This document shows, one piece after another, positions 1 through 64,000 of a stretch of 64,000 bases of DNA (position 1 is the first letter of the stretch; every line of letters begins with the position of its first letter). A program made the position numbers and the translations under genes. The DNA is from Flavobacterium pokkalii. GTDB lineage: Bacteria > Bacteroidota > Bacteroidia > Flavobacteriales > Flavobacteriaceae. The notes under the pieces are model-generated. The model worked only from the letters and a program-made list of their open reading frames with translations. It searched no databases and was not told where the DNA came from. The stretch is from positions 1 through 64,000 of the forward strand of contig NZ_NASZ01000024.1 in NCBI RefSeq assembly GCF_014596575.1, given 5' to 3'.

Positions 1-99
1 GAGAACAGAGAACAGAGAACAGAGAACAGAGAACAGAGAACAGAGAACAGAGAACAGAGAACAGAGAACAGAGAACAGAGAACAGAGAACAGAGAACAG
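1..99. repeat. Perfect 7-bp tandem array (GAGAACA)n
   Basis: About 14 consecutive, essentially perfect copies of the heptamer GAGAACA begin at the window edge, so the true array may be longer. It encodes nothing I can recognise. The identity between copies points to recent expansion by slippage. Other, more degenerate period-7 arrays lie at 137-164, 940-967, 6689-6723 and 38294-38349. Confidence 0.97.
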
Positions 100-136
100 G
101 AATAGAATACTTAACTGACTCTAAGTTTCAAATCAA

Positions 137-164
137 CAACTCACAACTCACAACCGACAACTAA
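137..164. repeat. Heptamer array CAACTCA, downstream of the patatin gene
   Basis: Four heptamers, CAACTCA CAACTCA CAACCGA CAACTAA, sit just past the 3' end of the minus-strand patatin gene. In another phase the unit reads TCACAAC, which is the reverse complement of the GTTGTGA unit in the array at 940-967 on the other side of the same gene. Confidence 0.85.
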
Positions 165-166
165 AA

Positions 167-931
167 CTAAATATCCAGTGCTTTGATTTGGCGTTCTAAA
201 GTCAGCGCATAATGATAGCTGTAGCGGAAGATTTCATCGGCATTTTTAAGGTTGTAAAGACTGAATTGGGTCATGTTTGGCGGTTCGAAATACAAATGAC
301 AGCTGTGTGTTTTTTGTTCAACCGAACTTTTCATGGCCAAATGAAAACAGCGATCCAGAATATTGTTCATACTTACTTTTTCGACTTCTTTTTTGATGGA
401 ATTCACATAACTGCCAATGATTATATCGCATTGACCTAAAAGTGGTTCGATAGGGAAATTGTTCATCACACCGCCATCTACATATAAAGTGTCATTGAAA
501 TGTACGGGTTGAAATAATAACGGCATACAGGAAGAAGCCATAATAGCCTGAGAAAGATTTCCTGAAGTAAAATAAACCAATTCGCCTTTTAAAATATCAG
601 TTGCGGTAATATACAAAGGAATGTCTAAATCTTCGAAGGAATTATGCGGAAAACAGTCCAGGTAAATGTCATGAAAGCCTTTCATGGCAAAAAGTCCTTG
701 TCTTTTCATTAGCAAATTAGAAAAACTAAAAATTTGACCTTTTTTCAGAATATTCAAAATCTCAGTTGCCGTATAACCGGCTGCATAAAAAGCGCCAGCA
801 ATGGCACCTGCACTGGTTCCGGAAACAATAGAGGCTTTGATACCAAATTCTTCTAAGGCTTTTAATAATCCTAAGTGGGCAATTCCTCTTGCGCCACCAC
901 CGGAAAATACAATCCCAACTTTAGTTTTCAT
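167..931 (-). CDS. Patatin-like phospholipase family protein
   Basis: A 254-residue protein of the bacterial patatin (RssA-like) family, serine acyl hydrolases acting on phospholipids or other acyl esters. Visible features are the glycine-rich oxyanion loop SGGGARG (residues 10-16), the nucleophile elbow GTSAG with Ser40, and the second half of the Ser-Asp dyad in VDGG with Asp152. There is no signal peptide or lipobox, so it is probably cytosolic or membrane-associated. The length fits the short single-domain members. The ATG at 931 is right because the oxyanion loop begins ten residues later. It stands alone, flanked on both sides by period-7 repeats in inverted orientation. The substrate cannot be deduced. 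Confidence 0.9.
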   Translation of the reverse strand: MKTKVGIVFSGGGARGIAHLGLLKALEEFGIKASIVSGTSAGAIAGAFYAAGYTATEILNILKKGQIFSFSNLLMKRQGLFAMKGFHDIYLDCFPHNSFEDLDIPLYITATDILKGELVYFTSGNLSQAIMASSCMPLLFQPVHFNDTLYVDGGVMNNFPIEPLLGQCDIIIGSYVNSIKKEVEKVSMNNILDRCFHLAMKSSVEQKTHSCHLYFEPPNMTQFSLYNLKNADEIFRYSYHYALTLERQIKALDI

Positions 932-939
932 TTGTTAAG

Positions 940-967
940 GTTATGAGTTGTGAGTTATGAATTATGG
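940..967. repeat. Heptamer array GTTATGA, upstream of the patatin gene
   Basis: Four heptamers, GTTATGA GTTGTGA GTTATGA ATTATGG, lie immediately upstream of the minus-strand patatin start codon and end near the stop of the next gene. The unit is the reverse complement of the one at 137-164, so the patatin gene is framed by inverted heptamer arrays. Confidence 0.85.
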
Positions 968-974
968 TTATTGC

Positions 975-1412
975 TTAAGATTCAATGAAATCTTCACTTT
1001 TAGGAATACTCAATAACGCATTAACGGCAATTTCCGGAACAGGATCGATGAGTTTGCGTAATTTGGTATCCATCCAGGCGCCATCGACTGTAAGTGTAGC
1101 ACAAAGTAAATTGTCTTCGGTGCGAAATTCATGCGCAATCGACCAGCGTGAAGCATCGGTGCGCATTTTAGCAACGGTAGTATGGATATAAACGGAATTT
1201 CCCTGAGTGATTTCTTTTCTAAAAACACATTCTTCTCTAAAAAGTACCGGGCCAAAATGCATTTTTTGGAACACTTTTAAATTCAGTCCCAGACTGTCTA
1301 ATATTTCCATGCGGTGTTGGGCGGCACAATCGTAATACACACTGTGACGAACGTGAAAATTGGGGTCTAAATCAGCCCAGCGAAAAGTAAGGTGTTTACT
1401 GAAAGAAGTCAT
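975..1412 (-). CDS. Acyl-CoA thioesterase, 4HBT hotdog-fold family
   Basis: A 145-residue hotdog-fold protein of the 4-hydroxybenzoyl-CoA thioesterase/YbgC type, which hydrolyses acyl-CoA thioesters in the cytosol. The family motif appears as RWADLDPNFHVRHSVYYD near the N-terminus, with the catalytic Asp in the DLDPNFHV segment. The open frame extends upstream to 1478, but I chose the ATG at 1412 because the homologous part (MTSFSKHLTFRWADLD) begins there and the upstream 22 residues look like non-coding sequence. It follows a minus-strand serine hydrolase gene, with a hairpin terminator between them. Its natural acyl substrate is unknown. Confidence 0.85.
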   Translation of the reverse strand: MTSFSKHLTFRWADLDPNFHVRHSVYYDCAAQHRMEILDSLGLNLKVFQKMHFGPVLFREECVFRKEITQGNSVYIHTTVAKMRTDASRWSIAHEFRTEDNLLCATLTVDGAWMDTKLRKLIDPVPEIAVNALLSIPKSEDFIES

Positions 1413-1508
1413 ATTGAAGATTAAAATAAAATTTTGTTCTTGTAAATTTAACGAATTACAATCTATTTTGAATGGCATTTTTTATTTTATCAGGCAATTT
1501 TAAAAACC

Positions 1509-1543
1509 AAAAAGCGATTTCTAAAAAAATAGAAACCGCTTTT
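1509..1543 (-). terminator. Intrinsic terminator of the serine hydrolase gene
   Basis: A 14-bp stem with one mismatch (arms 1510-1523 and 1530-1543) has an A/T-rich loop. Read on the minus strand it is followed by T-rich sequence and lies just past the stop codon at 1564. It separates the hydrolase from the thioesterase gene. Confidence 0.75.
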
Positions 1544-1563
1544 CTTGTTTGTTATGAAATGAA

Positions 1564-2847
1564 TTAATCATCGATAGCCTGTTCCGCCAGAAGTTGGAAT
1601 TTCCAGCCGGTATTATCAGATGTTTTTTGTGTTTGTTTCAGAATAATTCCTATCAAATCCTCTTTTGGGTCGGCAAAATATTGGGTATTGAAATAACCGC
1701 CCCAGTTGAAAGTTCCCGCGCTGCCTTGTCCGCCCAAATCTTCGCCCATTTGGTTAAGAATTCTGAAACCTAAACCATGTCCGGCATCGGTTTTGCCCCA
1801 AATTTCACCTATTTGATTGCTCAACATAAACTGAATGGTTGTTCTGCTCAATAAGCGAACGCCGTTTAATTCGCCTTTATTTAGGAACATTTGCAGGAAA
1901 GTTGCATAATCTTTGGCAGTACTCGAAAGTCCGGCACCACCGGAGAAAAAGCTTTTGGCTCCTTTGACAGGATAATTAACATCATAAAAAGTATTCGGAA
2001 ACGGAATCCATTTATCGTTTTCTTTGGTTTGAATCGTAACTAATCGGTTCGCTTTGGATTGAGGCAAATAAAAAAAGGTGTCATTCATGCCTAAAGGTTC
2101 AAAAATGTGAGTTCGGTAATATTCATCCATTGGCATTCCTGACATCAATTCAATAAAATAACCAATGACATCCAAACCTTCACTATAAGTGAATTTTTCG
2201 CCGGGATTGTGGTGTAAAGGCAGCTTTGCCAGTTTTTTGACACTTTCGGCAATAGTAATTCTGTCGGTGGTAAATAAATCGGTTACGCCGGCATCTTTGT
2301 ATATTTTTTTAAAACGGGGATCACTGTCAATTTGGCCATAGCCAATTCCGGAAGTGTGGGTGATAAGGTCGCGAATGGTGATTTCTCTTTTGGCGGCTTT
2401 CGTAGTATATTTTCCGTCAGGATAAACCGAATCTAAAACCTGCGGATTTTTGAATTCGGGAATGTATTTCGAAATGGGGTCGTCGAGTTTGAATTTGCCT
2501 TCTTCCCAAAGCATCATCACAGCGGTTGTAGTAATGGCTTTGGTTTGGGAGGCAATTCTGAAAATAGCATCGGTATTCAGTTTTTTGGAAGCCAAATTGT
2601 CAGCCATTCCAAAGGCTTTCAGATACACAATTTTGCCATGACGGGCTACCAGAGCAACTGCTCCCGGAATTTCCGAATCAGCAACTGCTTTGTTAAGCAT
2701 ATTGTCGATACGCGCCAGTCTTTCGTCTGACATGCCAGCGCTGGCAGGAGTAGCTTCAATGAGTTTTGGGGAATTTTTAATGGATTTAGTTTGAGCGTTA
2801 TTGCTAAAACTGGAAATCGTAAAAAGTAAAATAAAAAGGTTTTTCAT
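1564..2847 (-). CDS. Secreted serine hydrolase (class C beta-lactamase/esterase family)
   Basis: A 427-residue serine hydrolase of the beta-lactamase class C / penicillin-binding-protein-like fold (Pfam Beta-lactamase, PF00144), which includes esterases and D-amino peptidases as well as AmpC. A signal peptide covers about residues 1-19 (hydrophobic run, then NNAQ), so it is exported. The SxxK motif is SQTK (Ser100, Lys103). The second motif is YSE (Tyr221) rather than the YAN/YSN of true cephalosporinases, and GGAG and NWGGYFNTQYFADP occupy the C-terminal active-site region. The variant second motif favours an esterase or peptidase over an antibiotic beta-lactamase. A hairpin terminator follows; no clear TAnnTTTG promoter is visible upstream. 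Confidence 0.85.
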   Translation of the reverse strand: MKNLFILLFTISSFSNNAQTKSIKNSPKLIEATPASAGMSDERLARIDNMLNKAVADSEIPGAVALVARHGKIVYLKAFGMADNLASKKLNTDAIFRIASQTKAITTTAVMMLWEEGKFKLDDPISKYIPEFKNPQVLDSVYPDGKYTTKAAKREITIRDLITHTSGIGYGQIDSDPRFKKIYKDAGVTDLFTTDRITIAESVKKLAKLPLHHNPGEKFTYSEGLDVIGYFIELMSGMPMDEYYRTHIFEPLGMNDTFFYLPQSKANRLVTIQTKENDKWIPFPNTFYDVNYPVKGAKSFFSGGAGLSSTAKDYATFLQMFLNKGELNGVRLLSRTTIQFMLSNQIGEIWGKTDAGHGLGFRILNQMGEDLGGQGSAGTFNWGGYFNTQYFADPKEDLIGIILKQTQKTSDNTGWKFQLLAEQAIDD

Positions 2848-3231
2848 GGTTGGTTCTTTTTAGATTTAATTTGTGCTAAATCTGTTTGGTTGGTTTTATT
2901 AAAAACAGAATATTCGGTTTTATTAATTTTCTTTTTTGCTTGATCAAAAAAGAAACAAAAAAATATTCATAGGTTATTATTGTTTTTTTGGTATTCATGA
3001 ATCTTCGATTTCAAGTCTTACGCTTCCTCGTCGGTCAAATTAGTTTTCGAATGCGTAAAAAGAAAAGAAACTCGCTACGCTCAGGCAGCTTTTCTTTTTA
3101 CGCATTCTTCAAACATTTGACACTCGACTGCGGAAGCTAAGGACACTCGAACATTAGCGGTTTAATTTTAATCTGTGGAAATTTGTTAGATCCACTTTAT
3201 CTGTATTCCGATTTTTAACAATAAAATGTTA
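2848..3231. other. 384-bp gap with palindromic repeat element, no gene
   Basis: No convincing reading frame. From about 2931 there is a T/A palindrome around TTGATCAA (TTTTTTGCTTGATCAAAAAA). A large imperfect hairpin follows at 3021-3137. The rest is A/T-rich sequence, including the tail past the stop of the DUF1398 gene. Confidence 0.7.
3021..3137. repeat. Large REP-like hairpin element
   Basis: The inner stem is a perfect 19-bp inverted repeat, 3049-3067 (GAATGCGTAAAAAGAAAAG) against 3089-3107, with a 21-nt G/C-richer loop containing CTCGCTACGCTCAGGCAG. The outer arms continue imperfectly: GCTTCCTCG...GTCAAAT (3022-3040) against ATTTGAC...GGAAGC (3115-3137). No frame fills it and there is no target-site duplication I can confirm. 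It resembles a dispersed structured repeat rather than a simple terminator, because it is long and lacks a T tract. Confidence 0.7.
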
Positions 3232-3621
3232 TTACTCCGGAATTTTTTCAATCAAAATAGGATTGTTGTTACTATCGTAATAGGTACAGGTCATTTCGAT
3301 AATATCCACACGCCATTTGGCAATACCACAAATGGCGGCATGCTGACAAAAAGTAGGATAGTCAGTTTGTCCGTCCTGATGCATGACCAGAAATTCGATA
3401 AAACGTTCTTTGTTAGCTGATGGTGTTACTGCAATGGCATCGTATTTTTTTTCGGTGCTTACGCTAAAATTGTCAGCTCCAATATAAGCTACACTACCGT
3501 CAGTAACAATGGTGTTGTAGCCATTTACGCCTAATTGGATTAAATCCTGAATATAATTGGGAAAATCAGCTCCCGATTTTACTTTGGCATGTGCCGCTTT
3601 TATTTGTTCTATGGTAAACAT
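3232..3621 (-). CDS. DUF1398 family protein
   Basis: A 129-residue small soluble protein that I recognise as DUF1398 (related to Escherichia coli YbcV). It begins MFTIEQIKAAHAKVKSGADF and carries the family-typical segments LGVNGYNTIVTDG and FCQHAAICGIAKWRVD. The biochemical role of the family is unknown. It has no signal peptide or membrane segment. A -7 promoter element lies 20 nt upstream of the ATG (3641-3648, minus strand), so it is probably its own transcription unit, separate from the MscS gene. Confidence 0.8.
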   Translation of the reverse strand: MFTIEQIKAAHAKVKSGADFPNYIQDLIQLGVNGYNTIVTDGSVAYIGADNFSVSTEKKYDAIAVTPSANKERFIEFLVMHQDGQTDYPTFCQHAAICGIAKWRVDIIEMTCTYYDSNNNPILIEKIPE

Positions 3622-3640
3622 GTTTGTTTTTTTAGGTTTT

Positions 3641-3648
3641 CAAATTTA
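3641..3648 (-). promoter_or_regulatory. -7 element TAAATTTG for the DUF1398 gene
   Basis: On the minus strand this reads TAAATTTG, an exact match to the Bacteroidota TAnnTTTG motif. It is 19 nt from the ATG at 3621. I see no TTG at the usual -33 distance. Confidence 0.6.
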
Positions 3649-3667
3649 ATGTAAAAAGAGGTATTGT

Positions 3668-4504
3668 TTATTTTTTAATAGAAATTTCTCTTTGTGGAAA
3701 AGGTATTGAAATCCCTTCCTGATCAAAGCGTTTTTTGATACTTTGCAATAAATCGCAGTACAAAATAAAACCGTCGCTGTGATTTTTGGTCCAGGCCCAG
3801 GCTTTCAGATTTACACTGGAATCGGCCAGTGCGATGACTCTGGCAACAACAAGAGGTGTGTTGTTCAAAATATTTTCAGGAGTTCGGGTGTCAATAAACA
3901 GCGGATGTTTGGCTACTTCATCCTGCATGATGGCAAGTGCTTTTTCGATGTCGTCTTCGTAGCCAATTCCTATTTCTATGCCTTTGCAGCATTTGGTGTC
4001 CTGCATATTGGTGTTTTGAATAATTCCGTTACTGATGACCGAATTTGGAATAATAATCCGATTGTTTTCAACGTCTCTTAAAACCACCTGTCTTAAATTG
4101 ATGTCTTCTACAATTCCGGTATAATCATTTATGGTAATACGGTCGTTGATGCGAAAGGGTTTGAAAATAACCAAAAAAATACCACTCATAATATTGCTCA
4201 GGGCTTGTTGGGATGCCAAACCGGCTATTAATGAAATAACTCCGGCACCAGCCAATAAGGAATGTCCGATGATTTTGAATTCGGGAATTTGAATCAGGGC
4301 GAAGGAAATTCCTAAAATATAAATGACAGTAATGATAAGGTGTTTTAAGAATTTGAAACCCGTAACATCAAAATCTTTGTGTTCTAATCCTTTGTACATA
4401 AATCGTTTCAGGATTTTGTCAACAATGGCGCCCAAGACGAATGTACATACTAAAATCAGGATTATAGTGATGAGTAATTTTAAATCAGTTTTAAAGTTGA
4501 GCAT
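3668..4504 (-). CDS. Small-conductance mechanosensitive ion channel (MscS family)
   Basis: A 278-residue MscS-type channel that opens under membrane tension and releases solutes during hypo-osmotic shock. Three hydrophobic helices span about residues 8-28, 50-73 and 80-115. The pore-lining region reads LLAGAGVISLIAGLASQQALSNIMSGIFL and is followed by the cytoplasmic beta domain (FKPFRINDRITINDYTGIVEDI...IIIPNSVI). The length matches minimal MscS proteins (E. coli MscS, 286 residues). It is divergent from dnaK across a 302-bp gap. A second, much larger MscS-family gene lies at 41058. Confidence 0.93.
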   Translation of the reverse strand: MLNFKTDLKLLITIILILVCTFVLGAIVDKILKRFMYKGLEHKDFDVTGFKFLKHLIITVIYILGISFALIQIPEFKIIGHSLLAGAGVISLIAGLASQQALSNIMSGIFLVIFKPFRINDRITINDYTGIVEDINLRQVVLRDVENNRIIIPNSVISNGIIQNTNMQDTKCCKGIEIGIGYEDDIEKALAIMQDEVAKHPLFIDTRTPENILNNTPLVVARVIALADSSVNLKAWAWTKNHSDGFILYCDLLQSIKKRFDQEGISIPFPQREISIKK

Positions 4505-4806
4505 GGGCGATTTTTTTTAGATTTTAAAAATAAGAAAATGTGATGGAATTTTCAGTTGATTTTTTGTTTAGTGAATTTTAATTTTTAGTTCTGATTGCTA
4601 TTGAGAGAGGGCTACATTAATAATATGACAGTCCGAAATTGGGTTTTGCATTTCTGTCAGCGTATTAAAAATGTCATCTTGTCAGTAGTTTTATGTCAAT
4701 TATAATTATTTATGCCAATTTACAGCGGGCTTTTATATTGGCATAAAGATTGACTTATGCAGCATGAGTTATAAACTAGTATATTAAAATTTAAATATAA
4801 ATAAAA
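4505..4806. promoter_or_regulatory. 302-bp regulatory region upstream of dnaK
   Basis: There is no gene. The motif TGTCA occurs at 4655, 4672, 4680 and 4694, and its complement TGACA at 4626. A perfect 10-bp inverted repeat TTATGCCAAT/ATTGGCATAA lies at 4710-4719 and 4737-4746. TTGACT (4750) and TATAAA (4770) are 14 nt apart, which is short for a housekeeping promoter. I find neither a TAnnTTTG element nor a CIRCE element (TTAGCACTC-N9-GAGTGCTAA), so heat-shock control here must be of another kind. Confidence 0.55.
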
Positions 4807-6687
4807 ATGGGTAAAATAATCGGAATTGATTTAGGTACGACCAACTCTTGTGTTTCTGTAATGGAAGGTAGTGAGGCAGTTGTTATTCCTAATGCAGAAG
4901 GAAAAAGAACTACACCATCTATCATCGCTTTTGTTGAAGGTGGAGAAATTAAAGTGGGTGATCCTGCAAAAAGACAAGCAGTAACTAATCCAACTAAGAC
5001 TATTGCTTCTATCAAACGTTTTATGGGACATACTTTTGCTGAAACTGAAGCTGAGGCAAAAAGAGTTCCTTACAAAGTAGTAAAAGGAGACAACAATACA
5101 CCACGTGTGGATATTGATGGTCGTTTATATACTGCTCAGGAATTGTCTGCTATGACACTTCAAAAAATGAAAAAAACTGCTGAAGACTATTTAGGTCAAA
5201 CAGTTACTGAAGCAGTTATTACTGTTCCTGCTTACTTTAACGATGCGCAACGTCAGGCTACTAAAGAGGCTGGTGAAATCGCTGGATTAAAAGTTATGCG
5301 TATCATCAACGAGCCTACTGCTGCTGCATTAGCTTACGGATTGGATAAAAAAGGAACTGATCAAAAAATTGCTGTTTACGATTTAGGTGGAGGTACTTTT
5401 GATATCTCTGTTTTGGAATTAGGTGACGGAGTTTTCGAAGTATTATCTACTAACGGAGATACTCACTTAGGAGGTGATGATTTTGACCAAGTAATCATTG
5501 ACTGGTTGGCTGACGAATTCAAAGCTGAAGAAGGTATTGATTTGCGTTTGGATCCAATGTCATTGCAACGTATTAAAGAAGCTGCTGAAAAAGCTAAGAT
5601 TGAATTATCATCTTCTGCTGAGACTGAAATCAACTTACCATACGTTACAGCTACGGCTTCAGGACCAAAACACTTAGTGAAAAAATTATCTCGTTCTCAA
5701 TTTGAGAAATTAGCTGATTCTTTGGTAAAACGTTCTATGGAGCCTGTTGCTAAAGCATTAAAAGATGCTGGTTTATCAGTTTCTGATATCGACGAAGTAA
5801 TCTTGGTAGGAGGTTCTACTCGTATCCCAAGAATCGTTGAAGAAGTAGAGAAATTCTTCGGTAAAAAAGCTTCTAAAGGAGTTAATCCTGATGAGGTTGT
5901 AGCTATCGGTGCTGCTATCCAAGGAGGTGTACTTTCTGGAGATGTAAAAGATGTATTGTTACTTGACGTTACTCCATTATCTTTAGGTATCGAAACTATG
6001 GGTGGTGTAATGACTGTTCTTATCGAAGCTAACACTACTATCCCAACTAAAAAATCTCAAGTATTCTCTACTGCTGCTGATTCTCAACCATCTGTAGAAA
6101 TCCACGTATTACAAGGAGCCAGAGCAATGGCTGCTGATAACAAAACAATTGGTCGTTTCCACTTAGATGGTATTCCACCAGCACCAAGAGGAGTTCCTCA
6201 AATCGAAGTATCTTTCGATATTGATGCTAATGGTATCATCAAAGTTTCTGCTACTGATAAAGGAACTGGAAAATCTCACGATATCCGTATCGAAGCTTCT
6301 TCTGGTTTAACAGCTGAAGAAATCGAACAAATGAAAAAAGATGCTGAAGCAAATGCTGATGCTGACAGACAAGCTAAAGAAAGAGCTGAAAAATTGAACG
6401 AAGCTGACAGTACTATCTTCCAAACTGAATCTCAATTGAAAGAGTTAGGAGATAAAATTTCAGACGAAAACAAAACAGCTATTGAATATGCTTTAACTGA
6501 ATTGAGAATGGCTCACCAATCTCAAGATTTAGAAGCTATCCAAAAAGGTTTAGACAACGTAAACGCTGCTTGGAAAAAAGCTACTGAAGCTATGTACGCT
6601 CAAGGAGAGCAAGGTCAGGCAGCTGCTGCTGAGCCACAAGCTGAAGGTGATAACGTTCAAGACGTAGATTACGAAGAAGTGAAATAA
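4807..6687 (+). CDS. dnaK: Molecular chaperone DnaK (Hsp70)
   Basis: A 626-residue Hsp70 chaperone that binds unfolded hydrophobic segments in an ATP-driven cycle with DnaJ and GrpE in the cytosol. The N-terminal ATPase domain (about 1-370) shows [44 protein letters not shown] and [10 protein letters not shown]. The substrate-binding domain follows ([17 protein letters not shown]), then a helical lid and a tail ending in VDYEEVK, like the EEVD-type tail of many DnaKs. Codon choice is visibly that of a highly expressed gene (AAC, ATC and TTC more often than in neighbours). dnaJ and grpE are not adjacent. The upstream region holds repeated TGTCA motifs and a 10-bp inverted repeat; a terminator follows at 6723. 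Confidence 0.99.
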
Positions 6688-6688
6688 T

Positions 6689-6723
6689 TTAGTACTAAGA
6701 AATTAGTATTAAGTATTAAGATA
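6689..6723. repeat. Degenerate heptamer array TWAGTAT after dnaK
   Basis: Five heptamers TTAGTAC TAAGAAA TTAGTAT TAAGTAT TAAGATA start two bases after the dnaK stop codon and run into the terminator stem. The spacing is the same 7 bp as the arrays near 1-99, 137, 940 and 38294, but the unit differs. Confidence 0.7.
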
Positions 6724-6754
6724 AAACCGTTCCTGAAAAGGATCGGTTTTTTTT
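6723..6754 (+). terminator. Intrinsic terminator of dnaK
   Basis: A 12-bp stem AAAACCGTTCCT (6723-6734) pairs with AGGATCGGTTTT (6739-6750) with one mismatch and a GAAA loop, followed by further T residues. It lies 36 bp past the dnaK stop. Confidence 0.88.
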
Positions 6755-6845
6755 GTGTTCTAATTTTAAACCCGACAGGTTTTATAACCCAAGTGTAAGC
6801 AAGAGCAGTGAAAGACACTATTTAGTTGTTTTTTTACACAATATT

Positions 6846-6945
6846 GTCATTCCGACGAAGGAGGAATCTCCGTAAGTTATTCCATAATCAAAATCACTAA
6901 TCTTTGTCGAGCTTCTAACTGAGATTCCTCCTTCGTCGGAATGAC
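6846..6945. repeat. 100-bp element with perfect 25-bp inverted ends
   Basis: The ends 6846-6870 and 6921-6945 are exact reverse complements over 25 bp (GTCATTCCGACGAAGGAGGA... at the left). The 50-bp interior has no coding potential. Part of it (CCGTAAGTTAT against AGTTAGAAGC on the other strand) imperfectly extends the palindrome. It looks like a small non-autonomous repeat (REP/MITE type). I believe this arm sequence recurs in Flavobacterium genomes, but cannot confirm that here. Confidence 0.85.
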
Positions 6946-7183
6946 ATACTTTGAGATTTTTTAGTTTGTTTAAAAAATAAATTTTTAAGGTGTATCGGTT
7001 ATTTCAAAAAGCTATCGGGTTTATTTTTCTCTGATAAGAATTTATTCCCAAAACATGATTTATCTCATAAAACAAACAGGAATTTCAAACTACTTTTGAC
7101 CTCGTTAATTCTTGTTTTTTAATTGTTAAGTTGTACTTCTGTGCCAAAAGTTTTTCGTAATATTACTGTTAAATTATTTTTGT

Positions 7184-8254
7184 ATGAGAAAAATAAAATA
7201 TAAAAAAGCCAGAAAAGTACAATTGAATCAGCTGGAATATACCGGAAAACATAAGCGTTCAGAATCGGAAATGCAGTTGTTTGTCTATGACGAGTCCTCT
7301 TTAGAAGAGAATCCTAATATTGTACTTTCCGATTTTCAGCACAGCATTGATTTGACTAAAAACAACTGGTTGAATTTACACGGTTTGAATGATATTAGTA
7401 TTGTTGAAGGGATTGGTAATTTTTTTGATATTGGTAATTTTTTGCTTTCAGATATTTTAAATACAACGCGGCGAACAAAATTAGAAGAAACAACTACCAG
7501 TTTGTTTTTTAACATAAAATCCATTTTGCCAACAGAGAATTCGGATAATATAACGGTAGAACAAATCAGTTTTTTGTTAAAAGAAGGCGTTTTAATTTCA
7601 TTTCAGGAAAAACGAAGTGATTTTTTTACGCATATCCGGGAACGCATTCGAACCAAAGTAGGTGTGATTCGGACTAAAAAAACCGACTATTTATTGTATT
7701 TGCTTTTGGATGCTGTTATCGAGAATTTTTACATTACTATTGAAAACGAAGAAGACAAAGTTGAAGAATTATTGGTGCTGGCTAAATCCAGTGACAATCC
7801 GGATATTTTGGTGCGAATAGAAAAACACCGCGATAATTTTAATTTTTTAAAACGTTCTATTGTTCCGTTGCGGGATTCTTTAACCGGAATTAAAAGTTTG
7901 CAGGAAGACATCATTTGTAATGTTATCGAAGACGATTCCTATGTATATTTTTCCAGATTACATCAAAAAAGTTTAGAACTTCTGGAACAAATTGAATCGG
8001 ATATGGGGATGCTGGAAACTGCTTCAAATTTCTTTTTTTCGTCTCAGGGACACAAAATGAATCAGATTATGAAAACCCTGACGATTGTTTCGGCCACTTT
8101 TATTCCGTTAACTTTCATTGCAGGTATTTACGGGATGAATTTTGAAAATATGCCGGAATTAAAATTCCAAAACGGTTATTTTATTGTTTTAGGAGGTATG
8201 TTTTTGTTGGTTTTGGCCATGGTGGCTTATTTTAAAAAGATAAAATGGTTTTAA
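7184..8254 (+). CDS. corA: Magnesium/cobalt transporter CorA
   Basis: A 356-residue CorA-type channel for uptake of Mg2+ (and Co2+/Ni2+) across the inner membrane. The long soluble N-terminal part ends in a helical stalk. The two C-terminal transmembrane helices lie at about residues 295-315 and 328-350 and are separated by the signature loop [11 protein letters not shown], which contains the GMN selectivity motif. The C-terminus is short and basic (FKKIKWF), as expected. The ATG at 7184 preserves the conserved start [13 protein letters not shown]. The pta gene follows 39 bp later on the same strand, so cotranscription is possible. Confidence 0.96.
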
Positions 8255-8293
8255 AAAGATAAAGGAAGAATCAGAAATTAAAATATAAAAATA

Positions 8294-10387
8294 ATGAACA
8301 AAGCTATTTATATCGCAACTTCCGAAAGTAGTAGCGGAAAATCTATTATTACTTTAGGTTTAATGAGTATGCTGATTGGTAAAACGGCAAAAGTGGGTTA
8401 TTTCAGACCCATTATTGAAGATTTTGAAGATGGAAAATTAGACAATCATATCGAAACGGTGATTTCTTATTTTGGTTTGGATATCAAATTTGAAGACGCT
8501 TATGCCATTACCAAAAGTCAGCTTATTAAAAAGAAAAATAAGGGAAAAATAGGCGATGTTTTGGATTTGATTATCGAAAAATTCAAACATTTAGAGGAAC
8601 GTTTTGATTTTGTTTTGGTGGAAGGAACCAGTTTTAGCGGGGAAGGTACAGCCATAGAACTCGATATGAATGTATTGATTGCTAAAAACCTGGGGATTCC
8701 GGCGATTATTGTCGGTTCGGGTGTGGGGAAAACTTTAGAAGAATTCCTCGACGGCGAATATTTAGCTTATGATTCGTTTAAAAATAAAGAAGTAGAAGTT
8801 TTGGCTTTTATTGCCAATAAAATCCAACCTGAAAATTTACAATTAGCCGAAGAAGGTTTGCGCAGTGTTTTACCCAAAGAAGTTTTGGTGAGCGCTATTC
8901 CGGTGGTTTCCAGTTTGAACAATCCAACGGTTAAAGAAATTGTGGAAGAATTGGATGCTAAAGTGCTTTTTGGAAAAGATTATCTGAATAACGAAGTGGG
9001 TAATTATAGTGTGGGTGCTATGCAGCTGCGTAATTATTTGTTGCATTTGAAAGAAAATGCTTTGGTAATCACACCGGGAGACCGTGCAGATATTATTTTA
9101 GGGGCTTTGCAGGCTAATGAATCGGCTAATTATCCAACTATTTCGGGGATTGTTTTAACTGGAAATATTTTGCCGGAAGATACCATTTTAAAATTAATTG
9201 ACGGTTTGCATAGTGTGGTTCCGGTTATTTCGGTTGAAGGAGGAACCTATCGCATTACCAATCAAATTGGTTCCATTCAATCTAAAATTTATGCCGAGAA
9301 TAAACACAAAATTGAAACTTCCATCAGCACTTTCGAAAAATATGTGAATCTGGATGAATTAGCCAATAAATTAAGTGCTTTTGAAGCCGAGGGAATGACG
9401 CCAAAAATGTTTCAGTATAATTTGGTCAAAAGAGCCAAACAACATCGCAAACATATTGTGTTACCCGAAGGAAATGACGATCGGATTATTATTGCCACTT
9501 CGCGACTTTTGGCAATGGATGTGGTGGATATTTCGATTATTGGAAATAAAAAACAAATCGAACAGAAAGTTGCCGAACTGGGAATTGCATTTGATTTTTC
9601 GAAAGTAAATATTATTGTGCCAATCGAATCGGAATTTTATGATGATTATGTAAATACCTATTATGAACTTCGAAAAAGCAAGAATGTTTCGATGGCAATG
9701 GCGAGAGATTTAATGGAAGATGTGTCTTATTTTGGTACCATGATGGTGTACAAAGGCCATGCGGACGGAATGGTTTCGGGAGCTGCTCACACCACCCAGC
9801 ATACTATTTTGCCGGCATTGCAATTCATTAAAACCAAACCGAATTCGAGTGTGGTTTCTTCCATATTTTTTATGTGTCTGGAAGACCGTGTTTCTATTTT
9901 TGGTGATTGTGCTATCAATCCTAATCCAACAGCAGAACAATTAGCTGAAATTGCCATTTCTTCTGCTGATTCCAGTTTGGCTTTCGGAATAGAACCAAAA
10001 GTGGCGATGTTGTCGTATTCATCAGGTTCATCCGGAAAAGGAGATGAAGTAGAAAAAGTGCGCACCGCCACCGAAATTGTCAAACAAAAACGTCCCGATT
10101 TAAAAATAGAAGGACCTATTCAGTATGATGCAGCGGTAGATATGGGTGTTGGAAAAAGTAAAATGCCAAATTCAGAAGTTGCAGGGCAGGCGAGTGTGTT
10201 GATTTTCCCAGATTTAAATACCGGAAATAATACTTATAAAGCAGTTCAGCGGGAAACCGGAGCATTAGCTATTGGCCCAATGTTGCAGGGATTGAACAAA
10301 CCGGTAAATGACTTAAGTAGAGGTTGCACGGTTGATGATATTATTAATACCGTTGTAATTACAGCAATTCAGGCGCAGGGATTATAA
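8294..10387 (+). CDS. pta: Phosphate acetyltransferase
   Basis: A 697-residue long-form Pta that converts acetyl-CoA and phosphate to acetyl phosphate and CoA. The N-terminal third is a P-loop, BioD/CobB-like domain (ATSESSSGKSIITLGL at residues 7-22). A DRTGG-type regulatory domain occupies the middle, and the catalytic PTA domain spans about residue 370 to the end (KHIVLPEGNDDRIIIATSRLL, DGMVSGAAHTTQHTILPALQ, MLSYSSGSSGKGDEVEKVRTA). The length matches E. coli Pta (714). It is followed by ackA after an 82-bp repeat-filled spacer, the classical pair for acetate overflow and substrate-level ATP formation. Confidence 0.97.
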   Translation: MNKAIYIATSESSSGKSIITLGLMSMLIGKTAKVGYFRPIIEDFEDGKLDNHIETVISYFGLDIKFEDAYAITKSQLIKKKNKGKIGDVLDLIIEKFKHLEERFDFVLVEGTSFSGEGTAIELDMNVLIAKNLGIPAIIVGSGVGKTLEEFLDGEYLAYDSFKNKEVEVLAFIANKIQPENLQLAEEGLRSVLPKEVLVSAIPVVSSLNNPTVKEIVEELDAKVLFGKDYLNNEVGNYSVGAMQLRNYLLHLKENALVITPGDRADIILGALQANESANYPTISGIVLTGNILPEDTILKLIDGLHSVVPVISVEGGTYRITNQIGSIQSKIYAENKHKIETSISTFEKYVNLDELANKLSAFEAEGMTPKMFQYNLVKRAKQHRKHIVLPEGNDDRIIIATSRLLAMDVVDISIIGNKKQIEQKVAELGIAFDFSKVNIIVPIESEFYDDYVNTYYELRKSKNVSMAMARDLMEDVSYFGTMMVYKGHADGMVSGAAHTTQHTILPALQFIKTKPNSSVVSSIFFMCLEDRVSIFGDCAINPNPTAEQLAEIAISSADSSLAFGIEPKVAMLSYSSGSSGKGDEVEKVRTATEIVKQKRPDLKIEGPIQYDAAVDMGVGKSKMPNSEVAGQASVLIFPDLNTGNNTYKAVQRETGALAIGPMLQGLNKPVNDLSRGCTVDDIINTVVITAIQAQGL

Positions 10388-10391
10388 AAAA

Positions 10392-10469
10392 GTTTAATCG
10401 TTTAACTGTTTAATTGGTTTGCATTAAACGGTTAAACAATTAAGCGGTTAAACAATTAAACGATTAAAA
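10392..10469. repeat. 8-bp palindromic tandem array between pta and ackA
   Basis: Almost the whole spacer is built of octamers: GTTTAATC GTTTAACT GTTTAATT, a junction GGTTTGCA, then TTAAACGG TTAAACAA TTAAGCGG TTAAACAA TTAAACGA TTAAAA. The second half complements the first, so the RNA could fold in several registers. The array runs up to the ackA start codon. Confidence 0.85.
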
Positions 10470-11654
10470 ATGAAAATAGTTATCATAAATTCTGGGAGTT
10501 CTTCGATTAAATACCAATTGATAGATATGCCGGCTAAAGAAGTGATTTGCAGTGGTATGATTGATAGAATTGGTTTGGAAACTTCAAATTTTAGTTATAA
10601 AACCAATAAAGATGTTTTGGAGGAAATTTTGCCTATTCCCAATCACAAAATTGGTTTAGAGAAAATAGCACAATTATTACTCGATGAAAATATAGGAGTA
10701 ATAAAAAGTACTAAGGAAATTGAAGCTGTGGGGCATCGTGTGGTTCACGGTGGAGCCAGTTTTTCCGATACAGTTTTGATTACGGAGGAAGTCAAAGAAA
10801 AAATAAAGCAACTTTTTGAATTGGCTCCCCTGCACAATCCTGCCAATTTAGAAGGAATTATTGTGGCGGAAGAAGTTTTTCCTGCAGCGAAACAAATTGC
10901 GGTTTTTGATACGGCTTTCCATCAAACGATGCCCGAAGTTGCTTATCGTTATGCTATACCCAATTATTTGCTGACAGAAAATAAAATCAGAGCGTATGGT
11001 TTTCACGGAACTTCTCATAAATATGTTTCTGAAAAAGCGATTGCTTTTTTAGAGAAAAACAGCAAAATAATTACAGTTCATTTAGGAAATGGCTGTAGTA
11101 TCACTGCGATAAAAGACGGAAAAAGTGTCGATCACAGTATGGGATTTGGTCCTATGAACGGTTTGATTATGGGAACCCGTTGCGGTGATATTGACCAATC
11201 GGTGATTTTTTATATGGTTAATACCTTAGGTTATAAATTGAACGAAGTCAATACGGTTTTGCAAAAACAAAGCGGAATGCTGGGACTTACCGGCTATAGT
11301 GATTTAAGAGATATTCAGGCGAATGCTCAAAAAGGGGATGCTAATTGTCAATTGGCACTGGATATGAATGTTTATCGAATAAAAAAATATATTGGTGCTT
11401 ATGCAGCGGCAATGAACGGTGTAGACGCTATTGTGTTTACAGCCGGAATTGGCGAAAATTCGACTTATATCCGAAAATCAGTTTGTACAGATATGGAATT
11501 TTTAGGGATCGAATTGGATGACGCAAAAAATGAAATTCGTTCTAAAGAAATCAGAGCAATCAATACCGATAATTCCAGAACTAAAATTCTGGTAATTCCT
11601 ACCAATGAAGAGCTTGAAATTGCTAATCAGGTGTCTGAATTAATTTTAGCTTAG
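10470..11654 (+). CDS. ackA: Acetate kinase
   Basis: A 394-residue acetate kinase that transfers the phosphate of acetyl phosphate to ADP, giving acetate and ATP. Visible family segments are MKIVIINSGSSSIKYQL at the N-terminus (ASKHA fold, phosphate loop), VGHRVVHGG, FDTAFHQTMP, YGFHGTSHKYVS, HLGNGCSITAIKDGKSVDHSMGFGPMNGLIMGTRCGDID and FTAGIGENS. The length is typical (about 400). It sits directly after pta. Its start codon abuts the octamer repeat array, so its translation initiation region is formed by repeat sequence. A terminator follows at 11676. Confidence 0.98.
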   Translation: MKIVIINSGSSSIKYQLIDMPAKEVICSGMIDRIGLETSNFSYKTNKDVLEEILPIPNHKIGLEKIAQLLLDENIGVIKSTKEIEAVGHRVVHGGASFSDTVLITEEVKEKIKQLFELAPLHNPANLEGIIVAEEVFPAAKQIAVFDTAFHQTMPEVAYRYAIPNYLLTENKIRAYGFHGTSHKYVSEKAIAFLEKNSKIITVHLGNGCSITAIKDGKSVDHSMGFGPMNGLIMGTRCGDIDQSVIFYMVNTLGYKLNEVNTVLQKQSGMLGLTGYSDLRDIQANAQKGDANCQLALDMNVYRIKKYIGAYAAAMNGVDAIVFTAGIGENSTYIRKSVCTDMEFLGIELDDAKNEIRSKEIRAINTDNSRTKILVIPTNEELEIANQVSELILA

Positions 11655-11675
11655 CTTTTTTTCAGATTTAATAGT

Positions 11676-11703
11676 AAAGGCTTCTCGAAAGAGAGGCTTT
11701 TTA
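11676..11703 (+). terminator. Intrinsic terminator of ackA
   Basis: A hairpin AAAGGCTTCTC-GAAA-GAGAGGCTTTTT, with G-T pairs in the stem and a GNRA-like loop, runs into a T tract 22 bp after the ackA stop. Confidence 0.8.
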
Positions 11704-11728
11704 TGTATTTATCTATCATAAATCTAAT

Positions 11729-11736
11729 TATATTTG
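11729..11736 (+). promoter_or_regulatory. -7 element TATATTTG of the PUL regulator; decides its start
   Basis: An exact TAnnTTTG match. Transcription would begin near 11741-11743, downstream of the first in-frame TTG (11734) and upstream of the second TTG at 11755. The element therefore supports initiation at 11755. Confidence 0.6.
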
Positions 11737-11754
11737 GGTATAAAACCATGTATT

Positions 11755-14499
11755 TTGAAAACAAGCCTACTTAAATTATTATTTCTGTTTTGTTTATCCT
11801 CATCATTTTATGCGCAGGAGTTGCTCCCTTTTGTAGAAAATTATACGAAATTAAATTACGAGGGAGACAATCAAACCTGGAATGTGGCTCAGGGAGAGGA
11901 TGACGCAATGTATTTTGCTAATAATCATTATTTGCTGAGATATGATGGGGTAAAATGGGAGAAAAATATGTTACCAAATAAAACTGTTATAAGATCCATT
12001 ATGGTGAAAGATAAAAGGATTTATTCGGGTTCATATAAAGAATTTGGTTACTGGGTAAGGAAAAATGCGAAAATGCATTACGTCTCTATTTCTAATAATA
12101 AACAGATTTTTAGTGACCGTGATAACGAAGAAATCTGGAAGATATTTGAATTTAATAACAAAATTTATTTCCAGTCATTTAATGCGCTTTTTCAATTTGA
12201 CGGCAAGAGAATAAAGAGTTTTAAATTTCCTTTTTTGGCTTCCTATTGTTTTGTGATTAATAATCAGTTGTTGGTGGCAGCAGTAGATAAAGGAATTTAT
12301 GAATTTAAGGATTCTCAGTTTGTTAAAATACAAAGGTGGTCGTTATTAGAGAATAATGTGATTCATTCGATTGAAAAGCATCAAAATAAGATTTATTTTT
12401 TCACGAAGAAAAAAGGGATTTATGTTGACGAAAATGGTGGTTTAACAGCCTGGAAATACCCGCTAAATGAAATTTTAAAAGGAGCCAGTATTAATGTTGC
12501 CAAGTTTATTAAAAATAACCGATTAGTAGTAGGAACAGCTAATAGAGGGGTTTATATTTTTGATTTAAATACTGGTTCTTATCGAAATATAAACAGGAAT
12601 AATGTATTGATGAACAGCTCAATTTTGAGCATAGCCTTAGATAAAGAGAACGATTTATGGCTAGGTTTAGACAATGGAATTGCTCATGTGGAAGTCAATT
12701 CTCCGGTGTCTATTTTTCATGATAATTCCGGGACTTTGGGTTCAGTATATTCTGTAGTTAAAACAGATAAAGGTTATTTAATGGCTTCTAATTATGGTGT
12801 TTTTAAATATGAAGGAGATGTTTTTTCTTTTATTCCTAATTCTCAGGGACAATCGTGGAATATCAGTAAAATTGATAATAAATATTTGATTGGACATGAC
12901 GAAGGTACTTTTGTTTACGAGAATGGCATTTTTTCTAAATTAAACGGTGTAAACGGAGGTTGGAATTTAATAAAAAGCAGTATTAATAATTCTTATTTAC
13001 AGGCGAGTTATAGCGGTGTTTATGTTTATGATGATTTGCAAAATTCAGATCATAAAGTGATGATTCCTGGGCTTTTAAAGCCTATTAAATATATCGCTCA
13101 AAACAGAAAAAATGAAATTTGGGCAGCAGATAATTATAGAGGTTTGTATCGGGTAGTTTATAATGATTCTTATGAACCTCTTAAAATTGAAAATATCACA
13201 CAGAAGAGTAAAATTACGAATGACTTTGGCGTCAAAATTTTTGAATTTAGAAACGAAATACTTTATCTGATTAATAATAGCTGGTACACTTATAATTCAA
13301 TTGCTGATAAATTGGTTAAAAATGAGTTTTTTAATACGCATTTTTTAAACGTTTCTGATATTGTTAAAATCGATGAAGATCATTTTGTGATACTTCAGGA
13401 TGGTTTACTGTATCAGGTTTACGCTAACGAAAATAAATTTGTAAAAAACCTTTTTCTGGAGAAATATTATAAAGGAAAAATTATCAACGGTAATTTAAAA
13501 ATTTTTGAATCCAATGGAAATTATTTATTAAATCTGGATGATGGTTTTGTTTCTTTTAAATTTAAAAGCAAAGCTAATTTAAATCCTCAGTTAAAAATTG
13601 AAGCTTTTGACAAAGGTGTTTATGTAGCTAATAATTCGAAGATACCATATAATTCAGAGTTAAGTATTAATGTAATTTCGGGTAAATATGGGGTCGAGAA
13701 GCCTAATATATTTTACAAACTTGATAAATCCGGTGGTTTTATTCCGGTTAAGGAAGGGAAAATTCTTTTGAATAATTTAGAAAGCGGTACTCATAATTTT
13801 GTAGCTTATAATTATAGTGGAAGTAATTATGATGAAGTTACTGCGTTTGATTTTGAGGTTGCAAAACCCTGGTATTTTTCTTTTTGGATGATTGTGGTTT
13901 ATCTATTAGTGATTGGGGCTGTTTTGTATTTGTATTATAAGTGGAATAAGATGCGTTATCTCCAAAAAATGAAATTGAGAGAAGAAGAATTGAAGCATCA
14001 GAAAAAAATCCTTGAAATGGAATTAAAGGCTGAAAACGAATTAAATATTCAGGAATATGAAAAACATATTTTAGAATTAGAAGTTTTGTCTAAATCTTCA
14101 GAGGTTGCCGGAAAATCTCTTTCGATTGCCAAACAAAGTGAAATGATTGAAAATATTCAACGCATTTTAGAAACAGAAAGAGATTTCAATAAGTTGAAAA
14201 GTGAAATTAAGAAAGTAATTAAAATAAATGAGGTTTATAAACACGAATGGGAAATTTTTGAAACTAATTTGAATCAAATTCATAATGAATTTATTACTAA
14301 ACTCTCCAAGAAATATCCGCATTTAACTTCAAAGGATATAAAATTGTGTGTTTATCTAAAAATGAACCTTTCTTCTAAGGAAATAGCTCCGTTAATGAAT
14401 ATTTCCTTTAGAGGTGTTGAATTGCACAGGTATCGTTTACGCAAAAAATTAAATTTGTCTCAGGATGATAATCTGTCTAATTTTTTATTAAGTATATAA
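11755..14499 (+). CDS. Membrane-spanning one-component regulator (propeller sensor, Y_Y_Y domain, LuxR-type HTH)
   Basis: About 914 residues from a TTG start at 11755. No in-frame ATG is available; this start gives a proper signal peptide (MKTSLLKLLFLFCLSSSFYAQ), and a -7 element overlaps the only earlier candidate, TTG 11734. Order of parts: signal peptide; about 600 periplasmic residues rich in the short repeats of two-component-regulator propellers (WNVAQGEDDAMYFANN, ENDLWLGLDNGIAHVE, RKNEIWAADNYRGLYRV); a Y_Y_Y-like domain; one transmembrane helix at about 708-730 (SFWMIVVYLLVIGAVLYLYY); a charged coiled coil; and a C-terminal LuxR-like helix-turn-helix (LTSKDIKLCVYLKMNLSSKEIAPLMNISFRGVELHRYRLRKKL). 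No histidine-kinase or receiver domain is present, so the signal must pass directly across the membrane. It precedes the susC operon on the same strand and is its probable regulator. Confidence 0.88.
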   Translation: MKTSLLKLLFLFCLSSSFYAQELLPFVENYTKLNYEGDNQTWNVAQGEDDAMYFANNHYLLRYDGVKWEKNMLPNKTVIRSIMVKDKRIYSGSYKEFGYWVRKNAKMHYVSISNNKQIFSDRDNEEIWKIFEFNNKIYFQSFNALFQFDGKRIKSFKFPFLASYCFVINNQLLVAAVDKGIYEFKDSQFVKIQRWSLLENNVIHSIEKHQNKIYFFTKKKGIYVDENGGLTAWKYPLNEILKGASINVAKFIKNNRLVVGTANRGVYIFDLNTGSYRNINRNNVLMNSSILSIALDKENDLWLGLDNGIAHVEVNSPVSIFHDNSGTLGSVYSVVKTDKGYLMASNYGVFKYEGDVFSFIPNSQGQSWNISKIDNKYLIGHDEGTFVYENGIFSKLNGVNGGWNLIKSSINNSYLQASYSGVYVYDDLQNSDHKVMIPGLLKPIKYIAQNRKNEIWAADNYRGLYRVVYNDSYEPLKIENITQKSKITNDFGVKIFEFRNEILYLINNSWYTYNSIADKLVKNEFFNTHFLNVSDIVKIDEDHFVILQDGLLYQVYANENKFVKNLFLEKYYKGKIINGNLKIFESNGNYLLNLDDGFVSFKFKSKANLNPQLKIEAFDKGVYVANNSKIPYNSELSINVISGKYGVEKPNIFYKLDKSGGFIPVKEGKILLNNLESGTHNFVAYNYSGSNYDEVTAFDFEVAKPWYFSFWMIVVYLLVIGAVLYLYYKWNKMRYLQKMKLREEELKHQKKILEMELKAENELNIQEYEKHILELEVLSKSSEVAGKSLSIAKQSEMIENIQRILETERDFNKLKSEIKKVIKINEVYKHEWEIFETNLNQIHNEFITKLSKKYPHLTSKDIKLCVYLKMNLSSKEIAPLMNISFRGVELHRYRLRKKLNLSQDDNLSNFLLSI

Positions 14500-14744
14500 A
14501 AATAAACTACTTTTTTTATACATTTTGTATTTTTCATAATCTTTTTTTGACTGATTACAGTACATCATTACTACATCATAACGATATGTTAAAGGATTTT
14601 TGGTTTGATGTTATATTGCTTGTTTTTAGTGTTTTATGTTTGTTTTTTGGTGTAATGATGTGGCTGTGTAGTAGTGTAATTTGATGTGTTCTACGGTTGT
14701 AATTGTTTAATTTGGCTCTACTAACTTTAACATTTATTAACCAT
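14500..14744. promoter_or_regulatory. susC upstream region with candidate operators
   Basis: 245 bp without a gene. Two 11-bp direct repeats, TACATCATTAC and TACATCATAAC, abut at 14561-14582. The complement GTAATGATGT occurs at 14652-14661, and a looser copy GTAATTTGATGTG at 14676-14688. A near-consensus -7 element TTAATTTG lies at 14707-14714 with TTG at 14681, 23 nt away. The repeat period is about one helical turn, as expected for a dimeric HTH regulator binding one face of the DNA. Confidence 0.5.
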
Positions 14745-17700
14745 ATGAAAAATTTAATTTTTAGCTTTTTAGCACTCCTATTGCTTCCGGCTTATATGTC
14801 CGGACAGGTACAGGCAATTAAAGGAAAAGTAGTTGACAGTAGTGGATTGGGACTTCCCGGAGCCAATGTTATTGCTGTCGAGTCTAAAACTTCTACTGTA
14901 ACAGATTTTGATGGGAACTTCACCATAAATGCTAAGGCGGGAGAAATTTTAAAAATTTCGATGATAGGTCTTGAAACAGCTTCTATACCAGCAACGAATA
15001 CACCAATGACAGTTACTTTAAAAGAAGCAGCAGATACTGTTTTAAAAGAGGTTGTGGTTATTGGGTATGGAACAGCCAAGAAAAGGGATTTAACAGGATC
15101 TATTGTTAAAGTAGAAGGCAAGCAAGTAGCGGATAAACCAAATGCGAATCCAGTCTCATCAATTCAGGGTAAAGTAGCAGGTTTGTCTGTTGTGAATACC
15201 GGTAAACCAGGAGAAGATCCTGATGTTAGAATTAGAGGTACAGTAAGTAGATACCAAACGAAACCATTATATGTGGTGGATGGGATTTTAAATGATAATA
15301 TCAGTTTTATCAATCCAAATGATATTGAATCGATGGAAGTTTTAAAAGATCCTTCTTCTCTGGCGATTTTTGGTGTTCGAGGTGCGAATGGTGTTATTAT
15401 CATTACTACCAAAAAAGCTAAAAGTGGTGTTACTACAGTAAATTTGAGTTCTTCCATAGGAATTAAAACGATACCTAATAAACCTTCAATGACTAATGCT
15501 TCTCAATTCAAAATGTTGTATGATGAGCAAAGAGTTAACGAAGGGGCTTCGCCTTATGCTTATTACGATAAATTTAGCGCCAATACAAATTGGGTAAATA
15601 TTATTGAAAATAATAGTGCTAATCAATTTATACATAATATAAGTATCTCTAACGGAACCGAAAAGAATAAATTTTATTTAGGTGCGGGTTATCATGCAGA
15701 AGAAGGTTTGATTGAAAATGAAAAATTTAAAAAATTCACTTTCAATATCAATGATGAAGTTCAAATTACTGATGGGATAAAAGTAGGGATTGGTTTTAAT
15801 GGATATGATGCCAGAATGCCTCAATTGCATGATTTTATATCTTCTTTGAATGCCACTCCAATTGTAGCTCCTTATAACAGCGAATTTGGATTGTACAATC
15901 AATTGCCCATTGAAATTGGTGGTGCTCAAATAGGGAATCCTTTAGCAAATGTTGAGGGGAAAAAATATACTCAGTTGAATAGAGATTCCAGATATGTTGG
16001 AAATGTTTTTGCTGAGTTTAAACTTTTTTCAGGTTTGAAATTCCGTGCAGCTTACTTAGCCGATTTAGGATACAGTAAAGGAAGAGGATATACTCCGGTA
16101 TTTAATATTTATGTAGGAGAAACAGGAGAAACAACATTGTATGCCGGAAATGCATTGACTAATGTAAACCAATTCAAAAGCGATACTCAAAAAACACAAC
16201 AAGACTATTTGTTTACTTATGAGAAGTCTTTTGGAAACCATAATTTGACTGCTTTAGCAGGTTATACCAGATATCAGGAAGGATACGAGTCTGTTAGTGG
16301 TACAGTAAAGCAATATGTAAATGGTGATCCAATACCTTATGACAAAAGATGGTGGTATCTAAATACTTATCCTTTTGGTGATCCAACGACACGTTTGTCA
16401 AATTCTGATCAATGGGACAGAGCCACCGTTTCTTATCTAGGTCGTGTTTTGTACAATTATGATGGAAAATATATTTTGAATGCTTCTTTTAGACGTGATG
16501 GTTCTTCGGAAATTAGTGAAGCAAACAGATTTCAGAATTTTTGGTCAGTAGGTGCTGCCTGGGATGTAACCAAAGAGAAATTCATGGAAAATCAAACGAT
16601 TTTTGATCAACTTAAAGTGAAAGGCTCTTATGGTATTTTAGGGAATCAATATTCAGGAGTTCATTATCCGTCACAACCTAATTATACTACGGGTTCTTCG
16701 GCCGTTTTTGGGGAATCCTTAGTGCCGGCTTATGTTTTAGCCTATAGAAATAATCCAAATTTAGAGTGGGAAACAGTGACCTCTTATGAAGCAGGATTTG
16801 AATTATCAACCTTAAAAAACAGGTTGAAATTTGAAACAACCTATTATAATAAAACCACTGATAACTTATTGACATTTGTAGATTTGGGAAGTGAAAAATT
16901 TTATACCAACGCAGGAGAAATTTCGAATAAAGGATTTGAGTTTTCTGGTTCCTGGAACGATAAGATAAATGATGATTTTACTTATTCTGTTAGCGGAAAT
17001 TTAGCAACACTTAAGAATAAAGTAAAATCAGTTTATATTGATGGTTTTGAAGTGTTTGACGGACCATCTATTTTAACCGCAGGTGCTCCGATTGGTTCTT
17101 TTTACGGCTATAAAGTAGAAGGCGTTTATCAATCTTATGCCGATATTATAGCTTCTGCTCCCAGTACTCTTGGGAACTATGCACCGGGAGATTTAAAATT
17201 CAAAGATGTAAATGGTGATGGACAGATTACTACAGATGACAGAACTATTATTGGTAACCCAAGTCCTGATTTTACTTATGGATTTTCAGGAAATATTACC
17301 TATAAAAATTTTAGTTTTTCTATAGATTTTCAAGGAGTTTATGGGAATGAAATTTATAGAGACTGGGGTAATGGATCCACTTTTGCTAAATTCAATTACA
17401 GAACAGCTCGATTAGACAGATGGAATGGAGCAGGTACTTCGAATTGGGAACCAAGACTTAATGACGGATCAGGATATAATAAACTGAATTCAACTTATAT
17501 GATTGAAGATGGCAGTTATTTAAGACTAAGAAATATTCAACTGGGATATAATTTTGATGCTCAATTATTAAAAAGAATAAACATTCAAGGATTAAGAGTT
17601 TATGTTAATGCACAGAACTTGGTAACATGGGCTAATAATTCCGGTTTTACACCAGAAGCAGGTGGAACACCAACCTCTTTTGGTAGAGATACAGGAGGAT

Positions 17701-17747
17701 ATCCAATCCCGACAATCATGACATTAGGATTGAATGTGACTTTTTAA
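14745..17747 (+). CDS. SusC/RagA family TonB-dependent outer-membrane transporter
   Basis: A 1000-residue TonB-linked outer-membrane receptor that imports oligosaccharides with its SusD partner. It has a signal peptide (MKNLIFSFLALLLLPAYMSGQ), a carboxypeptidase-D-like regulatory domain (about 22-100: IKGKVVDSSGLGLPGANVIAV), a plug domain with the SusC signature (VVVIGYGTAKKRDLTGSI, LYVVDGILNDNISFINPNDIESMEVLKD, GVRGANGVIIITTK), and a 22-strand barrel region to the C-terminus. A TTG at 14703 is in frame, but the ATG at 14745 begins a clean signal peptide, so I chose it. First gene of the PUL operon; susD follows 18 bp downstream. The specificity cannot be read from this protein alone. Confidence 0.97.
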   Translation: MKNLIFSFLALLLLPAYMSGQVQAIKGKVVDSSGLGLPGANVIAVESKTSTVTDFDGNFTINAKAGEILKISMIGLETASIPATNTPMTVTLKEAADTVLKEVVVIGYGTAKKRDLTGSIVKVEGKQVADKPNANPVSSIQGKVAGLSVVNTGKPGEDPDVRIRGTVSRYQTKPLYVVDGILNDNISFINPNDIESMEVLKDPSSLAIFGVRGANGVIIITTKKAKSGVTTVNLSSSIGIKTIPNKPSMTNASQFKMLYDEQRVNEGASPYAYYDKFSANTNWVNIIENNSANQFIHNISISNGTEKNKFYLGAGYHAEEGLIENEKFKKFTFNINDEVQITDGIKVGIGFNGYDARMPQLHDFISSLNATPIVAPYNSEFGLYNQLPIEIGGAQIGNPLANVEGKKYTQLNRDSRYVGNVFAEFKLFSGLKFRAAYLADLGYSKGRGYTPVFNIYVGETGETTLYAGNALTNVNQFKSDTQKTQQDYLFTYEKSFGNHNLTALAGYTRYQEGYESVSGTVKQYVNGDPIPYDKRWWYLNTYPFGDPTTRLSNSDQWDRATVSYLGRVLYNYDGKYILNASFRRDGSSEISEANRFQNFWSVGAAWDVTKEKFMENQTIFDQLKVKGSYGILGNQYSGVHYPSQPNYTTGSSAVFGESLVPAYVLAYRNNPNLEWETVTSYEAGFELSTLKNRLKFETTYYNKTTDNLLTFVDLGSEKFYTNAGEISNKGFEFSGSWNDKINDDFTYSVSGNLATLKNKVKSVYIDGFEVFDGPSILTAGAPIGSFYGYKVEGVYQSYADIIASAPSTLGNYAPGDLKFKDVNGDGQITTDDRTIIGNPSPDFTYGFSGNITYKNFSFSIDFQGVYGNEIYRDWGNGSTFAKFNYRTARLDRWNGAGTSNWEPRLNDGSGYNKLNSTYMIEDGSYLRLRNIQLGYNFDAQLLKRINIQGLRVYVNAQNLVTWANNSGFTPEAGGTPTSFGRDTGGYPIPTIMTLGLNVTF

Positions 17748-17765
17748 AATTTAAAATAAAGAAAA

Positions 17766-19241
17766 ATGAAAAATTATAAATATATCATCAAATTATCACT
17801 TTTTGCTTTGTTAGCAGTAACAGTTTTAAATTCATGTAATGATGATGAATTTTTAGACAGAAAGCCATTAGGAACTGCAACAGAAGGTGATTTAACAGCA
17901 GGAGGATACGAAGAAAAAGCATTTGGTTTATATGGAAAAATCAGAACTCAGGAAGGAGTAACTAATTGGGACAGATATTGGTTTCAAAGTATTCGTTCTG
18001 ATGACGCTCAAAAAGGAAGTACAGCAACGGATGCTGCAACCAGAGGGAATGTTATGGATAAGTTTCAATATTCTCCGGCAGAGTTTGCTGCTTATTGGGA
18101 CGGACATTATAGTTTGATTTTTGCCTGTAACGATTTAATTGTAGATATTGATGAATCTGGTTTAACAGATGAGGGAACGATGATTAATAAAGCTGAAGCT
18201 ATGGCAATCAGAGGATTTGCCTTTTTTGATTTGCGCAGAGATTATGGTGAAGTACCAATTATTTTAAAGAAAATTGTTGTTCCAAGTGATGGTATTAAGG
18301 CCAAATCGACTGTTGCAGAAGTTGATGCTCAAATTATTAGTGATTTAGAATTTGCTGCTTCCAAGTTACCGGATAGTTGGCCAGCTTATCCGGGGAGAGC
18401 CACCAAAGGCTTTGCGAATGCTCTATTGGCAAAATTATATTTATATCAGGGTAATTGGACTAAATCTTTAGAAAAAAGTGAATTAGTTATTAATTCTGAA
18501 CAATATGTATTGGATAACTCCTATGTTACCTTATTTTCTGAAACGGGTGATAATTCAAAAGAATCCATTTTTGAAGTACAATTTGTAAGAATTGCAGGGG
18601 TTAATTATTCTAACAATTATTGGGAATCTCAAGGGGTACGTGGCTCAAGTACCTGGGATTTAGGTTGGGGATTTAATGTTCCAACTCAAAATTTAGTGGA
18701 TGCTTATGAAGCTGGTGATCCTCGAAAAGAAGCTACAATCCTTTTTTCTGGGCAAAATGATGGTTTTGGTTTAACTGTTCCGAACAGTCCACCATTAGAT
18801 CAACCCTATTGGAACAAAAAAGCTTATACAACTCCTAGTATCAGACAGAGTTACGGAGAAAATAAAAATCATTGGAAAAATATTAAAATTTTAAGATATG
18901 CCGATGTAATATTAATGGCTGCTGAAGCGGCAAATGAATCAGGAAACGCAACCAAAGCATCCGATTATTTAGAAATGATTAGAGCCAGGGCAAGAGGTAC
19001 AAGTGCTGTTTTACCTAAAGTAACAGATTTGAGCCAGACGGGTTTAAGAACAGCTATAAAGCACGAAAGAAGAATTGAACTTGCCATGGAAAATGAACGA
19101 TTTTATGATTTGGTAAGATGGGGTGATGCTCCGGCAGTTTTAGGTGGTTTGGGATATCAGGCTAAAAACCAATATTATCCAATTCCGCAAACTGCTATTG
19201 ATCAATCTGGAGGGATATTAGTTCAAAATCCTAATTACTAA
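17766..19241 (+). CDS. SusD/RagB family nutrient-binding lipoprotein
   Basis: A 491-residue surface lipoprotein that forms the lid of the SusC transporter and binds incoming glycans. The lipoprotein signal peptide has a lipobox ending LNSC (Cys25), followed by the acidic stretch NDDE that favours surface export in Bacteroidota. The TPR-rich SusD fold is recognisable from RGFAFFDLRRDYGEVPII, KGFANALLAKLYLYQGNW, ILRYADVILMAAEAANESG and the C-terminal signature HERRIELAMENERFYDLVRWG. It pairs with the susC gene immediately upstream and is translated from the same transcript. Confidence 0.97.
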   Translation: MKNYKYIIKLSLFALLAVTVLNSCNDDEFLDRKPLGTATEGDLTAGGYEEKAFGLYGKIRTQEGVTNWDRYWFQSIRSDDAQKGSTATDAATRGNVMDKFQYSPAEFAAYWDGHYSLIFACNDLIVDIDESGLTDEGTMINKAEAMAIRGFAFFDLRRDYGEVPIILKKIVVPSDGIKAKSTVAEVDAQIISDLEFAASKLPDSWPAYPGRATKGFANALLAKLYLYQGNWTKSLEKSELVINSEQYVLDNSYVTLFSETGDNSKESIFEVQFVRIAGVNYSNNYWESQGVRGSSTWDLGWGFNVPTQNLVDAYEAGDPRKEATILFSGQNDGFGLTVPNSPPLDQPYWNKKAYTTPSIRQSYGENKNHWKNIKILRYADVILMAAEAANESGNATKASDYLEMIRARARGTSAVLPKVTDLSQTGLRTAIKHERRIELAMENERFYDLVRWGDAPAVLGGLGYQAKNQYYPIPQTAIDQSGGILVQNPNY

Positions 19242-19258
19242 TTTTTAAAGTTAAAATC

Positions 19259-20035
19259 ATGAATATTAATAAATCAATTATAAAGAGAAACTTTGGGATA
19301 CTGCTTATTTCATTAGCATTTATGGGATGTCAGGATATGGAAAGACCGGAATTAGGAGATTATCCAACTGACGTGGGCAATTATACGCCTCTGGATGGAG
19401 AAACCCTTTTTGCAGAGTTTAATAATACATATTATCTTAATTCTATAAACGGAGCTCCTGCTACTAAAGTTGGAAATTCCAGTTTAGGAGATCCCAAAGT
19501 AGGAGAGTACTCTTTTATGGGAGCTACAGATTCTTATATAACCTATCCGGTGAAAGGCTTGTTTGGAACTAATGAGTTAACAGTTGCATTTTGGTATAAA
19601 GTGAATGCAGCGCCTGATAGATCAGGATTAGTCGTAGTTGGAAATCCTTCAATTACGGGAGATGACGGACGAAAATATGGTTTTCGTTTGTTCAGAGAAG
19701 GAAACGGATCTTCTCAAACCATAAAATTGAATGCCGGTATTGGAACGGGTGAATCATGGAATGATGGAGGAGTATTAACTGTAGATAATAATTGGGTTTA
19801 TATTACACTTACTATTTCTGCAACCGAATCTAAAATTTATTTCAACGGCGTTCTTCAAAGAACAAGTTCATTCTCCAGTCCGTTAAATTTTACAGGATGT
19901 GTAGATTTTCTAATTGGTTCCGGTGGGCCTACTTTTTCTTATTGGGGACATAAGTCGGATAATAGTTTGTATGATGAAATAAAAGTTTTTAATAAAGTTC
20001 TTACTCAAACTGAAATAGTCAGTCTGATGAATTAA
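19259..20035 (+). CDS. LamG/concanavalin A-like surface lipoprotein, candidate glycan-binding protein
   Basis: A 258-residue lipoprotein (lipobox AFMGC, Cys23, then QDMERPE). After a short linker, residues about 80-255 form a LamG-like jelly roll: FWYKVNAAPDRSGLVVVGNP, WVYITLTISATESKIYFNGVLQ and LYDEIKVFNKVLTQTEI, the last being the usual C-terminal strand of LamG_3 domains. Non-catalytic lipoproteins directly after susD commonly act as surface glycan-binding proteins (SusE/F-like position). No catalytic residues are evident. I infer a carbohydrate-binding role from position and fold; the ligand is unproven. Confidence 0.8.
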   Translation: MNINKSIIKRNFGILLISLAFMGCQDMERPELGDYPTDVGNYTPLDGETLFAEFNNTYYLNSINGAPATKVGNSSLGDPKVGEYSFMGATDSYITYPVKGLFGTNELTVAFWYKVNAAPDRSGLVVVGNPSITGDDGRKYGFRLFREGNGSSQTIKLNAGIGTGESWNDGGVLTVDNNWVYITLTISATESKIYFNGVLQRTSSFSSPLNFTGCVDFLIGSGGPTFSYWGHKSDNSLYDEIKVFNKVLTQTEIVSLMN

Positions 20036-20128
20036 TACTTTTTTAATAGAAAATTATATACATCTGGGTATAAATTAATATCCGGATGTATTTTTCTATC
20101 TCTTTAATTATCACATAAGTAAAAAAAA

Positions 20129-21514
20129 ATGAAAAGCAGTTTATATATAATTCTTTTTTTGAGTGTTTTTGGAGCCTGCTCTTCTTCTTCACCAGAGAAG
20201 ACGAAGAATGAGGAAACAACAACTCCAATAAATCCTGTAAATCCATTAACTGATACCGAAGCATTGGACCTAGTTCAAAAGGATGCAATTAAGTATTTTT
20301 GGGATTATGCAGATGCAAATTCTAAATTAGCCAGAGAAAGATATATCATTGGCGATCCCGGTTTTGAAGCAAATATTATTACCACTGGCGGTTCCGGATT
20401 TGGATTGATGAGTATCATTGTTGGGGTAGAAAGAGGTTTTTTACCACGAGCCGAAGCCATTTCCAGATTAGCAACAGCTTTAAATTTTCTTGAAAAAGCC
20501 GATCGTTTTTATGGTGCATGGCCACATTGGATGGACAATAAAGACGGAAAAGTAATTCCTTTTGGCACTAAAGATAATGGAGGAGATTTAGTGGAAACTT
20601 CTTTTGTTTGCCAGGCTTTGATTACCATTAGAGAGTATTTTAAAGATGGAAATGCAGCTGAAAGAGATTTAGCCGCCAAGGCTGACGAACTTTGGAGAGG
20701 AGTAGAATGGGATTGGTACACCAAAGGCGAGGATGCTCTTTACTGGCATTGGTCTCCTAATTACGGTTGGGAAATGAATTTTAAGCTGGAAGGGTATAAT
20801 GAATGTTTGATTACTTATATCATGGCAGCTTCTTCCCCTACACATCCTATTTCAGCTGATGCTTATCATAAAGGCTGGGCCAGAAGCGGTGCTATTGTAA
20901 ATGGCGGTTATCAATACGGAATCCCCGTCATTTTTAATTATAATGGAGCTACCGGAAATGTAGGACCAATGTTTTGGTCGCATTACTCTTATTTGGGGCT
21001 AGATCCAAACGGTTTGAAAGATAAATATGCAGATTATGGTGTTTTGACCCAAAATCATGCTAAAATTATGATTCAGTACAGTATTGCAAATCCACATAAC
21101 TGGAAAGATTATTCAGATAAATGTTGGGGACTGACTGCCAGTTATACCCGAAATGCCGACGGAACAACGGGCTATACTGCACATCAGCCGAATAATGACA
21201 CCGGAGTAATTTCGCCCACAGCGGCTTTGTCATCATTTCCTTTTGCACCGGTTGAAGCTATGAAATTTTTACATTATCTGTACGATGAACATAAAGCACA
21301 ATATGTTGGTATTGCAGGTCCTTATGACGCTTTTTCTCCTCAGTATAATTGGGTAACACCTCGTTATCTGGCAATTGATCAGGGAACAATTGCTCCAATG
21401 ATTGAAAATTATCGAACAGGATTGTTATGGAAATTATTTATGAATGCAATAGAAGTTAAACAAGGTTTAAGCAAGTTAGATTTTGAATCCGGTAAATACA
21501 ATTTGACCCCATAA
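20129..21514 (+). CDS. Glycoside hydrolase family 144-type endo-beta-1,2-glucanase, lipoprotein
   Basis: A 461-residue lipoprotein (lipobox VFGAC, then a serine-rich and charged linker) with a full 'glycoamylase' (PF10091) alpha/alpha-toroid. Characteristic segments are GGSGFGLMSIIVGVERGF, TSFVCQALITIREYF, WSPNYGWEMNFKLEGYNECLITYIMAAS, GPMFWSHYSYLGLDP, DTGVISPTAALSSFPFAPVEAM and AIDQGTIAPMIENYRTGLLWKLFM. The family's founding characterised enzymes, from Chitinophaga, are endo-beta-1,2-glucanases. A surface location fits initial cleavage of a polymer before SusCD import. The substrate call rests on family assignment by eye; GH162 enzymes and other toroid hydrolases are possible alternatives. 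Confidence 0.8.
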   Translation: MKSSLYIILFLSVFGACSSSSPEKTKNEETTTPINPVNPLTDTEALDLVQKDAIKYFWDYADANSKLARERYIIGDPGFEANIITTGGSGFGLMSIIVGVERGFLPRAEAISRLATALNFLEKADRFYGAWPHWMDNKDGKVIPFGTKDNGGDLVETSFVCQALITIREYFKDGNAAERDLAAKADELWRGVEWDWYTKGEDALYWHWSPNYGWEMNFKLEGYNECLITYIMAASSPTHPISADAYHKGWARSGAIVNGGYQYGIPVIFNYNGATGNVGPMFWSHYSYLGLDPNGLKDKYADYGVLTQNHAKIMIQYSIANPHNWKDYSDKCWGLTASYTRNADGTTGYTAHQPNNDTGVISPTAALSSFPFAPVEAMKFLHYLYDEHKAQYVGIAGPYDAFSPQYNWVTPRYLAIDQGTIAPMIENYRTGLLWKLFMNAIEVKQGLSKLDFESGKYNLTP

Positions 21515-21525
21515 ATATCCTTAAT

Positions 21526-22224
21526 ATGAAAAAACACAGTTATTTATTTTTTATCATTTTTACCCATTTTGCCTTTGCTCAAATTCAAACAAAAGGCACA
21601 TTTAAAACAGAAATCATTCAAAAAAAGGAATTGAATTATGCTTTATATGTACCTAAAGAAGTCAAAGAAAATAAACCGTTGATTGTTTTTCTTCACGGTT
21701 CGGGAGAAAAAGGAACTGATATTGAAAAAGTAAAAGTCCACGGGCCATTTAAATATTTAAAAAATAATTCAATTGATGCTTATGTTTTGGCGCCTCAGTG
21801 TCCGGAAAATGAATATTGGAATTCGGAGGTATTATATCATTTGATTTTAAAAATTCAAAAAGAGAATAAAATTGATTCTCATCGAATTTATTTAACTGGA
21901 CTCAGTATGGGGGCTTGGGGAGCCTGGAATTTAGCTTTTGCCCATCCTGAAATGTTTGCCGCTTTGGTGCCCATTGCAGGTTTTGTTGATCGAATTCCAA
22001 TGATTGAAAATTGTAAATTAAAAGATATTCCGATTCAGATTTTTCATGGTTTATTAGACGATGTGGTAGATGTCAATTATTCGATTTCAATTTATAAAAA
22101 GCTTCAAAAATGTAATTCTAATATTCAATTGACCATTTTTGATGATGCCAACCACGACAGTTGGACCAGAGTTTATGATGCTTCTGAGATTTACGAATGG
22201 ATGTTAAAACAAAAAATTAAATAA
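21526..22224 (+). CDS. Secreted alpha/beta-hydrolase (carboxylesterase-like)
   Basis: A 232-residue alpha/beta-hydrolase with a signal peptide (MKKHSYLFFIIFTHFAFAQ). The oxyanion motif is LHGSGEKG, the nucleophile elbow GLSMG (Ser127), the acid probably an Asp in HGLLDDVVD, and the base His in DDANHDSW. The layout resembles the feruloyl/acetyl esterase and phospholipase/carboxylesterase relatives often found in PULs. It lies 11 bp after the GH144 gene and 1 bp before the GH3 gene, so it is part of the operon. A deacylating role (for instance removal of succinyl or acetyl groups) is inference. The family also contains peptidases. Confidence 0.82.
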   Translation: MKKHSYLFFIIFTHFAFAQIQTKGTFKTEIIQKKELNYALYVPKEVKENKPLIVFLHGSGEKGTDIEKVKVHGPFKYLKNNSIDAYVLAPQCPENEYWNSEVLYHLILKIQKENKIDSHRIYLTGLSMGAWGAWNLAFAHPEMFAALVPIAGFVDRIPMIENCKLKDIPIQIFHGLLDDVVDVNYSISIYKKLQKCNSNIQLTIFDDANHDSWTRVYDASEIYEWMLKQKIK

Positions 22225-22225
22225 A

Positions 22226-24502
22226 ATGAGAAACAAAATAACATTATTCTTTTTAGTATGTTCTTTTTTCTGCTTTGGACAAAAAATTAAACCTAAAGCC
22301 GAATTTGTTAATGACTTAATGTCAAAAATGACTTTGGATGAAAAAATAGGTCAGCTTAATTTACCCACTTCAGGAGATATTACAACCGGTCAGGCAAACA
22401 GTTCTGATATTGCTAAAAATATTGCTGAAGGAAAAGTAGGCGGTTTGTTTAATATCAAATCGGTAGAGAAAATTAAGGAAGTACAGCGAATTGCCTTAGA
22501 GAAAAGCAGATTGAAAATTCCACTTCTTTTTGGAATGGATGTTATTCATGGTTACGAAACAACTTTTCCTATTCCATTGGGCTTATCGTGTACCTGGGAT
22601 ATGAAATTAATAGAAAAAAGTGCTCAAATTGCCGCTCAGGAAGCGAGTGCTGACGGTATCAACTGGACATTTTCACCTATGGTTGATATTTCCCGTGATC
22701 CGCGTTGGGGAAGAATTTCTGAAGGATCCGGAGAAGACCCTTATTTAGGAAGTCAGGTGGCTAAAGCTATGGTTAATGGCTATCAGCAAAATGATTTGTC
22801 TAAAAATAATACTCTTATGGCCTGCGTAAAACATTTTGCTCTATACGGTGCTCCGGATGGAGGTAGAGATTATAATACGGTTGATATGAGCAGAATCAAA
22901 ATGTACAATGATTATTTTCCGCCTTACAAAGCTGCTGTTGATGCTGGTGTAGGTTCGGTGATGGCATCGTTTAATGAAGTAGATGGGATTCCTGCTACTG
23001 GAAACAAATGGTTGATGACAGATGTTTTAAGAAAGCAATGGGGTTTTAAAGGTTTTGTAGTTACTGATTATACCGGAATTCCCGAAATGATCGCCCACGG
23101 AATGGGAGATTTACAAACTGTTTCTGCTTTAGCCTTGAATGCTGGAATTGAAATGGATATGGTAGGAGAAGGATTTTTAACGACGTTGAAAAAATCTTTG
23201 GCAGAAAATAAAGTGACTTTGGCACAAATTGATAATGCGGTACGACTTATTTTGGAAGCCAAATATGACTTAGGATTATTCCAGAATCCATATAAATATT
23301 GTGATGTAAAAAGAGCTAAAACGGAGGTTTACACCATGGCAAACAGAACAGAAGCCCGTAAAATTTCGGCTCAATCTCTGGTTTTATTAAAAAATATGAA
23401 TCAAATTTTACCATTAAAAAAATCAGCAACTGTGGCTATTATTGGTCCTTTGGCGGATGCCAAAGAAAATATGGCGGGAACCTGGAGTGTGGCTACTAAT
23501 ATGGATAAATCGATTTCATTAATTGCAGGAATTAAAGAAGTAGTAGGTAATAATGCAAAAGTTCTTTATGCCAAAGGAAGTAATTTAGATTATGATGCCG
23601 TTTTTGAAGAGAAAGCGACAATGTTTGGCAAAACCCTTCACAGAGATAACAGAACCCAAGAAGAATTAACTAACGAAGCGTTAAAAGTCGCTAATCAGGC
23701 CGATGTAATTATTGCTGCTTTAGGAGAATCGGCGGAGATGAGCGGGGAAAGTAGCAGTAGAACTAATCTTGAAATTCCACAGGCGCAAAAAGATTTATTA
23801 CAGGAATTACTAAAAACAGGCAAGCCGGTTGTGTTGGTTTTATTTACCGGAAGACCTTTGGTATTGGTTCAGGAAAATAAAACGGTACCGGCCATTTTAA
23901 ATGCCTGGTTTGCTGGAAGTGAAGCTGGTTATGCCATTGCGGATGTTTTATACGGAAATGAAAATCCATCGGGAAAATTAACGACTAGCTTTCCAAGAAG
24001 CGTTGGTCAGGTGCCTATTTATTACAATCAAAAAAATACAGGAAGACCTTTGATGAATAAGGAAGGCAAATTTGAAAAATTCAGGTCTAATTATATAGAT
24101 GAAAGAAATGAGCCTTTATATCCATTTGGGTATGGATTGAGCTATACTAATTTTGATTATTCAAATCTGAAAATTTCATCTGATAAAATGAATTTTGACG
24201 GAAAATTAAAAGTAAGTATTGATGTTGCTAATACAGGGAATTATGACGGAAAAGAAATAGTGCAATTGTATATTAGAGATTTAGTAGGTTCTGTAACAAG
24301 ACCGTTAAAAGAATTAAAAGGATTCCAAAAAATATTCCTTAAAAAAGGGGAGGCGAAAACAGTGAGTTTTGAGGTTTCAGTTGAAGATTTAAAATTCTAT
24401 AATTCTGATTTACAATTTGTAGCCGAACCGGGACAGTTTGAAGTTTTTGTTGGAAAAGATTCTGCTGTAGAAAATAAAGTAAGTTTCGAGTTAGTTAAAT
24501 AG
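22226..24502 (+). CDS. bglX: GH3 beta-glucosidase (BglX-like)
   Basis: A 758-residue glycoside hydrolase family 3 enzyme with signal peptide (ending CFG-Q), predicted periplasmic. The N-terminal TIM barrel contains LLFGMDVIHGYETTFPIPLGLS, WTFSPMVDISRDPRWGRISEGSGEDPYLGS, VKHFALYGAPDGGRDYN and the nucleophile Asp281 in VVTDYTGIPEM. The alpha/beta sandwich has GESAEMSGESSSRTNLEIP, and a fibronectin-like C-terminal domain follows (PLYPFGYGLSYTNFDYSN...FEVFVGKD). It would release terminal glucose from imported oligosaccharides. A GH3 enzyme from a Bacteroides beta-1,2-glucan locus prefers sophorose-type linkages, which agrees with the GH144 neighbour. The linkage preference here is inference. Confidence 0.93.
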   Translation: MRNKITLFFLVCSFFCFGQKIKPKAEFVNDLMSKMTLDEKIGQLNLPTSGDITTGQANSSDIAKNIAEGKVGGLFNIKSVEKIKEVQRIALEKSRLKIPLLFGMDVIHGYETTFPIPLGLSCTWDMKLIEKSAQIAAQEASADGINWTFSPMVDISRDPRWGRISEGSGEDPYLGSQVAKAMVNGYQQNDLSKNNTLMACVKHFALYGAPDGGRDYNTVDMSRIKMYNDYFPPYKAAVDAGVGSVMASFNEVDGIPATGNKWLMTDVLRKQWGFKGFVVTDYTGIPEMIAHGMGDLQTVSALALNAGIEMDMVGEGFLTTLKKSLAENKVTLAQIDNAVRLILEAKYDLGLFQNPYKYCDVKRAKTEVYTMANRTEARKISAQSLVLLKNMNQILPLKKSATVAIIGPLADAKENMAGTWSVATNMDKSISLIAGIKEVVGNNAKVLYAKGSNLDYDAVFEEKATMFGKTLHRDNRTQEELTNEALKVANQADVIIAALGESAEMSGESSSRTNLEIPQAQKDLLQELLKTGKPVVLVLFTGRPLVLVQENKTVPAILNAWFAGSEAGYAIADVLYGNENPSGKLTTSFPRSVGQVPIYYNQKNTGRPLMNKEGKFEKFRSNYIDERNEPLYPFGYGLSYTNFDYSNLKISSDKMNFDGKLKVSIDVANTGNYDGKEIVQLYIRDLVGSVTRPLKELKGFQKIFLKKGEAKTVSFEVSVEDLKFYNSDLQFVAEPGQFEVFVGKDSAVENKVSFELVK

Positions 24503-24520
24503 TTGGTTTATTAATTGGTT

Positions 24521-24548
24521 AAAAGCTCTTCTTTTGAAGGGCTTTTTT
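24521..24548 (+). terminator. Hairpin terminator inside the PUL, after bglX
   Basis: Stem AAAAGCTCTTC (24521-24531) pairs with GAAGGGCTTTT (24536-24546) through a four-base loop, followed by T residues. It lies 18 bp past the GH3 stop and before the phosphodiesterase gene, so it may end or attenuate the main operon. It also argues that the phosphodiesterase reading frame starts downstream of it. Confidence 0.75.
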
Positions 24549-24571
24549 CTCCCAAAGAGAGAAGTATTAGT

Positions 24572-25360
24572 ATGATGATTTTTTTGAGAAAAGCGGTTTA
24601 CAGTGTTATTCTTTTGTTGTTTTTACTTATTTCCTCCTGTGGTGTGAAAATGAATGCTGTTGTGGCGCATCGCGGAGCGTGGAAAAAAAATAATTTACCC
24701 GAAAATTCAATTGCTGCTTTAAGACGTGCCATCGATTTAAAACTCGCAGGCTCTGAATTTGATGTCTGGAGAACAGCCGATGATTCGCTGGTTATTAATC
24801 ACGATGCTCATTATAACAAATTGCTTATTGAGGAAACCAATTATGCCAGTTTAATAAAATTTAAACTGGCTAACGGAGAGCAATTACCTACTTTTAACGA
24901 ATATATCAAAGAAGGGAAAAGAAGTAATAAAAACACTCTTTTAGTATGCGAAATAAAACCTTCCACGATTAGCAAGGAAAGAGGGAAAATGACCGCTCTA
25001 AAAGTGGTTGAAACCATTAAAAAACTCAAAGCTGAAAAAATTACAGTTTACATTAGTTTTGATTATGATATTTTAAAACAAATCAGAAGTGTGGACACCA
25101 AAGCTTCTTTGCAATATTTAGAAGGAAATAAATCACCTAAAGAAGTCAAAGCTGACCAAATTAATGGCATTGATTATCATTATTCAGTTTTTAAAAAACA
25201 TCCGGAATGGATTAAAGAAGCTAAAGAAAATAATATTATTCTAAATGTCTGGACGGTAAACGATACGGTTGAGATGAATTGGATAATAGCCCATCAATTC
25301 AATTTTATTACTACTAATGAGCCGGAGTTATTAATTGAAAGGCTACAATCGGAAAAATAA
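24572..25360 (+). CDS. Glycerophosphodiester phosphodiesterase family lipoprotein
   Basis: About 262 residues from ATG 24572; the frame is open upstream, but those codons cross a terminator hairpin. The lipobox is LISSC (Cys23), so the enzyme is membrane-anchored. The GDPD catalytic core is complete: AHRGAWKKNNLPENS (HR and EN), GSEFDVW (E-x-D metal ligands), INHD (second His), KPST in the barrel, and the C-terminal WTVND...TTNEPELL. Family members hydrolyse glycerophosphodiesters to glycerol phosphate and an alcohol. In this locus it might strip phosphoglycerol from decorated glucans or act on phospholipid head groups. The first is the interesting but unproven option. Confidence 0.88.
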   Translation: MMIFLRKAVYSVILLLFLLISSCGVKMNAVVAHRGAWKKNNLPENSIAALRRAIDLKLAGSEFDVWRTADDSLVINHDAHYNKLLIEETNYASLIKFKLANGEQLPTFNEYIKEGKRSNKNTLLVCEIKPSTISKERGKMTALKVVETIKKLKAEKITVYISFDYDILKQIRSVDTKASLQYLEGNKSPKEVKADQINGIDYHYSVFKKHPEWIKEAKENNIILNVWTVNDTVEMNWIIAHQFNFITTNEPELLIERLQSEK

Positions 25361-25381
25361 TTTTTTTAAAATTATACTAAC

Positions 25382-27313
25382 ATGAAAAAAAACGAGAAAC
25401 TATTTTCCTTAGTTGTTTTATTTTTTTTGTTGTTTGGTGTCAATAATATTTTGGCGCAGCAAACAGTAAATTCGAACAAAACTGAGTGGTTTGATCCCGA
25501 AAAACCGGCAACAACTTTTTGTAATCCAATAAACATTGGTTACAATTATACGACTTATAATCATAATGGAATTCCGGTTTCGCGGCGTTCCAGTGCCGAT
25601 CCGGTTATCATTACCTATAAAGGCGAATATTATTTATTTGCGACTAATCAGGCAGGATTTTTTTGGAGTAAAGATATGTCCGATTGGAATTTTGTTTACG
25701 GAAGTTTTCAAAGACAACCCGGCGATGACGACCAGTGTGCTCCGGCAGCCTGGGTGGTAAATGATACTTTGTTTTATGTGGGTTCTACCTGGAAACGAGA
25801 CCATCCTATCTGGAAAACGGCTAATCCAAAATCCGGAAGATGGACTCGTCATGTAAATCAGGCGATGTTGCCCACATGGGATCCCGCTATTTTTCAGGAT
25901 GATGATAAAAAAGTGTATATGTATTATGGTTCCAGTGGAAAATTACCTTTGGTAGGTGTTGAGGTTGATTACAAAACCTGGTTACCAAAAGGGAATCAGG
26001 CAGATTATGCAAAATTATACGAAGCAACAGAGGTTGAGGATATTCAGCATCCGTATGGAGAGGCTAAGGTGGTCGTTGGTTTAGATCCTTCGCAACATGG
26101 ATGGGAGCGTTTTGGACCTAATAATGATATGGAACCCGCGCCTTGGGGAAATTTTATAGAAGGAGCCTGGATGACTAAGCATAATGGTAAATATTACATG
26201 CAATATGGTGCTCCGGCAACGGAATTTAAAGGTTATGCAAACGGCGTTCATGTTGGTAATCATCCTCTTGGCCCTTTTGTTTATCAAAAACATAATCCGA
26301 TGTCATATAAACCGGGCGGATTTGTAATAGGAGCGGGACACGGAAATACTTTCGCTGATAATTACGGAAATTATTGGAATACAGGAACCTGTAAAATTTC
26401 CATTAAAGATCGTTTTGAACGTCGTATTGATATGTTTCCTGCCGGATTTGATAAAGATGATGTCATGTATTCTATTACCGCTTATGGTGATTTTCCAATT
26501 GTGTTGCCTACAAGTCAGCGTAATCAGACTAGCGGAGCGTCTTCAGGCTGGATGTTACTTTCTTATAAAAAACCGGTAAGCGTTTCTTCTTTTGAAGAAT
26601 GTATGGAAGTTGAAACTAACAGAATGGATAATGGCGAAAAAAAAGTATTCGAGAGATTTTGTTACAATTCTGAAAATTTAACCGACGAAAATATTCAAAC
26701 GTATTGGTCGGCTAAAACGGCTAGCCCTGGTGAATGGCTTCAAATAGATTTAGGACGACCAATGGAAATCAACGCTTTACAAATTAATTATGCCGATCAT
26801 AAAGCCACGCAATACAATAAAGCGATGGATATTTATTATCAGTATAAAATTTACATGTCAGATGACGTTCAAAATTGGACTTTGGTGGTGGATAAATCAA
26901 AAAATGATAAAGATGTACCTCATGATTATGTAGAATTAAGCAAACCATTTAAAGCACGTTTTATAAAAATGCTTAATGTTCATAATGCTTCCGGACTGTT
27001 TGCTATTTCTGATTTCAGGGTTTTTGGAAATGGTTTGGCAAATAAGCCAAAAGCTGTTTCTTCGTTTAAGGTTGACCGAAATCAATTAGATTCCAGGAAT
27101 GCAATGATTTCTTGGAAAAAACAAAATGATGCTGTTGGTTATACAATTTATTATGGAATTGCTCCGGATAAATTATATAATAATATTATGGTTTATGGAG
27201 ATAATTCGTATGATTTTAGAGGTTTAGATAAAGGAACGACTTATTATTTTACTATTGAAGCTTTTAATGAAAATGGTATTGGTAAAAAAAATAAAATCAT
27301 TGTAGTTAAATAA
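25382..27313 (+). CDS. GH43 family glycoside hydrolase with F5/8C and Fn3 domains
   Basis: A 643-residue exported protein (signal peptide ending LAQQ). The N-terminal five-bladed propeller of family 43 spans about 45-380 with candidate catalytic residues Asp73 (SADPVIITYKGEYYLF), an Asp in TWDPAIFQDDDKKVYMYYG and Glu260 (IEGAWMTKHNGKYYMQYG). A discoidin F5/8 type C module follows at about 415-550 (TYWSAKTASPGEWLQIDLGRPMEINALQINY, RFIKMLNVHN), then a fibronectin III module to the end. GH43 usually covers arabinofuranosidases, xylosidases and galactan- or galactofuranose-active enzymes, so it does not obviously match a pure beta-1,2-glucan target. It is the last gene of the PUL and converges with a histidine kinase gene. 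Confidence 0.88.
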   Translation: MKKNEKLFSLVVLFFLLFGVNNILAQQTVNSNKTEWFDPEKPATTFCNPINIGYNYTTYNHNGIPVSRRSSADPVIITYKGEYYLFATNQAGFFWSKDMSDWNFVYGSFQRQPGDDDQCAPAAWVVNDTLFYVGSTWKRDHPIWKTANPKSGRWTRHVNQAMLPTWDPAIFQDDDKKVYMYYGSSGKLPLVGVEVDYKTWLPKGNQADYAKLYEATEVEDIQHPYGEAKVVVGLDPSQHGWERFGPNNDMEPAPWGNFIEGAWMTKHNGKYYMQYGAPATEFKGYANGVHVGNHPLGPFVYQKHNPMSYKPGGFVIGAGHGNTFADNYGNYWNTGTCKISIKDRFERRIDMFPAGFDKDDVMYSITAYGDFPIVLPTSQRNQTSGASSGWMLLSYKKPVSVSSFEECMEVETNRMDNGEKKVFERFCYNSENLTDENIQTYWSAKTASPGEWLQIDLGRPMEINALQINYADHKATQYNKAMDIYYQYKIYMSDDVQNWTLVVDKSKNDKDVPHDYVELSKPFKARFIKMLNVHNASGLFAISDFRVFGNGLANKPKAVSSFKVDRNQLDSRNAMISWKKQNDAVGYTIYYGIAPDKLYNNIMVYGDNSYDFRGLDKGTTYYFTIEAFNENGIGKKNKIIVVK

Positions 27314-27350
27314 TTGAATTAAGGATAATTTCATTTTTTTGTTCAAAAAA

Positions 27351-28451
27351 TTAACTCTTAAAAGTTATAGTAAAAGTCGCCCCTTCATTTATTGTACTGT
27401 CAAGTGTAATTTGACCTCCTAAAGTTGTAATTTGATTGTAAACAAGATATAATCCAATTCCGTTGCTGTCGTTATGATTGCTAAACTTTTGGTGCAAACC
27501 AAAGACTTTATCTTTCACTTTGTCCATGTCAAATCCGATTCCGTTGTCCGAAATAATCAATTGTGTTTTACCGTTATTTATTTTTGAACGAATAGCAATC
27601 GAGGCTAAAGTATTTGGTTTAGCATATTTTATGGAGTTGGTAATTAAATTCAAAAAGATACTTTTGAGATAAGATTTATTGAAATTAATTTTTTGAACTT
27701 CCGAAAAATCTACGCTAATAGAAGCTTCTGAGTTTTGAATTAAAGAATTGATAGAAAGAAAAACTTCATCCAAAGTATCTTTTAAATCAATTTCCTCCAG
27801 TTGTGTTTCACTTTGATTTTGAGCGTTTAAAAGCTTGATGTATTCGTTTAAACTTTCTTTTAAAGTATCTGCTGTGGTTTTAAGAATATTGATAAACTCC
27901 AGCGTTTCTTCGTTTTTAATATCTTCGGTTTCCATCAAATCAAAAATCGCCAGCATATTGTTTACCGGTGATCGTAAATCATGTGCAGTTGAATAACTCA
28001 GTTGTTTGAATTCGTTGTTGATTTCGGTGAGTTTTTTGAGATGTAGTTTTCGTTCTTTTTCTAATTCTTTTTTGTGAGTAATATTTTTTGCAACGGCATA
28101 GATAAGTTGCTCTTCTTCAATAGGAATGGATGTCCATAAAAGCCATACAATTTGTCCGCTTTTGGTTAAATACCTGTTTTCAAAATCGAATAAAGGAATT
28201 CGGATTCTGAGTTCATTTCGTGCCGTATTAGTTCTTTCTTTATCACTTTGGTAGACAAAATCATTAATAGGGCGTGCAAATAATTCTTCTTCGCTGTATT
28301 CTAAGACTTTAGAAACCGCCGGATTGATTCTTTTGAAATAACCATCGTATCCGGCCACACAAAATAAATCATGAGAACTGTCAAAAAATTTTTCGAAGTT
28401 ATTAAAAGCATCAAGAGTATTGAGAATGGCTTTTTCTTTGTTTTTAGTCAT
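27351..28451 (-). CDS. PAS-domain sensor histidine kinase
   Basis: A 366-residue cytosolic histidine kinase with no membrane segment. A PAS/PAC sensor lies at about 20-130 (SSHDLFCVAGYDGYFKRINPAVSKVLEYSEEELF), a short coiled coil at 130-150, the HisKA H-box STAHDLRSPVNNML with His157, and the HATPase domain with N-box (NLITNSIKYA), G1 (ISDNGIGFDMDKV), F-box and G2 (GIGLYLVYNQ). It phosphorylates a response regulator that is not encoded nearby. It converges with the PUL, 37 bp from the GH43 stop. A -7 element TACTTTTG on the minus strand at 28518-28525 is a possible promoter. Confidence 0.93.
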   Translation of the reverse strand: MTKNKEKAILNTLDAFNNFEKFFDSSHDLFCVAGYDGYFKRINPAVSKVLEYSEEELFARPINDFVYQSDKERTNTARNELRIRIPLFDFENRYLTKSGQIVWLLWTSIPIEEEQLIYAVAKNITHKKELEKERKLHLKKLTEINNEFKQLSYSTAHDLRSPVNNMLAIFDLMETEDIKNEETLEFINILKTTADTLKESLNEYIKLLNAQNQSETQLEEIDLKDTLDEVFLSINSLIQNSEASISVDFSEVQKINFNKSYLKSIFLNLITNSIKYAKPNTLASIAIRSKINNGKTQLIISDNGIGFDMDKVKDKVFGLHQKFSNHNDSNGIGLYLVYNQITTLGGQITLDSTINEGATFTITFKS

Positions 28452-28517
28452 AAATATTTACTACAACAGGCATATTACAAGTAAATAGGTTTGCAAGAGA
28501 TTTGGGGAATCTTTAAA

Positions 28518-28525
28518 CAAAAGTA
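28518..28525 (-). promoter_or_regulatory. -7 element TACTTTTG for the PAS histidine kinase
   Basis: An exact TAnnTTTG match on the minus strand, 66 nt from the kinase start at 28451. No TTG at the -33 distance. Confidence 0.4.
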
Positions 28526-28580
28526 ATTTTTTTTTGGAACTGAGCAGTATTTATTTGTCTTTTAGTGCTGTTTTTTAGTA

Positions 28581-28615
28581 TAAAAAAAGAGGTTTGTAAT
28601 AAAAATAACAAACCT
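28581..28615 (-). terminator. Terminator of the outer-membrane protein gene
   Basis: Stem AGGTTTGT/ACAAACCT (28590-28597 and 28608-28615) is followed on the minus strand by CTTTTTTTA. It lies 37 bp past the stop at 28652. Confidence 0.8.
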
Positions 28616-28651
28616 ATGTATAGTAAAAAAAATAGTCTTGAAAGAATTGAA

Positions 28652-29494
28652 TTATATTTTAAAAATTCCTCCAAAAGCTATAATTCGTTGGAAAAAGAAG
28701 AAATCCTGAGCCGCTTTGTCTGTTGGACTTTGCGTAGTTCGGATGTCCTGCATGTTGATGTAACCGCCTTTTAATTCTCCCTGAAGGTAAAAATGTTTAA
28801 AGAAGGTAAAATTCAAACCTGCTTTTGCCGAAAGACCATATCCGGAAACGTGAAAATCATCATGACGTTCTTTCCCTAGTAAAGTAGTATTCGTTCGAGG
28901 ATATAAAAGACCGGCACCCAAACCTTCTGTTAAGTTAATTTGCACTTTGTCGGTATTGGGAAGTTTAAATAAAGAAGAAATGTCATCAAATCTTGAAACC
29001 TCTGTATGAACGTAATTTAAACCGTCTGTGTGTTCGTACATCAAGAATTCAGGTGTCATTTCCTTCAATTCATGATTGTAAGTTCCATCAAATTCAGAAC
29101 CAATATTGATGTTTCCGTTAACTTTAGCCATTTGATTTTGTGTCATCACATATTTCATGTGATCCACACCTACAGTTACGCTGTAATGGTCGCTGAAGAA
29201 ATATCCCAAACGGAAATTGGTTTGTGGGATAGTCATTCGGGAAGGATTAATATAATCAATATGCCAACCTTTTGGTTTATCGTGGGCTTTCATATTTTCT
29301 ACGGTAAAATTATAACCGTCACCTTTAAAAGTAACATCCGATTTTGTGTAGCTTTCGCGATTTCCTCCCCAGCTAATAAAGAATTTTCCTTTGTTGTGAG
29401 CGGTATATTTGTCCTGAACTTTTATTTCTTCCTGTGCGCTCAGATTGTTCACAAATAAAAAAGCAACAAAGGCAGCAGTAATTAATTTTTTCAC
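28652..29494 (-). CDS. Uncharacterised outer-membrane beta-barrel-like protein
   Basis: A 280-residue exported protein with a clear signal peptide (MKKLITAAFVAFLFVNNLSAQ). I do not recognise a named family. The sequence alternates polar and hydrophobic residues (FFISWGGNRESYTKSDVTFKGDGYNFTVENM, FRLGYFFSDHYSVTVGVDHMKYVM, LSAKAGLNFTFFKHFYLQGELKGGYINMQDI) and ends in a terminal-strand-like IIAFGGIFKI, all typical of a small outer-membrane barrel. It lies 22 bp downstream of kdsA on the same strand, so it is probably cotranscribed with this lipopolysaccharide-precursor gene. A role in the outer membrane is likely; anything more is guesswork. Confidence 0.75.
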   Translation of the reverse strand: MKKLITAAFVAFLFVNNLSAQEEIKVQDKYTAHNKGKFFISWGGNRESYTKSDVTFKGDGYNFTVENMKAHDKPKGWHIDYINPSRMTIPQTNFRLGYFFSDHYSVTVGVDHMKYVMTQNQMAKVNGNINIGSEFDGTYNHELKEMTPEFLMYEHTDGLNYVHTEVSRFDDISSLFKLPNTDKVQINLTEGLGAGLLYPRTNTTLLGKERHDDFHVSGYGLSAKAGLNFTFFKHFYLQGELKGGYINMQDIRTTQSPTDKAAQDFFFFQRIIAFGGIFKI

Positions 29495-29516
29495 GATTTA
29501 TTTATAGAATTAAAGA

Positions 29517-30335
29517 TTAGAATGCGTTAACTGTTTTTCTGATAGCGACTAATTTGGTCATCAGATCTTCAAAATAATCTAAGTGCAACATATTAGCGCC
29601 ATCACTTTTGGCATTAGCTGGGTCAAAATGTGTTTCGATAAAAATTCCATCTACACCAACAGCAATTCCGGCTTTGGCAATAGTTTCAATCATATCGGGA
29701 CGACCTCCGGTAACTCCGGCAGTTTGATTAGGTTGTTGTAACGAATGGGTAACATCCAGTACGGTTGATGCATATTGTTGCATGGTAGGAATCCCTCTGA
29801 AATCTACAATCATATCCTGATAACCAAACATCGTTCCGCGATCCGTAACCATTACATTTTGATTGTTGCAGTCCAATACTTTTTGTACGGCGTGTTTCAT
29901 ACTTTCCGGACTCATAAATTGTCCTTTTTTCAGGTTGACTGTTTTTCCTGTGTTGGCAGCAGCCACAACCAAATCCGTTTGACGAACTAAGAAGGCAGGA
30001 ATTTGTAAAACATCAACGTATTGAGCTGCTTTATCAGCATCTTCATTGGTGTGGATGTCCGTTACCGTTGGAATATGAAAAGTTTCAGAAACTTTTCGAA
30101 GGATTTTTAAGGCTTTTTCATCGCCAATTCCTGAAAAACTGTCAATTCGGGAACGATTGGCTTTTTTGAAAGAACCTTTAAAAACATAAGGAATTTGTAA
30201 TTTATCAGTAATGCCAACAATTTTTTCGGCAATACGCAAAGCCATTTCTTCTCCTTCAATGGCGCACGGACCTGAAAGCAAAAAGAAATTACCACTTTCG
30301 GCATGCTTAATTTGGGGAATATTTTGTATGTTCAT
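29517..30335 (-). CDS. kdsA: 3-deoxy-8-phosphooctulonate synthase (KDO-8-P synthase)
   Basis: A 272-residue enzyme condensing arabinose 5-phosphate with phosphoenolpyruvate to KDO 8-phosphate, for the lipopolysaccharide inner core. Key segments are LLSGPCAIEGEE, FKGSFKKANRSRIDSFSGIGDEKAL, DIHTNEDADKAAQYVDVLQIPAFLVRQTDL, VNLKKGQFMSPESM, VTDRGTMFGYQDMIVDFRG, THSLQQPN and GIFIETHFDP. Cys24 in SGPCAIE is the metal-binding cysteine of the metal-dependent class; the E. coli-type metal-independent enzymes have Asn there. A -7 element TACCTTTG lies 20 nt upstream. It leads a likely two-gene transcript with the outer-membrane protein. Confidence 0.98.
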   Translation of the reverse strand: MNIQNIPQIKHAESGNFFLLSGPCAIEGEEMALRIAEKIVGITDKLQIPYVFKGSFKKANRSRIDSFSGIGDEKALKILRKVSETFHIPTVTDIHTNEDADKAAQYVDVLQIPAFLVRQTDLVVAAANTGKTVNLKKGQFMSPESMKHAVQKVLDCNNQNVMVTDRGTMFGYQDMIVDFRGIPTMQQYASTVLDVTHSLQQPNQTAGVTGGRPDMIETIAKAGIAVGVDGIFIETHFDPANAKSDGANMLHLDYFEDLMTKLVAIRKTVNAF

Positions 30336-30354
30336 AGGTGATTTTTTGAAGTTG

Positions 30355-30362
30355 CAAAGGTA
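30355..30362 (-). promoter_or_regulatory. kdsA: -7 element TACCTTTG for kdsA
   Basis: The minus strand reads TACCTTTG, matching TAnnTTTG exactly, 19 nt upstream of the kdsA ATG. Confidence 0.65.
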
Positions 30363-30432
30363 GTTATGATTTGCGACTTGACGTTTTAAAATTCTATTTT
30401 TTTGATATTGAAATTCTGGTGAAAAAAGATTT

Positions 30433-30963
30433 TTATGGATTGATTTTTTTAATGCTTAATCCCATTGGGCACATTAAAAATCCTTTTTCGTAAATATTCA
30501 GATATAAGGTAATTGGTTTTTTTTGACCTTCCCATCGAATCTCATAAACATTTAAAAAACCCGCTCCCATAGAAGTTCTTTTGGAAGGAAAAGGGCAGCA
30601 GGTTTCCATTTTCGTATAGGTGATTTTTTCCCCTTTGGGACCTGCCAGCGCGTTTAGAAAACGCTCTTCGTTTAACTGTTCGTTGTTTGTGTTGTAGTAA
30701 AATATATTGATAGGGTAGTCTTTGTTGTAACCGTATTTTTTGTCTTTACTGTATTCGGTAATAATAAAGGTGTTTTCTCTGGAAAGTTTAGGGATAGGCG
30801 CGTTATTATTTACATTTTTCAAGGTTGATTTTGTGCTGATACAGGAACTGCTCAAGAACATTAAAACTAATACAGCAATTAATTTTTTAGTGATTATAAA
30901 CAGTACAAGCTTTTTATTTTCTTGTAATTTTTTACGCAAATTAGATATAACTAATGATTTCAT
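30433..30963 (-). CDS. Uncharacterised lipoprotein upstream of kdsA
   Basis: A 176-residue protein with an unusually long basic N-terminus (MKSLVISNLRKKLQENKK), a hydrophobic segment, and a lipobox-like FLSSSC (Cys41), so probably a membrane-anchored lipoprotein. The mature part has a cysteine pair (METCCPFPSKRTSMGAGFLNVYEIRWEG) and ends GFLMCPMGLSIKKI. I know similar small Flavobacterium lipoproteins from the vicinity of kdsA, but no function. A real start further inside is possible if the first 18 residues are not translated, though no in-frame ATG precedes the hydrophobic run. A -7 element lies about 53 nt upstream. Confidence 0.65.
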   Translation of the reverse strand: MKSLVISNLRKKLQENKKLVLFIITKKLIAVLVLMFLSSSCISTKSTLKNVNNNAPIPKLSRENTFIITEYSKDKKYGYNKDYPINIFYYNTNNEQLNEERFLNALAGPKGEKITYTKMETCCPFPSKRTSMGAGFLNVYEIRWEGQKKPITLYLNIYEKGFLMCPMGLSIKKINP

Positions 30964-31015
30964 AAAATTAAATTAATTTCGAAATAGAGAAAATCTGTGG
31001 TATTTAATTGTCTTA

Positions 31016-31023
31016 CAAAGATA
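31016..31023 (-). promoter_or_regulatory. -7 element TATCTTTG for the lipoprotein gene
   Basis: An exact TAnnTTTG match on the minus strand, giving a leader of about 45 nt for the gene starting at 30963. Confidence 0.55.
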
Positions 31024-31127
31024 TTGAGAACTTCAAAGTTTAGCGTACTTTTTTGCTTTTTTTTGAATTGAAAAGGTGTTTTTTGCCTTATGTAACATTT
31101 CTCACACTCAATTGAAAACGTAGTGCT

Positions 31128-31135
31128 TAACTTTG
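31128..31135 (+). promoter_or_regulatory. -7 element TAACTTTG for the YeeE/YedE pair
   Basis: An exact TAnnTTTG match 17 nt before the ATG at 31153. The nearest upstream TTG (31112) is only 13 nt away, shorter than the usual 17-23. Confidence 0.55.
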
Positions 31136-31152
31136 CATAAAAATAATAGAAT

Positions 31153-31710
31153 ATGGAATTAATTTATCATACCTGGTCTTGGTATATTTCAGGTTTTTTA
31201 ATTGGTTTAGTGATGCTAAGCTTAATTTTTTTCGGGAAAAATTTCGGAATGTCATCTAATTTGCGAACCTTATGCAGTTTGGCAGGAGCCGGAAAAAAAG
31301 TGCCTTTTTTTGATTGGGATTGGAAATCACAACGTTGGAATCTGGCGGTGTTAGCCGGAGCGATGTTAGGCGGTTTTGTAGCTACACATTATTTAAGTGA
31401 TGCTTCGAATGTTGCTATCAATCCCAAAACTATTGAGCAGCTGCAAACCATGAATATCGATGCACCCAATGGAAAATTAATGCCCGATGCGCTTTTCTCT
31501 AATCAGGTTTTCGAATCTCCAAAGTCAATTTTGATTTTAATTATTGCGGGAATAATGATAGGTTTTGGTTCCCGTTATGCCGGAGGATGTACTTCAGGTC
31601 ATGCTATTTCGGGCTTGAGTAATTTACAGCTTCCTTCTTTAAAAGCCGTTATTGGATTTTTTATCGGCGGATTGATAATGGTTCATTTTATTTTACCCTT
31701 AATTCTATAA
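31153..31710 (+). CDS. YeeE/YedE family membrane protein (first half of pair)
   Basis: A 185-residue inner-membrane protein of the YeeE/YedE (DUF395) family, linked to uptake of thiosulfate or other sulfur (or selenium) compounds. Hydrophobic helices lie at about 8-28, 62-82, 121-140 and 160-183. The conserved family cysteine is in GFGSRYAGGCTSGHAISGLS. Full-length YeeE proteins are about twice as long. Here the second half is the next gene, so the channel is probably a heterodimer. Its own -7 element is 17 nt upstream. Confidence 0.88.
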   Translation: MELIYHTWSWYISGFLIGLVMLSLIFFGKNFGMSSNLRTLCSLAGAGKKVPFFDWDWKSQRWNLAVLAGAMLGGFVATHYLSDASNVAINPKTIEQLQTMNIDAPNGKLMPDALFSNQVFESPKSILILIIAGIMIGFGSRYAGGCTSGHAISGLSNLQLPSLKAVIGFFIGGLIMVHFILPLIL

Positions 31711-31713
31711 AGT

Positions 31714-32127
31714 ATGAAATTGATAAAGTTTATTTTAGTTGGATTTATTTTCGGAATTGTTTTAACCAAAGCCGAGGCCGTTTCCTGGTATCGCATTTAT
31801 GAAATGTTTCAGTTTCAGTCTTTCCACATGTACGGTATCATTATGGTTGCAGTGTTAACGGGACTTATTGGAATTCAGATCATTAAAAAATATAATTTAA
31901 AAGATTTTTCGGGAGCTCCAATTTGTATTCCGGATAAAGAGCCTGCAACGGTACGTTATATTGTAGGGGGGATTATTTTTGGTTTAGGATGGGCTTTGGC
32001 CGGATCCTGTCCGGGACCGATATTTATTCTGGTTGGAGCCGGTTTTACCAGTGTAATTTTAGTTTTACTGGGAGCTTTGATAGGAACCTTTATTTACGGT
32101 GCTTTTAAAGACAAATTACCTCATTAA
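31714..32127 (+). CDS. YeeE/YedE family membrane protein (second half, DUF6691-like)
   Basis: A 137-residue partner of the preceding gene, three bases after its stop. Four hydrophobic segments are visible, with the matching cysteine motif FGLGWALAGSCPGPIFILVGAG, the counterpart of GGCTSGH in the first half. Such two-gene YeeE/YedE systems often sit near rhodanese or persulfide dioxygenase genes; none is here. The transported compound cannot be determined. A strong bidirectional terminator follows. Confidence 0.87.
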   Translation: MKLIKFILVGFIFGIVLTKAEAVSWYRIYEMFQFQSFHMYGIIMVAVLTGLIGIQIIKKYNLKDFSGAPICIPDKEPATVRYIVGGIIFGLGWALAGSCPGPIFILVGAGFTSVILVLLGALIGTFIYGAFKDKLPH

Positions 32128-32144
32128 TTTGTTTTTCAGTTATA

Positions 32145-32183
32145 AAAAAAAGCATTTTCTAAATTTCAGAAAATGCTTTTTTT
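32145..32183. terminator. Bidirectional terminator between the YeeE pair and clpS
   Basis: A perfect 16-bp stem (32145-32160 against 32168-32183) has a 7-nt loop; the core GCATTTTCT/AGAAAATGC is flanked by A7 and T7. It can end transcription from both converging units. Confidence 0.92.
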
Positions 32184-32202
32184 ATGGGTATAATTATTTT
32201 AA

Positions 32203-32478
32203 TTAAATGATTTCAGCGCTCAAACCGGCTTCTAAAAGTTGCGTACATTGTGGTTTTAATTTATCCATTGAACCTGTTTTTACCGTACATTTTCCATTGT
32301 AATGAACAATTAAGGAACATTGTTCGGCTTGTTCAGGAGTGTGTTCACAAACGCGCATTAAGGTTTCAATTACGTGATCAAAAGTATTTACATCGTCATT
32401 ATAAAGTACAATTTCATTGTTTTTTGTAATAACTTCCTGAACGCTTATTCTTTCTCTAACTTTTTCTTTCGTACTCAT
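32203..32478 (-). CDS. clpS: ATP-dependent Clp protease adaptor ClpS
   Basis: A 91-residue adaptor that binds the ClpA/ClpC N-domain and delivers N-degron substrates. The core shows VLYNDDVNTFDHVIETLMRVCEHTPEQAEQCSLIVHYNGKCTVKTG, with the substrate-pocket residues of the (N/Y)NDD..T motif and the conserved HxxG-like (HYNGK) region. The length is normal. It is downstream of prmA on the same strand, separated by 46 bp, a common neighbour pair in Flavobacteriia. Confidence 0.95.
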   Translation of the reverse strand: MSTKEKVRERISVQEVITKNNEIVLYNDDVNTFDHVIETLMRVCEHTPEQAEQCSLIVHYNGKCTVKTGSMDKLKPQCTQLLEAGLSAEII

Positions 32479-32524
32479 TGTAATCGCTTTTAATACTTTT
32501 AAATATTTGATTTTTAACAGAGTA

Positions 32525-33358
32525 CTAATTTACGTATTTTAAGGAAACCCAGTTGTTTCTTTCGAATTTTTTAACATAAGTCAACCCTTTTTCGGTACAG
32601 GCAGCATCAATAAAAGGAATGTCTTCATTGTAGAAACCACTTAGTAATAAGGTTCCTTTTGGATTTAAACAGTCCACATAAGCCTGCATGTCATTCAACA
32701 AAATGTTTCTGTTGATATTGGCAATAATCAAATCGTATTTTTTATCTTTTAACAAAGAAGCATCGCCTTCATAAATACTAATATTTGTACAATTGTTGTG
32801 CTCGGCATTTTCAATCGAGTTCAAATAACACCAGTTGTCAATATCAATCGCATCAATAGGTTGTGCGCCTTTCATTTCGGCAAGAATAGCCAAAATTGCT
32901 GTTCCGCAACCCATATCCAGAGTTTTCATTCCGGTTACATCCATTTCTAAAAGATGTTGAATCATCATGTGTGTGGTTTCATGATGTCCGGTACCAAAAC
33001 TCATTTTAGGTTCGATTAGAATATCAAATTCAGCATTCGTTTTTGGGTGAAATGGCGCTCTCACATGACATCTTCCGTCCACATCAATCGGTTCAAAGTT
33101 TTTTTCCCATTCTTCATTCCAGTTTACCTGTTCGATTTCTTCGTAAGTATAATCAATTTCAAATTCTTCCGAATGGAGTATGTGTACGTTTTCCAAAATC
33201 ATTTCGTCCCATAAATCTTTTTGTACAAAGGCAGAAATTCCGGTTTCGGTTTCAGTAAAACTTTCAAAGGCTAATTCGCCCAATTCGGCAATTAAAATTT
33301 CTGAACCCAGTTCTTTTGGTTCAATGCTAAAATGGTAGGCGATATAAATATTTGACAT
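32525..33358 (-). CDS. prmA: Ribosomal protein L11 methyltransferase
   Basis: A 277-residue SAM-dependent methyltransferase that trimethylates ribosomal protein L11. The N-terminal substrate-recognition domain (1-100) is followed by the Rossmann domain with the family hallmarks IEPKMSFGTGHHETTHMMIQ, TLDMGCGTAILAILAEMKGA (SAM loop), IDIDNWCYLNSIENAEHN and IIANINRNILL (the N-I-N catalytic region). A -7 element TACCTTTG lies 18 nt upstream; tpiA precedes it but has its own terminator at 33417. Confidence 0.96.
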   Translation of the reverse strand: MSNIYIAYHFSIEPKELGSEILIAELGELAFESFTETETGISAFVQKDLWDEMILENVHILHSEEFEIDYTYEEIEQVNWNEEWEKNFEPIDVDGRCHVRAPFHPKTNAEFDILIEPKMSFGTGHHETTHMMIQHLLEMDVTGMKTLDMGCGTAILAILAEMKGAQPIDAIDIDNWCYLNSIENAEHNNCTNISIYEGDASLLKDKKYDLIIANINRNILLNDMQAYVDCLNPKGTLLLSGFYNEDIPFIDAACTEKGLTYVKKFERNNWVSLKYVN

Positions 33359-33375
33359 AAAATTTAATTTTTTGC

Positions 33376-33383
33376 AAAGGTAG
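33376..33383 (-). promoter_or_regulatory. prmA: -7 element TACCTTTG for prmA
   Basis: An exact TAnnTTTG match on the minus strand, 17 nt from the prmA ATG, downstream of the tpiA terminator. Confidence 0.65.
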
Positions 33384-33416
33384 TATTTCTCTTTGATGAA
33401 ATTAGAAAAATAAAAA

Positions 33417-33442
33417 AAGCGATAAAATGAATTATCGCTTTC
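33417..33442 (-). terminator. Intrinsic terminator of tpiA
   Basis: A perfect 10-bp stem AAAGCGATAA/TTATCGCTTT (33417-33426 and 33433-33442) has a 6-nt loop and, on the minus strand, a run of T residues. Confidence 0.88.
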
Positions 33443-33465
33443 TTAAAATGGTATAAATGTTATTT

Positions 33466-34218
33466 TTAGATAGCTGTAACGATAGCTACAAAATCATCTG
33501 CTTTTAAAGCAGCTCCACCAATTAAACCTCCGTCAACATCCGGTTTAGAGAAAATTTCTTTAGCATTTTCAGGTTTAACAGAACCTCCGTAAAGAATAGT
33601 TACATTTTCAGCCACTTCTTTTCCGTACGTTTTAAGAACCGTTTCTCTGATGAACTCGTGCATTTCCTGAGCTTGTTCCGGAGAAGCAGTTTCTCCTGTA
33701 CCAATAGCCCAAACTGGCTCATAAGCTAAAACCACTTTATCCCAAGATTTAGCATCAATTTGGAACAAACCATCTTTTAATTGGTTTTCAACTACGTTGA
33801 AATGATTTCCTGACTGACGGTCTTTTAATTCTTCACCAAAGCAAAAAATAACGGTCATATCGTGTTTTAAAGCTGTGTTTACTTTATCAGCAATTAAAGC
33901 ATCTGTTTCGTGGAAGATTGCTCTGCGCTCAGAGTGTCCAAGGATTACAGTGTTTACTCCAACAGAAGTCAACATATCAGCAGAAATTTCTCCTGTGAAA
34001 GCTCCGCTCTCTGTTTGGTGAACGTTTTGTGCCGAAACACTGATGTTTGTTCCTTTTAATTGATTTACAGCAGCTGCCAAATTTACAAATGTTGGCGCAA
34101 CAATAACCTGAGCTCTGGTTTCAGAAGGTACTTTTGAGATTAATTCATCTAATAATGTGCTGGTTTGTGCTGCGTTTTTGTGCATTTTCCAGTTTCCTGC
34201 TACAATTTTTTTTCTCAT
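33466..34218 (-). CDS. tpiA: Triosephosphate isomerase
   Basis: A 250-residue TIM-barrel enzyme interconverting dihydroxyacetone phosphate and glyceraldehyde 3-phosphate. All active-site segments are present: AGNWKMHKN (Asn10, Lys12 region), ILGHSERR (catalytic His), AYEPVWAIGTGE (catalytic Glu), ILYGGSVKPENA and GGLIGGAAL (phosphate loop). Codon use is that of a highly expressed gene. The TlpA-like gene lies 42 bp upstream on the same strand, so cotranscription is possible. Confidence 0.99.
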   Translation of the reverse strand: MRKKIVAGNWKMHKNAAQTSTLLDELISKVPSETRAQVIVAPTFVNLAAAVNQLKGTNISVSAQNVHQTESGAFTGEISADMLTSVGVNTVILGHSERRAIFHETDALIADKVNTALKHDMTVIFCFGEELKDRQSGNHFNVVENQLKDGLFQIDAKSWDKVVLAYEPVWAIGTGETASPEQAQEMHEFIRETVLKTYGKEVAENVTILYGGSVKPENAKEIFSKPDVDGGLIGGAALKADDFVAIVTAI

Positions 34219-34259
34219 TTTGATAAGTATTGTATTTAAATTTTGTTTGTTTATAATTC

Positions 34260-34781
34260 TTAAATTGTTTCTTTTTCTAATTGCTTTAAAGTCGAATTCA
34301 CTTTTTCAAAATCGGTTTCAACAGCGCGATAAATGACTATTTTTCCGGTTTTGTCAACAACTATTGTTCTAGGAATCCAGTCTAAATTTATAGCTTTGGC
34401 AAATTCGCCTTTCATTTGATCTTTTGCCATAAAATGCGAGCCTTCCAATTCGTATTTTTCTATTCCGTATTTCCAGGAATTGGCGCTGTCATCCATGGAA
34501 ATAAAAACAAAGTTGGTTTCAGGATAGGATTCCTGTAAGCTTTTCATTTTTGGAATGTCTTTGATGCAATCGCGACACCAGCTGGCCCAAATTTTAATCA
34601 CCAAATTTTTTCCTTTGTTTTGGGCTAAAATATTTTCGAAAGCAATTGAGTTTCCCTCAGTGTTTAGAACGGTTGCCGTTAATGCTTTTTTAGAAAATCT
34701 TGTTTTTTGTTCATTGGATTTCGAACAGGAAATACCCACCAAAAGAAGTAAAATAACGATTGTTGTACCTAATTTTTTCAT
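34260..34781 (-). CDS. TlpA-like thioredoxin-fold lipoprotein
   Basis: About 173 residues from ATG 34781. The signal sequence MKKLGTTIVILLLLVGISCSK has a lipobox (VGISC), anchoring a thioredoxin domain outside the inner membrane. The redox motif is CRDC in KIWASWCRDCIKDIPKM, followed by FVFISMDDS and IPRTIVVDKTGKI (cis-Pro). It probably acts in periplasmic thiol reduction. The open frame reaches 34859, but a -7 element TAACTTTG (34787-34794) lies inside that extension, just 5 nt before ATG 34781, so the shorter start is preferred and the transcript may be leaderless. Confidence 0.87.
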   Translation of the reverse strand: MKKLGTTIVILLLLVGISCSKSNEQKTRFSKKALTATVLNTEGNSIAFENILAQNKGKNLVIKIWASWCRDCIKDIPKMKSLQESYPETNFVFISMDDSANSWKYGIEKYELEGSHFMAKDQMKGEFAKAINLDWIPRTIVVDKTGKIVIYRAVETDFEKVNSTLKQLEKETI

Positions 34782-34786
34782 TGTTC

Positions 34787-34794
34787 CAAAGTTA
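34787..34794 (-). promoter_or_regulatory. -7 element TAACTTTG abutting the TlpA-like start codon
   Basis: An exact TAnnTTTG match on the minus strand followed by GAACA and then ATG, so the expected transcription start falls on or next to the start codon. Confidence 0.55.
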
Positions 34795-34917
34795 AAATAA
34801 ACAATTTGATTGCTGTTTACGGAATGTTTTTTTTTGAAAATTATTAAATAAAATAACAAATACAGCTTTTAGAGTTATAAAAAAACGAAAGAAAACGTAA
34901 TAGTTAGACGGTTTTTT

Positions 34918-34948
34918 TTGAAATAAAATCATTGAAATTTTAAATTTG
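34918..34948 (+). promoter_or_regulatory. Plus-strand promoter with no gene downstream (TTG-N20-TAAATTTG)
   Basis: TTG at 34918-34920 and TAAATTTG at 34941-34948 are 20 nt apart, within the usual spacing. Downstream there is only a seven-codon frame (ATG at 35001) before the hairpin at 35011-35049. It may drive a small RNA of about 100 nt. Confidence 0.45.
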
Positions 34949-35010
34949 TCTTAAAAACGGACTATTAAATAGTCTTTTTTGACTGTTTTGGAGCTGTAAA
35001 ATGAATAAAA

Positions 35011-35049
35011 AAACTCCTAAATGAACCGGAATCGTCAATTTAGGAGTTT
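35011..35049. terminator. Terminator of the BT_3928-type gene, possibly bidirectional
   Basis: A perfect 12-bp stem AAACTCCTAAAT/ATTTAGGAGTTT (35011-35022 and 35038-35049) has a 15-nt loop. On the minus strand it is followed by T7, on the plus strand by GTCTTTTTT. Confidence 0.88.
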
Positions 35050-35056
35050 GTCTTTT

Positions 35057-36160
35057 TTATAATTTCAATTTTTTAATATCGTTGTAATGTACTTTTTGCG
35101 TGATAGTTCCTTGGTTTAAAACAACAATACTTGGATTTGCTCTTTCTATCGTTTTTAAAGCAATAGCATCGCAGGTGTAAAAATCAAATTTCAGTTTGTA
35201 TTTTTTCTGCGCTTTTGCAATTTCTTCTTCTGAAGAATTGGTCATGCCAATTACTTTATAGCCTTTTGCCTGAGCCGTTTGATTTAGTTTTTCTAAGTCC
35301 TGCATTCCGTCTTCGTCGGCTTTAGTTAAATCATAACTAACAAACATTAGCAATTTAGGTTCCTGTAAAAGCTCGTCTTTATAATCTGAACCGTCTTTAA
35401 TCATTGTAAAATCATGAATAGGAGGAATGTAGCCTTCGCTGATTACTTTGTCTTTTCGATCCACAAATTCGGCTCCTTCGGGAAGATTCATCAGGTCGTT
35501 TTCGGTAAATTCTTTTTCGACTCCGTTTACTTTATAAATAAAAGTCATTTGTACTACCGGCATTGGAGCGCCTTCCGGAATTTCCATTCCTTTTTGAATG
35601 TTTGTACCCACTTTGTAAGGGCGGAAATCAATTATAGGCAAATGATTTAAAACGTGATAAGCCAGAAAAATGGCAGTTACTAATCCCAAAGAAGTAACTA
35701 AATTTTGCACTCCTTTATGATTGAATAAAGGTCTTACTAATTTTTTATTGGCAAATAAAATGAAGATAAAAAACAACAAAATAACGTCTTTGGAAAAGGA
35801 TTGCCAAGGTGTAAGATGCAAAGCATCACCAAAGCATCCGCAATCTTTAACCACATCAAAATAAGCAGAATAAAAAGTCAGGAAGGTGAAAAATACAATC
35901 ATGAGCAACAAACTCCAAATGGTAAATTTGGATTTGTAACCAATGAGCAGCATAATTCCTAAAAGCACTTCGACAATCACTAAAAATAGGGCTAATGTCA
36001 AAGCAAAAGGTTCTAAAAAGGGAAGATTAAAAACCGGTTCGCTAAAATATTCGGCTAATTTATAAGAGAAACCTACCGGATCGTTTAGTTTGATTAAACC
36101 TGAAATGATAAATAAAATTCCAACAAATAGTCTGGAAAACTGAGTGATGGCGTTTTTCAT
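35057..36160 (-). CDS. BT_3928 family protein: DoxX-like membrane domain plus thioredoxin-like domain
   Basis: A 367-residue inner-membrane protein I recognise as the BT_3928 family of Bacteroidota. Residues 1-150 form a four-helix DoxX/MauE-like bundle (FSRLFVGILFIISGLIKLNDPVGFSYKLAEYF is typical); a further helix lies at about 152-170. The C-terminal 170 residues resemble a thioredoxin-fold domain (LLMFVSYDLTKADEDGMQDLEKLNQTAQAKGYKVIGMT, ANPSIVVLNQGTITQKVHYND) without a CxxC pair. DGVV-type quinone-linked redox roles are known for DoxX relatives, but this one's function is unproven. It starts 2 bp after DUF1599, so they form an operon. Confidence 0.85.
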   Translation of the reverse strand: MKNAITQFSRLFVGILFIISGLIKLNDPVGFSYKLAEYFSEPVFNLPFLEPFALTLALFLVIVEVLLGIMLLIGYKSKFTIWSLLLMIVFFTFLTFYSAYFDVVKDCGCFGDALHLTPWQSFSKDVILLFFIFILFANKKLVRPLFNHKGVQNLVTSLGLVTAIFLAYHVLNHLPIIDFRPYKVGTNIQKGMEIPEGAPMPVVQMTFIYKVNGVEKEFTENDLMNLPEGAEFVDRKDKVISEGYIPPIHDFTMIKDGSDYKDELLQEPKLLMFVSYDLTKADEDGMQDLEKLNQTAQAKGYKVIGMTNSSEEEIAKAQKKYKLKFDFYTCDAIALKTIERANPSIVVLNQGTITQKVHYNDIKKLKL

Positions 36161-36162
36161 AA

Positions 36163-36714
36163 TTATTTTTGTTTTTTAGCAAATCCCATTAATATTAAAG
36201 CAAAAACAGCATAATTAATCATGTCCTGATAATTAGCGTCAATTCCTTCAGAAACGATTGTTTTTCCTTTATTATCTTCAATTTGTTTCACGCGAAGTAA
36301 TTTTTGCAAAATCAAATCAGTAAGAGAACTTACGCGCATTTCTCTCCAGGCTTCGCCATAATCATGGTTTTTAGCTTCCATTAAATCTTTGGTCAATTGC
36401 ACTTTGGCATCGTACAATTGTGTTGCTTTTGCCACATCTAAATCCGGTTGTTCCACAACACCCAAATCTAATTGAATTAAAGCCATAATCGCATAATTGA
36501 TAATTCCGATGAATTCTCCGGATTCGTCTTCGTCAATTTTTCGAATTTCATTTTCCTGTAAACTACGGATTCTTTGGGCTTTAATAAAAATCTGATCAGT
36601 TAAGGAAGGCAATCTTAAAATGCGCCAGGCACTTCCGTAATCCTGCATTTTGTTAAGAAATAACGAACGGCAAATTGCAATTACCTGATCAAATTCTTGA
36701 GAAGTATTCTTCAT
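36163..36714 (-). CDS. DUF1599 domain protein with internal duplication
   Basis: A 183-residue cytosolic protein of unknown function built of two similar halves. MQDYGSAWRILRLPSLTDQ (first) matches NHDYGEAWREMRVSSLTDL (second), and each half ends with an INYAIMALIQLDL/INYAVFALILMGF helix. This is the DUF1599 repeat. It has no signal peptide. It overlaps nothing and is followed 2 bp later by the BT_3928 gene. A promoter TTG-N23-TACTTTTG on the minus strand (36775-36777, 36744-36751) lies upstream. The pairing with a DoxX/thioredoxin protein and folP is typical for Flavobacteriia. Confidence 0.88.
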   Translation of the reverse strand: MKNTSQEFDQVIAICRSLFLNKMQDYGSAWRILRLPSLTDQIFIKAQRIRSLQENEIRKIDEDESGEFIGIINYAIMALIQLDLGVVEQPDLDVAKATQLYDAKVQLTKDLMEAKNHDYGEAWREMRVSSLTDLILQKLLRVKQIEDNKGKTIVSEGIDANYQDMINYAVFALILMGFAKKQK

Positions 36715-36722
36715 TATTGATG

Positions 36723-36777
36723 TATATTTGTCTAAAATTTTCTCAAAAGTAGGGAAAAGGATTCAACTTTAAAACAA
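36723..36777. promoter_or_regulatory. Divergent promoters between DUF1599 and folP
   Basis: Plus strand: TATATTTG at 36723-36730, for folP. Minus strand: TACTTTTG at 36744-36751 with TTG at 36775-36777, spacing 23, for DUF1599. The two elements face away from each other and their footprints overlap, so the two units may compete. Confidence 0.6.
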
Positions 36778-36787
36778 AGATTTGAAA

Positions 36788-37612
36788 ATGACAATTAATT
36801 GCAAAGGGCAGCTCATCGATTTATCGCTGCCAAAAGTAATGGGGATTTTAAATATTACGCCCAATTCATTTTTTGACGGAGGAAGGTATTCCAACGAAGG
36901 AGAAATTATTGCAAAAGTTGAAAAAATGCTGGCTGAAGGAGCTACTTTTATCGATTTAGGGGCTTATTCGAGTAAACCCAGCGCCGAATTTGTTTCGGAA
37001 GAAGAAGAACTGAACCGAATTGTTCCGGTTGTGCAATTGTTAGTAAAACATTTTCCGGATATTTTGTTGTCAATTGATACTTTTAGAAGTAAAGTGGCTA
37101 GTGCCTGTATTGAAAACGGTGCTGCTATAATTAATGATATTGCTGCCGGGAATTTGGATGAAAAAATGATGGAAGTAATTGCTCAATATCAGGTTCCTTA
37201 TATTATGATGCACATGCGGGGAACTCCGCAAACCATGCAAAGTCTTACGGAATATGACGATATGGTTAAGGAAATGATGTTTTATTTTTCAGAAAAAATA
37301 GCTCAGGCCAGAAGTTTAAGAATAAACGATTTGATTGTAGATCCGGGCTTTGGTTTTGCCAAAACTATAGAACAAAATTTTGAAGTAATGCAAAAACTGG
37401 AATTATTTCATAATTTAGAATTGCCATTGCTGGTTGGGATTTCCCGAAAATCGATGATTCATAAAAGCTTAGGAATTAGTGCCGACGAAGCTTTGAACGG
37501 AACTACTTTTTTAAATGCGGTGGCTTTGATCAAAGGCGCTCAAATTTTGAGAGTTCATGATGTGAAAGAGGCAGTGGAATGTGTGAAATTGTTTGAAAAA
37601 CTGAATGCTTAA
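36788..37612 (+). CDS. folP: Dihydropteroate synthase
   Basis: A 274-residue enzyme joining p-aminobenzoate to 6-hydroxymethyl-7,8-dihydropterin diphosphate in folate synthesis; the target of sulfonamides. Family segments are VMGILNITPNSFFDGGRYSN, IDLGAYSSKPSAEFVSEEEE, LSIDTFRSKVA, NDIAAG, IMMHMRGTPQTMQ, DPGFGFAKTIEQNF and LVGISRKSM. The ATG at 36788 is preferred over the TTG two codons earlier. A divergent promoter region precedes it, and a lipoprotein gene overlaps or abuts its 3' end. Confidence 0.98.
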   Translation: MTINCKGQLIDLSLPKVMGILNITPNSFFDGGRYSNEGEIIAKVEKMLAEGATFIDLGAYSSKPSAEFVSEEEELNRIVPVVQLLVKHFPDILLSIDTFRSKVASACIENGAAIINDIAAGNLDEKMMEVIAQYQVPYIMMHMRGTPQTMQSLTEYDDMVKEMMFYFSEKIAQARSLRINDLIVDPGFGFAKTIEQNFEVMQKLELFHNLELPLLVGISRKSMIHKSLGISADEALNGTTFLNAVALIKGAQILRVHDVKEAVECVKLFEKLNA

Positions 37613-37613
37613 A

Positions 37614-38252
37614 ATGATGAAATATTTTAGTCTTATTATCGTTTTTTTACTCGCTTCCTGCGGAAATAAAGAAGATATTCAATTGCCAAAATCCGATACA
37701 ACTGTAGTGAGTGATGTTCAGGATCATTCACCGATTTATATTTTTTTCAGAGTTAATGAAAAAGATACGTTGGCAGAAGTGAATCGAAAAAATAGTATTA
37801 GTACGACCAATTGGATTTTTAATATCGATAAGCGTTTGCCTTTAAAATTAGTCATTCCTGAAGTCATAAAAATGCAGGATAAAAAACGCAATGAAAAAGT
37901 ACATCAAAATGAAAATGCAGAGAATTATTACTCTTATGCGGATACAGTAAAAGAAAATTTGGCGTTTTTAGCTTTTACCAAAGTGTATTATAAAATGGGA
38001 AAACCTAAAAATAATGACTTTGTTATTTATTTCCAAAAAGGCAGCGATTTGGTTTCTTTAAATGGGAAATATGTAAAAAAAGCCGATTTGTTACAAGAGT
38101 TTTTTAGTATTCAGTTTATTTTGAAACCGCGAATTGTTACCCAATTTGATAAAAATATGACTTATGGCGAATATATTCAAAATAAGATTTTGTTACGAAA
38201 ATTTGATTTGTACAGTATAAATCCGATTTCACCAAATGAGTTTATACATTAA
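37614..38252 (+). CDS. Uncharacterised lipoprotein following folP
   Basis: About 212 residues from ATG 37614; an ATG at 37605 overlapping folP is also in frame. The lipobox LLASC (near residue 16) and the following GNKEDIQ mark an exported lipoprotein. The body is lysine- and asparagine-rich with repeated charged segments (VIPEVIKMQDKKRNEKVHQNENAENYYSY, VYYKMGKPKNNDFVIYFQKGSDLVSLNGKYVKKADLL). I do not recognise a family. Translational coupling to folP is probable from the spacing. It is followed by a degenerate heptamer array. Confidence 0.75.
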   Translation: MMKYFSLIIVFLLASCGNKEDIQLPKSDTTVVSDVQDHSPIYIFFRVNEKDTLAEVNRKNSISTTNWIFNIDKRLPLKLVIPEVIKMQDKKRNEKVHQNENAENYYSYADTVKENLAFLAFTKVYYKMGKPKNNDFVIYFQKGSDLVSLNGKYVKKADLLQEFFSIQFILKPRIVTQFDKNMTYGEYIQNKILLRKFDLYSINPISPNEFIH

Positions 38253-38293
38253 ATCTTAAGAACAAGGATAAATAGATTTTGTTAAAAGTTCAA

Positions 38294-38349
38294 GCTTCTA
38301 TATTCTGCTTTCTGAAATCTGCATTCTAAAATCTGAAATCTAATATCAG
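38294..38349. repeat. Degenerate heptamer array NNNTCTR between folP unit and rlmH
   Basis: Eight consecutive heptamers: GCTTCTA TATTCTG CTTTCTG AAATCTG CATTCTA AAATCTG AAATCTA ATATCAG. The array ends exactly at the rlmH stop codon (38350). It is the longest degenerate example in the window. Confidence 0.8.
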
Positions 38350-38823
38350 TTACTGATGATGATACGGTTCATTTCTTAAAATGGTAAATCCACGATACAA
38401 TTGTTCGATAAAAAACAAACGCACCATTTGATGGGAAAAAGTCATTTTGGACAGTGAAATTTTTCCTTGAGATTTAGCATAAACCGTTTCAGAAAATCCA
38501 TAAGGACCACCAATGACAAAAACTAAGGTTTTGATACCGGAATTCATTTTTTTTTGTAATTCTTCCGAAAAACCTACGCTGGAAAAGTTTTTTCCGTTTT
38601 CATCCAATAAAATTAATTGGTCGGTCGAACTAATTTTTGACAAAATCAATTCGCCTTCTTTCTCTTTTTGCTGACTTTCGGATAAGTTTTTTACATTTTT
38701 GATGTCGGGAATTATTTCCAAATCAAATTTGATATAAAAAGACAAACGTTTGGTGTAATCGTCAATTAAGCTTTGTAATGCCTTATTGTCGGTTTTGCCG
38801 ATAGCGAGAAGTTTAATGTTCAT
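38350..38823 (-). CDS. rlmH: 23S rRNA (pseudouridine1915-N3)-methyltransferase
   Basis: A 157-residue SPOUT methyltransferase (RlmH) that methylates pseudouridine 1915 in helix 69 of 23S rRNA. It has the normal family length. Visible motifs are MNIKLLAIGKTDNKAL at the start, LLDENGKNFSSVGFSEEL, FVIGGPYGFSE (SAM-binding knot) and the highly conserved C-terminus EQLYRGFTILRNEPYHHQ. A -7 element TATCTTTG is 22 nt upstream. Confidence 0.98.
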   Translation of the reverse strand: MNIKLLAIGKTDNKALQSLIDDYTKRLSFYIKFDLEIIPDIKNVKNLSESQQKEKEGELILSKISSTDQLILLDENGKNFSSVGFSEELQKKMNSGIKTLVFVIGGPYGFSETVYAKSQGKISLSKMTFSHQMVRLFFIEQLYRGFTILRNEPYHHQ

Positions 38824-38845
38824 TTTGCGGATGATTTTCGAAGTG

Positions 38846-38853
38846 CAAAGATA
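38846..38853 (-). promoter_or_regulatory. rlmH: -7 element TATCTTTG for rlmH
   Basis: An exact TAnnTTTG match on the minus strand, 22 nt from the rlmH ATG. Confidence 0.6.
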
Positions 38854-38941
38854 TTAAACTAGTTTTTGATTTTAAGAATAACCGCAAATTCGCAAATTTA
38901 AAGCATAGCATAAAAATAAATTTGCGAATTTACGCTTGTCA

Positions 38942-40150
38942 TTAAGTTGTTTTTTTACTTTCAATATTAGGTAAAAATGCCGTTAGAATACCCAATAATG
39001 GTAAATAGGCACAAAGGTTAAAAACATGAGCAATACTTGTTTCGTCGGCCAATTTACCTAAAACAGCCGATCCTAAACCGCCCATTCCAAAAGCGAATCC
39101 AAAGAATAATCCGGCAACCAAACCTACTTTTCCCGGTAAGAGTTCGGTAGCATAGACTAATATCGCTGAAAAGGCAGAAGATATAATTAAGCCAATGAAA
39201 ACAGATAAAATGCCTACCCAAAACAAACTAACATGGGGCAATAAAAGTGTAAAAGGCGCCGCGCCTAAGATGGAAATCCAAATGACATATTTTCTTCCAA
39301 ATTTGTCTCCTAAAGGGCCTCCTATTAAGGTTCCGGTTGCAACAGCTCCTAAAAATGTAAACAAATACAATTGTGAATCCTGAATACTTAAATGAAATTT
39401 ATCAATTAGAAAAAAAGTATAATAACTGGTAATGCTGCTTAAATAGAAATATTTTGAGAAAATTAAAATTAATAGTATGAATAAAGAAAAGACAATTTTC
39501 TTTTTTGACAAATGATGAATGAAAATTTCCGGAGTCTTTGCAGTTGTATTTTTTAATGATAAATGATTACTGTACCATAGAGCAATTTTGTATAAAACCA
39601 GAATTCCTATTAAAGCAATTAAACAAAACCACATAATATTGGTTTGTCCATAAGGAATCACCATCAAAGCTACTAAAAGAGGACCAATAGCACTTCCGGC
39701 ATTTCCTCCTAATTGAAAAATAGATTGTGCTAATCCTTTTTTTCCTCCCGAAGCCAAATGCGCTACTCTGGAAGATTCCGGATGAAAAATTGAAGAGCCA
39801 ATCCCAACAAGGCTGACAGATATTAATAAATAATTGAAGCTACTGGCTATTGAAATAAAAAATAAACCTGCCATTGTAAAAGACATTCCTATTAATAACG
39901 AATAGGGTTTTGATTTTTTATCGGTATGCATGCCTACAAAAGGTTGTAAAAGGGAAGCAATCATTTGATAAGTAAATGTGATGATTCCAATTTGAGAAAA
40001 ACTTAAATTAAAATTGTCTTTTAATAAAGGATAAACTGAAGGGATTACGGCTTGCAATAAGTCATTTATAAAATGCGAAAAACTTATTGTAAATAGTATC
40101 GAATAAATAGTCTTTTGGGCTATTTCCTGATGTGATTTGACATTTTCCAT
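38942..40150 (-). CDS. MFS transporter, fosmidomycin-resistance (Fsr)-like
   Basis: A 402-residue major facilitator with about 12 hydrophobic helices. N-terminal segment SHFINDLLQAVIPSVYPLLKDNFNLSFSQIGIITFTYQMIASLLQPFVG, followed by GIGSSIFHPESSRVAHLASGGKKGLAQSIFQLGGNAGSAIGPLL, are typical of the Fsr branch of efflux transporters. The loop GGPLGDKFGRKYVIW is the repeated MFS motif. It is divergent from an AraC regulator across 101 bp, suggesting substrate-responsive control by it. The exported compound is not determinable. Confidence 0.92.
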   Translation of the reverse strand: MENVKSHQEIAQKTIYSILFTISFSHFINDLLQAVIPSVYPLLKDNFNLSFSQIGIITFTYQMIASLLQPFVGMHTDKKSKPYSLLIGMSFTMAGLFFISIASSFNYLLISVSLVGIGSSIFHPESSRVAHLASGGKKGLAQSIFQLGGNAGSAIGPLLVALMVIPYGQTNIMWFCLIALIGILVLYKIALWYSNHLSLKNTTAKTPEIFIHHLSKKKIVFSLFILLILIFSKYFYLSSITSYYTFFLIDKFHLSIQDSQLYLFTFLGAVATGTLIGGPLGDKFGRKYVIWISILGAAPFTLLLPHVSLFWVGILSVFIGLIISSAFSAILVYATELLPGKVGLVAGLFFGFAFGMGGLGSAVLGKLADETSIAHVFNLCAYLPLLGILTAFLPNIESKKTT

Positions 40151-40239
40151 GAATTGTTTTTTTGTTTAAAATATTCTTTTAAAATAACAGCTGTAATATT
40201 TTATACAAAGTTGCTAATAAAAAACATTGTCAGAATTAC

Positions 40240-40247
40240 TATATTTG
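40240..40247 (+). promoter_or_regulatory. -7 element TATATTTG abutting the AraC start codon
   Basis: An exact TAnnTTTG match followed by GACA and ATG at 40252, predicting a leaderless or nearly leaderless transcript. Confidence 0.55.
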
Positions 40248-40251
40248 GACA

Positions 40252-41046
40252 ATGAATAACGAATATCAGACATATTATTTAGTAGATTATGGTTTCCAAA
40301 TCAATCCGGAATTACCTGTTGTGGGGTATACCGAGAAAATTACTAATGCGATTTGTGTTTCTCACGCGCATCCCAGAGCACAATTGATTTATGCCAGTAG
40401 CGGAGTAATGAATGTGGTTGTAGAGAATCAAATTTGGGTTGTGAATCCGTTGCAGGGATTATGGATTCCGGGAGGGATGGAGCATCAGGTTTCGTTTCAG
40501 CAAGACGTGAATTTGTATAGTGTTTTTATAGATCCTTCATTTACAGCCGGGCTTCCTGGAACTACATTTTCATTTGATATTTCTGAATTTTTAAAACAGC
40601 TGTTGTTTAAAATTATTTCTTTTAAAATTGATGGAATAATTACGCCTTCGCAAAGAAGAATTATGGATGTTTTTATGGATGAATTGGCTTCGATTCAGCC
40701 AAGTGCCACTTTTTTACCTACTACAAATCATTTAGTGTTGAGTAATGTTGTTGAGCTTTTACTTGAAGATGTTGCCAGTAAACACACTATCGAATATTAT
40801 GCGGAGATTTCCTGTATGAGTAGCAGGACTTTGTCCCGATTGTTTATTAAAGAATTAGGAATGAATTTTAGTGATTGGCGTATTCGATTAAAATTACTCG
40901 AAGCGATTAAAAGGCTTGGAGAAAAACAATCGGTAAAAGAAATTGCTTTTGATTTAGGTTATGAAACCACCAGTGCATTTATTTTTATGTTTAAAAAACA
41001 TTTAGGCAAAACACCTTCTAATTATATTTTAGAAGATTTTGCCTAA
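40252..41046 (+). CDS. AraC family transcriptional regulator
   Basis: A 264-residue regulator with an N-terminal cupin-like sensing domain (SHAHPRAQLIYASSGVMNVVVENQIWVVNPLQGLWIPGGMEHQVSF) and a C-terminal AraC double HTH (about 160-262; MSSRTLSRLFIKELGMNFSDWRIRLKLLEAIKRLGEKQSVKEIAFDLGYETTSAFIFMFKKHLGKTPSNY). It is divergent from the MFS efflux gene, the standard local regulator-transporter layout. The ATG at 40252 follows a -7 element by only 4 nt. The effector is unknown. Confidence 0.94.
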   Translation: MNNEYQTYYLVDYGFQINPELPVVGYTEKITNAICVSHAHPRAQLIYASSGVMNVVVENQIWVVNPLQGLWIPGGMEHQVSFQQDVNLYSVFIDPSFTAGLPGTTFSFDISEFLKQLLFKIISFKIDGIITPSQRRIMDVFMDELASIQPSATFLPTTNHLVLSNVVELLLEDVASKHTIEYYAEISCMSSRTLSRLFIKELGMNFSDWRIRLKLLEAIKRLGEKQSVKEIAFDLGYETTSAFIFMFKKHLGKTPSNYILEDFA

Positions 41047-41057
41047 ACTTTTAATTT

Positions 41058-42980
41058 TTAGTCCTCTTTATTAATTTTCAAATGAAAAGGCGGCGCTTTA
41101 TAATCTTTGTCTAAATAATTTTCCGGAATCGTAGTCTGACTTCCGTCACGGGCAGCCCGGTAATGTGGCGACATGATTTCGATGCCGTTTTCATTACATA
41201 CATCCTGAATATTTTGATGTAAATTAGAATAAATTACTGCTTGTTTGTTGGCTTCTTTTACATAAGCGTTAATTTCGTAAGAAACATAAAAATCATCCAG
41301 ACTGGTTTGTAATACAAAAGGTTTTGGCTCCGGCAAAATCAATTCGGTTCGGGTTGCAGCTTCAATTAAAACTTCGTGCATTTTTTTCCAGAGAACATCG
41401 TAGCCAATTGTAACGGTGGAATGGATAATAAGTCCTTTTTCAGGCGCATCACTGCTGTAATTAATTGTGTGACTATTCATCACGGTAGAATTAGGAATCG
41501 AAATAATTTCGTTTTTAATCGTTCTGATTCGGGTAACCAATAAAGATTTTTCGATAACATCTCCGGTTACTTCACCAATTTTTACACGGTCTCCAATTTT
41601 AAACAAACGCATATACGTCAGGATTAATCCAGCTATAATATTAGACAATGAACCGGCTGAACCAAAGGTAAACAAGAATCCCAGAAATACAGAAACACCT
41701 TGAAAAACGGGAGAATTACTCCCCGGAAGGTATGGGAAAATAACCACCAGCATGAAAGCTAAAACAATAATTCGGATGATTTGGTATGTAGGATTAGCCC
41801 AATCGGCATAGAATCCGGGGATTTCCAGATTGCCTTTTTGAATTTCATTTTTCAAAAAGCGGATGCCTTTAAGCGCATATCTGAAAACAAAAATGATGAC
41901 TAAAATAGTAATTAAATTAGGCAGGTAATTCCAGAATCCTAAAGCTATTTTTTTCAAAGGATTTAAAATATAGCCAAATAGAGTCCCGGCAAAATCTTCT
42001 GTCCAGGGAAAAATCCCAAAAAGTATTGGTAAGGCAATGTAAACAATAAGTGCTATAAACAGCCATTTTAAAAAAGTATTGACATTGAGTAAAGCATTTA
42101 CTTGTTGGTGTGCATCAAATAAGGTGAAGTTTCTAATTTTGATTCCTTTAATGCGATGATTTTCTTCTTTTCGGATTTTAGTCTCCAGCCAAAAGAACAA
42201 CTTTTTGATGTATTTAATCAGAAAGTAAATTATAAGCAGCACCAAAAAAGCCAATCCAATTTCTTTAGCCAAGGTGCTTAAACTGGTTTCCTGTTTGTAT
42301 TTGATAATAGCATCGCTGATAATGATTTTATATTTCTGAGCCAAAGCTGTTTTTGAGGTTTTGTTCCAAATAGCATCATTTTCAGAAACACTCATAATAA
42401 TGTGCTCGCCTTTTACAATATCTAAGGTCGTTTCGGATTCCACAATTTTGATGGATTTGCCGTTGAACGCTAATTCGCCTGCAATTGTTCTGATACGTTC
42501 ACTAATAGCATTGGCACGGTCTTTTGCCGAAAAACTTCCCAGTTTGTTGTATATGATAAATAAGGTGTCGTTGAAAAATCCTACTACAGGATGTCCTTTA
42601 ACGGTTTTTCGCAGTGAGTCAATTTGCTGTTTTTTTTCCGCTATTCGAATAGAATCCTGTTTGCTTAATGCCTGTAATTGTTTTTGTAAAGCAGCTTTTT
42701 TTAAGTTATCGGTGGTTTTTAAGGATTTCAGTTCGGTTTCTAAGGCAACTTTTTTTAGAGAATCGCTTATTCGTTGGGCTTCTATTAAGCCTAATTTTTT
42801 ATTAAAATCCTGAACAATTGCAGCATTAATAGAATCTGATTTTTTATTGATGCTGTCATTTTGGGCTTTTACAGTAGTTGCAAATAGTATTATAAAAAGC
42901 AAAATCGCAAGATTGCAACTATTGGAAAAACGGTAAAATGTTGTTTTTCGAACGGTATTTAGGCAGCATTTATTTGGCAT
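41058..42980 (-). CDS. Large mechanosensitive channel (MscS family) with periplasmic N-terminal domain
   Basis: About 640 residues from ATG 42980. The frame opens at 43028, but that would overlap the cupin gene, whose stop is at 42994. A signal peptide or first helix (SNSCNLAILLFIILFATTVKAQ) is followed by a lysine-rich coiled-coil periplasmic region (about 50-130) and a second soluble part to 240. At least five transmembrane helices follow. The MscS pore and beta domain read GVSVFLGFLFTFGSAGSLSNIIAGLILTYMRLFKIGDRVKIGEVTGDVIEKSLL...IISIPNSTVM, and the C-terminus is cytosolic. It resembles MscM/YbdG-type large paralogues; the 278-residue gene at 3668 is the minimal type. Confidence 0.9.
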   Translation of the reverse strand: MPNKCCLNTVRKTTFYRFSNSCNLAILLFIILFATTVKAQNDSINKKSDSINAAIVQDFNKKLGLIEAQRISDSLKKVALETELKSLKTTDNLKKAALQKQLQALSKQDSIRIAEKKQQIDSLRKTVKGHPVVGFFNDTLFIIYNKLGSFSAKDRANAISERIRTIAGELAFNGKSIKIVESETTLDIVKGEHIIMSVSENDAIWNKTSKTALAQKYKIIISDAIIKYKQETSLSTLAKEIGLAFLVLLIIYFLIKYIKKLFFWLETKIRKEENHRIKGIKIRNFTLFDAHQQVNALLNVNTFLKWLFIALIVYIALPILFGIFPWTEDFAGTLFGYILNPLKKIALGFWNYLPNLITILVIIFVFRYALKGIRFLKNEIQKGNLEIPGFYADWANPTYQIIRIIVLAFMLVVIFPYLPGSNSPVFQGVSVFLGFLFTFGSAGSLSNIIAGLILTYMRLFKIGDRVKIGEVTGDVIEKSLLVTRIRTIKNEIISIPNSTVMNSHTINYSSDAPEKGLIIHSTVTIGYDVLWKKMHEVLIEAATRTELILPEPKPFVLQTSLDDFYVSYEINAYVKEANKQAVIYSNLHQNIQDVCNENGIEIMSPHYRAARDGSQTTIPENYLDKDYKAPPFHLKINKED

Positions 42981-42993
42981 AAATTTTAAAGCT

Positions 42994-43455
42994 TTATTGA
43001 GGATTATTGGTAGTAATGACAAAAACAATTAGAACTTCGTCCGTAGTATTAATGAGTGAATGAAAACCTTCGCCGTTCATGGCTGTAATACTTCCTTTTT
43101 TGAGTGTTTTTTTTCGGATAATACCATCTTTTTTAGTCATTTCCGAATATTCGCCTTCGCCATGCATCACAATATAAAGTTCTTCTTCGTGGCGGGTGCC
43201 ATGGGTATGAAATCCGGCTTCGTCCCCTTTGTTTTTAAAAACCATGTAGGCTCCAATGCGATTATTGGTCAATTCACCTTCGTTAAACATTTGTAGTAAA
43301 TAAACAATGCCTTTTCCGCCATACATCGGATTTCTTTTGTCTATTCGAACCACGGTTCTTTCAGCTTTTTTAAAAGGAGTGACACTTAGGTCGATGTATT
43401 GCGAAACCAAATCAATCAGCTCTTTTTTTTCGTTTTCGGAAAGTATTTCAGACAT
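42994..43455 (-). CDS. Cupin domain protein
   Basis: A 153-residue protein with a single cupin barrel at about 50-145: YMVFKNKGDEAGFHTHGTRHEEELYIVMHGEGEYS (metal ligands H-x-H...E) and KKGSITAMNGEGFHSLINTTDEVLIVFVI (third His). A short helical N-terminus precedes it. Such proteins may be metal enzymes or sugar-binding regulators; this one has no partner that identifies it. It precedes the large MscS gene by 14 bp on the same strand. A -7 element TATATTTG lies 21 nt upstream. Confidence 0.85.
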   Translation of the reverse strand: MSEILSENEKKELIDLVSQYIDLSVTPFKKAERTVVRIDKRNPMYGGKGIVYLLQMFNEGELTNNRIGAYMVFKNKGDEAGFHTHGTRHEEELYIVMHGEGEYSEMTKKDGIIRKKTLKKGSITAMNGEGFHSLINTTDEVLIVFVITTNNPQ

Positions 43456-43475
43456 TGTAATAATATTGTTTTCAC

Positions 43476-43483
43476 CAAATATA
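43476..43483 (-). promoter_or_regulatory. -7 element TATATTTG for the cupin-MscS unit
   Basis: An exact TAnnTTTG match on the minus strand, 20 nt from the cupin ATG. Confidence 0.55.
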
Positions 43484-43566
43484 CTACATAAATCTCTGAT
43501 GAAAAGTCGTTTTTTCTTAAAAAAGTTCAGCTGGATTAATTTTTTAAATAGCAGGTAATTTGCAAA

Positions 43567-44529
43567 TTAGTCCTCGTAAATTGATCGTTCAACTTTGTTT
43601 TTAATCGGCGGAATAGTTTTTAAATATTCGTAAATAGCAGCGGTTTCTGTATCAGTTAGTTGTGGGTAAGGAATCATCGGGTAGGTCAACGCTTTTTGAC
43701 CATCAACCATTCCAAAACGGACAGCTTTGATAAATTGCTCTTTAGTCCAGTTGCCTATTCCGGTTTCTTTATCAGGTGTTAAATTAGGTGTTTTTTTGAC
43801 TCTTCCTTCGGTATCAAGGGGACTGTTTCCACCGGCAAAATAACCTTCACTTAGTTCCGGTTTTAGGAAATTGTTCGTTTTAAAATCGGCGGAGTGACAG
43901 GAAAAGCATTCTAAGTTTTGAGCCAGATATTTTCCTAATGCAATAGTTTGTGTGGAATCAGGTAAATTGATTTTTTCAGTTGGTAATGGAAATGGTTTCC
44001 AGACTACGCGACATAGTAATTTGGTCAAAAAAGAAGGTTTGGTAGGAGTATCAGGAGTGGCATCGGCTTGAATCATTGGGTCATCTGACCTTAAAAAAGC
44101 AATGATGGCATTAATGTCTTCATCGGCCATATTGGGTAATTTTGCCATGTAAGGCGGAGCATATTGACCGTCTTTTTTAACACCGGTGCGTAACAGGTAA
44201 AAAATTTCGCTGTCGCTCCAGTTTCCTATTCCGTATGTTTTATCCTGAGTAATGTTTTGGGAATATATTTCACCAAATTCTGCCGGAGCATCGCGCATGA
44301 GTGTTCCGGTTAGTTTTCCGGTTTGAGGATCTTTATGGCAATTGGCACAAAGCATCGTAACGAGTTTTTTTCCTCTTTCTACTGAAGCCGAATCGCTTTT
44401 TACCTTGTAATCGATAGTTAATGTCTGGTATTTGGGGATGTCTGTTGCGCTGATGTAAATAAATCCAATAAGAGCAATTGCAACGATAAGAAGAACAATA
44501 ATTCCAATGATTTTTAAAATTTTTTTCAT
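43567..44529 (-). CDS. Dihaem c-type cytochrome, membrane-anchored
   Basis: A 320-residue protein with an N-terminal hydrophobic anchor (ILKIIGIIVLLIVAIALIGFIYI) and two class I cytochrome c domains. Haem sites are CANCH (61-65) and CFSCH (208-212); candidate axial methionines lie in PPYMAKLPNM and PMIPYPQL. The first domain shows VERGKKLVTMLCANCHKDPQTGKLTG. It would carry electrons in the periplasm, perhaps for an oxidase or sugar dehydrogenase not in the window. No obvious partner is adjacent. Confidence 0.9.
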   Translation of the reverse strand: MKKILKIIGIIVLLIVAIALIGFIYISATDIPKYQTLTIDYKVKSDSASVERGKKLVTMLCANCHKDPQTGKLTGTLMRDAPAEFGEIYSQNITQDKTYGIGNWSDSEIFYLLRTGVKKDGQYAPPYMAKLPNMADEDINAIIAFLRSDDPMIQADATPDTPTKPSFLTKLLCRVVWKPFPLPTEKINLPDSTQTIALGKYLAQNLECFSCHSADFKTNNFLKPELSEGYFAGGNSPLDTEGRVKKTPNLTPDKETGIGNWTKEQFIKAVRFGMVDGQKALTYPMIPYPQLTDTETAAIYEYLKTIPPIKNKVERSIYED

Positions 44530-44726
44530 AACGAATACAGATTAGATGGTAGAACCTTGAAAAAGAACGAAATAACGATTGTAAATATAATAAAAACATT
44601 GTTAAGCTTTTGATTTACAGTGAATTGTTTTTGAAGTGATTGTTTGTGAAAACTTATATATGGAAACAAATTTTCTTATCCACAAAATATGTCCTAATTT
44701 AGCGAGGTATAAATTTCTGATAAAAA

Positions 44727-45587
44727 ATGATTAGCGAAGCACAATTTCAAAACGAGTTAGAATTATTAATAGCAAATGCCATCAGGGAAGATGTGGGCGA
44801 TGGCGATCACAGTTCGTTAGCCTGTATTCCTGCATCGGCACAAGGAAAAGCAAAGCTTTTGGTGAAGGACAACGGAATTATTGCCGGAGTCGAATTTGCG
44901 AAAATGATTTTTAATTACGTGGATGCTAATTTGCAAATAGAAACTTTTATTGAAGATGGAACACCGGTAAAATTTGGAGATGTTGTGTTTCATGTTTCAG
45001 GAAGTTCGCAGTCTATTTTAAAGGCTGAACGTATGGTTTTGAATTCGATGCAAAGAATGTCGGCTATTGCTACAAAAACCAATAGTTATGTGAAAATGTT
45101 AGAAGGAACCGGAACTAAAATTTTGGATACCCGAAAAACGACTCCTGGTTTTAGAGTTGCCGAAAAATGGGCGGTAAAGATTGGAGGAGGAGAAAATCAT
45201 CGTTTTGCATTGTATGATATGGTGATGTTGAAAGACAATCATATTGATTTTGCCGGCGGAATCGGGTTAGCAATTGCTAAAACCAAAACCTATTTGAAAG
45301 AAACCAATCGCGATTTGAAAATTATTGTGGAAGCCCGCGATATGGAAGAAGTAAGACAAATTGTGGCTGCAGGCGGAGTATTCCGAATTTTATTGGATAA
45401 TTTTGATTATGAAATGACCAGGGAAGCAGTTGCTTTTATTGGGGATGAATGTCAAACGGAATCGTCAGGAAATATTAATGAAGATACAATTCGTTTGTAT
45501 GCAGAATGTGGTGTGAATTATATTTCTTCGGGAGCGTTGACGCATTCAATTTATAATATGGATTTGAGTTTAAAAGCGATTGACTAA
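44727..45587 (+). CDS. nadC: Nicotinate-nucleotide pyrophosphorylase (carboxylating)
   Basis: A 286-residue quinolinate phosphoribosyltransferase of NAD synthesis. Recognisable segments are AIREDVGDGDHSSLACIP, MVLNSMQRMSAIATKTNSYVKMLEG, ILDTRKTTPGFRVAEKWAVKIGGGENHRFALYDMVMLKDNHIDFAGG, VEARDMEEV, ILLDNF, ESSGNINEDTIRLYAECGVNYISSGALTHS. Full length. The BrkB-type gene starts 22 bp after its stop on the same strand, and priA follows, so the three may be cotranscribed. Confidence 0.98.
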   Translation: MISEAQFQNELELLIANAIREDVGDGDHSSLACIPASAQGKAKLLVKDNGIIAGVEFAKMIFNYVDANLQIETFIEDGTPVKFGDVVFHVSGSSQSILKAERMVLNSMQRMSAIATKTNSYVKMLEGTGTKILDTRKTTPGFRVAEKWAVKIGGGENHRFALYDMVMLKDNHIDFAGGIGLAIAKTKTYLKETNRDLKIIVEARDMEEVRQIVAAGGVFRILLDNFDYEMTREAVAFIGDECQTESSGNINEDTIRLYAECGVNYISSGALTHSIYNMDLSLKAID

Positions 45588-45609
45588 TTGCTTTATAAAA
45601 AGAAAATGA

Positions 45610-46545
45610 ATGTCGGTAGAAATAGAACAAAGACTAAAAAAGATACCTCTGATGCGCAATTTTGTCAATTGGGCAAAAAAAGTAAAACTCAGTTGGCTTA
45701 GCGGATTGTCTTTATATGATTTATTGGAATTGTATATTATCGGTTTAACCGAAGGTGCCCTGTCTAATCGTGCCGGTGCTATTGCTTTTAGTTTTTTCAT
45801 GGCTTTGTTTCCTTTTGCGCTGTTCATTTTAAACCTTATTCCGTTTATTCCAATAGAGGGATTTCAGGATGATTTTTTAAAATTTGTGGCTGACGGAGTT
45901 CCACCCAATACTTTTTATGCTATCAAAAATATTATCAATGATATTTTGCATAACAGTCATTCCGGATTAGTTTCTTCGGGGTTTTTACTGTCGGTTTTTT
46001 TGATGGCTAATGGATTGAATGCTATTTTAGGAGGTTTTGAAAATTCGAAACATGTTTTGGTAAAAAGAGGTTTTTTTCATCAGTATTTTGTGGCAGTTGG
46101 AATGTCTTTATTTTTGGCTGTTTTGTTGATTCTAACCGTAGCAATTATCGTTGTTTTTGAAGTTGTAATTCAACAGTTAAATGCCCGAGATTTTTTGAGT
46201 GAAAAAATTCCGTTGATGGTAATGGGGCGTTATGCTTTCTTAATCTTGATGATTTTAATAACCACTTCGGTGCTGTTTAAATTTGGAACTAAAAATCAGG
46301 AAAATCGTTCGTTTATTTCTATTGGTTCCGTGTTTACTACTATTTTAACGATTATTAGTTCGTATTTTTTTGGTGTTTGGGTAATTCGTTTCTCTAAATA
46401 CAACGAACTTTACGGTTCTATCGGAACCTTATTGATTGTTATGTTTTATATCTGGATTAACTGTATGATTTTATTACTTGGTTTTGAACTTAATGAAGTT
46501 ATTAATAAGTTAAAAAAGAGAGAAGCTAATAATAAATTGTCCTAA
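45610..46545 (+). CDS. YihY/virulence factor BrkB family membrane protein
   Basis: A 311-residue inner-membrane protein with about six hydrophobic helices (starting near residues 55, 110, 155, 200, 230 and 265). The family pattern is visible in LTEGALSNRAGAIAFSFFMALFPFALFILNLIPFIP, SGLVSSGFLLSVFLMANGLNAILGGF and SIGTLLIVMFYIWINCMILLLGFELNEV. The molecular function of the family is unsettled; the old ribonuclease BN assignment was wrong. Located between nadC and priA. Confidence 0.92.
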   Translation: MSVEIEQRLKKIPLMRNFVNWAKKVKLSWLSGLSLYDLLELYIIGLTEGALSNRAGAIAFSFFMALFPFALFILNLIPFIPIEGFQDDFLKFVADGVPPNTFYAIKNIINDILHNSHSGLVSSGFLLSVFLMANGLNAILGGFENSKHVLVKRGFFHQYFVAVGMSLFLAVLLILTVAIIVVFEVVIQQLNARDFLSEKIPLMVMGRYAFLILMILITTSVLFKFGTKNQENRSFISIGSVFTTILTIISSYFFGVWVIRFSKYNELYGSIGTLLIVMFYIWINCMILLLGFELNEVINKLKKREANNKLS

Positions 46546-46582
46546 AATAAGGATTCATCTCTAATCGAATAAGTCATAATTC

Positions 46583-49036
46583 ATGTATTTTGTTGAAGTA
46601 ATTTTACCGTTGGCTCTGGCTAAAACCTTTACTTATAGTGTTTCTGAAGCCGAGTATCATTATATTCAAAAAGGAATGCGAATAGCTGTTCCTTTTGGGA
46701 AAAGCAAAATATATACGGCGCTGGCGATTGATTTGCATCAAAATAAACCCGCTTTGTATGAAGCAAAAGAAATTCATCAAATCTTAGATGAAATGCCAGT
46801 TGTTACTGAAAATCAAATCAAACACTGGCAATGGATTGCTTCTTATTATATGTGTGCCATCGGCGATGTGTATCGCGGTGCGATGCCTAGTGCATTGTTA
46901 TTAGAAAATGAAACGCTGATTTCTCAAAAAAGCGATGCATTTATTGATGAAAGCCAACTTACGGATGATGAATTTTTAATTTTTCAGGCGCTACAGCAGC
47001 AATCTTCATTGAAAGTACAGGATGTGGTTGGGATTTTGAATAAAAAGAGTGTTTTTCCAATTATTCAAAAATTAATAGACAAAAATGTTCTGGTTTTACA
47101 GGATGAAGTTCAGGAAGTTTATAAGCCTAAATTGGTGCGCTATATTCGTTTGAGTGAACAATATAAATCTGACAGCGGCTTGAGTGAATTATTGGAAGTT
47201 TTAAAAAATGCTAATAAGCAAAAAGAAGTTGTACTGACTTATTTTCAGTTGAGTGCGGCTTCCAATAAGAAAGCAATTTCGGTAAAAGAATTAGTTGAAG
47301 CTTCTCAATCGACTTCGGCGCAAGTAAAAGCTTTGATTGATAAACAGGTTTTTGAAGAATATTTGTTGCAGGAAGACCGTGTAAAATTTACCGGAGAAAT
47401 AAACGATACGCTATTGCAGTTAAGTGAAGCACAACAAAAAGCTTTTGACGAAATTAAAAACGGTTTTATCGAAAAAGAAGTTTGTTTACTGCATGGTGTG
47501 ACTTCAAGCGGAAAAACGGAAATCTACATCAAACTTATTGAAGATTACTTAAAAACCGGAAAACAAATTTTGTTTTTATTGCCTGAAATTGCGTTGACTA
47601 CACAGTTGGTTTCAAGATTGCAAGCGTATTTTGGAAATAAAGTGGCGGTTTTTCATTCGAAATATAATAATAATGAAAGGGTAGAAGTTTGGAATCAGGT
47701 TTTACAAAATTCAGAGAAAGCGCAGGTGGTAATTGGAGCACGTTCGGCTTTGTTTTTACCTTTTTCCAATTTGGGTTTTGTAATTGTTGACGAAGAACAT
47801 GAGCAGACTTTTAAGCAGCAAGATCCGGCACCAAGGTATCACGCCCGTGATGCGGCAATAGTTTTGGCAGGTTTTTTTAATGCCAAAGTTTTACTTGGAT
47901 CGGCTACGCCAAGTATCGAATCTTATTATAATGCACAAAACGGAAAATACGGACTGATTGAACTTAAAACGCGTTATGGAAATGTGCGTTTGCCTGAAAT
48001 TGAATTGGTTGATTTAAAAGATAAATATTTCCGAAAGCGAATGACTGGTCATTTTAGTGATGTCTTGATTGAAGCGATTTCGGAAGCCTTGTCTTTAGGA
48101 GAGCAGGTAATTTTGTTTCAAAACAGGAGAGGATATTCGCCTTTGTTGGAATGTATGACCTGTGGTCATGTACCGCAATGTCAGCAATGTGATGTGAGTT
48201 TGACGTATCACAAACACAGAAATGAACTGCGTTGTCATTATTGTGGTTATTCAATTGCAAAGCCTACGCGCTGTCATAGTTGTTCAGGGATTGATTTGTC
48301 TACAAAAGGTTTTGGAACAGAGCAAATCCAACAGGAATTAGTGCAACTTTTTCCGGAGAAGAAAATTGGCCGAATGGATCAGGATACGACTCGTGGTAAA
48401 TTTGGGTTTGAAAAAATCATCGACAGTTTTAAAAACAGGGAAATCGATATTATGGTGGGAACGCAAATGCTGGCAAAAGGATTGGATTTTGACAATGTAA
48501 GTCTGGTAGGGATTATGAATGCCGATAATATGTTGTACCATCCGGATTTCAGGGCATTTGAAAGAAGTTTTCAAACCATGATTCAGGTGGCGGGTCGTGC
48601 AGGAAGAGCTGAAAAACAAGGAAAAGTTGTGATTCAAACCTATAATCCTCATCACAATACGATTCAGCAGGTAACAAACAATGATTATGCGGGAATGTAT
48701 AAAGAACAGTTGTATGACCGTCAGATTTATAAATATCCGCCTTATTTCAGAATTATCAAACTGTCTTTAAAACATCGTGATTTTGAGAAATTAAAAGAAG
48801 GTTCGATGTGGTTGTATCAGGTGTTGTCTCAGCATTTGGGAATTCCGGTACTTGGTCCTGAGGAACCTCCGGTTAACAGAATCCGTAACGAATATATTAG
48901 AACAATAATGATAAAAAATCCCCATAATGTTTCGATTATGGGGACAAAAAAAACTATTCAAAAAATATTGAATAGTTTTGATAGTGTTGCTCAATACAGA
49001 ATGATTAAAGTGGTATTGAACGTCGATTTTTATTAA
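46583..49036 (+). CDS. priA: Primosomal protein N' (replication restart helicase PriA)
   Basis: An 817-residue 3'-5' DNA helicase that reloads the replisome at stalled forks. The N-terminal DNA-binding domain (VEVILPLALAKTFTYSV) is followed by the helicase core with Walker A GVTSSGKTE (305-313), DEEH box VIVDEEHEQTFKQQ, and LGSATPSIES. The zinc region has paired cysteines (LECMTCGHVPQCQQCDVSLTYHKHRNELRCHYCGYSIAKPTRCHSC), and motifs V/VI include MVGTQMLAKGLDFDNVSLV and VAGRAGRAEKQG. Length is slightly above average but normal for Bacteroidota. Converges with the LytTR gene, 5 bp apart. Confidence 0.98.
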   Translation: MYFVEVILPLALAKTFTYSVSEAEYHYIQKGMRIAVPFGKSKIYTALAIDLHQNKPALYEAKEIHQILDEMPVVTENQIKHWQWIASYYMCAIGDVYRGAMPSALLLENETLISQKSDAFIDESQLTDDEFLIFQALQQQSSLKVQDVVGILNKKSVFPIIQKLIDKNVLVLQDEVQEVYKPKLVRYIRLSEQYKSDSGLSELLEVLKNANKQKEVVLTYFQLSAASNKKAISVKELVEASQSTSAQVKALIDKQVFEEYLLQEDRVKFTGEINDTLLQLSEAQQKAFDEIKNGFIEKEVCLLHGVTSSGKTEIYIKLIEDYLKTGKQILFLLPEIALTTQLVSRLQAYFGNKVAVFHSKYNNNERVEVWNQVLQNSEKAQVVIGARSALFLPFSNLGFVIVDEEHEQTFKQQDPAPRYHARDAAIVLAGFFNAKVLLGSATPSIESYYNAQNGKYGLIELKTRYGNVRLPEIELVDLKDKYFRKRMTGHFSDVLIEAISEALSLGEQVILFQNRRGYSPLLECMTCGHVPQCQQCDVSLTYHKHRNELRCHYCGYSIAKPTRCHSCSGIDLSTKGFGTEQIQQELVQLFPEKKIGRMDQDTTRGKFGFEKIIDSFKNREIDIMVGTQMLAKGLDFDNVSLVGIMNADNMLYHPDFRAFERSFQTMIQVAGRAGRAEKQGKVVIQTYNPHHNTIQQVTNNDYAGMYKEQLYDRQIYKYPPYFRIIKLSLKHRDFEKLKEGSMWLYQVLSQHLGIPVLGPEEPPVNRIRNEYIRTIMIKNPHNVSIMGTKKTIQKILNSFDSVAQYRMIKVVLNVDFY

Positions 49037-49041
49037 ACCTT

Positions 49042-49737
49042 TTAGGCGTAAGAAAGCGCTTTTACTAAATCTTCTTTCTTGTTTCTGCTCAAAGGAATTT
49101 TGGTTGGACCAATTTCGGCAAATTTACTGTTAAAGCGTTCTACTTTGTCAATGTTGATAATGTAGGATTTATGAACACGAACAAATTTCTTTTTTGGTAA
49201 ATCATTTTCAAAAGATTTCATGGTCGAAAGCACCAAGTGGCTGTCGTCTTCAGTAACCACTCTTACGTAGTCTCCGAAGGCTTCAATCCATTTGATTCTG
49301 GAAGTGTAGATTTTTAATTTTTTCAAATTACTTTTGATAAAAATATGTTCTCCTTCCTCTTCTTTGGTGTCCTGTTTTAATAAATGTAAATCGATGGCTC
49401 TTTTTACAGAAGCATTAAAACGGTCTACAGCTATAGGTTTTTGCAAGTAATCAGTTGCATCATAGTCAAAAGCTTTAAGGGCATATTCAGCTTTTGATGT
49501 GATGAAAATAATTTGAGGTTTGGTTTTTAGTCCGTCTAAAAAATCAAACCCGCTTATTACCGGCATTTCTATATCAAGAAATATTAAATCTACGGAATGC
49601 ACCGACATGCAACTTTTGGCTTCGATAGCATTGGAAAAATCACCTATTAAATGTAGGTTTGGGTGATTATTCACTAACTTTGCGATGATCATTCTTTGTA
49701 TCGAACTATCATCGACAACGACACAATTAAGTTTCAT
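49042..49737 (-). CDS. Orphan LytTR-type response regulator
   Basis: A 231-residue regulator with an N-terminal receiver (phospho-acceptor Asp55 in LIFLDIEMPVISGFDFL; acidic pair DD at 9-10; Lys in FITSKAEYAL) and a C-terminal LytTR DNA-binding domain (about 130-230: FIKSNLKKLKIYTSRIKWIEAFGDYVRVVTEDDSHLVLSTMKSFENDLPKKKFVRVHKSYIINIDKVERF). No histidine kinase is adjacent. It is divergent from the rpsF ribosomal operon, but I see no regulatory link. The target is unknown. Confidence 0.94.
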   Translation of the reverse strand: MKLNCVVVDDSSIQRMIIAKLVNNHPNLHLIGDFSNAIEAKSCMSVHSVDLIFLDIEMPVISGFDFLDGLKTKPQIIFITSKAEYALKAFDYDATDYLQKPIAVDRFNASVKRAIDLHLLKQDTKEEEGEHIFIKSNLKKLKIYTSRIKWIEAFGDYVRVVTEDDSHLVLSTMKSFENDLPKKKFVRVHKSYIINIDKVERFNSKFAEIGPTKIPLSRNKKEDLVKALSYA

Positions 49738-49841
49738 AATTTTTAGGAATTTAAGATTTGGCTTAGTAAAAGTATTGTAAAATATTTACATGAACTAATC
49801 TTTATCGGTTTTTTTTGCAATACAACGAATAAAGTTGTTTT

Positions 49842-49875
49842 TTGTTTTTTTATTCGAATTATTTAATTATTTTTG
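49842..49875 (+). promoter_or_regulatory. rpsF: Promoter of rpsF operon (TTG-N23-TATTTTTG)
   Basis: TTG at 49842-49844 and TATTTTTG at 49868-49875, 23 nt apart, match the Flavobacterium consensus. The leader would be about 28 nt, A-rich, without Shine-Dalgarno sequence. Confidence 0.7.
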
Positions 49876-49906
49876 CGCCCAAATTTAACAAAATAAAACA
49901 TTTATT

Positions 49907-50248
49907 ATGAATCATTACGAAACTGTTTTCATTTTAAATCCCGTTTTATCTGATGTTCAGGTAAAGGAAACAGTAAGCAAATTTGAAGATTTTCTTACTA
50001 GTAGAGGAGCTGAAATGGTAGCTAAAGAGGATTGGGGTCTTAAAAAAATGGCTTACGAAATCCAAAACAAAAAATCTGGTTTTTACCATTTGTTTGAATT
50101 CAAAGTAGCACCAGAAGTGTTAATCGCTTTTGAAACTGAGTTTAGACGTGACGAAAGAGTTATGCGTTTCTTAACTGTAAGTCTTGACAAACATGCTATC
50201 TCTTGGGCTGAAAGAAGAAGAGCAAAATTAAAATCTCAAAAAGCTTAA
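49907..50248 (+). CDS. rpsF: 30S ribosomal protein S6
   Basis: A 113-residue S6, which pairs with S18 in the small-subunit platform. It starts [30 protein letters not shown] and has the ribosomal-protein signature [23 protein letters not shown] and [19 protein letters not shown]. First gene of rpsF-rpsR-rplI; rpsR starts 5 bp after its stop. Codon use is strongly biased toward that of highly expressed genes. Confidence 0.98.
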
Positions 50249-50253
50249 TTATC

Positions 50254-50550
50254 ATGGCAACATTACAACAATCTGCTTCAGGAAAAAAAGACGGAGATAT
50301 CAGATATCTTACTCCTTTAAATATTGAAACTAACAAAACTAAAAAGTACTGTCGTTTCAAAAAATCAGGTATCAAATATGTAGATTATAAAGATGCTGAT
50401 TTCTTATTGAAATTTGTTAATGAGCAAGGTAAAATTTTACCTCGTCGTTTAACTGGTACTTCTTTGAAATACCAAAGAAAAGTGTCTGTAGCTGTAAAAA
50501 GAGCTCGTCACTTAGCTTTAATGCCATATGTGGCTGATTTATTAAAATAA
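50254..50550 (+). CDS. rpsR: 30S ribosomal protein S18
   Basis: A 98-residue S18, partner of S6. The core reads [62 protein letters not shown]. An N-terminal extension of about 20 residues ([22 protein letters not shown]) precedes it, as in other Bacteroidota. Located between rpsF and rplI; a structured 71-bp spacer separates it from rplI. Confidence 0.98.
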
Positions 50551-50565
50551 TCAATTAAATTAACA

Positions 50566-50621
50566 GTTGTTGTCTCGTTGCAACTCAACGGGACTAACTT
50601 CTAAAATACAAGGACAACAAC
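50566..50621 (+). promoter_or_regulatory. Structured leader before rplI
   Basis: Two hairpin possibilities share bases. GTCTCGTTG (50572-50580) can pair with CAACGGGAC (50586-50594). GTTGTTGTC (50566-50574) can pair with GACAACAAC (50613-50621), which abuts the ATG at 50622. If the outer helix forms, the initiation region is sequestered. It could be a translational control element. Confidence 0.55.
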
Positions 50622-51065
50622 ATGGAACTTATTTTAAAGAAAGACGTTCAAAACTTAGGTTTTAAAGATGATATCGTAACTGTAAAAAACGGATACGGTC
50701 GTAACTACTTAATCCCACAAGGATTTGCTCAATTAGCAACTGCTTCTGCAAAGAAAGTATTAGCTGAAAACCTAAAACAAAGAGCGCACAAAGAGGCTAA
50801 AATTATTGCTGATGCTAAAGCTACTGCTGAAGCTTTAAAAGCTCTTGAAATTAAAATTGCTGCTAAAGCAGGTGGTGAAAAATTATTTGGTTCAATCACA
50901 AATATTGACATCGTTGAAGCTTTAGAAAAAGCAGGTCAGTCTATCGAAAGAAAATTCATCACAAGTGGTATCGTTAAACGTACTGGAAAATATTCTGCTA
51001 CTGTAAGATTACACAGAGATGTTATCGTAGAATTACCATACGAAATTGTAGCTGAAAAAGCATAA
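50622..51065 (+). CDS. rplI: 50S ribosomal protein L9
   Basis: A 147-residue L9 that binds 23S rRNA near the L1 stalk. N-terminal domain MELILKKDVQNLGFKDDIVTVKNGYGRNYLIPQGFAQLAT, a long central helix rich in Ala, Glu and Lys, and a C-terminal domain (KLFGSITNIDIVEALEKAGQSIERKFI...VRLHRDVIVELPYEIV). Third gene of the operon, followed by a terminator. Confidence 0.98.
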   Translation: MELILKKDVQNLGFKDDIVTVKNGYGRNYLIPQGFAQLATASAKKVLAENLKQRAHKEAKIIADAKATAEALKALEIKIAAKAGGEKLFGSITNIDIVEALEKAGQSIERKFITSGIVKRTGKYSATVRLHRDVIVELPYEIVAEKA

Positions 51066-51082
51066 TTTTGTTATTCAATATT

Positions 51083-51114
51083 AAAAATCCCGATGAAAGT
51101 CGGGATTTTTTTTT
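51083..51114 (+). terminator. Intrinsic terminator of the rpsF-rpsR-rplI operon
   Basis: A perfect 11-bp stem AAAAATCCCGA/TCGGGATTTTT (51083-51093 and 51100-51110) with a 6-nt loop is followed by T residues to 51114. Confidence 0.95.
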
Positions 51115-51164
51115 AAAATTAATTTGCATCTTAATGATAAGATGCTGAAATCAATTCAGCATAA

Positions 51165-51638
51165 ATGAAATATTCCAGATTAACAAAAGAACAATTTGAA
51201 GAATTACATCCTGAATTTGTCAATTTTTTGGCAACCCAATCTATTGATAAAGCAGAGTGGGACAAGATCAAAGAAGAAAAGCCGGAAGTTGCTGAACAGG
51301 AATTGGATGTTTTTTCCGATTTGATTTGGGAAGGTGTTTTGGCTAAGGCTGAATATTTAGAGCATTTTTCTAAAAATCATATTTTTCTTTTTCAGGCTTT
51401 TGATACTCATGTGCAGTCTATTGTTTTGAAATCGCTAGTGCCGGATGTGGATTTTCTAACCAAAGAAGGTTTGCAGTGGCTGAGTGATAATATGTTTACA
51501 GAAACAATTGAGATGAAGGTTGGAAAAAAGGTTTTTACAGAAGAGCGTAACAGTTCAATTTTTTCATTAATTCAGCAAGGCGCTTTTTTAAGCGACGGAC
51601 AATTATTTAAACAAATAAATTCGATTATAGAATCGTAA
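51165..51638 (+). CDS. DUF6495-like hypothetical protein
   Basis: A 157-residue acidic cytosolic protein, mostly helical (MKYSRLTKEQFEELHPEFVNFLATQSIDKAEWDKIKEEKPEVAEQELDVFSDLIWEGVLAKAEYLEHFSKNHIFLFQAF...). I believe it is a DUF6495 member, a family confined to Flavobacteriia, of unknown function. It has no catalytic motif or signal peptide. It lies 75 bp upstream of ligA on the same strand and may share its transcript. Confidence 0.7.
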   Translation: MKYSRLTKEQFEELHPEFVNFLATQSIDKAEWDKIKEEKPEVAEQELDVFSDLIWEGVLAKAEYLEHFSKNHIFLFQAFDTHVQSIVLKSLVPDVDFLTKEGLQWLSDNMFTETIEMKVGKKVFTEERNSSIFSLIQQGAFLSDGQLFKQINSIIES

Positions 51639-51695
51639 TTTAAGTGTTATTTTTATTAAAATTGGTTATTTTAGTAGGCTGTTTACAGAAACTAA

Positions 51696-53735
<2,040 letters not shown>

Positions 53736-53812
53736 GCGCTTGTTTGGTTTTTTTGAGTAAAAAAGAGTGTTAAGAATTTAACAAAAAGTTTTAAATCGTC
53801 ATTATACTTTTT

Positions 53813-53853
53813 TAGATTTGCCGCTTTTAGTGTGACTTAATTAATTAATTTTG
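53813..53853 (+). promoter_or_regulatory. Candidate -7 elements for the DUF6913-dapA unit
   Basis: Two exact TAnnTTTG matches, TAGATTTG at 53813-53820 and TAATTTTG at 53846-53853, the second 20 nt before the ATG at 53874. Either could serve. Confidence 0.5.
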
Positions 53854-53873
53854 TTTACTTATAAAGATAAGTT

Positions 53874-54392
53874 ATGTTTTTGAATTACTTAAAAGAGTTT
53901 TCGGTAAAGAAAAGATTAAAAAACAGCTTACTTAATGTAAAGAGAAGTTCTTCTTTAGGCGATATTAAAACAGTAGGAGTGATTGTTGATCAAAGTCATT
54001 TTGCCAACACTAAATCCTTGCTGGATGAATTAAAAGCCAACGGAATTTTAAAAGAAAATGTTAGTTTGTTGCTTTTTAAAGGGGATAAAAATGTTGATTT
54101 TGAGGTTGAAACTGTAAAATTAACTTCAGGAAATCTCGATTGGAAAGGGCAGATTAAAAGTAAAGAAGTAAAGAAATTTATTGCTCGCGATTTTGATTTA
54201 TTAGTGAGTTATTATGAGGTAGAAAAAGCAATTTTACTTGTGGTAACTCATGAATCTGGAGCCAAATTTAAAGTTGGCTTTGCGAATATAGACAAACGCT
54301 TGAATGATTTTATGATTAATACGAATCAGGGAAATTATCAGGTTTTTGTTCAGGAATTATTTAGATATTTAAAAATATTAAACAAAATATAA
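53874..54392 (+). CDS. DUF6913-like hypothetical protein
   Basis: A 172-residue cytosolic protein with a basic N-terminal segment (MFLNYLKEFSVKKRLKNSLLNVKRSSSLGDIKTVGVIVDQSHFANTKSLL) and a C-terminal part FDLLVSYYEVEKAILLVVTHESGAKFKVGFANIDKRLNDFMI. I recognise it as resembling DUF6913 of Flavobacteriia, with no known function. It is 9 bp upstream of dapA, so probably cotranscribed. A promoter with -7 element TAATTTTG is visible just upstream. Confidence 0.72.
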   Translation: MFLNYLKEFSVKKRLKNSLLNVKRSSSLGDIKTVGVIVDQSHFANTKSLLDELKANGILKENVSLLLFKGDKNVDFEVETVKLTSGNLDWKGQIKSKEVKKFIARDFDLLVSYYEVEKAILLVVTHESGAKFKVGFANIDKRLNDFMINTNQGNYQVFVQELFRYLKILNKI

Positions 54393-54401
54393 ACTAAAAA
54401 C

Positions 54402-55283
54402 ATGCAATCATTAATAGGAACTGGTGTTGCTCTGGTAACTCCTTTCAAAGAAGATTTTTCTATCGATACCGAAGCATTAAGAAGAATTGTAAATTTTTCT
54501 GTAGATGGTGGAGTTGAATATCTGGTTATTTTAGGAACAACTGCTGAAAATGCTACGCTTAACAATGAGGAAAAGGAATTGGTTATTAAAACCGTGATTG
54601 AAGCGAATAATGGGCGTTTACCATTGGTTTTGGGAGTTGGTGGAAATAATACGATGAAAGTAGTTGAGGAGTTAAAAACAAGAGATATGTCGCCTTATGT
54701 GGCTATTCTTTCAGTTTCTCCTTATTATAACAAGCCTTCTCAGGAAGGGATTTATCAGCATTTTAAAGCCATTGCTGAGGCTTCTCCAATTCCGGTAATT
54801 GTGTATAATGTTCCGGGAAGGACTTCCAGTAATATGTTGCCAAAAACGGTTTTGCGTTTAGCAAATGATTTTGAAAATATTGTGGCTATCAAAGAAGCTG
54901 CCGGTGATATTGTTCAGGCGATGCAATTGTTAAAAGATAAACCGAAGGATTTTCATGTGATTTCAGGTGATGACATGACGGCTTTAGCTACAGTTTTAGC
55001 AGGTGGTTCCGGAGTGATTTCGGTAATTGGTCAGGGATTTCCAAAGGAATTTTCTGAGATGATTCGTCTGGGTTTGAATCGTAAAGTAGATGAAGCTTTC
55101 AAATCACAATATTTATTATCTGATTGTATTGATATGATCTTCGAACAGGGTAATCCTGCCGGAATCAAACAGGTTTTTCAGGTTTTAGGAATTGCTGAGA
55201 ACACCGTGCGTTTGCCATTAGTAACAGTTGATGAAGATTTGCAACAAAGAATAGCTGAATTTGTCAAAAAAATAGATAAATAA
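54402..55283 (+). CDS. dapA: 4-hydroxy-tetrahydrodipicolinate synthase
   Basis: A 293-residue TIM-barrel lyase condensing pyruvate with aspartate semialdehyde in lysine and diaminopimelate synthesis. The Schiff-base Lys164 (VAIKEAAGD) and Tyr135 ([14 protein letters not shown]) are present, as is the N-terminal [10 protein letters not shown] and [19 protein letters not shown] (Thr-Thr). Full length. bamD follows after about 90 bp of control region. Confidence 0.98.
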
Positions 55284-55321
55284 TAGCTTTTTGCAAGTAT
55301 TTTTTTAAGCTAAGAAATATT

Positions 55322-55351
55322 TTGTAGTCGCTAAATTAATAACTAAATTTG
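55322..55351 (+). promoter_or_regulatory. bamD: Promoter of the bamD-rpoZ-coaBC unit (TTG-N19-TAAATTTG)
   Basis: TTG at 55322-55324 and TAAATTTG at 55344-55351, 19 nt apart. The predicted start (near 55357) precedes the ATGs at 55378 and 55420; the latter begins the bamD signal peptide. CCGAAACTTCGG at 55354 can form a tiny hairpin. Confidence 0.7.
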
Positions 55352-55419
55352 CCACCGAAACTTCGGTATGATTTTTTATGGGCTGTAAAAGGTCTGTATT
55401 AGAAAAACAAAATAAAAAA

Positions 55420-56214
55420 ATGAAAAAAATTGTATCCTTATTGCTTCTTGTAGTTCTTTTTAGTTCATGTAATGAATATCAAAAAGCACTTAAAAGCGAA
55501 GATGTTTCGGTAAAATATAAAATGGCAGATACTTTGTATGCTCAGGCTAAATATTCAAAAGCATTGCGTCTTTTTGAACAAATAGCTCCGGAATTCAGAG
55601 GAAAGCCACAGGCAGAAAAGATGTTTTATATGTACGCACAGTCGTATTATAAAACCAAACAATATTATTTAGCAGCTTATCAGTTTGAAAGTTTTGCTTC
55701 GGGATATCCAAAAAGTGTAAAAATAGAAGAAGCTTCTTTTTTAGGAGCAAAAAGTTATGCTGTTTTATCACCGGTTTACAGTTTGGATCAGGCGGATACG
55801 TATAAAGCAATTGAGAAAATGCAGGCATTTATTGATCGATTTCCAAATTCGCAATATTTGACTGAAGCAAATGGTTTGACTAAATTATTATCGGAAAAGA
55901 TTGAGAAAAAAGTTTACGAAAACGCCAAAGGTTATAATACTATTTCTGATTATAAATCGGCATTAGTGGCTTTTGATAATTTTATTATCGATTATCCGGG
56001 AACAAAATTCAAAGAAGATGCTTTGTTTTATAAATTAGATTCTGCTTATAAATTAGGAATTAACAGTGTTCCTGAAAAAATGCAGGAACGATTGAATGTA
56101 GCTAAAACCTCTTATCAAAATTTGATTAAGTTTAAAGCGGATACAAAATATAAAGAACAGGCAGACGAAATGTATGCTCGTGTGGAACAAGAATTACAAA
56201 AATATACTAAATAA
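55420..56214 (+). CDS. bamD: Outer-membrane protein assembly factor BamD
   Basis: About 264 residues from ATG 55420. The frame opens at 55378, but the lipoprotein signal (MKKIVSLLLLVVLFSSC, then NEYQKAL) starts at 55420. The mature part contains TPR-like repeats (KYKMADTLYAQAKYSKALRLFEQI, MYAQSYYKTKQYYLAAYQFESFASGYPKS, ALVAFDNFIIDYPGTKFKEDALFYKLDSAYKLG). BamD is the essential lipoprotein partner of BamA in inserting outer-membrane proteins. First gene of a run conserved in Bacteroidota: bamD-rpoZ-coaBC-DUF4835-recN. Confidence 0.95.
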   Translation: MKKIVSLLLLVVLFSSCNEYQKALKSEDVSVKYKMADTLYAQAKYSKALRLFEQIAPEFRGKPQAEKMFYMYAQSYYKTKQYYLAAYQFESFASGYPKSVKIEEASFLGAKSYAVLSPVYSLDQADTYKAIEKMQAFIDRFPNSQYLTEANGLTKLLSEKIEKKVYENAKGYNTISDYKSALVAFDNFIIDYPGTKFKEDALFYKLDSAYKLGINSVPEKMQERLNVAKTSYQNLIKFKADTKYKEQADEMYARVEQELQKYTK

Positions 56215-56223
56215 ATAAAGGTC

Positions 56224-56541
56224 ATGGATTTAAAAAAGACGAATGCTCCGGTAAATACAATTACGTACAATAAAACGCTTATTGAACAACCTACCGGAAA
56301 TGTGTATGAAGCAATTACCATTATGGCTAAAAGAGCGAACCAAATCAATTCTGAAATTAAAAAAGAATTGACTGAAAAATTGGAAGAATTTGCTACATAT
56401 AATGATAGTCTTGAGGAAGTTTTTGAAAACAAAGAACAAATTGAGGTTTCTAAATTCTATGAAAAATTACCAAAACCTCACGCTCTTGCTGTTCAGGAAT
56501 GGTTAGACGGTAAAATTTATTTCAGAGAATCAAACAAATAA
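56224..56541 (+). CDS. rpoZ: RNA polymerase omega subunit
   Basis: A 105-residue protein of the divergent Bacteroidota omega/Rpb6 family that helps assemble RNA polymerase. The core reads GNVYEAITIMAKRANQINSEIKKELTEKLEEFATYND, with a C-terminal extension ending FREESNK-like charged residues. It starts 9 bp after bamD and 6 bp before coaBC, so the three are cotranscribed. Confidence 0.92.
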   Translation: MDLKKTNAPVNTITYNKTLIEQPTGNVYEAITIMAKRANQINSEIKKELTEKLEEFATYNDSLEEVFENKEQIEVSKFYEKLPKPHALAVQEWLDGKIYFRESNK

Positions 56542-56547
56542 GATACT

Positions 56548-57759
56548 ATGTCAGTTTTAAGCGGTAAAAGAATTTTGCTAGGTGTTTCTGGCGGAATTGC
56601 CGCCTATAAAACAGCGTCTTTAGTACGACTTTTTATAAAAGCAGGTGCACATGTACAAGTGATCATGACACCTGCTTCTAAGGATTTTGTAACTCCGCTT
56701 ACATTATCTACTTTGTCCAAAAATCCGGTTTATTCTACTTTTTTTAATGAAGATGAAGAAGATGAAAAATGGAATAATCATGTGGAATTTGGTCTTTGGG
56801 CAGATTTAATGCTTGTTGCGCCTGCAACCGCCAATACCTTGTCTAAAATGGCAAATGGTACTTGCGATAATCTGCTAATTGCTACTTATCTTTCGGCAAA
56901 ATGTCCTGTTTATTTTGCTCCGGCTATGGATTTGGATATGTACAAACATCCATCTACAATTGCTAGTTTTCAGGCCTTAGAACAATTCGGTAATATTATG
57001 ATTCCTGCTGAAAGCGGTGAATTAGCCAGTGGTTTATCCGGAGAAGGACGAATGGCTGAGCCAGAAAATATCGTTGCTTTTCTCGAAGCTGATTTGGAAA
57101 GTAAATTGCCTCTAAAAGAAAAAAAAATCTTAATCACAGCCGGACCTACTTACGAAGCCATAGATCCGGTGCGTTTTATCGGAAATCATTCTTCCGGAAA
57201 AATGGGTTTTGATATTGCTAAGAGTGCTGCTAATCTTGGTGCTTCAGTAATTTTAGTTTCAGGACCTACGCATTGTGTGGTAAATCATGTTTTGATTCAG
57301 CTTGTCAAAGTTACTTCGGCTCAGGAAATGTATGATGCCTGTCATCAATATTATGCTGATGTTGATGTGGCTATTGCTGCCGCAGCAGTTGCGGATTATA
57401 GGCCAAAAAATGTAGCTAATCAGAAAATTAAAAAAGCGGCAGATAATTTTGTAATTGAACTCGAAAAAACAAAAGACATCCTGTCTTCATTGGGAGAAAA
57501 TAAAAAACAGCAGTTTTTAATTGGTTTTGCTCTGGAAACAGAAAATGAAATTGAAAATGCAAAGGCGAAAATTCAGAAAAAAAACTTAGATTTGATTGTT
57601 TTAAATTCTTTGCAGGATGAAGGAGCCGGTTTTCAAAAAACAACCAACAAAGTTACTTTTATTGATAAAGATTTTAAGATAGAACCGATGGAATTAAAAT
57701 CCAAAGAAGCGGTCGCTGATGATATTTTAAATAAAGTAATAGCGCATTTTTATGAATAA
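56548..57759 (+). CDS. coaBC: Bifunctional phosphopantothenoylcysteine decarboxylase / phosphopantothenate-cysteine ligase
   Basis: A 403-residue two-domain enzyme of coenzyme A synthesis. CoaC half (1-190): KRILLGVSGGIAAYKTASLVRLF (FMN site), NHVEFGLWADLMLVAPATANTLSKMANGTCDNLL (catalytic His in HVEF) and APAMDLDMY (PxMNxxMW-like). CoaB half (190-403): ILITAGPTYEAIDPVRFIGNHSSGKMGFDIAKSA and KKAADNFVIELEKTKDILSSLG. It overlaps the next gene by 8 bp. coaE, also in this pathway, is at 62778. Confidence 0.97.
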   Translation: MSVLSGKRILLGVSGGIAAYKTASLVRLFIKAGAHVQVIMTPASKDFVTPLTLSTLSKNPVYSTFFNEDEEDEKWNNHVEFGLWADLMLVAPATANTLSKMANGTCDNLLIATYLSAKCPVYFAPAMDLDMYKHPSTIASFQALEQFGNIMIPAESGELASGLSGEGRMAEPENIVAFLEADLESKLPLKEKKILITAGPTYEAIDPVRFIGNHSSGKMGFDIAKSAANLGASVILVSGPTHCVVNHVLIQLVKVTSAQEMYDACHQYYADVDVAIAAAAVADYRPKNVANQKIKKAADNFVIELEKTKDILSSLGENKKQQFLIGFALETENEIENAKAKIQKKNLDLIVLNSLQDEGAGFQKTTNKVTFIDKDFKIEPMELKSKEAVADDILNKVIAHFYE

Positions 57760-58636
57760 AATAATTGTCTTTTTTTTATTAGTAAGCTTTGGTTTTGTTC
57801 AGGCACAGCAATTAAATTGTACCGTTACGGTAAATGCTCAGAAAATGGGAAATCCCAATCAGCAGATTTATAAAACGCTGGAAACAACTCTGAACGAATT
57901 TGTAAACAAAACCGATTGGACAGGACAAACCCTGAAACCGCAGGAAAGAATTAACTGTTCGATGTATATTACCTTACTTTCGCACAGCTCTGATCAGTTT
58001 TCGGCTACGATTCAGGTGCAATCTTCACGTCCGGTTTTTAATTCGTCTTATGAAACTCCGGTTTTAAATATTAATGACAAAGATTTTAGTTTTACTTATA
58101 CCGAGTTTGAAAATCTAGTTTTTAATGCCAATAATTTTCAGTCCAATTTAATTTCGGTGATTTCTTTTTACAGTTACGTAATAATAGGAATGGATCAGGA
58201 TACTTTTGGGTTTAAATCCGGAGATGCTATTTTTCAGACTGCACAAACCATTGCTACTGTTGCTCAACAAAGCAGTTACAAAGGCTGGAGTCAATTGGAT
58301 GGAAATCAAAATCGTTATTTTTTAATTAATGATTTGTTGTCGCCTACGTATGTGGAAATCCGAAAAACAATATTTGATTACCATCAGGGATTAGATATGA
58401 TGACCGATAATTTAAAGTCGGCTAAGGAGAAAATGAAAACGGCTATTTTGGGTTTGAATAAATTGTATAATTCGAAACCTAATGCTTATTTAACCCGAAT
58501 ATTTTTTGATGCTAAATCCGATGAAGTAACTTCTGTTTTTTCGGGTGGACCAAGTATTGCAATTGCTGATTTGGTAGATAATTTAAACAAAATTTCGCCT
58601 ATAAATTCAGGAAAATGGGCAACCTTAAAATTTTAA
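57752..58636 (+). CDS. DUF4835 family secreted protein
   Basis: A 294-residue protein with a signal peptide (MNKIIVFFLLVSFGFVQAQQ). It has the features of DUF4835: mature start LNCTVTVNAQKMGNPNQQIYKTLETTLNEFVNKTDWTGQTLKPQERINCSMYITL, and further on SFYSYVIIGMDQDTFGFKSGD and DDLLSPTYVEIRKTIFDYHQGLDMM-like repeats. The family is Bacteroidota-specific and of unknown function, always beside coaBC and recN, which fits here. It shares 8 bp with coaBC. Confidence 0.88.
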   Translation: MNKIIVFFLLVSFGFVQAQQLNCTVTVNAQKMGNPNQQIYKTLETTLNEFVNKTDWTGQTLKPQERINCSMYITLLSHSSDQFSATIQVQSSRPVFNSSYETPVLNINDKDFSFTYTEFENLVFNANNFQSNLISVISFYSYVIIGMDQDTFGFKSGDAIFQTAQTIATVAQQSSYKGWSQLDGNQNRYFLINDLLSPTYVEIRKTIFDYHQGLDMMTDNLKSAKEKMKTAILGLNKLYNSKPNAYLTRIFFDAKSDEVTSVFSGGPSIAIADLVDNLNKISPINSGKWATLKF

Positions 58637-58679
58637 TTCTTTTTACTACTTCATTAAACCTCATAAATAAATACGCTTA

Positions 58680-60332
58680 ATGATTACTGCGCTATCTATA
58701 AAAAACTATGCTTTAATTGAGAGATTATCGATTGATTTTTCTAAAGGATTTTCGATTATTACGGGAGAAACCGGGGCAGGAAAATCGATTATTTTAGGTG
58801 CTTTAGGTTTGGTTTTAGGAAAGCGTGCCGATTTAACTTCCTTGAAAAACAAAGAAGAAAAATGTATTATCGAAGCACAATTTGATATTTCAAAATACAA
58901 TTTGAAAGCTTTTTTTGAAGCAAATGATTTGGATTACGAAGAGGAAACGATTATTCGAAGAGAGATTCTGCCATCAGGGAAATCGCGAGCTTTTGTAAAT
59001 GACAGTCCGGTAAATTTACAGGAATTGCAGGATTTAGGATTGTTTTTGATTGATATTCATTCGCAGCAACAAACCAGAGAACTTACCGATGAAAATGTTC
59101 AATTTGATATTATTGATGCTATTGCAGCCAATCAGGATGTGATTTTGGAGTATCAAGCTTTGTTAAAAAGCTATAAATCGGATAAGACGAAATTAAATTC
59201 GCTACTTAAAAAACTAAGCGAATCTAATAAAGAAAAGGAGTATCATGCTTTTTTACTAAATGAATTGCAGACGGCTCAGTTGAAATCCGGAGAGCAGGAG
59301 GAGTTGGAAAGTGTTTTTGAAAAGTTGAATAATGTAGAAAGCATTCGGGAAGCAATTGATAAATCGTTAGCGATTGCCAATGAGGAACAATTTGGGATTT
59401 TAAATAATCTGAAAGAGACTAAAAATGCGATTCAAAAAATAGCCGCTTTTGCTCCGGAATATCAGGAATTGCTGGAGCGAATTAATAGTTTGGCGATAGA
59501 ATTTGATGATATTGCTGCCGAAATAAACCGTTGTTCAGAGCGAATTGTTTTTGATCCGGAACAATTGGAACAAACCAATCAAAAGTTGCAGCTGATTTAT
59601 AATTTGCAGAAAAAACATCAGGTAGCCACAGTTGAAGAGCTGATCGAAATTCAATCGCAATTGGAAAGTGAAGTGCTTGAGTTGGGGAATATGGATGAAG
59701 CAATTGCTCTTTTGAATCAAACCATTGCGGAGAAAGTAGACGAATTAGATGCTTTGGCAACAACTATTCATAATAACAGAATTGAAGCCGTTCCAGTTTT
59801 ATCGGAAAAAATGATAGCCATTTTGGCAACTTTAGGAATGCCTAATACGCGTTTTAATATTGATGTGCAGCAAACAGAAAGTTATTTTGCGAACGGAAAA
59901 GACGAATTACAATTTTTATTTTCTGCGAATAAAGGAACTGATTTTGGATTGCTGAAAAAAGTCGCTTCCGGTGGGGAAATGTCCCGAATTATGCTGGCTG
60001 TAAAAGCTATTTTGGCACAATATTCTAAATTACCAACCTTAATTTTTGACGAAATTGATACGGGAGTTTCGGGAGAAATTGCCATAAAAATGGGAGAGAT
60101 TATGAAGGGGATGAGTCAGACGATGCAGATTTTTGCTATTACGCATTTACCGCAGATTGCCGCCAAAGGAGATGCTCATTTTAAAGTGTCTAAATCAACA
60201 GTTGATGAAGATACGCAGTCCGAATTGAGGTTATTGACAGAGGAAGAACGAGTAGTGGAAATTGCTCAAATGTTATCAGGAACTATTGTTTCTGATTCGG
60301 CTCTAAATCATGCAAAAGCCTTGTTGAACTAA
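58680..60332 (+). CDS. recN: DNA repair protein RecN
   Basis: A 550-residue SMC-like ATPase involved in double-strand break repair. The N-terminal ATPase half shows ITALSIKNYALIERLSIDFSKGFSIITGETGAGKSIILGAL (Walker A 29-36) and LGKRAD. A long coiled coil spans about 160-370. The C-terminal half has ASGGEMSRIMLAVKAIL (signature motif) and PTLIFDEIDTGVSGEIAIKMG (Walker B), then AITHLPQIAAKGDAHFKVSK. Full length. Confidence 0.98.
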   Translation: MITALSIKNYALIERLSIDFSKGFSIITGETGAGKSIILGALGLVLGKRADLTSLKNKEEKCIIEAQFDISKYNLKAFFEANDLDYEEETIIRREILPSGKSRAFVNDSPVNLQELQDLGLFLIDIHSQQQTRELTDENVQFDIIDAIAANQDVILEYQALLKSYKSDKTKLNSLLKKLSESNKEKEYHAFLLNELQTAQLKSGEQEELESVFEKLNNVESIREAIDKSLAIANEEQFGILNNLKETKNAIQKIAAFAPEYQELLERINSLAIEFDDIAAEINRCSERIVFDPEQLEQTNQKLQLIYNLQKKHQVATVEELIEIQSQLESEVLELGNMDEAIALLNQTIAEKVDELDALATTIHNNRIEAVPVLSEKMIAILATLGMPNTRFNIDVQQTESYFANGKDELQFLFSANKGTDFGLLKKVASGGEMSRIMLAVKAILAQYSKLPTLIFDEIDTGVSGEIAIKMGEIMKGMSQTMQIFAITHLPQIAAKGDAHFKVSKSTVDEDTQSELRLLTEEERVVEIAQMLSGTIVSDSALNHAKALLN

Positions 60333-60342
60333 AAAAATGCCC

Positions 60343-60372
60343 TATATTTGCCATCCAAAATGATGGCTTTTT
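60343..60372 (+). promoter_or_regulatory. fabV: fabV promoter overlapping a terminator-like hairpin
   Basis: TTG at 60321-60323 and TATATTTG at 60343-60350, 19 nt apart. The hairpin GCCATC (60350-60355)/GATGGC (60362-60367), followed by five T residues, overlaps the -7 element's last base. It may terminate recN or attenuate fabV. Confidence 0.6.
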
Positions 60373-60427
60373 CTGAAAAAGAAGTTGTTTTTACATTTAT
60401 AAAATAGAAATAAAATATTGATACATT

Positions 60428-61621
60428 ATGATCATAGAACCTAGAATGAGAGGATTTATTTGCTTGACGGCACACCCGGCCGGATGCGAGCAAAATGTTA
60501 AAAATCAAATTGAGTATGTTAAATCAAAAGGAGCTATCAATGGTGCTAAAAAAGTATTGGTAATTGGTGCTTCAACAGGTTTTGGTTTAGCTTCAAGGAT
60601 TTCAAGTGCTTTTGGTTCTGATGCGGCAACAATTGGTGTTTTCTTTGAAAAACCTCCAATGCCAGGAAAAACGGCTTCTCCGGGTTGGTACAATTCGGCG
60701 GCTTTTGAAAAAGAGGCTCATAAAGCAGGTTTGTATGCAAAAAGTATCAATGGAGATGCTTTTTCTAACGAAGTTAAGCAACAAACGATCGAATTGATTA
60801 AAGCTGATTTAGGTCAGGTAGATTTAGTAATCTACAGTTTGGCTTCTCCGGTTCGTACTAATCCTAATACTGGAGTTACACACCGTTCGGTTTTGAAACC
60901 AATTGGGGCTACTTTTTCTAATAAAACAGTAGATTTTCACACTGGAAAAGTTTCTGAAGTTTCTATCGAACCATGTTCCGGTGATGATATCGAAAACACA
61001 ATTGCTGTAATGGGAGGTGAAGACTGGGCAATGTGGATTGATGCTTTAAAAGCAGAAAATTTATTGGCTCCGGGAGCTACAACTGTGGCTTATTCTTATA
61101 TCGGACCTGAAGTAACCGAAGCAGTTTACAGAAAAGGAACTATTGGTCGTGCTAAAGATCATTTAGAGTCAACTGCATTTACAATCTCTGACAGTTTAGC
61201 TGATATTAAAGGGAAAGCTTATGTTTCGGTAAACAAAGCGTTAGTAACTCAAGCTAGTTCGGCAATTCCGGTAATTCCGTTGTATATTTCTTTATTGTAC
61301 AAAACAATGAAAGAAAAAGGAATTCACGAAGGTTGTATTGAGCAAATTCAACGTTTGTACCAACAAAGATTATTCAACGGAGCTGAAGTTCCTGTTGATG
61401 ATAAAGGAAGAATCCGTATCGATGATTGGGAAATGCGTGAGGATGTTCAGGCTAATGTGGCTAAATTATGGACGGAGGCTACAACAGAAAACCTTGCTGA
61501 AATTGGAGACTTAGAAGGTTACCGTAAAGATTTTTATAACTTATTCGGTTTTGATTTGGCAGGAGTTGATTATAACGCGGATACTGACGAAATGGTTCAG
61601 GTTGAAAGTATTGCTGAGTAA
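60428..61621 (+). CDS. fabV: Enoyl-ACP reductase FabV
   Basis: A 397-residue NADH-dependent trans-2-enoyl-ACP (CoA) reductase, last step of the fatty-acid elongation cycle. Nucleotide motif KVLVIGASTGFGLASRISSAFG (41-63) and the hallmark Y-x8-K with Tyr234 and Lys243 in AVYRKGTIGRAK are visible, along with VIYSLASPVRTNP and the C-terminal REDVQANVAKLWTEATTENL. FabV replaces or accompanies FabI in some bacteria and is known to be insensitive to triclosan. Its own promoter lies upstream of the start. Confidence 0.97.
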   Translation: MIIEPRMRGFICLTAHPAGCEQNVKNQIEYVKSKGAINGAKKVLVIGASTGFGLASRISSAFGSDAATIGVFFEKPPMPGKTASPGWYNSAAFEKEAHKAGLYAKSINGDAFSNEVKQQTIELIKADLGQVDLVIYSLASPVRTNPNTGVTHRSVLKPIGATFSNKTVDFHTGKVSEVSIEPCSGDDIENTIAVMGGEDWAMWIDALKAENLLAPGATTVAYSYIGPEVTEAVYRKGTIGRAKDHLESTAFTISDSLADIKGKAYVSVNKALVTQASSAIPVIPLYISLLYKTMKEKGIHEGCIEQIQRLYQQRLFNGAEVPVDDKGRIRIDDWEMREDVQANVAKLWTEATTENLAEIGDLEGYRKDFYNLFGFDLAGVDYNADTDEMVQVESIAE

Positions 61622-61657
61622 TAGTTTACAACGAAAAACTAAAAATCATAAATAATT

Positions 61658-61708
61658 AATACGCCTTAATTTTGAATGTATAAAATGCATTTGAAATTAA
61701 GGCGTATT
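61658..61708. terminator. Long perfect hairpin after fabV
   Basis: A 15-bp perfect stem AATACGCCTTAATTT (61658-61672) pairs with 61694-61708, loop 21 nt containing a second short palindrome (ATGCAT). The T tract is weak (TTGTTGTTT). It may terminate fabV or protect the transcript end. Confidence 0.7.
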
Positions 61709-61721
61709 GTTGTTTATAACC

Positions 61722-61729
61722 TATCTTTG
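61722..61729 (+). promoter_or_regulatory. -7 element TATCTTTG for the glycosyltransferase-coaE unit
   Basis: An exact TAnnTTTG match 47 nt before the ATG at 61777, just after the fabV hairpin. Confidence 0.5.
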
Positions 61730-61776
61730 TTAAAAAATTACATTTATATTGTACCATTAATACCTTTTTTAAGAAT

Positions 61777-62775
61777 ATGTATTTTTCTTTGATTATTCCT
61801 GTATATAATCGTCCGGACGAAGTGGATGAACTTTTAGAAAGTTTATCAAAATTAGATTATAAAGAGCCTTTTGAAGTGGTAATTGTGGAAGATGGTTCTT
61901 CCATTCGTTGTGAAGATGTTGTTCGTCAGTACCAAGACAAATTGTCGATTTCATATTATTACAAAGAAAATTCAGGCCCCGGAGATTCCCGAAATTATGG
62001 AATGAAAGTGGCTAAAGGAGAATATTTCATCATTTTTGACTCCGATTGTATCATTCCTTCGAAATATTTAACTGAGGTTGATAAGGCTTTAAAAGCCGAT
62101 TATGTAGATTGTTTTGGTGGACCGGACAAGGCTTTGGATAGTTTTTCAAATATTCAAAAAGCCATCAATTTTGCAATGACTTCCTTTTTAACGACGGGAG
62201 GGATACGCGGTGGTTCGGAAAAAATCGGAAAATTTCAACCACGAAGTTTTAATATGGGAATTTCCCGAAAAGCTTTTGAAGCGTCTAAAGGATTCGGGAA
62301 TATTCATCCGGGAGAAGATCCTGATTTGTCTATCCGATTGTGGAATTTAGGTTTCCAAACCCGACTTTTTTCAGATGCTTATGTGTATCACAAAAGAAGA
62401 ATTGATTGGGATAAATTTTCGGTTCAGGTAAATAAATTTGGTAAAGCCAGACCAATTTTGAACAGTTGGTATCCGCAATACAGTAAACTAACGTTCTTTT
62501 TTCCAACAGTATTCATTATTGGATTGGCACTTTCTGTAGCTTTATTAGTGTTTACTTATGATTTTTTAGCTAAATTGTATTGTGTTTATTTCTTCATGAT
62601 CTTTTTGGTTTCCAGTTATCAAAATCGAAGTTTAAAAATTGGTTATTTGTCGGTTACGGCAGTTTGGAAACAATTCTTAGGTTATGGAATGGGGTTTATG
62701 GAATCTTATTATAAAGTAATTATTTTAAAGCAAAAGCCGGAGGAAGCTTTCCCGAATTTATTTTTTAAAGTGTAA
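61777..62775 (+). CDS. Glycosyltransferase family 2 protein
   Basis: A 332-residue GT-A enzyme transferring a sugar from a nucleotide donor. The catalytic domain (1-230) has LIIPVYNRPDEVDELLESL, VIVEDGSS, PGDSRNYGMKVAKGEYFIIFDSDCIIP (DxD-like DSD) and HPGEDPDLSIRLWNLGF (ED acceptor-site motif). Two hydrophobic helices lie at about 240-268 and 272-290, anchoring it at the inner membrane. The final sugar product is unknown; cell-surface polysaccharide or lipid glycosylation is likely. It overlaps nothing, with coaE 2 bp after its stop. Confidence 0.92.
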   Translation: MYFSLIIPVYNRPDEVDELLESLSKLDYKEPFEVVIVEDGSSIRCEDVVRQYQDKLSISYYYKENSGPGDSRNYGMKVAKGEYFIIFDSDCIIPSKYLTEVDKALKADYVDCFGGPDKALDSFSNIQKAINFAMTSFLTTGGIRGGSEKIGKFQPRSFNMGISRKAFEASKGFGNIHPGEDPDLSIRLWNLGFQTRLFSDAYVYHKRRIDWDKFSVQVNKFGKARPILNSWYPQYSKLTFFFPTVFIIGLALSVALLVFTYDFLAKLYCVYFFMIFLVSSYQNRSLKIGYLSVTAVWKQFLGYGMGFMESYYKVIILKQKPEEAFPNLFFKV

Positions 62776-62777
62776 TT

Positions 62778-63362
62778 ATGGTTAAAGTTATTGGATTGAC
62801 CGGTGGAATAGGAAGTGGAAAATCGACTATTGCTAAGTATTTAGTTTCATTGGGATATCCGGTTTATGTTGCTGATGATGCCGGTAGAAAAGTAATGCGG
62901 TTTCCGGAGGTCATTCAGGCTATTAAAGAAAAATTTGGAACAGCAATTTTTGACAATCAGCAATTGAACAGAGCAGCATTGGCTAAAATTGTTTTTGAGC
63001 ATCCTGAAAAATTACAGGAACTGAATGCTATTGTACATCCGGCTGTTCGAAATGATTTTAAAAAATGGCTTGAAGAAAATCAGGATTCGCCTTATGTGTT
63101 TTACGAATCGGCAATTTTGTTTGAAAGTGGCAGCTATACTAATTTTGATAAAATAATAACCGTCACAGCGCCTTTGGAAACCAGAATTGACCGGGTTCTA
63201 AAAAGAGATTCAACAGACAGAGAGCAGCTTTTAAAAAGAATTAAAGCGCAATGGACGGATGAAGAACGTGTCGCCAAAAGTGATTTTGTTATTGAAAATT
63301 TGGATATTGATTTGGCAAAGTTAAAAATGGATGAATTTCTTAAAATTTTGACAATTAATTAA
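62778..63362 (+). CDS. coaE: Dephospho-CoA kinase
   Basis: A 194-residue P-loop kinase for the last step of coenzyme A synthesis. Walker A is GLTGGIGSGKSTIAKYL (GIGSGKS at about 10-16), followed by VYVADDAGRKVMRF, VHPAVRNDFKKWLEENQ, VFYESAILFESGSYTNFDKIITVTAPLETRIDRVLKRD and the lid DREQLLKRIKAQW. Full length. Same strand as the glycosyltransferase, 2 bp away, so cotranscribed. Confidence 0.97.
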   Translation: MVKVIGLTGGIGSGKSTIAKYLVSLGYPVYVADDAGRKVMRFPEVIQAIKEKFGTAIFDNQQLNRAALAKIVFEHPEKLQELNAIVHPAVRNDFKKWLEENQDSPYVFYESAILFESGSYTNFDKIITVTAPLETRIDRVLKRDSTDREQLLKRIKAQWTDEERVAKSDFVIENLDIDLAKLKMDEFLKILTIN

Positions 63363-63420
63363 TTCAAATAACAGATGTTAATGTTTGGTTAATGTATTAT
63401 CAACCATAATGTTAAAATAT

Positions 63421-63428
63421 TAATTTTG
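63421..63428 (+). promoter_or_regulatory. -7 element TAATTTTG close to the sensor kinase start
   Basis: An exact TAnnTTTG match followed by TTTTG and ATG at 63434, 5 nt later, predicting a leaderless or nearly leaderless transcript. Confidence 0.45.
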
Positions 63429-63433
63429 TTTTG

Positions 63434-64000
63434 ATGAATAAATTATTTTTTAGATTTCTTGTTTTGCTGATGAGTTTGTCCCTGATAGGGATTATTCTTG
63501 TTCAGGTATATTGGTTCAATAGTTCGTTTAAGAATAACGATGAGCAGTTTGGGTACCATGTAAAACAGGTTATTGGTAATGTGGCTGAAAAACTGGAAAA
63601 ACGTGAGGCTTTTAGTTTTTATAACAAGTATAATCATTATAAAGACAGTACAGGGAAAATTCCGGAAAGAAATGATTTATCTGAGTTTTATTATGTTCAA
63701 AAAAATCCAAAAACCAATAAAACGATCGTTTATTCGAACAGTATTATTTCTGAGGATTATAATATTTCGGCAGATTTATTTAGTAAGAAGTTTGGAAGTG
63801 AACGATTTAAAAATTTTAATTCCAGAAGAGTAACAGAGGTTTATAATAATAGTTCAATTGATAAACCGGGTTTGCAGCAAAGTATTGTTCCTGATGTAAA
63901 AATTGAAAAAGCCGGGAATTTAGATATTTTAGATAACGCTCAGTTTGAAATTTTTTTCAAAGACATTGCTTCAACAATGCCTTTGGAAGAGAGGGTTTCA
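63434..64000 (+). CDS. N-terminal part of a probable sensor histidine kinase, cut by the window end
   Basis: 189 codons are open to the last base, with no stop, so the gene continues beyond the window. Residues 1-30 form a signal anchor (MNKLFFRFLVLLMSLSLIGIILVQVYWFNSSF). The rest is a periplasmic sensor-like stretch with FGYHVKQVIGNVAEKLEKREAFSFYNKYN and a helix-rich tail. This N-terminus resembles Flavobacterium sensor kinases that lie beside coaE, but the HisKA and ATPase domains are not in view, so the kinase call is inference. Confidence 0.65.
   Translation, partial: MNKLFFRFLVLLMSLSLIGIILVQVYWFNSSFKNNDEQFGYHVKQVIGNVAEKLEKREAFSFYNKYNHYKDSTGKIPERNDLSEFYYVQKNPKTNKTIVYSNSIISEDYNISADLFSKKFGSERFKNFNSRRVTEVYNNSSIDKPGLQQSIVPDVKIEKAGNLDILDNAQFEIFFKDIASTMPLEERVS

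Follow-up and report, generated by a model that had tools for sequence, protein, structure and literature searches.

The window, by which we mean the whole stretch of 64,000 nucleotides of Flavobacterium pokkalii DNA that was analysed, contained the nine genes of the locus on the plus strand between 11734 and 27313. Profile searches and the translations gave these genes the domains that the original prediction had assigned to them. The regulator, which had been started at 11755, has an open reading frame that opens upstream of this point, with a TTG at 11734. The features of the locus are as follows:

11734..14499, + strand, membrane-spanning regulator with a Reg_prop beta-propeller, a LuxR-type HTH and one likely transmembrane segment (Pfam; transmembrane segment judged from the translation)
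14703..17747, + strand, SusC-type TonB-dependent transporter (TIGR04056, 832 bits)
17766..19241, + strand, SusD-type surface lipoprotein (Pfam; lipobox followed by CNDDEFLD)
19259..20035, + strand, LamG-like lipoprotein, probable surface glycan-binding protein (PF13385; lipobox CQDMERPE)
20058..20091, + strand, terminator-like hairpin in the gap between LamG and GH144 (stock terminator scan)
20129..21514, + strand, GH144 endo-beta-1,2-glucanase homologue, lipoprotein (PF10091; 5gzh/5gzk)
21526..22224, + strand, alpha/beta-hydrolase esterase, probable deacylase (PF02230; 3doh esterase, E 3.4e-31)
22226..24502, + strand, GH3 beta-glucosidase (Pfam and solved relatives; above the NCBIfam BglX cut-off)
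24521..24546, + strand, terminator-like hairpin with a T-run, 3' of GH3 (custom hairpin rule)
24572..25360, + strand, GDPD-family phosphodiesterase lipoprotein (PF03009; ATG at 24572 the likely start)
25382..27313, + strand, GH43 enzyme with F5/8C (CBM32-like) and fn3 domains (Pfam)

The locus held adjoining SusC and SusD genes, degradative enzymes and a regulator, as a Sus-type polysaccharide utilisation locus (PUL) does. The gap between the regulator and SusC was 203 bases, and the intergenic gaps from SusC onward were 1 to 93 bases. The open reading frame of the GDPD opens with a TTG at 24515, directly followed by the stem at 24521-24546; its likely start is the ATG at 24572 or 24575, and the spacing between GH3 and GDPD is 69 bases if the former is used. 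The stock scan found 8 hairpins of the kind at 20058..20091 vs 9.3 expected by chance, so that this site is weak alone. The LamG-like lipoprotein had no relative of solved structure in the structure-sequence search. Genes for HSP70, CorA, phosphate acetyltransferase and acetate kinase lay upstream on the same strand, and the next four genes downstream were on the opposite strand. The genome had a single PF10091 gene and, besides the GDPD of the locus, one further GDPD gene.

The enzyme encoded at 20129 had been predicted to be of the GH144 type, and this was confirmed. It matched PF10091 with an E of 1e-73, and its top solved match was CpSGL (5gzh/5gzk; E about 3.5e-151, residues 17-455), with further solved matches to 3eu8, 4qt9, 4gl3, 5z06 and 8xul. 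CpSGL, the founding GH144 enzyme from Chitinophaga pinensis, is a true endo-beta-1,2-glucanase, whereas the 20129 protein, which it matches over nearly its full length, is a putative one assigned from its sequence. The key acidic residues D135, D139, E142 and E211 and the clan residues F268 and Y330 of CpSGL (numbering and importance as given in the available part of PMC12102758) aligned with D149, D153, E156, E225, F282 and Y349 of the 20129 protein. With the catalytic residues of GH144 in place, a fitting GH3 and a conserved gene order, the locus is very probably a PUL for beta-1,2-glucans, as had been proposed. The type of PUL is itself already known: according to the portions of PMC6499787 covered, GH144 PULs are among the abundant ones in Bacteroidetes and are aimed at beta-1,2-glucans, like the window locus. 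Their marine forms differ from it in an added sulfatase, and a GDPD is unmentioned in the same portions of that main text.

The GH3 enzyme also scored above the NCBIfam cut-off for BglX, a general beta-glucosidase, so that GH3 alone does not fix the linkage. Its closest solved relative was 3u48, and 5xxl, which we take to be BT_3567, was also close. A beta-glucosidase of B. thetaiotaomicron prefers beta-1,2-gluco-oligosaccharides and beta-1,2-glucan, as the available part of a review states (PMC11842490). The GH43 enzyme matched PF04616, its solved relatives were weak matches only, and its predicted model was poor (mean pLDDT 53.2). Its D73, D167 and E260, presumably the catalytic Asp, Asp and Glu, were in place and invariant in 24 sequences. 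We know of no job for GH43 on such beta-1,2-glucans. GH97 and GH27 also occurred in some GH144 operons.

The GDPD of the window scored 82.9 bits against PF03009 (cut-off 23.6). Its motifs HRG, ENS, EFDV, NHD and CEIK, whose residues presumably have metal-binding or acid/base roles, aligned with those of 2pz0 and were invariant in 24 Flavobacterium copies. The GDPD is intact. The loop after the second histidine was about ten residues shorter than in 2pz0 by alignment, which may open the active site, and the predicted model was poor (mean pLDDT 65.0). By a simple rule, a lipobox was found in 70 of 81 GDPD copies, and 53 of these 70 had no acidic residue directly behind it, unlike SusD and LamG. 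Acidic residues behind the lipobox belong to the export-signal logic of lipoprotein placement, and a GDPD lipobox that mostly goes without them fits a periplasm-facing lipoprotein. By the same rule, none of 73 esterases had a lipobox, nor did 70 of 80 GH3 and 71 of 81 GH43 proteins; in the GH3 of the window, however, the rule flags a Cys, which makes the cell compartment of that enzyme less sure.

The block of GH144, GH3 and GDPD recurred when gene order was compared. With the GDPD as query, the best 80 of 154 relatives all came from close kin, in records named Flavobacterium, Flavobacteriaceae bacterium or [Flexibacter], and 79 of these 80 loci contained GH144, GH3, GDPD and GH43 in that order; SusC and the enzymes recurred in 79 of the 80 as well. 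The 80th locus (L012) was a 6.6-kb contig that lacked the other genes of the block, and the esterase was present in 71 of the 79 ordered loci. One of the loci found (L009) belongs to F. johnsoniae CI04. Such a gene arrangement is far from chance. Among 299 Flavobacterium genomes, GH144 (E up to 1e-100) was found in 134 and a GDPD of the window kind in 70. Of 51 GDPDs in these genomes with at least 70% identity, 50 sat 3.2-4.6 kb from GH144, and the 51st came from a 62% complete assembly with no GH144 match. A sample of 395 Bacteroidota genomes contained PF10091 in 136 and GDPD in 47. When operons were counted on the 63 of 84 GH144 runs that had a recognised SusC, the others being left out, GDPD was present in 9 of 18 Flavobacterium operons vs 1 of 45 in other genera; the sole case outside Flavobacterium (G150) had SusC, SusD, LamG, GH144, GDPD and GH27 consecutively. 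The original prediction fared worse here, having held that absence of the GDPD from equivalent loci elsewhere would refute it: the GDPD was largely absent, with 84 of the 134 Flavobacterium GH144 genomes having none at the locus and 44 of the 45 operons of other genera having none either. A quick GH3 tree with long branches implied at least five changes of GDPD presence. Within Flavobacterium the GDPD belongs stably to the locus and yet is optional; its absence from many GH144 loci means that the core pathway can do without it.

The hairpin behind GH3 was first spotted by eye and only afterwards put to a test, under a rule that we devised ourselves, the stock scan having missed 24521-24546. 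A hairpin with a T-run directly 3' of GH3 was found in all 80 GDPD-bearing loci to which the rule was applied (79 fetched plus the window) and also in 8 of 9 GDPD-negative Flavobacterium loci, under a rule that passed 10 of 400 shuffles. Applied to the other genes of the GDPD-bearing set, the same rule passed after SusC in 2/80, SusD in 7/80, LamG in 11/29, GH144 in 0/80, the esterase in 0/72, GDPD in 0/81 and GH43 in 52/79. With a hairpin at this point, GDPD and GH43 look like a second tier, reached via read-through or an unseen promoter, and read-through probably gives the GDPD a lower expression than the core enzymes have.

Phosphoesterases were in excess near GH144. Within 10 kb, a GDPD lay near 10 of 67 GH144 genes (one place per genome) vs 1 of 128 SusD genes lying elsewhere in those genomes, and an EEP phosphoesterase near 8 of 67 vs 0 of 128; the control, made up of the best 150 SusD rows minus 22 within 15 kb of GH144, was non-random and drawn from coordinates only, and the Fisher p of about 1e-4 ignores kinship and so overstates the excess. 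Outside Flavobacterium the GDPD excess was gone (1/49 vs 1/76) and that of EEP was kept (6/49 vs 0/76). The GDPD signal comes from one genus plus a single further case; EEP gives a broader but thinner signal. Seven runs had EEP, of which two (L161 and L200) were left out of the operon count with their SusC not recognised, giving 5 of 63 GH144 operons with EEP, and no run contained both EEP and GDPD. Some of the eight EEP cases (G122 and G273) were near GH144 yet outside the operon run. A smaller control at sequence level, too small with two loci short and at least eight alike, had GDPD or EEP at 0 of 20 other SusD loci.

Two other candidates were rejected. EEP as a substitute for GDPD inside Flavobacterium is a weak proposal, given that EEP lay within 10 kb of GH144 in 4 of 80 GDPD-negative genomes (G084, G458, G524 and G558) vs 0 of 50 GDPD-positive ones, with a fifth GDPD-negative genome (G468) having it at 10.7 kb, and that an EEP relative was found anywhere in the genome in 62 of the 80 and 45 of the 50; the low-completeness genomes G548, G606, G628 and G632 are omitted from this comparison. 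Sulfatases acting as phosphodiesterases were considered for eight GH144 clusters (L140, L142, L143, L144, L146, L177, L180 and L195), and all eight had C-x-P-S-R, the sulfatase signature. The L143 sulfatase also matched a model for phosphoric/sulfuric ester hydrolases, with a score under the cut-off.

The two closest GDPD relatives outside the genus (67% and 62% identity; 523 and 513 residues) were both fusions of GDPD with GH16. Eight such fusions of 501-525 residues were found (L084, L085, L087, L090, L091, L092, L094 and L096), with GH16 confirmed by Pfam for L084 and inferred from the EIDIME motif in the other seven. SusC lay within the 20-kb locus of five of the eight, an EEP phosphoesterase was directly 3' of four (L084, L087, L090 and L092), GH30 was near L084 and L085, and GH3 was near L084 and L087. 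The unfused relative L088 was a lone GDPD adjoining a lone GH16, and many more distant relatives had neither SusCD nor GH16 nearby. Among solved structures, the window GDPD came closest to the first 236 residues of 7ww4/7wwc from Pedobacter terrae, a protein of the GDPD-GH16 type named beta-1,3(4)-glucanase; it is twice as long as the window GDPD, which unlike this fusion stands alone in a GH144 locus. The structure was crystallised with laminarin and has no publication, according to the available part of PMC12448869. When 48 GDPD domains were placed in a tree, the copies from Flavobacterium GH144 loci, together with L012, formed one clade (100/100), nested in a 17-row group that held five GH16 fusions and whose support (94/97) was just short of the tree tool's own mark for strong support. 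The G150 copy grouped with L089, apart from the Flavobacterium clade. A single clade of all GH144-linked GDPDs was rejected (p-AU 0.008), which indicates at least two origins, and the Flavobacterium GDPD was most likely borrowed from GDPD-GH16 loci.

Our main reading, to which we give a probability of roughly 0.58, is that the locus is a Sus-type PUL for the beta-1,2-glucans of other bacteria, in which the GDPD and the esterase remove decorations and the GDPD is an optional module. Our inference covers what the substrate is in nature, which groups are removed, how the steps follow one another and in which cell compartments they occur. The glucan would come from the osmoregulated periplasmic or cyclic glucans of other bacteria and would be bound at the surface by the SusD and LamG proteins. 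The lipid-anchored GH144 would cleave it and SusC would import the decorated oligosaccharides; in the periplasm the esterase would remove acyl groups, probably such as succinyl, and the GDPD phosphodiester groups, probably such as phosphoglycerol, after which GH3 would complete the degradation to glucose. Succinate, phosphoglycerol and phosphoethanolamine occur as substituents on the beta-1,2-glucans found in nature (available part of PMC11842490). The removal of decorations by the GDPD and the esterase is plausible, being supported by the tight linkage of GDPD to GH144 in Flavobacterium, the GDPD-GH16 fusions elsewhere, the two origins of GH144-linked GDPDs and the phosphoesterase excess near GH144. 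Removal of a phosphodiester is the best inference for the role of the GDPD; 'phosphoglycerol' is narrower than the data, and phosphoethanolamine or phosphocholine fit equally.

Several results count against this reading. These are the many GH144 loci without a GDPD both inside and outside Flavobacterium, the GDPD excess that vanishes outside the genus, the low number of operons with EEP, the GH3 that scores as BglX and the GH43 without a known job. There is also a stereochemical problem: the phosphoglycerol of osmoregulated periplasmic glucans is sn-1, and classical GDPDs cut sn-3 diesters.

The optional GDPD, placed with GH43 behind a terminator-like hairpin, would also suit an ordinary beta-1,2-glucan PUL in which the GDPD is a passenger that scavenges phosphorus from glycerophosphodiesters of lipid origin, in a manner resembling the phosphate utilisation systems that plant-associated Flavobacterium have. 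Those of F. johnsoniae have SusCD-like pairs with phosphodiesterases, as the window locus does (PMC8115612, available part). We consider this unlikely. By the same source such systems are set apart from PULs by having no CAZy enzymes, whereas the window locus has GH144, GH3 and GH43; the low-phosphate phosphodiesterases described there belong to other families, and the available main text is without 'GDPD' and has 'glycerophosph' once, in a reference. The 50 of 51 close GDPDs that sit at GH144, and the relatives fused to GH16, also speak against a passenger.

A different beta-1,2-linked glucoside as the target is less probable again. It could be, for instance, a glycan from plants or algae that contains sophorose units and bears side sugars; GH43 and the esterase would debranch it, with the GDPD in a secondary role. 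Among the GH144 operons (runs with SusC), 16 of 18 in Flavobacterium and 14 of 45 elsewhere retained GH43, and the GH97 and GH27 of GH144 operons suggest that side chains may vary; against this, the nearest solved relative of the GH144 is a true endo-beta-1,2-glucanase, and the weak solved relatives of GH43 do not fix its sugar. Least probable of all, and in our view hardly to be expected, is a GDPD domain repurposed as a TIM barrel, glycan-binding or other, that aids the glucanase and is no longer a phosphodiesterase. The GDPD-GH16 fusions and the shortened loop would agree with such a role, as would the replacement of the PENS Glu by Gln or Lys in four of the eight fusions, but HRG, EFDV, HD and EIK were kept in all eight and the motifs did not vary among the Flavobacterium copies.

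In the open-licence literature, where absence is weak evidence, no report was found that paired GH144 or a PUL with a glycerophosphodiester phosphodiesterase, that described a PUL for a 2-glucan with phosphoglycerol, or that dealt with GDPD and GH16 in Pedobacter. Among the matches listed for the broader literature there was no such GDPD-bearing PUL apart from an unrelated map of IR1, whose GDPD-containing locus holds GH65, GH97 and GH13 and is a different one (PMC9131120, available part).

Returning to the removal of decorations, a wider form of it is tentative and on the doubtful side: the GDPD would be a mobile phosphodiester-removing module serving PULs for bacterial periplasmic glucans of all kinds, with at least two recruitments to GH144 loci for phosphoglycerol-bearing beta-1,2-glucans. 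Members of the GDPD subfamily stand beside GH16, or fused to it, in loci able to hold GH30, GH3 and EEP phosphoesterases. Bradyrhizobium and Azospirillum have phosphocholine-bearing beta-1,3/1,6 cyclic glucans, and the GDPD-GH16 loci would fit such glucans. If so, Bacteroidota would scavenge the decorated glucans of rhizosphere Proteobacteria, and on land the GDPD would hold the place that the sulfatase has in marine GH144 loci.

The PUL is of a kind already known, and the GDPD is an uncommon accessory with at least two recruitments behind it. If the main reading is true, the GDPD would be a candidate enzyme for clearing bacterial glucans of phosphodiester decorations as a PUL feeds on them, and it could make decorated glucans accessible to scavengers. 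Flavobacterium of the rhizosphere would also be linked to periplasmic glucans that are relevant to symbiosis and virulence, those made by Rhizobiales and other Proteobacteria. A GDPD in a PUL, easily dismissed as a lipid enzyme, may act on glycan decorations.

Comparison of the loci found with the GDPD of the window as query (L004-L083, the best 80 of 154 relatives) showed different degrees of conservation for the transporter and the GH3 enzyme. With positions 14703-19241 of the window as the reference for the transporter pair, SusC was more than 70% identical to the window SusC in only 5 of 79 loci, and 31-36% identical in the other 74, while the GH3 enzymes retained 80-98% identity. Since SusC versions are very divergent while GH3 is conserved, the SusC/SusD pair looks to be swapped as a cassette.

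A further feature of the window adjoins the GH3 gene:

24521-24546, + strand, terminator-like hairpin with a T-run, immediately 3' of GH3

A hairpin with a T-run was present at this position in all 80 GDPD-bearing loci tested (the window and 79 loci from the same set of the best 80 of 154 relatives), and directly 3' of GH3 in 8 of 9 tested GDPD-negative Flavobacterium loci (set L125-L138). The hairpin may be an in-operon terminator, with tiered expression possible.

The GDPD reading frame was shortened in loci L083 and L066, and genomes G222 and G511 each had a GDPD copy with one in-frame stop; these few copies are a sign of decay or else of sequencing error. An EEP phosphoesterase gene lay directly 3' of the GDPD or GDPD-GH16 gene in L084, L087, L090, L092, L097, G453, and G614 (adjacency judged from coordinates for G453 and G614). 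GDPD(-GH16) and EEP are a recurrent pair that is not bound to GH144.

Outside Flavobacterium, nine GH144 gene runs (L154-L156, L164, L169, L173, L174, L176, and L179) encoded a protein about 223 residues long that belongs to the GDSL hydrolases, with the family called by Pfam for L156 only; this protein is perhaps a second deacylase. GH144 operons also contained GH97 (L126 and L138) and GH27 (L086), raising the question of whether some beta-1,2-glucans carry alpha-linked sugars.
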